A stretch of DNA of 14,922 bases from Methanobacteriota archaeon. Lineage in GTDB: Archaea; Halobacteriota; Methanosarcinia; Methanosarcinales; Methanoperedenaceae. The translations under genes were made by a program, and so were the position numbers. A model generated the notes under the pieces. That model ran no database searches, was not told the origin of the DNA, and worked only from the letters and a program-made list of their open reading frames with translations. Below are positions 1 through 14,922 of the stretch, in pieces. The stretch lies in the NCBI GenBank assembly GCA_018899795.1, contig JAHIHJ010000252.1:1-14922 (forward strand). Direction: 5' to 3'. Within the stretch, counting starts at the first letter, position 1, and the number at the start of each line of letters is the position of its first letter.

Positions 1-1
1 A

Positions 2-46
2 AGAATCACTTACGGCAACCATCCGGAAAAAGGCATCTACTATTGA
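2..46 (+). CDS. C-terminal tail of an upstream gene (partial)
   Basis: From base 2 one frame reads RITYGNHPEKGIYY and then TGA at 44-46. The next gene's ATG follows after one base, which is the spacing expected inside an operon. Only 14 residues are visible, so the product cannot be named. A partner methyltransferase (MtrH-like) would suit the MtrA-like neighbour, but that is a guess from context. The open frame could also be chance. Confidence 0.4.
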   Translation, partial: RITYGNHPEKGIYY

Positions 47-47
47 A

Positions 48-1316
48 ATGCTAAAAGTTAGTCCCGTAGCAGACTATCCTACAGAGGAAGGTTGTTTTCT
101 TCGCGGAAACCATTACTCACCAGTGGCTGTGGTCGTCATGTTAAATGCACCTTACGGGACTATGCCACCTGAGGTGAAAAGCATCCCCCCAGAGATCGAT
201 AAGTTGGTAAGGTTAGCCGTAGAAACTGGAGCCGCGCTGTCAGGTACACTGCAGACAGAGAACATTGGGATAGAGAAGATCGTCTGCAACATTGTGGGGA
301 ACCCCAATATTCGCCATATAGTTCTTTGTGGCATCGATGTAGAGGGGCACCATTCCGGGGATGCTATTAGAGCCCTTATAGAAAACGGGGTTAACGAATG
401 GCGGACCATCATTGGCTCAACCGCGGTGACTCCCTATCTTTTCAACATTCCCAAGGAATCAATTGAGCGCTTTAGAAAGCAGCTTACGTTAATCAACCTT
501 TTAGGAGAAATGAATCCCGAGGTGATAACCAAGGCTGTCTGGTCCTGCTATCAGGAGAAGCCCACCCCGTTTTTGAATTACACGCTATCTGACCCAGGCG
601 CTTACCCTGAGCAGCCTATGTCCTGCAGGCTCAGCTGGAGAGTCAAACAACCAGAGAGCATCGAGGAATGGGAACTCAAAGACCTAGTTAAAGGGATTGA
701 GGAAGAAGAAAAGGCAGTAGCAGTTCCCCAACAGAAGGAGGTAGCGGTAAAGGTGAGTGAACCCAAGGTTGCAGCCATAGCTAGCTGTCTTTCACGGATA
801 GCTGAGGAGCTGTCCCAAATCGCTAAAATTCTCGTGGAGGAAAAACCTATAGTGCCAGTTAAGGAAGCGCCGGTGGTAGAAGAAGCGAAGCCAGTCTGTG
901 TGGTCAAAGAGGAGACGCCCGCTGCAGTCGCCCCAGCCGTTGTCGAGCTTACGGAGAAGGAGCTGTATTTTCATAACCAGTTGAGGGCATACCCCGGCAT
1001 CCTGGCTGGACTTTCGGCTTGCGACAAGGATATGTGCCATAATGGCTGTTCCCTGCCAGCTGCCGTAACCTCCATTACCAAGAAGCTGGCTAAACTGAAG
1101 AAGGACATAGAGGGAGCGTCTATTTCCAAGAAAAAAAGAGAGGAATTCTTGGCCAGGATTGACGGCTTCTTAGAGGCTGCTGAAGGCCTGCCCACAGAAC
1201 CGGGACAACCCTGTCAGAAGACACTAGGCAACTGTACTATCGGCAAGGGATGCCTGGCCACTGGAGCGGCAGATCTGTTAAAGCAAATCACCGAGCCAGC
1301 ATCACTGATGCAATAG
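48..1316 (+). CDS. MtrA-like corrinoid protein fused to a C-terminal cysteine-rich domain
   Basis: Residues 1-200 resemble MtrA, the corrinoid-carrying subunit of the H4MPT:coenzyme M methyltransferase. Visible matches include GAALSG and ENIGIEKIV (about 61-79), NPNIRHIVL (about 85-93) and VEGHHSGDA (98-106). His101 aligns with the histidine of methanogen VKGHITGEA, the likely lower cobalt ligand. Methanogen MtrA ends in a membrane helix; here there is none. An Ala/Pro/Val/Glu-rich linker (about 215-300) leads instead to a Cys domain (305-415) with C325, C330, C334, C389, C396 and C402. That domain is repeated as the next two stand-alone genes. The likely role is a soluble methyl-corrinoid carrier with an attached metal or redox domain; the partner methyltransferase is unknown. 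The ATG lies 1 nt after the preceding stop and has no strong Shine-Dalgarno (SD) site, which suggests coupling. The MtrA call is firm. The Cys-domain function is unknown. Confidence 0.85.
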   Translation: MLKVSPVADYPTEEGCFLRGNHYSPVAVVVMLNAPYGTMPPEVKSIPPEIDKLVRLAVETGAALSGTLQTENIGIEKIVCNIVGNPNIRHIVLCGIDVEGHHSGDAIRALIENGVNEWRTIIGSTAVTPYLFNIPKESIERFRKQLTLINLLGEMNPEVITKAVWSCYQEKPTPFLNYTLSDPGAYPEQPMSCRLSWRVKQPESIEEWELKDLVKGIEEEEKAVAVPQQKEVAVKVSEPKVAAIASCLSRIAEELSQIAKILVEEKPIVPVKEAPVVEEAKPVCVVKEETPAAVAPAVVELTEKELYFHNQLRAYPGILAGLSACDKDMCHNGCSLPAAVTSITKKLAKLKKDIEGASISKKKREEFLARIDGFLEAAEGLPTEPGQPCQKTLGNCTIGKGCLATGAADLLKQITEPASLMQ

Positions 1317-1329
1317 AAGAGGAAAAAAT

Positions 1330-1683
1330 ATGTCTAACTATTTTACAAACCAATTAAGGGGATATCCTGTAGTTTTGGCTGCCCTTCAGGCTTACTCTAA
1401 GGACATCTGTAGAAACTGCATCGGTCAGGAAGGGAGCCAAACTAAGGTCAAAAAGGGTCTAAAGAAGTTAAGTATAGACCTAAAAGGGTCATCAATGCCT
1501 GAGGAAGAGAAAGGGGCGCTGCTTGCCCATATCGACTCCTTGTCGAGTGAGGCAGAGGCAATAGAGCTGTCTGAAGATTGCGAGTGCCAAAAGACAGCTG
1601 GTAATTGTAAGATCGGTACGGGCTGCTTCCCGTTAGGGGCATTGAACATACTAAAGCTCATCACCGAACCGGGAGCACCGTAA
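1330..1683 (+). CDS. Small cysteine-rich protein, paralogue of the MtrA-fused Cys domain (copy 1)
   Basis: This 117-aa protein has no signal peptide or membrane helix. It aligns end to end with residues 305-420 of the preceding MtrA fusion. Shared signatures are NQLRGYP near the N-terminus, a CxxC in DICRNCI (C27, C30), a charged helical middle, and CQKTAGNCKIGTGCF, which gives C86-x6-C93-x5-C99; C84 is extra. It ends in a KLITEPG-like tail, like the fusion. The conserved cysteines suggest a metal or Fe-S site, or a thiol redox centre (inference). It starts 13 nt after the fusion gene, with AGAGGAAA upstream of the ATG. I do not recognise a named family. Its role is presumably tied to the corrinoid protein, because the same domain occurs covalently fused to it. 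Confidence 0.8.
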   Translation: MSNYFTNQLRGYPVVLAALQAYSKDICRNCIGQEGSQTKVKKGLKKLSIDLKGSSMPEEEKGALLAHIDSLSSEAEAIELSEDCECQKTAGNCKIGTGCFPLGALNILKLITEPGAP

Positions 1684-1741
1684 ACTATGGTGGGTATCGA
1701 CTGTGACCAAAAAGTAATCATAAAAAAGGAGGTGAAATAAT

Positions 1742-2095
1742 ATGGCAGTAGAGGTTTTTGAAAACCAGCTTCTAGGCTATAGGACTGCATTGGGTGGTCT
1801 TGAAGCTCTAACCAGGGACATCTGCGTAAACTGCATAAATCTGGAAGCGGCAAAAACGAAGGTAGAGAATGGTTTAAAGAATCTGGCCAGGGATATAGAA
1901 GCTGAGTCCATCCCCAGCGCTGAGACCAAGGCAAACCTTAAAGCCCGAGTAGACGCCCTTTCCAAGGCTGCTGACGAGCTGGGTATTGCTGAGGATACCA
2001 GCTGTCAGAGGACCGCCGGGGTCTGCAAGATGGGAGCAGCATGTTTTGCCAACGGCGCAGCGGATTTGTTGAAGCTTGTTCCGGCACCAGGATGA
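1742..2095 (+). CDS. Small cysteine-rich protein, paralogue of the MtrA-fused Cys domain (copy 2)
   Basis: A second 117-aa stand-alone copy of the Cys domain. It carries NQLLGYR near the N-terminus, DICVNCI (C28, C31), a helical Lys/Glu/Ala-rich centre and CQRTAGVCKMGAACF (C88-x6-C95-x5-C101). Compared with copy 1 it lacks the additional Cys two residues before the third cysteine, so the shared core is five cysteines. The start is well fixed by AAGGAGGTGA, a near-perfect SD about 7 nt before the ATG. Such a strong SD suggests high translation, possibly above that of copy 1. Two adjacent copies plus a fused one suggest tandem duplication and divergence. The function is unknown; a metal-binding or electron-transfer role beside the MtrA-like protein is inference. 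Confidence 0.8.
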   Translation: MAVEVFENQLLGYRTALGGLEALTRDICVNCINLEAAKTKVENGLKNLARDIEAESIPSAETKANLKARVDALSKAADELGIAEDTSCQRTAGVCKMGAACFANGAADLLKLVPAPG

Positions 2096-2253
2096 GTAGC
2101 TATCGGGCAGGGAGTGATAACGGAGCCGGAGCGGCTACGGCCCTGGCCCAAAATAGGTCCATGCTCGCCTTCTTCCCCACCGTAATCTTTATATTCGCAG
2201 TGAGGCTAGTGATGATAAGTATTAAAAAGGAGGTCATTACTAATGAAATTTGA
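2092..2253 (+). CDS. Possible small single-helix membrane protein
   Basis: A 53-codon frame opens with ATG overlapping the stop of the preceding Cys protein (ATGA at 2092-2095), a classic coupling arrangement, and ends 11 nt inside the following DUF169 gene. Residues 24-45 are strongly hydrophobic (SMLAFFPTVIFIFAVRLVMI) and would make one membrane helix, with one Arg inside it. Residues 1-22 are Gly/Ala/Ser-rich. Against it, the strong SD of the next gene lies within this frame, the N-terminal composition is unremarkable, and no homologue is recognised. If it is not a gene, 2096-2242 is simply the leader of the DUF169 gene. Confidence 0.27.
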   Translation: MSSYRAGSDNGAGAATALAQNRSMLAFFPTVIFIFAVRLVMISIKKEVITNEI

Positions 2254-2911
2254 AGAACTCTCAAAAAAGTTGAAGACCACTTTGGAGCTGGGAGACTCTC
2301 CAGTTGGGGTAAAACTAATCAAGGTTGGTGAGAAACTGCCGGAAATCGCTGAGCGAGCCGAGCCTATTGCCTATTGTGCATCCATAGCACGTGCTAGGAA
2401 GGGTGAATCCATTCTTCTAGGAAAAGATAAACATGGGTGCCCAGTCGGTGCTGCTATTCTTGGCTTAATTAGTGTTCCGGAAAAGATAGCCTCAGGAGAA
2501 ACTCACGCCGGTGCGGGACTTTTAAGCTCGCCAGCCGCTGCAAGCAAGACGGTAGGCGAGATCCCGAGGATCGATGCCGAAACTATTCAGGCAACATTGG
2601 TTTTTCCGCTCGAGAAGGCGCCTTTGGAACCCGAAGTCGTCATCCTACATGTAAAACCTGACCAAGCGCTGTGGGTAGCACTTGCGCTTAATTACACTAG
2701 GGGTGGAAGAATTTCTTCCAGCTTTGCTGGCATCGGAGGTACATGCGGGGATGCTACTGTGATACCCTACCTGAAAAACAGTCCAAACTTCACCACAGGT
2801 GACTTTGGCGGTAGGACGCGTAGAGCGCCTGAAGAGATGATCGTGGGCATACCAGTTTCCTTACTACAGGAAGTGGTTAATAACTTAGAGAAGCTAGGTT
2901 GTCCAAGGTAA
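2243..2911 (+). CDS. DUF169 (COG2043-type) protein
   Basis: This 222-aa soluble protein matches the DUF169 family, widespread in methanogens and anaerobic bacteria and without an established function. Family-like segments are DSPVGVKLI near residues 18-26, PIAYCASIARARKGE (C45), HGCPVGAAILGL (C66), LNYTRGGRISSSFAGIGGTCGD (C168) and EEMIVGIPVSLL near the C-terminus. The conserved cysteines and glycine-rich segments suggest a ligand or metal site, but no catalytic role is known. AAAAGGAGGTC precedes the ATG at good spacing and fixes the start. It follows the MtrA-like/Cys-domain genes in the same direction, so it is probably co-transcribed and may work in the same C1 or corrinoid context (inference). 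Confidence 0.83.
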   Translation: MKFEELSKKLKTTLELGDSPVGVKLIKVGEKLPEIAERAEPIAYCASIARARKGESILLGKDKHGCPVGAAILGLISVPEKIASGETHAGAGLLSSPAAASKTVGEIPRIDAETIQATLVFPLEKAPLEPEVVILHVKPDQALWVALALNYTRGGRISSSFAGIGGTCGDATVIPYLKNSPNFTTGDFGGRTRRAPEEMIVGIPVSLLQEVVNNLEKLGCPR

Positions 2912-2996
2912 AATCACAGAAAGAAGTATAACATGCGCCAGCATCAGTCCAGCGTGTTGCTCTTCATAAACTAACTATGAAAGTAGGTGAAGAGGT

Positions 2997-3137
2997 ATGG
3001 CCGAACGTCTTTGCAAACTCACGAGCAAAAAGCTAAACTTTCCCGAGGATTGTAAGGGTTGCGAGTATTTAAAACCTCGGGGAAAGATAAGCTGTTGCAC
3101 CTATAAAGGACCCGCAAAAAAGAGTCGTTGCAAATAG
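2997..3137 (+). CDS. 46-aa cysteine-rich small protein
   Basis: A short frame of 46 codons has a good SD (AGGTGA at about 2985-2990) and an ATG at 2997. It holds six cysteines: C6, C19, C22 (CKGC), C33, C34 and C45, together with many lysines. The paired-Cys pattern suggests a zinc knuckle or other small metal-binding fold. It lies 85 nt after the DUF169 gene. Its stop is only 31 nt before the first attC-like site, so it could be the last gene of the MtrA-like operon or the gene of an upstream integron cassette. No similarity to the larger Cys domain upstream is evident. The function is unknown. Confidence 0.55.
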   Translation: MAERLCKLTSKKLNFPEDCKGCEYLKPRGKISCCTYKGPAKKSRCK

Positions 3138-3168
3138 TGGCAGATAAAAGAAGCGGGCTCGCAACTTC

Positions 3169-3248
3169 ACTTAACAGCGGATAAAAGACTTCGCTACGCT
3201 CCGCCCAAATTGCCTTCGGCAACTTCTTTTATCCGCGAACCGTTAGGC
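3169..3248 (+). other. attC-like integron recombination site 1
   Basis: The 80-bp site has an inverse core ACTTAAC (3169-3175, consensus RYYYAAC) and a core GTTAGGC (3242-3248, consensus GTTRRRY). Inside these lie a perfect 12-bp inverted pair, GCGGATAAAAGA (3177-3188) and TCTTTTATCCGC (3225-3236), and a small internal hairpin (TTGCC/GGCAA, 3210-3222). The spacers are 1 nt on the left and 5 nt on the right, which leaves unpaired bases as attC folding requires. Recombination would fall between G3242 and T3243. The inverse core is not matched by a visible cassette start upstream. Confidence 0.65.
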
Positions 3249-3285
3249 GAAATCCAAATATACTTTAAAGGAGATATAACACACG

Positions 3286-3552
3286 ATGATATCTGAAAAT
3301 GACAAGAACGTAATATTAACGTATGCGAAAAAGTATAAATTAGAAAAAGTTATTCTTTTCGGCTCATCGAAAGAAAGGACGGATGCACGAGATATAGATA
3401 TAGGTGTGAGAGGTATAGCTCCTGCGTTATTTTTCGATTTTTGTTGGGAGTTATATAGAGATTTATCTAAGCCTGTGGATGTTATTGACCTAAGCAAAGA
3501 TTGTTTATTTAATAAACTTATAGAAAAAGATGGGCTGGTGTTATATGGCTAA
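3286..3552 (+). CDS. mntA: MntA-like minimal nucleotidyltransferase antitoxin
   Basis: This 88-aa protein of the MNT nucleotidyltransferase family has LFGSS at 24-28, the Asp pair DIDIG (D36, D38) and a third acidic residue in PVDVID (D65), the usual catalytic triad. In MntA/HepT systems the enzyme adds AMP residues to a tyrosine of the HEPN toxin and so neutralises it. The glycine-serine to Asp spacing is eight residues, shorter than the GSX10DXD often quoted. AAAGGAGA (about 3267-3274) precedes the only suitable ATG. The gene overlaps the HEPN gene by 8 nt, so the two are translated together. It is the first gene in the putative cassette. Confidence 0.85.
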   Translation: MISENDKNVILTYAKKYKLEKVILFGSSKERTDARDIDIGVRGIAPALFFDFCWELYRDLSKPVDVIDLSKDCLFNKLIEKDGLVLYG

Positions 3553-3976
3553 TGTAAAAGAAAAAGTTCATGCGGAGATGGAAAATATTACAAAAGTTTT
3601 GATCGAATTAGAAAAGGTGAAAGATACACCCAACAAGGAACTTGTAGTTCTTGTAGGAATAGGAGCATATCTTCAAAATGTCTACACGGGGATGGAAAAC
3701 ATTTTGAAACAACTATTATCACACAAGAACATACCAATACCTGACACGCCCACATGGCACAAGGATTTATTGAATTTGGCTGCTGAACACAATCTTATAA
3801 CGAAGGAAATTGCCGACAAAATAGGTAAGTATTTATTCTTCCGTCATTTCTTCACGCATGCTTACGGTTTTCTCATAGATGAGGCGAAATTAAATCCTCT
3901 AATGGACAACATCGCTGACATTTATTCTGAGTTTAAAAGAGAAATCGAGAAGTATCTATCAAAGATCGAAGAATGA
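3545..3976 (+). CDS. hepT: HepT-like HEPN ribonuclease toxin
   Basis: This 143-aa, largely helical HEPN protein contains RHFFTHAY at residues 100-107, which is exactly the RX4HXY motif of HepT. R100 and H105 form the RNase site, and Y107 is the residue that the partner MntA modifies. The ATG at 3545 lies inside the end of the mntA-like gene (8-nt overlap). An ATG five codons earlier (3530) is possible but adds only MGWCY. The product would be an RNA-cleaving toxin in defence or maintenance of the cassette (family knowledge). The stop codon is 22-25 nt upstream of the downstream attC-like site, typical for a cassette gene. Confidence 0.87.
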   Translation: MANVKEKVHAEMENITKVLIELEKVKDTPNKELVVLVGIGAYLQNVYTGMENILKQLLSHKNIPIPDTPTWHKDLLNLAAEHNLITKEIADKIGKYLFFRHFFTHAYGFLIDEAKLNPLMDNIADIYSEFKREIEKYLSKIEE

Positions 3977-4000
3977 ACTCATACAAGTTTCATGGACTTC

Positions 4001-4090
4001 GCCTAACAGAGCGTATCTGGCTACGTGCCTTCGGCACTCCGCCCAAATTCCCCTCTGGGGGGAACTTCAGGTACGCTCGTGACGTTATAC
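4001..4090 (+). other. attC-like integron recombination site 2
   Basis: The 90-bp site has inverse core GCCTAAC (4001-4007) and core GTTATAC (4084-4090, one position off GTTRRRY). Its arms GAGCGTATCTG (4009-4019) and CAGGTACGCTC (4068-4078) pair with one mismatch. Spacers of 1 nt (left) and 5 nt (right) are the same as in site 1. It shares CTCCGCCCAAATT and AACTTC with site 1 and holds internal hairpins at 4025-4037 (GTGCC/GGCAC) and 4048-4064 (TTCCCC/GGGGAA). The shared architecture with a different arm sequence is what attC sites show. Confidence 0.62.
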
Positions 4091-4204
4091 GCAATCTGCC
4101 TTCGGGGTCGCCTTTCGGAAAGTTTAATAAATATAGATATGATAAAAGAATATTAAATTTATGAGGTAATGAACATGCGAAAAATATATTAGCAATGTAT
4201 AAAA

Positions 4205-4274
4205 AACCACAGAGAACGCAGAGGACACAGAGAAAAAGCAGCAACTCTCTGTGCTCTCTGTGTCCTCCGTGGTT
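4205..4274. repeat. Long imperfect inverted repeat (ACAGAG-type)
   Basis: Arms 4205-4233 and 4246-4274 are 29 nt each and pair with five mismatches around a 12-nt loop. Each arm is itself built from ACAGAG/GCAGAG-like sub-repeats, beginning AACCACAGAG. Elements of this look are dispersed in many archaeal and bacterial genomes (general recollection). It sits about 80 bp before trpA and after the cassette, with no coding sequence. It could fold as RNA or DNA and may be a non-autonomous repeat or a transcription barrier. Confidence 0.7.
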
Positions 4275-4329
4275 AATTATCTGACCGGGTTTGATAATCC
4301 AGAATTCAATAGCGGGATAAGAAAATGTG

Positions 4330-4337
4330 TTTATAAA
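4330..4337 (+). promoter_or_regulatory. TATA box for trpA, probably leaderless
   Basis: TTTATAAA is centred about 23 nt before the ATG at 4356. Archaeal transcription starts about 25 nt downstream of the TATA centre, so the mRNA would begin at or beside the start codon. No SD precedes the ATG (GTTAAAAAA), which fits a leaderless message. Confidence 0.5.
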
Positions 4338-4355
4338 TTCCTATGTGTTAAAAAA

Positions 4356-5135
4356 ATGATGCTCAGTGAAAAATTCAGGGAATTAAAAGCGAAAAACGAA
4401 GGCGCCCTTATTGCCTACATCTGCGCAGGCGACCCTACGCCTGAGGCTACAAAAGAGTATGCTACAGCGCTTGTCAGGGGTGGCGCGGATATTATAGAAC
4501 TCGGATTGCCATTTTCCGACCCCGTGGCAGACGGACCCACAATCCAGGCTGGCATTGAGCGGGCGCTGAACGCTGGAATGACGCCTGATATTTATTTTGA
4601 GACTGTTAGCTCTCTAAATGTTAATATCCCGCTTGTGGTGATGACATACTATAACCTCATATTCAGAAGAGGGCTTGAAAAATTCGTAAAGGATTGCGTA
4701 TCCTCTGGTATCTCTGGCATTATAGTTCCAGACCTTCCTGTCGAGGAATCCAGCGAGCTTGCAGTTTTCTGTAAGAAACACGATGTTGCCCTCATTTTCC
4801 TCGTGGCTCCAACAACAACAGAATCAAGGATGAAGCGGATATTGGCGCAGGGAACTGGTTTTATCTATCTTGTGGCTCGCCTCGGCGTTACGGGAGCAAG
4901 AGCGGATATTGCAAACGCTACAAAGGAACTGATAAAAAGGGTAAAGACCACAACTCCAAAAGCTGTGGGATTTGGGATATCCAATGGAAAACAGGCTGCT
5001 GAAATTATCCGCTCCGGAGCTGACGGAGTGATCGTGGGTTCTGCATTTGTGGATATAATCGCAAGCGGAAAGGATGTTCCTGCGAGGCTTGAGGCGCTGG
5101 CGAGGGAGCTAAAAGAAGGGGCTGCGCAGGGATGA
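4356..5135 (+). CDS. trpA: Tryptophan synthase alpha chain
   Basis: TrpA cleaves indole-3-glycerol phosphate to indole and glyceraldehyde 3-phosphate and passes indole to TrpB. The 259-aa TIM barrel shows GALIAYICAGDPTP (16-29), IIELGLPFSDPVADGPTIQ with catalytic Glu48 and Asp59 (equivalent to Salmonella Glu49 and Asp60), GISGIIVPDLPVEE, and the phosphate-binding GFGISNG and GVIVGSAFV near the C-terminus. Length and motifs are complete. The start was placed at 4356 (4359 is equally possible) because an in-frame extension back to 4251 would read through the inverted repeat and has no family match. No trpB or other trp gene is adjacent, so it is a stand-alone copy in this window. Confidence 0.95.
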   Translation: MMLSEKFRELKAKNEGALIAYICAGDPTPEATKEYATALVRGGADIIELGLPFSDPVADGPTIQAGIERALNAGMTPDIYFETVSSLNVNIPLVVMTYYNLIFRRGLEKFVKDCVSSGISGIIVPDLPVEESSELAVFCKKHDVALIFLVAPTTTESRMKRILAQGTGFIYLVARLGVTGARADIANATKELIKRVKTTTPKAVGFGISNGKQAAEIIRSGADGVIVGSAFVDIIASGKDVPARLEALARELKEGAAQG

Positions 5136-5209
5136 AGCCAGGCAAGGAAGAGGAATCATAGTTAAGAATCTAATTTTTAACACTTATTATATGGGGTATT
5201 TTTACAGTA

Positions 5210-5467
5210 TTATTCATCATCTTCAAATTTGGTATCTATATGCCTGAAAAACATCGAAAGCCACATTGAATATATTCCGTTTGACAGCAATCCGTTGTTG
5301 GGGAAGGAATCTGTATTAATATAATTCGAATCCTGTCCCAGTTCTGTTGTGTCTCCAAAATATACACCCATCTTTCCTTTTTCATCAAAACCCAATGAGA
5401 TGTTCATTTGCTCAGACTCCGAGTTCTGAACCGGAACTGATGTAATATACTTTGCAATGTTTTTCAT
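5210..5467 (-). CDS. Small acidic hypothetical protein coupled to the DUF5371-like gene
   Basis: This 85-aa protein (MKNIAKYITSVPVQ...) has a polar, acidic middle including DEKGKMGVYFGDTTELGQD, and ends in FEDDE. No membrane helix or known motif is seen. The ATG overlaps the stop of the upstream gene by 4 nt (5464-5467), so translation is probably coupled and the two products probably act together. The family is not recognised. It ends convergently with trpA; the 74 bp between them hold only short T-rich runs. Confidence 0.6.
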   Translation of the reverse strand: MKNIAKYITSVPVQNSESEQMNISLGFDEKGKMGVYFGDTTELGQDSNYINTDSFPNNGLLSNGIYSMWLSMFFRHIDTKFEDDE

Positions 5468-5604
5468 ATTTCCTCTTTTTTGCAGTTCAAATAATGGTAA
5501 ACTGCTTTTGAAATCGCCTCTTTGATGGAAGATTCACCGGACCTTTCCTTTAAAGCAACAACATCTTCCTGTGGTAATACTGATTGAACGTGGACTATTT
5601 TCAT
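5464..5604 (-). CDS. DUF5371-like small protein
   Basis: A 46-aa protein, MKIVHVQSVLPQEDVVALKE... then SSIKEAISKAVYHYLNCKK. It resembles small DUF5371 proteins of Methanosarcinales (recognised from memory, moderate certainty) and looks like a short ribbon-helix-helix or MetJ/Arc-type DNA-binding fold: one strand followed by two helices. The ATG at 5604 was chosen because GGAGGAGAA lies 7 nt before it; a longer in-frame start at 5655 would add 17 hydrophobic residues and bypass this SD. The gene overlaps the downstream 85-aa gene by 4 nt. A regulator plus partner, or an antitoxin-type pair, is possible but unproven. Confidence 0.65.
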   Translation of the reverse strand: MKIVHVQSVLPQEDVVALKERSGESSIKEAISKAVYHYLNCKKEEI

Positions 5605-5655
5605 TTTTGTTTCTCCTCCGTAAGTCAGCAAAAATATGGTTATCATTATACTCAT

Positions 5656-6016
5656 GATAATCTTGATTATGTATATAGTTTTCTACTTCTAAATATATTA
5701 TTGACCAATTTAAATCAAATAAAAATTTGTAATATTGTATAATATCAAGTATAATTTTAATTAAAGGATTTTCATTAGTTATTTTTGTTTTTTATAATCT
5801 AATTTACTTTATTTTAAGTTTTAATTGATTATAAATAGTCTTAATATGATTAATGACAGCTATGAAATTTATTAATTCAGCCTTAATTTTACTGGACACA
5901 TTGTAAAAACTTGCAAGTATATGGGGAAATTATGGATAACATTATATGTAAAGCATGATATTATCGGTTTTCATTATAAACGATGCATTTAATAATGAAA
6001 AAACAAAAGGAACTTA
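5656..6016. other. AT-rich divergent intergenic region
   Basis: About 360 bp of very AT-rich DNA separate the minus-strand DUF5371-like pair from the FAH-family gene. No tRNA, rRNA or convincing frame is visible. Candidate archaeal TATA boxes are TATATA at 5672-5677 (read on the minus strand) and ATTATATG near 5941-5948 for the + strand gene. An inverted repeat at 5968-6001 lies before the latter's SD. Confidence 0.6.
5968..6001. repeat. 10-bp perfect inverted repeat upstream of the FAH-family gene
   Basis: TTTTCATTAT (5968-5977) and ATAATGAAAA (5992-6001) flank a 14-nt loop that contains ATGCAT. The repeat lies between a candidate TATA box (near 5945) and the start at 6017, so it may be an operator or a 5'-leader hairpin. 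AT-rich palindromes also arise by chance, so the regulatory reading is tentative. Confidence 0.45.
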
Positions 6017-6760
6017 ATGATGATCGGACGATTCAAGTACGATAATGAGATATTTTACGGTGAAATCAAGGGCAATCGTGTTGTCGTAAACCGGGAACTG
6101 TATAATGATACATTCCTGTTAATTGACCTTCAGTTATTGCCGCCAGTCAAACCTACCAAGATAATATGTGTTGGTCTTAATTATCTGGATCACGCAAAGG
6201 AGCTTGGCATGAAGATCCCTGAAGAACCTGTGTTCTTCCTGAAACCAGTTTCTGCTGTCATAAGCTCCATGGGAAAGATAGTTTATCCTGAAATGTCCAG
6301 GCATATTGATTACGAAGGGGAACTTGCGGTTATAATAGGCAGGCGCTGCAAGAATATCAGCAGAAACGATGCGCAAAGCGTTATTATGGGGTATACCTGT
6401 TTCAATGACGTTACAGCCCGTGATCTTCAAAATAAAGATGTTCAGTGGACGCGTTCCAAGAGTTTTGATACGTTTGCCCCCCTTGGTCCTTACATAGCAG
6501 ACCCTATGCTTGATGTCAGCAACCTTGACATAAGAACACGTGTAAATGGAAAGCTCCGCCAGGATTCAAATACTTCTAACATGATATTTGATGTGCCATA
6601 CCTTATAGAGTTCATCTCAAGTATAATGACTCTTGAGAGGGGGGATATCATTTCTACAGGAACGCCTTCGGGCGTAGGTGAACTGTTCGTTGGCGATGAG
6701 GTGGAAGTTGAAATAGAGAATGTGGGGCTGCTAAAGAACACCGTTGTTGCGAAAAATTGA
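6017..6760 (+). CDS. Fumarylacetoacetate hydrolase (FAH) family protein
   Basis: A 247-aa FAH-family (COG0179) enzyme. Visible are KIICVGLNYLDHAKELG (48-64), PVFFLKP, DYEGELAVIIGR with metal ligands E100 and E102, CFNDVTARDLQ with third ligand D131, WTRSKSFDTFAPLGP (about 144-158) and the C-terminal GTPSGVG. Members hydrolyse or decarboxylate acylpyruvates, isomerise hydroxyhepta-dienedioate or tautomerise oxaloacetate. The exact substrate cannot be read from sequence; no aromatic-degradation neighbours are present, so a housekeeping acylpyruvase or oxaloacetate role is more likely. Two adjacent ATGs (6017, 6020) follow AAAAGGA; either could start. It is probably transcribed alone, or with the small gene at 6851. 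Confidence 0.9.
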   Translation: MMIGRFKYDNEIFYGEIKGNRVVVNRELYNDTFLLIDLQLLPPVKPTKIICVGLNYLDHAKELGMKIPEEPVFFLKPVSAVISSMGKIVYPEMSRHIDYEGELAVIIGRRCKNISRNDAQSVIMGYTCFNDVTARDLQNKDVQWTRSKSFDTFAPLGPYIADPMLDVSNLDIRTRVNGKLRQDSNTSNMIFDVPYLIEFISSIMTLERGDIISTGTPSGVGELFVGDEVEVEIENVGLLKNTVVAKN

Positions 6761-6768
6761 TCTGAATA

Positions 6769-6778
6769 TTTATATATA
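6769..6778 (+). promoter_or_regulatory. Strong TATA box for the 50-aa gene
   Basis: TTTATATATA just after the FAH gene's stop is a near-ideal archaeal TATA element. Transcription would start near 6800, giving a leader of about 50 nt with an AGGTGA SD before the ATG at 6851. Confidence 0.55.
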
Positions 6779-6787
6779 CCTGAATGT

Positions 6788-6813
6788 TCATCCCTTCTTT
6801 TTATTAGGGATGA
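6788..6813 (+). terminator. 8-bp hairpin after the FAH-family gene (terminator or 5'-leader hairpin)
   Basis: TCATCCCT (6788-6795) and AGGGATGA (6806-6813) form a perfect stem around a T-rich 10-nt loop. It may end the FAH transcript. It also falls at the predicted transcription start of the next small gene and so could be an initiation-region or leader structure. Confidence 0.4.
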
Positions 6814-6850
6814 AAATAATCTATATTGAAAAACCTACCAGGTGAATTAA

Positions 6851-7003
6851 ATGTCAGAAATATACGATACTGTATGGGAAACCCGGAAACATAAACCTCC
6901 TAAGAAGGAAGAAGAGAAACTCATTGAATCAAAAATGCCATCCAGCGACCGCGAAAGATTAAAGGATAGTATAGAAAGACGAAGAAAATCATACGGACAT
7001 TGA
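6851..7003 (+). CDS. 50-aa charged hypothetical protein
   Basis: The short frame MSEIYDTVWETRKHKPP... is rich in Lys, Arg and Glu (PPKKEEEKLIESK, DRERLKDSIERRRKSYGH) and has no hydrophobic segment. It has its own TATA box (6769-6778), an AGGTGA SD (6840-6845) and a T8 run 5 nt after the stop, so expression signals are complete on both sides. The C-terminal half looks helical and basic, which would suit nucleic-acid or ribosome binding, but nothing specific is recognised. A small conserved archaeal protein is the likely description. Confidence 0.55.
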   Translation: MSEIYDTVWETRKHKPPKKEEEKLIESKMPSSDRERLKDSIERRRKSYGH

Positions 7004-7008
7004 AATAA

Positions 7009-7016
7009 TTTTTTTT
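7009..7016 (+). terminator. Poly-T terminator of the 50-aa gene
   Basis: Eight T residues begin 5 nt after the TGA of the 50-aa gene. Archaeal RNA polymerase terminates at such U-tracts without needing a hairpin. Confidence 0.5.
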
Positions 7017-7205
7017 CAGTATCCATCGTTTTTTATTAGTTAAAACACTGGACTGTAAACTTCTTTTATATAATAAAAATAGTACGCAAAAACTATTGGC
7101 AGTTTCATGCAGGTATTTGTAACCGCTATTTGACCAGCGCAGCAATTCCGCACGATTTCGAAACCTTTATCTAGGAGTACTTTCATTAAAAATGATGGGC
7201 ATTAT

Positions 7206-7224
7206 GGTTATTATCATAATGACC
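7206..7224. promoter_or_regulatory. Near-palindromic operator-like sequence
   Basis: The 19-bp GGTTATTATCATAATGACC matches its reverse complement at 16 positions, and an overlapping perfect pair CATTATG/CATAATG spans 7200-7221. It lies 64-82 nt before the ATG at 7288, close to where a promoter for that gene would be. A regulator-binding site is plausible; no regulator is identified. Confidence 0.35.
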
Positions 7225-7287
7225 ATTTGAATTTAAACTAAGACAACACAAAAAAAACAATATTCCAAAAAAGGAGAGATAAAATCT

Positions 7288-7470
7288 ATGAAATATTCTA
7301 AAGGCGACATAGTAAAATTCAAACTGGAATCTGGTGAAGTGCAAAAAGGAGATGTACGGTATATAGAAAAAACCCGTCGCGGAGAAATATTGTACATAAA
7401 CAGTTTCAGCCGATGGGCTTATAAGGTACCTGAAAAAAGGGTAATATCACGGGTACATATTAGAAAATAA
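7288..7470 (+). CDS. 60-aa basic beta-rich hypothetical protein
   Basis: The protein reads MKYSKGDIVKFKLESGEV... with alternating hydrophobic and basic residues, a GDIVKF start typical of small SH3- or KOW-like beta barrels, and a basic end (KRVISRVHIRK). It could bind nucleic acid. AAAAGGAGAG lies before the ATG at normal spacing, and a terminator-like hairpin follows at 7522-7544. It stands alone, preceded by a palindromic operator-like sequence. No family name is recognised, and the barrel reading is inference from pattern only. Confidence 0.65.
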   Translation: MKYSKGDIVKFKLESGEVQKGDVRYIEKTRRGEILYINSFSRWAYKVPEKRVISRVHIRK

Positions 7471-7521
7471 TTCAAAATCTTCCAGGACATGATCTGGAAC
7501 GTATCATAAAAAAACTAACGG

Positions 7522-7548
7522 TGCCCATCTTTGCACGATGGGCATTAT
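7522..7548 (+). terminator. Hairpin terminator after the 60-aa gene
   Basis: TGCCCATC (7522-7529) and GATGGGCA (7537-7544) form a perfect 8-bp stem with a 7-nt loop, followed by TTATTTTA. This is the strongest hairpin in the region and suits termination of the 7288 gene. A weaker stem TTCCAG/CTGGAA occurs at 7480-7499. Confidence 0.6.
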
Positions 7549-7580
7549 TTTAAATACTTTTAATTCCGACTATAATAGTC

Positions 7581-7718
7581 ATGACAATGTCTAAAAAAAT
7601 AATGGAGAGAAAAGAAAAGGATCGAAAAGAGAAAATAGCAGGGCTTGAAAAAATGGCAGCTTCGGGAAGCGGAGAGGCAAAAAAGAAGCTCGCAAAAGAA
7701 AAAAGAAAGTTGAAATAA
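7581..7718 (+). CDS. 45-aa lysine-rich small protein, probably leaderless
   Basis: The frame MTMSKKIMERKEKDRKEK... has about one third lysine, no Cys and no hydrophobic segment, with a small SGSGEA break between two basic helices. TTTAAATA (7549-7556) is centred about 28 nt before the ATG at 7581 (an alternative ATG is at 7587) and no SD is present, which is the geometry of a leaderless archaeal mRNA. It ends 3 nt from the convergent end of dphB. A nucleic-acid-associated or ribosome-associated role is possible from composition alone. Confidence 0.5.
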   Translation: MTMSKKIMERKEKDRKEKIAGLEKMAASGSGEAKKKLAKEKRKLK

Positions 7719-7729
7719 TACTTATTTCA
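7711..7729. repeat. 19-bp palindrome covering two convergent stop codons
   Basis: TGAAATAA (7711-7718) and TTATTTCA (7722-7729) are perfect complements around TAC. The left arm ends in the stop of the 45-aa gene and the right arm in the stop of dphB, so both transcripts would carry the same short hairpin. It may help to separate the convergent units. Confidence 0.6.
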
Positions 7730-8513
7730 TGATCTCTGATGGGGCGCCGCACAGTTTTACCAGTGCCTCGGCTTCAATAAAATGAAGCTGGGCAGGAATT
7801 ATAAGGATGTGCAGCGGCGCTCCAAAATCGTATTTTTTTAATTCAGGAAGATAATCGGCATGTACAACAGGTAATTCGCTCCCTGCTCTTGCTATACCCA
7901 CCCCTATTGCGTTCACAAGCACTCCTTCGCCCCGCCGCTCTTCCAGTCCAGATAGTATTGATATGGCAGTTCCTATGTCCATAAAGCGTTTCTCAAGTTC
8001 AATAATATCAAGAAAAACCAGAGTATGAAGGTTATTTTTCAGGTTCATTTTAATGACATCATACGGCGCCTCTGATATGATGACCTTATTTTTACGTTCA
8101 TAGGGGAACGGAATGGTGGTTGATTTGCCAAACCTGTAGTTCTGCAGTCCGCTCAAACCTGAGGCTGCTGATGAAATGGATGGAGCGTGAATGATAGCGG
8201 TATCAATACCCATGTCCCTTGCACGAAGGCGCAGGTCAATATGTGTTGTAGCGATCATGGCATCACCCCCGGTCAGGAAAACCACGTTTTTCTCTTTTGC
8301 CTGGGAAAGCCATTCTGGCGTCTGTTCCACATCCTCCCGTGACAGGACGTTGATATTTTTGCCAAAAAACTTCTCAAGTGCATCAATGGTCGTGCCCATA
8401 AGATGGGAAGTATAGAATTCCGCATATACGATATCCGCTTTTCTTACAGCTTCCAGTCCCTTTACTGTGATATCTTTTTCATCAAATAATCCGAGTCCTA
8501 TAAAAGTGAGCAC
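7722..8513 (-). CDS. dphB: Diphthine synthase
   Basis: DphB methylates the modified histidine of translation elongation factor 2 using S-adenosylmethionine, in archaeal diphthamide synthesis. The 263-aa protein opens LTFIGLGLFDEKDITVKGLEA and shows DIVYAEFYTS, VVFLTGGDAMIATTHIDL (about 78-93), HAPSISSAASGLSGLQNYRFGK and an IPFPY segment, all family-typical. The GTG at 8513 is preferred to an upstream extension because the family N-terminus begins exactly there and AAGGA-type SD sequences precede it. Length matches the family (about 265 aa). It is divergent from trm5 across about 100 bp and convergent with a 45-aa gene. Confidence 0.93.
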   Translation of the reverse strand: MLTFIGLGLFDEKDITVKGLEAVRKADIVYAEFYTSHLMGTTIDALEKFFGKNINVLSREDVEQTPEWLSQAKEKNVVFLTGGDAMIATTHIDLRLRARDMGIDTAIIHAPSISSAASGLSGLQNYRFGKSTTIPFPYERKNKVIISEAPYDVIKMNLKNNLHTLVFLDIIELEKRFMDIGTAISILSGLEERRGEGVLVNAIGVGIARAGSELPVVHADYLPELKKYDFGAPLHILIIPAQLHFIEAEALVKLCGAPSEIMK

Positions 8514-8613
8514 ATTCCTTAATAGTCCTTCGTGTTTGTAAGTTTTGCTATGAAAAAGTATAAACTGGAAGCGTGTTATTTGAGTAATAAAGGCATTATC
8601 CGGCATTGTAAAT

Positions 8614-9597
8614 ATGGAATCCCGATACATCAGAGTACCTAAAAATGAAGGGGAACGGACTAGGCTGGGACTTATCGAACTCGGTGCTGTAAATAAGAAC
8701 CTGAAGATAAAAAGGGAGGATGATGATGTATTGATCCCTGTGCTCAGTCGCGTCGAAGGTTATGAGGGCGGAGTCGGGGAATTTGAAGAATTGATTATAG
8801 TGCGTTCGCCTGCAGAGATCCTTGGATTCTCTCCTGCTTATGAACAGATCGGTGATATAGCGATAATTGACAGGCAACAGGTGCAGGCAGAGAGGGTCGC
8901 GCAGGTCCTGCTGAAACAGAACAGGATAAAGACGGTACTTCAGGCAGAAACCTCTGTTACAGGGGAATTCAGGACGCGCAGCGTTTCAATACTGGCTGGC
9001 GAGAGGCGTACCGAGACGCTATACAGGGAGAACGAATGCAGATACCTTCTTGACCTGTCTAAAGTATATTTTACTCCCCGTCTTTCAACAGAGAGGGCAA
9101 GGATCGCAGCCCAGATACGAAATGGCGATAAAGTAGTGGATATGTTCGCAGGTGTGGGACCATTCAGTATCCTGATAGCCAAAAAATCCCCAGGGGCGCA
9201 TGTGATCGCCATAGATAAGAACCCTGATGCGGTCAGGTACCTGAAGGAAAACGTTTTACTCAACAGGGTCAGGAACGTTGATATCAGGGAAGGAGATGCC
9301 AGGGATGCCCTGAAAGAAGTATCCGGGGCAGACCATGTTATCATGAACCTGCCTCACAGCGCCCTCGAATTCCTGGAAGCAGCTTTTGGAATTTTGAAAA
9401 ACGGAGGGGTCATTCATTTCTATGCAATAGCCCATGAAAATGACCTTTTTGATGGCATTTTGGCGAGAATTGAAGATATAGCAGGTCAAACAGGCTTGAA
9501 GATAATCCCCCTGGATAAGAGGATAGTAAGACCCTACGCGCCGTACCAGTTCAATATCTGTATCGATTTCCGGGTAATTTCATCACAAGTTATTTAA
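8614..9597 (+). CDS. trm5: tRNA (guanine37-N1)-methyltransferase Trm5
   Basis: Archaeal Trm5 methylates N1 of G37 next to the anticodon and prevents frameshifting. The 327-aa protein has an N-terminal D1-type domain (YIRVPKNEGERTR, 5-17), VYFTPRLSTERARI (151-164), which includes a conserved Arg (R156), the SAM-binding DMFAGVGPFSI (176-186), an acidic loop AIDKNP and the NLPHSA motif (245-250). Length and order fit Trm5b-type enzymes. The related wyosine enzyme Taw2 is the main alternative, but the D1 domain and NLPxxA favour Trm5. The ATG at 8614 has no clear SD. It is divergent from dphB, and rps15 follows 90 bp downstream. Confidence 0.92.
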   Translation: MESRYIRVPKNEGERTRLGLIELGAVNKNLKIKREDDDVLIPVLSRVEGYEGGVGEFEELIIVRSPAEILGFSPAYEQIGDIAIIDRQQVQAERVAQVLLKQNRIKTVLQAETSVTGEFRTRSVSILAGERRTETLYRENECRYLLDLSKVYFTPRLSTERARIAAQIRNGDKVVDMFAGVGPFSILIAKKSPGAHVIAIDKNPDAVRYLKENVLLNRVRNVDIREGDARDALKEVSGADHVIMNLPHSALEFLEAAFGILKNGGVIHFYAIAHENDLFDGILARIEDIAGQTGLKIIPLDKRIVRPYAPYQFNICIDFRVISSQVI

Positions 9598-9604
9598 TAT
9601 ACAT

Positions 9605-9638
9605 GTTCTAATAAGGATTGCCTTCGCTATTATAGAAC
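9605..9638 (+). other. Intergenic hairpin between trm5 and rps15
   Basis: GTTCTA (9605-9610) and TAGAAC (9633-9638) can pair, with further AT pairs across a small bulge. It follows the trm5 stop by 7 nt and precedes rps15. It could be a trm5 terminator or a leader structure of the ribosomal protein gene. AATATAC just upstream may be a TATA box. Confidence 0.35.
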
Positions 9639-9687
9639 AGTAACGGAACATAAAATAATAAAATAATGATTATTGGAGGAAATTTAA

Positions 9688-10146
9688 TTGGCACGGATGC
9701 ATACACGAAAAAAAGGACAGGCTGGTTCAACAAAACCAAATAGGAAAGAGCCTGCAAAATGGTCAAATACGAATAAGGATGAAATCGAGAATACGGTCCT
9801 TCTGCTTGCTAACGAGGGAAAATCCACCAGCGAAATTGGCATGAGCTTAAGAGATCGTTATGGTGTCCCTGATGTCACCCTTGTGACAGGCAAGAAGATA
9901 CAGGCAATCTTAAAAGAAAAGAACCAGGCGCCGAAGGTACCTGAGGACATACATAATCTGATCGTGAAAGTCCTTGACCTGAACAAGCACCTTGAGAAGA
10001 ACCCGAAGGATCTGCACAATAAACGCGCAATCAATAACATGGTATCAAAGATCAGGCGGCTTCAAAAGTATTATCTCAGAGAAGGCATTCTTCCCACAGG
10101 CTGGAAATATTCATTAAAAAACGCAGAGATGCTTATATCAAGATAA
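9688..10146 (+). CDS. rps15: 30S ribosomal protein uS15, archaeal type
   Basis: The 152-aa protein starts MARMHTRKKGQAGSTKP, the standard N-terminus of archaeal/eukaryotic S15, with the N-terminal extension absent from bacteria. The S15 core follows, with HNLIVKVLDLNKHLEKNPKDLHNK and KIRRLQKYYLREG. It binds small-subunit rRNA. The start is TTG at 9688: GGAGGA (9675-9680) is 7 nt upstream, and the next ATG (fourth codon) would cut the conserved start. It heads a row with the DHH protein 6 nt downstream and pcc1, an arrangement common in archaea. Confidence 0.96.
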   Translation: MARMHTRKKGQAGSTKPNRKEPAKWSNTNKDEIENTVLLLANEGKSTSEIGMSLRDRYGVPDVTLVTGKKIQAILKEKNQAPKVPEDIHNLIVKVLDLNKHLEKNPKDLHNKRAINNMVSKIRRLQKYYLREGILPTGWKYSLKNAEMLISR

Positions 10147-10152
10147 GTCACA

Positions 10153-11472
10153 ATGACTGATGGAGATGAGAGCCTCGTTCAACTTGAATATTTAAGTGAA
10201 CAGGTAGCCGACGCCATAGTGGAATATGGCTCGGTCAGGCTCATTTCTCATAATGATGCAGATGGATTGTCTGCCGCGGGAATAATGTGCAATGCCTTGC
10301 ACAGGCGTCAGATATTGTTCCATACAACTATAGTAAGCCAGTTCGACCATTCGGTCGTGGAACTTATAGAAAAAACATCACAGGAAGCAGTGATCCTGTG
10401 CGATATGGGAAGCAGCCAGTTCGAGTTGGCATCAAAGATAAAAAACGCGATAATAATCGACCATCACAAACCGACTGGAAAGCTTGAGCTTGCTCATTTC
10501 AATCCCCATCTTGTCGGGATAGACGGTTCAGCCGAGTTAAGCGCATCCTGCGGAGCTTACATGGTGGCAAGGGCTATGGGGGATAACACAGACCTTGCCG
10601 GGCTTGCTCTTGTGGGAGCTGTGGGTGATAAGCAGGTAATGAAGGGTGGAAATAAATTCATCCTGGATGAAGCTGTCAGGAAAAAAGCAGTAACTATCAA
10701 GAAAGGGCTGCGCATGGGTGATGACCCCATCGAGGACCTGCTGGAATATAGTATTGACCCGTTCATTGATATCACTGGCGACAGGGATAAGATAAAGGCA
10801 TTCCTTGATGAAGCAGGGATAAAAGGCAGGATAAAGGATCTTGGAGAGGAACAATTGATAAAATTCTGTTCATTGATATCCCTGAAACTTGCAAAACAGG
10901 GAAGCTTCTCTGCTATTGAATTATTGATGGGTGATATTTTCATCCTTAACAATGAAGTTGTGCCCAATATTTACGATTATGTGAATATCATGAACGCCTG
11001 CGGGAATGCTGAAAAACAGGCGTTGGGCATTGCATTATGCATGCGTGATGTTTCAGTTGTGGAAGAAGCAATGGCAACCGCGCGTGAGAACCAGCGAAAG
11101 TTAATCGAAACTATCAGGAAGGCGCAAGCGCAGATACATGAAGGACAGAACATAAGGTATGTAATACTTGAGGACACCAGCGGAACAGGCGCTATAGCAG
11201 GGACCCTTACGCGTTACCTTTATTCAGATAAACCGTTCGTTACACTGAACGATGTCGAGGACAGGATCAAGATATCAGCGCGCGGGACTAGGAAATTGGT
11301 TGATGCGGGGCTTGACCTTGCTTTTGCCATGAGAGAAGCAGCATCGTCTGTCGGTGGCATGGGTGGAGGTCATAATGTGGCTTCTGGCGCGTCAATTCCG
11401 AAAGGGACTGCGCAGAAATTCCTGGAGTTCCTTGATCCTGTTATAGGAAAACAACTGGAGAAGAAGGGATGA
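10153..11472 (+). CDS. recJ: DHH-family RecJ-like single-strand exonuclease/phosphoesterase
   Basis: This 439-aa archaeal RecJ-like protein, of the group that includes the GINS-associated nuclease, shows motif I SHNDADG (H33, D35, D37), motif II CDMGS (D84), motif III DHH (D103-H105) and the DHHA1 motif GGMGGGH (401-407). It probably degrades single-stranded DNA or RNA from the 5' end with Mn2+, in replication or repair (family knowledge). Polarity and partner cannot be read here. It starts 6 nt after rps15, and its last codons overlap pcc1 by 4 nt (ATGA at 11469-11472), so the three genes are probably one transcript. All metal-binding motifs are intact. Confidence 0.93.
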   Translation: MTDGDESLVQLEYLSEQVADAIVEYGSVRLISHNDADGLSAAGIMCNALHRRQILFHTTIVSQFDHSVVELIEKTSQEAVILCDMGSSQFELASKIKNAIIIDHHKPTGKLELAHFNPHLVGIDGSAELSASCGAYMVARAMGDNTDLAGLALVGAVGDKQVMKGGNKFILDEAVRKKAVTIKKGLRMGDDPIEDLLEYSIDPFIDITGDRDKIKAFLDEAGIKGRIKDLGEEQLIKFCSLISLKLAKQGSFSAIELLMGDIFILNNEVVPNIYDYVNIMNACGNAEKQALGIALCMRDVSVVEEAMATARENQRKLIETIRKAQAQIHEGQNIRYVILEDTSGTGAIAGTLTRYLYSDKPFVTLNDVEDRIKISARGTRKLVDAGLDLAFAMREAASSVGGMGGGHNVASGASIPKGTAQKFLEFLDPVIGKQLEKKG

Positions 11473-11705
11473 AAATCAAGGGGAAACTGACCATAAAATG
11501 CGAAAATACAGGGGAAATGGCCGGTATTATTTCACGATCACTCGCGCCGGATAATGTTTCAGGGATCAAGACAGAGATCGATAAGGATTCAGTAAAAATT
11601 TCATTTTCAGCAGATAAGATAGGTACAATGCTTTCTTCGGTGGATGACTATCTTATGAATGCAAAAATAGCCAGTGATATGATAACGAGAGTCAAAAAAT
11701 ATTAA
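11469..11705 (+). CDS. pcc1: KEOPS complex subunit Pcc1
   Basis: The 78-aa protein MKIKGKLTIKC... NTGEMAGIISRSLAPDN... with SFSADKIGTMLSSVDDYL fits Pcc1, the small dimerisation subunit of KEOPS. KEOPS makes the t6A37 modification of ANN-decoding tRNAs. Start and stop overlap the DHH gene (ATGA), which indicates translational coupling. Its location after rps15 and recJ is a recurrent archaeal arrangement. It ends 75 bp before the convergent rps8e gene. A hairpin and three tandem repeats occupy the gap. Confidence 0.9.
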   Translation: MKIKGKLTIKCENTGEMAGIISRSLAPDNVSGIKTEIDKDSVKISFSADKIGTMLSSVDDYLMNAKIASDMITRVKKY

Positions 11706-11728
11706 AAAAGTTCCCGACAGTTGTCGGG
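11704..11728 (-). terminator. Hairpin and T-tract terminator of rps8e
   Basis: Read on the minus strand, a self-complementary stem CCCGACA/TGTCGGG (11713-11728, 7 bp, 2-nt loop) is followed after a few bases by six T residues (11704-11709). That order suits termination of rps8e. The T-tract overlaps the stop codon of pcc1. Confidence 0.65.
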
Positions 11729-11730
11729 TA

Positions 11731-11802
11731 TATTAACTGGTACCAGAACAACGATATTAACTGGAACCAGAACTGCGATATTAACTGGTAACCAGGATTG
11801 CG
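11731..11802. repeat. Three imperfect 24-bp tandem repeats from the 3' end of rps8e
   Basis: Units start at 11731, 11755 and 11779, exactly 24 bp apart, each beginning TATTAACTGG. Each carries a CTGG-CCAG inverted pair (CTGGTACCAG, CTGGAACCAG, CTGGTAACCAG). The third unit contains the stop and last codons of rps8e, so the other two are downstream duplicates of that gene's end. Divergence grows within the second half of the units. Confidence 0.85.
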
Positions 11803-12161
11803 TTAATGCTGCCTTCCTGTCCTGGTCTGTTCGTCACTCGCGCTGTACCGAGTTCAGTCTTAATAATTGCGCCCTTTGTAATGATGTTTCTCCTGACATA
11901 GTGTATATTCGCAGGATTTCCTGAGACTGTATCTATCTTGACTTTCTTTGCAGTCTTTGTTTTCGGGTCTGTTACGACAACACTCGCGTATCTCAATAAT
12001 CGTGGTTTGTCTGTTCCGCCCAGAGTTCTCTCTGTCTTCATGATAGTCTCACCAAGATGAGTGTTCGCCTCTTCACCGCCGAGTTCAAACCGCTTCTTGC
12101 TTCTTGATCTTATCACTCTACCGCCTGTGTATTTGCGTGTTGATTTGCCTTGCCATCTCAT
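11781..12161 (-). CDS. rps8e: 30S ribosomal protein eS8
   Basis: This 126-aa protein is present in archaea and eukaryotes but not bacteria. MRWQGKSTRKYTGGRVIRSR at the N-terminus, ELGGEEANTHLGE, and NPANIHYVRRNIITKGAII near the C-terminus are typical of eS8. The start at 12161 follows the conserved MRWQGKS, with GAGGATC upstream; a longer frame to 12191 adds ten non-conserved residues. It is convergent with pcc1. Its coding end falls in a set of 24-bp tandem repeats followed by a terminator. The insertion element ends about 100 bp upstream of its start. Confidence 0.95.
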   Translation of the reverse strand: MRWQGKSTRKYTGGRVIRSRSKKRFELGGEEANTHLGETIMKTERTLGGTDKPRLLRYASVVVTDPKTKTAKKVKIDTVSGNPANIHYVRRNIITKGAIIKTELGTARVTNRPGQEGSINAILVTS

Positions 12162-12191
12162 ATATATTGATCCTCTTAAATCGTAAATCAC

Positions 12192-12260
12192 GAAGTAATA
12201 ATTTCGCTCACCTACGCATTACTGTAATAAAAGCTTTCGCACAGAATTCATGTATCTGCT
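12192..12260. other. Intergenic stretch between rps8e and the insertion element
   Basis: A 69-bp gap. On the minus strand CTTTTATTA near 12220-12235 could be the TATA box of rps8e. One end of the insertion element should be here, but I could not find a terminal repeat that matches the other side. Confidence 0.35.
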
Positions 12261-14123
12261 CTATACCATCAATAAACCGTTGGATTGACTCTCCAGATTT
12301 TCCAATCCCCTTCCAATAATCTCGAAAACCTCAGAATCATCATGCTTGAACTTGATTATCCTTCCCCTACGTTCAGCATAGAATCGCTTCTGTTCCAGTT
12401 TGAACATCTCATAGGGTACCTGACTGAACACAACAGGAATATTCTCAATGCTTCCATATACCGTTTTTATATATTCATCATTGGTCAAGTTCCAAACAAT
12501 CGGCAAATAAGAACCATAGAAATTCAGATCATGACCAACATCCCTATTTCCATGAATTCTCCTTTGATTCCTCTTGAATTTTCTAAAATTTTGTTCTTCA
12601 ATATTATTAGTTCGATCCATTATGATATCCTTTGACGGATCATTCGGATCAACTCGAAAATTAGTCAAGAACAGATTATTCTTATACCTCTCCAGATGAT
12701 CAATGATGATCTTCTTTTCACGAACTTGAGGTTTATTATTCGTGAGATTTTTATACAATTCGTATTTAAAAGCTTCAAGTTCCTGCTCCATTTTACAAAC
12801 CTCATCATCACTTTCAGTTTCCAAAACACTACTTAGAGGCACAATTTCAGAATCTATCCTCAATATCCTTCGCAACCGTGAAAATAATTTTCTTCCATAC
12901 TCCATTTTCTCATGAACTAATTTTATCTCCTGATTATCCACATCCATCAAGATTTTTTTCAATTGTATCAATGGTTTATAAACCGTTTTTAATTCAGCCA
13001 ATATCAGAATAAGCCGCTCAACAATTTTTCTTGCCTTACAGCATCTTTCATATAACGAAACATAAGGCAAATCGAACGGAAATCCCAACCCATCTCCTTC
13101 TTTGTAATAATGAAGAATCCATGATACAATTGCATAAACATAAACCGGCTTATTTTTTCTTAATTCTGAGAGCTTGCAATTTACAATCGAATCGAATGTA
13201 GGATTTACATCATAACCGCCAAAATTGATCTCAGTTATCAAATCATCAGCAAGCCTTCTGAGGCTTGTTCTGATTTTATTATCAATCAGGAATTTTCGGA
13301 TAGAATCATATTGCTCTGAGAGAATATCTTTACCAATATCTCTCGAAAAATGATAATGACAAATCTTATCTGGCTTGTTCGGGAATACTTCTGAAACTGC
13401 AAGTTTCATTCCTTTTCCCATATCTCTTTTAATAGCAAGAGGATCACCATACCTGCTTTTTATCACTTCAAGTGCCGGTTTGATCTCTTCATGGCTTTCA
13501 CTTCTCATTTTTTTGGAATGAAGAATCCAACCATTGACACTATTCATACCCATGAACACCATATCGCTATCCTCTTCCACGGTTGCGTCGATATGTAAAA
13601 TGTAGCCACCTCTTTTGTCCTGGACTTCCTTGATCATGGCGGATGCCAGTTCATGGACACACATGCAATATATCAAAAAATTATCTGAGAGATGAGTTAT
13701 GCCGCTATCTGAAATCTTTATCTCATATTCGATTTTGAGTTCATGCTGTATCTCTGATTTCTGTTTATGATGCAAAAACCTTGATAATCCAATATGAACA
13801 GACACATCATAGGCATAATTCGAATATGGTGGAACTATCTGGTTCAATTCAGGTGAATCATATTTTATGATGCTGTTGCCATCGTATTTATGCTCTGGGC
13901 AGAACAGTAATGTCTCAACAGCAATAAATTCTCTATATTTGATTGAAAATACAGTTGTTCTTTGTGTTTTTAGGACATGTAGAACACAGCTGCGTATACC
14001 ACAAATACCATCGTTGGCTCTAAAGTGGATCTCGATTTTTGATTCAACATATGCAAGGGATATTTCTTCAGGAATGGCATTCTTAAGTTTTATGAAATCA
14101 TTTAAAAGTGAGATGGAGACCCC
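12261..14123 (-). CDS. OrfB, DDE transposase domain, expressed by -1 frameshift from OrfA
   Basis: This frame is open from 14135 to 12261 with no usable ATG near its start. An in-frame TTG lies at 13847, but coding sequence clearly continues upstream of it: GICGIRSC, LLFCPEHKYDGNS and YDSPELNQIVPP. Numbering the fusion from the OrfA start, the zinc-type pairs are C257/C262 and C291/H294. The RNase H-like core shows HIDAT (D395), RDMGKGM (D450) and CHYHF, and a late NNIEEQ (near E725) supplies a candidate acidic residue. A DDE-type, perhaps MULE-like, fold is likely; the IS family is not identified. The domain is complete to its stop. It is most simply made as the second half of an 836-residue frameshift product. 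Confidence 0.75.
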   Translation of the reverse strand, partial: GVSISLLNDFIKLKNAIPEEISLAYVESKIEIHFRANDGICGIRSCVLHVLKTQRTTVFSIKYREFIAVETLLFCPEHKYDGNSIIKYDSPELNQIVPPYSNYAYDVSVHIGLSRFLHHKQKSEIQHELKIEYEIKISDSGITHLSDNFLIYCMCVHELASAMIKEVQDKRGGYILHIDATVEEDSDMVFMGMNSVNGWILHSKKMRSESHEEIKPALEVIKSRYGDPLAIKRDMGKGMKLAVSEVFPNKPDKICHYHFSRDIGKDILSEQYDSIRKFLIDNKIRTSLRRLADDLITEINFGGYDVNPTFDSIVNCKLSELRKNKPVYVYAIVSWILHYYKEGDGLGFPFDLPYVSLYERCCKARKIVERLILILAELKTVYKPLIQLKKILMDVDNQEIKLVHEKMEYGRKLFSRLRRILRIDSEIVPLSSVLETESDDEVCKMEQELEAFKYELYKNLTNNKPQVREKKIIIDHLERYKNNLFLTNFRVDPNDPSKDIIMDRTNNIEEQNFRKFKRNQRRIHGNRDVGHDLNFYGSYLPIVWNLTNDEYIKTVYGSIENIPVVFSQVPYEMFKLEQKRFYAERRGRIIKFKHDDSEVFEIIGRGLENLESQSNGLLMV

Positions 14124-14770
14124 TTTTTTTGAATGTCATATTTTTCAAATATATTTTGAATGAAAGAGTCAGGTATTTTCAATCCTTCCTGACGCAATAA
14201 CTTCCCTATTTCCTGAGGCTGTGCATTTGGATTCCGGATTATTTCCAGAAGTATTCGGATTGTCTTTTTTTCAGAAGATGTCTCTGAGTCTTCCTTAGTT
14301 GAGTGTATTTTTAGTTCTTTTTCTCTGTTTGAAATCTGTTTTTGTTGAGTGCTATCATCAATTGAATAATATACATAGAAATCAGCGTATTTTTTTCGTA
14401 TTATTAGACCTTTTCTCACAAATTGATGTAGCTGATTACTTACCCGTGTTCTGATTTTATTGCTCAGTTCTTCTGCAGTGTATCCTTTTTCACTTGAATC
14501 TATTTTTTTTATGACCAGTTCTTGTATTCCTCCATCCCTGAAAAACAAAATTCCTTTATGGTCGAATATTCCAGATTCATCAAATTTCGCGATTTCAAGG
14601 AGAGTATAATATTTACCATTCCGGTTGTAGCTTGTAGTATATCCTATATCTTTCAAATTTCGGAATACGGTTATTCTGGAACTTGAAGTTTTTTTCATCA
14701 GGTCTTCTATGTCCATTACAATATTCTTCTTGAATAATTCCTTCAATTCAGTTACATCGATCGAACTCAT
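14102..14770 (-). CDS. OrfA, helix-turn-helix N-terminal part of the transposase
   Basis: This 222-aa protein has two winged-helix-like regions (DIEDLMKKTSSSRITVFRNL near residues 20-39, and YTAEELSNKIRTRVSNQLHQ near 96-115) and a charged linker (about 140-165), so it probably binds the element's ends or regulates transposition. The zero frame runs only six residues past the slippery A7 run (GSPSHF) before its stop, as expected for a short non-shifted product. The ATG at 14770 has no clear SD and is directly preceded by an 11-bp inverted repeat. OrfA alone may act as a repressor, as in other frameshifting IS (family analogy). Confidence 0.7.
   Translation of the reverse strand: MSSIDVTELKELFKKNIVMDIEDLMKKTSSSRITVFRNLKDIGYTTSYNRNGKYYTLLEIAKFDESGIFDHKGILFFRDGGIQELVIKKIDSSEKGYTAEELSNKIRTRVSNQLHQFVRKGLIIRKKYADFYVYYSIDDSTQQKQISNREKELKIHSTKEDSETSSEKKTIRILLEIIRNPNAQPQEIGKLLRQEGLKIPDSFIQNIFEKYDIQKKGSPSHF
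14123..14129 (-). promoter_or_regulatory. Slippery heptamer A AAA AAG for -1 frameshifting
   Basis: In the OrfA frame the codons are CAA AAA AAG GGG, the same heptamer and phase as the dnaX programmed frameshift. Slipping back one base leads straight into the OrfB frame (GGG GTC TCC). No strong downstream stem-loop is obvious in the AT-rich sequence. The run could instead be a homopolymer error or a real frameshift mutation. Confidence 0.6.
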
Positions 14771-14806
14771 AATATCTTTATTAGCGGGGATAACTATAAA
14801 GATATT
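14771..14806 (-). repeat. 11-bp perfect inverted repeat abutting the OrfA start codon
   Basis: AATATCTTTAT (14771-14781) and ATAAAGATATT (14796-14806) pair perfectly around a 14-nt loop. On the minus strand the stem ends directly before the ATG at 14770. A second palindrome TATGTA/TACATA lies at 14808-14823. A hairpin here could hide the start codon on read-through transcripts, as in several IS elements, or be an autoregulatory operator. Confidence 0.6.
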
Positions 14807-14922
14807 GTATGTACTGATACATAATATACCTTATTTGACGCTTAAACTGTTGAGGGTATTTGATTATTCAGAGAAAAATGGGTTTTTCGGGAGCTAATGC
14901 AACGGGTTCATGATGCTATAGT

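Follow-up and report, generated by a model that had tools for sequence, protein, structure and literature searches.

A probable toxin-antitoxin gene cassette in an archaeal integron array between trpB and trpA of Candidatus Methanoperedens

Two genes of the MntA/HepT toxin-antitoxin type, bounded by attC-type sites in the stretch of DNA analyzed here (14,922 nucleotides, hereafter the window), very probably form a gene cassette in an archaeal integron array on the chromosome of Candidatus Methanoperedens (ANME-2d). We take the window to be Methanoperedens chromosome; it carries trpA, an MtrA-like gene, and a gene for a TRM5/TYW2-type methyltransferase. Beyond this locus, comparison with related genomes leads us to lean, with more reserve, toward a separate archaeal integron lineage found above all in methane- and alkane-oxidizers. 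Such a lineage would combine a XerA-type recombinase devoid of the IntI-specific domain, an attI site past the 3′ end of the recombinase gene, attC sites whose 12-bp stem is unbroken and whose CAAAT joint is conserved, scattered platforms in multiple copies, and exchange of cassettes, including toxin-antitoxin pairs, with bacteria.

Results

The first attC-type site (positions 3169–3248, plus strand) comprises the inverse core ACTTAAC (3169–3175), an A, a 12-bp L stem, inner hairpins around CAAAT, the bases GAACC, and the core G^TTAGGC; the second (4001–4090, plus strand) comprises the inverse core GCCTAAC (4001–4007), an L stem, GTGAC, and the core G^TTATAC. Common to both, across a gap of 752 bp, are an RYYYAAC-type inverse core, a 12-pair L stem, five bases ahead of the core, and CTCCGCCCAAATT inside. 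This internal sequence had been pointed out in the original prediction, which also assigned both cores to the type GTTRRRY; the assignment holds for GTTAGGC, but GTTATAC fits it only loosely. A grammar scan of the window (AAC core, 2 nt, at least 9 of 10 pairs, 5–6 nt, GTT) returned exactly these two sites against 0.1 expected per window (30 first-order Markov resamples), and the bottom-strand folds of sites 1 and 2 gave z scores of −2.4 and −3.1 relative to shuffles.

The cassette (764 bp, 3243–4006, plus strand) begins at G^TT in site 1 and reaches the inverse core of site 2, a delimitation based on the complementarity of its ends. Read directly from the plus strand, its start (TTAGGCGAA, 3243–3251) is the exact reverse complement of its end (TTCGCCTAA, 3998–4006). 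The nine-base complementarity noted in the original prediction is thus exact, and it extends to 14 of 18 positions overall. Inside lie two plus-strand genes. The first (3286–3552) encodes an MntA-like nucleotidyltransferase antitoxin of 88 aa (PF18765, Polbeta/MNT, 30.1 bits; cut-off 26.9) with a GS-X8-DID motif in its translation. The second (3545–3976), whose ATG overlaps the end of the first, encodes a HepT-like HEPN toxin of 143 aa (PF20797, HepT-like_2, 68.1 bits; cut-off 27) with an RX4HXY motif (RHFFTHAY). The pair shows features expected of an MntA/HepT toxin-antitoxin system, a HEPN protein with RX4HXY and a match to a Pfam HepT family; both proteins score below the NCBIfam equivalog cut-off of 60 (MntA, 24.1 bits; HepT, 22.2 bits).

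Alignment of the window's two sites with five more from G001, a genome of the genus Ca. Methanoperedens, yielded a 12-bp stem and four core pairs, in which 98.2% of 112 cells pair and 8 of 16 pairs are altered on both sides; the covariation score was reached by 0 of 500 shuffles. Grammar scan, folds, covarying stem, and Pfam matches together bear out the proposal that two attC-type sites flank an MntA/HepT pair. A model built from these seven sites (R1), which scores site 1 at 80 bits and site 2 at 82 bits as members of its own training set, was then used to count matches at E up to 0.01. Further sites across the genome, which the original prediction had suggested looking for, were found: R1 detects 10 in G001 and has matches in 29 of 60 relatives, G001 included, with 39 sites in Candidatus Methanoperedenaceae archaeon GB37 (a single contig) and none in the six genomes of family f5. 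The sites are hairpin structures of about 65–140 bp. At least nine unbroken stem pairs occur in 54 of 79 distinct sites and CAAAT in 64 of 79 (3.7 by shuffling). With R1 and the attI model R2 (below) trained on sites of this kind, these counts partly reflect selection, whereas orientation and the complementarity of cassette ends are free of that bias. Among the 150 R1 matches listed, on which our orientation counts rest, all 33 neighboring pairs less than 5 kb apart are co-oriented.

R1 gave no match on a bacterial plasmid integron from Thiodictyon (L247) and so models this attC subfamily, not all attC. Five plasmid regions yielded too few safe sites for a bacterial attC model. The unbroken stem was considered as an archaeal mark and rejected, one of three bacterial sites having 20 pairs.

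End complementarity was measured over 26 cassettes, the remainder of 36 consecutive co-oriented pairs after six without a readable core were dropped and four exceeding 4 kb left out; the window's own sites were dropped as duplicates of locus L011, and at least two of the 26 (L072 and L079) are near-copies of each other. Start and end of the same cassette agreed at 4.92 of 7 bases over positions 3–9 and at 3.65 of 9 over positions 10–18, versus 3.43 and 2.31 for mismatched partners, an excess reached by 0 of 2,000 permutations for either stretch. Individual cassettes vary widely, from 2 to 9 exact bases from the cut, and several have little complementarity (runs of 2–4). Position 10 is mostly A at the cassette start (36 of 51 sites) and C at the end (32 of 51), 9 of 60 sites having been dropped for want of a clean core. 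One short cassette (TTATCCAAAATTGGCAAA...) lies behind four different sites, the sequence changing at G^TT each time: two places in G001, one in G014 directly behind an attI, and one in a MAG titled Methanosarcinaceae (L192). Judged from sequence, this recurrence would be the best trace of past movement.

The surroundings of the cassette could be extended through contig C126 of G001, to which positions 2–5087 of the window are 100% identical over 5,086 bp. The rest of the window is 74%–86% identical to other G001 contigs among the matches listed, and G001 carries its own trpBA on contig C69; C126 is therefore probably of the window's species and misbinned into G001. In the window's orientation, C126 reads trpB stop (7157–7159), a stretch resembling recombinase 3′ flank, attI (7008–7094), a cupin-like cassette, an attC, the short cassette just described, an attC, an IS, MtrA-like and DUF169 genes, window site 1, MntA/HepT, site 2, and trpA, with the labels IS, cupin, and 3′ flank read by eye without a search. 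Two further attC thus lie upstream of the window. The attI-like site that heads the array, on a contig of another MAG than the window's, was first spotted by pattern; it lies ~1.9–2.0 kb upstream of the window (about −1920 to −2006) and scores 69 bits with R2, of whose 16 training sequences it is one. Between the second and third attC of C126, that is, from the second C126 site to window site 1, the ends match at 5 of 9 positions only, so this 4.5-kb stretch is not one intact cassette. The core of the last attC and the bases behind it (GTTATACGCAATC, then GC and CGGG; 4083–4104, plus strand) recur near-identically behind another attC on C126 and behind three attI sites (in G057, G041, and G011).

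At the far end of the array, trpA (4356–5135, plus strand; Trp_syntA, 302 bits) lies ~6.4 kb from trpB. The original prediction had called for comparison with the empty site in related genomes. With trpBA junctions located via the TrpB tail, trpB directly abuts trpA in 9 of 9 relatives compared, from which we conclude that ~6.4 kb were gained at this locus. No integrase gene was found at the locus, and no intact recombinase of the attI-linked type described below was seen in G001 (87% complete); such recombinases are putatively tied to the arrays by their position.

Two other features of the window were recorded. Beside trpA, an imperfect palindrome (CCACAGAGAACGCAGAGG...CCTCCGTGG, 4202–4295) has 19 more matches in G001 at 77%–91% identity and is a member of a dispersed hairpin repeat family; the one Rfam match in the window, a chance hit to a plant microRNA family (E 0.16), falls on this repeat (4206–4273). 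Farther along, a transposable element is suggested by the stretch 12259–14749, which contigs of G013 and G001 match at 85% and 79% identity; a 528-aa open reading frame there (12261–13847, minus strand) has no Pfam match.

The attI-like sites consist of a repeat pair (about GGATATACGAAC..GTTCGGATATA) followed by the core GTTATAYGNAAT, and are seen downstream of recombinase genes and gene fragments. R2 matched 40 of 60 relatives and none of the six genomes of family f5. At 40 bits or more there were 59 attI. Going by the attC matches listed, 26 of these attI are followed on the same strand by an R1 attC no more than 5 kb away, 1 has an attC upstream on the same strand, and 0 have one on the opposite strand; the 33 with none downstream within 5 kb may reflect contig ends and lost or unrecognized sites. 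GB37 has seven distinct attI among the matches listed (10 of 12 R2 matches, some places being read on both strands).

An exact attI pattern occurs in 95 stretches of GTDB r220 contigs, by title 87 archaeal and 8 bacterial, though misbinning may underlie some of these titles. Many of the archaeal ones are ANME-1 Methanophagales, Argoarchaeum, and other Methanosarcinales, and Thermoplasmatota, Nitrosotalea, and Nano-, Micr-, Hades-, and Thorarchaeota also appear. R1, run on 81 of 96 attI-pattern loci, found 60 attC at 42 of the 81: 49 follow attI on the same strand (38 loci), 9 precede it on that strand, and 2 lie downstream on the other strand. The pattern also occurs in one contig of a viral collection (L237, IMGVR_UViG_3300042473_000479, 6779–6812), where R1 found no attC at E up to 0.001.

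A search with the recombinase of GB37, where one full-length gene was found, gave 19 matches at E up to 1e-70 among 392 genomes of the phylum, spread over 17 of them. In 16 of these strongest matches an attI (20.5 to 69 bits) lies just past the 3′ end of the gene on the same strand, and for the remaining three the contig breaks off within 10 bases of the 3′ end. A downstream attC was present as well at 8 of the 19 loci (flank examined up to 1.5 kb), one of them cut off at the end of the locus. When 20 recombinase ends, mostly of fragments, were read individually, 17 had an attI by model or pattern; one more (G045:C8) had an attI by eye only, and two (G055:C96 and G011:C26) had none. Among 34 recombinase genes or gene fragments, ordinary XerA-like members included, 11 had an attI of at least 40 bits within 400 bp, and control XerA-like loci had none (0 of 7). 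Conversely, recombinase remains, many of them short fragments, lie up to 1.7 kb upstream of attI at 24 of the 81 pattern loci, some of which have little upstream sequence.

These attI-linked recombinases belong to the XerA type. That of GB37 scores 242 bits against the XerA family (NF040815; cut-off 220) and 215 against the IntI family (cut-off 265). All 12 attI-linked recombinases aligned (12 of the 16) lack the IntI-specific insertion near patch III: the distance from KG.KDR to the end of HSLRHSFATHLL is 77 residues in 12 of 12 and 118 in two IntI controls, whose extra insertion amounts to ~41 residues. In a protein tree (n = 18), IntI stands apart (100/99), as do Methanoperedens XerA together with a second G023 protein (96/94). 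Eight attI-linked proteins form a group (86/96, 12 rows) that also takes in three database proteins and a single long-branch exception; because this exception (G041:C41), which has no attI, falls among them, attI linkage needs two changes on the tree. Two attI-linked integrases (L015, from G049:C23, and L083, from GB37) have an extra N-terminal region (an excisionase-type HTH in GB37, and a GKYW-type motif), which in G049 lies on a separate overlapping open reading frame.

It is unlikely that this is an ordinary array moved by a canonical IntI with its specific domain, acting in trans or since lost, and that the XerA-type genes beside attI are bystanders. Such a reading has precedent. Ghaly et al. 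(2022; PMC9668308) describe 75 archaeal MAGs that carry integrons, with 539 attC and six IntI. All six are said to bear the IntI-specific domain, which is called necessary for integron recombination, although three, too short or with partial coverage, were left off their tree. Most of these integrons are integrase-less arrays (CALINs), and 8 of 9 archaeal attC were recombined by IntI1 at rates comparable to the control. In our set, the IntI family model TIGR02249 exceeds its cut-off (265 bits) in 3 of 60 genomes (G041, G030, and G028). Only matches above 265 bits were counted, as the model was rejected as an integrase detector at search threshold, where 13 of 14 control genomes gave matches and none exceeded the cut-off. 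G001 is not among the three, and the IntI-type recombinase anticipated in the original prediction gives way to a platform-associated enzyme of XerA type. Against a canonical IntI, moreover, R1 finds no attC in the sequence read at the three IntI loci (the grammar scan alone gives one hairpin, at L032), the genes at two of them (L031 and L032, from G028:C5 and G041:C41) adjoin genes read as IS91-type transposases, and it is a XerA-type gene, lacking the insertion wherever aligned, that directly precedes attI. Integrase families named for integrons can thus belong to IS elements.

Membership of the enzyme in the XerA family also raises the prospect of Xer/dif modules, in which double-stranded gene modules, not folded single strands, are exchanged between short dif-like sites, as in the pdif modules of Acinetobacter; the GGATATA arms of the attI repeats presumably resemble archaeal dif. 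We regard this as very improbable, because the sites are hairpins of ~65–140 bp with a covarying 12-bp stem, and because chimeric sites that change at G^TT, together with end complementarity, are expected of an integron. Dispersed palindromic repeats (REP or MITE-like) flanking a gene pair by chance, which the original prediction had named as its refutation, would account for the recurrence of the sites genome-wide, up to 39 in one single-contig genome, but have next to no probability given that these sites stand in co-oriented arrays (33 of 33 pairs) downstream of attI, with each cassette end complementary to its own partner. Those same observations (co-orientation, own-partner complementarity, and an attI at the array head) uphold the integron-cassette reading, and an integron-like function is very likely.

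The toxin-antitoxin cargo has a wider distribution than the sites around it. HepT homologs number 246 at E up to 1e-10, the best 120 of them 72%–97% identical; names among those 120 are both archaeal and bacterial (Thermoplasmatota, Methanophagales, Aerophobetes, Bacteroidota, Zixibacteria, and WOR-3), which points to cross-domain transfer. Ten HepT loci were found in 9 of 392 genomes of the phylum. Among them, attC sites lie on both sides at the window's locus and at one distant locus (G228:C69, 40%), one attC lies directly downstream at another (G272:C236, 36%), and two have weak attC matches only (E 0.004 and 0.008). The nearest MntA/HepT relatives are without attC flanks: R1 found no attC at the closest HepT locus (G228:C16, 79%), and in G056 (78% at the DNA level) the pair stands without attC, its gene end and 3′ flank resembling the window's as far as the inverse core (36 of 41 bases). 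In G048 (74%), no likeness was found in the flank. Emergence of the cassette from a chromosomal pair like that of G056 was considered as well, but decay of a cassette would fit G056 equally.

Discussion

Under the integron reading, events would follow the course known from bacterial integrons: the excised cassette would form a circle, its bottom strand would fold at attC, and the recombinase, cutting at G^TT, would join the cassette to attI or to an attC. The MntA/HepT pair may guard the array against loss, since the antitoxin has to be kept. At this locus the recombinase gene appears eroded to its 3′ flank, and as no intact copy was seen in G001, the array is now probably fixed, or mobile only with an enzyme supplied in trans. 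Several platforms per genome with one intact integrase or none (in GB37, one intact gene, about seven attI, and 39 attC) imply that one enzyme may serve many arrays in trans.

If a XerA-type enzyme suffices without the IntI-specific domain, archaeal integrons have been under-counted. IntegronFinder demands this domain. Only IntIs and attCs detected by IntegronFinder were analyzed in the earlier survey (PMC9668308), going by its relevant passages. The proposed lineage would also open the step from chromosome-dimer resolvase to integron integrase to study in living intermediates, offer archaea and bacteria of methane-rich settings a concrete route for exchanging genes, and account for the splitting of a core operon like trpBA by cassettes. 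The original prediction held an archaeal location to be unusual; archaeal integrons were already published in 2022 (PMC9668308), and an archaeal location by itself is no novelty. In the open-licence PMC literature we found no title or abstract opening that describes the present form.

As to class, the array has what integrons in general have, at least two attC bounding cassettes and an attI at its head. It has no integrase with the IntI-specific insertion, and we therefore file it as an integron variant with a XerA-type integrase. It also fits the definition of a CALIN, which asks for two or more attC separated by less than 4 kb with no IntI beside them (PMC9668308): the window's two attC are 752 bp apart, with no IntI nearby.

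The window's gene pair shares with MntA/HepT type VII systems an MNT nucleotidyltransferase, a HEPN protein with RX4HXY, and overlapping genes, and differs in scoring under the NCBIfam equivalog cut-offs and in belonging to the HepT-like_2 family in Pfam. With bacterial integrons, the archaeal arrays have in common the inverse core, the L stem with inner structure, the G^TT core, and co-oriented cassettes. In bacterial integrons the integrase is usually divergent from the cassettes, whereas the archaeal integrase lies on the cassette strand, has attI past its 3′ end, and lacks the IntI insertion, and the archaeal attC stem usually has 12 unbroken pairs with a CAAAT joint. The GB37 recombinase scores above the cut-off of XerA, the archaeal chromosome-dimer resolvase family (NF040815), which NCBI already describes as "site-specific tyrosine recombinase/integron integrase"; the attI-linked enzymes nonetheless group apart from Methanoperedens XerA, and that of GB37 has its N-terminal extension with an excisionase-type HTH. 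XerA was described by Badel et al. 2021 (PMC8371274), in whose relevant passages it is not linked to cassettes. The closest parallel is with the archaeal integrons and CALINs of Ghaly et al. (PMC9668308). Judging from the relevant passages, these share attC arrays in archaeal MAGs, insertion at the core, attI immediately downstream of the integrase gene, and toxin-antitoxin cargo (10.5% of cassette proteins with a predicted function). Their IntIs are said to bear the IntI-specific domain, whereas the attI-linked recombinase here is of XerA type without it, is often eroded, and is accompanied by several platforms per genome.
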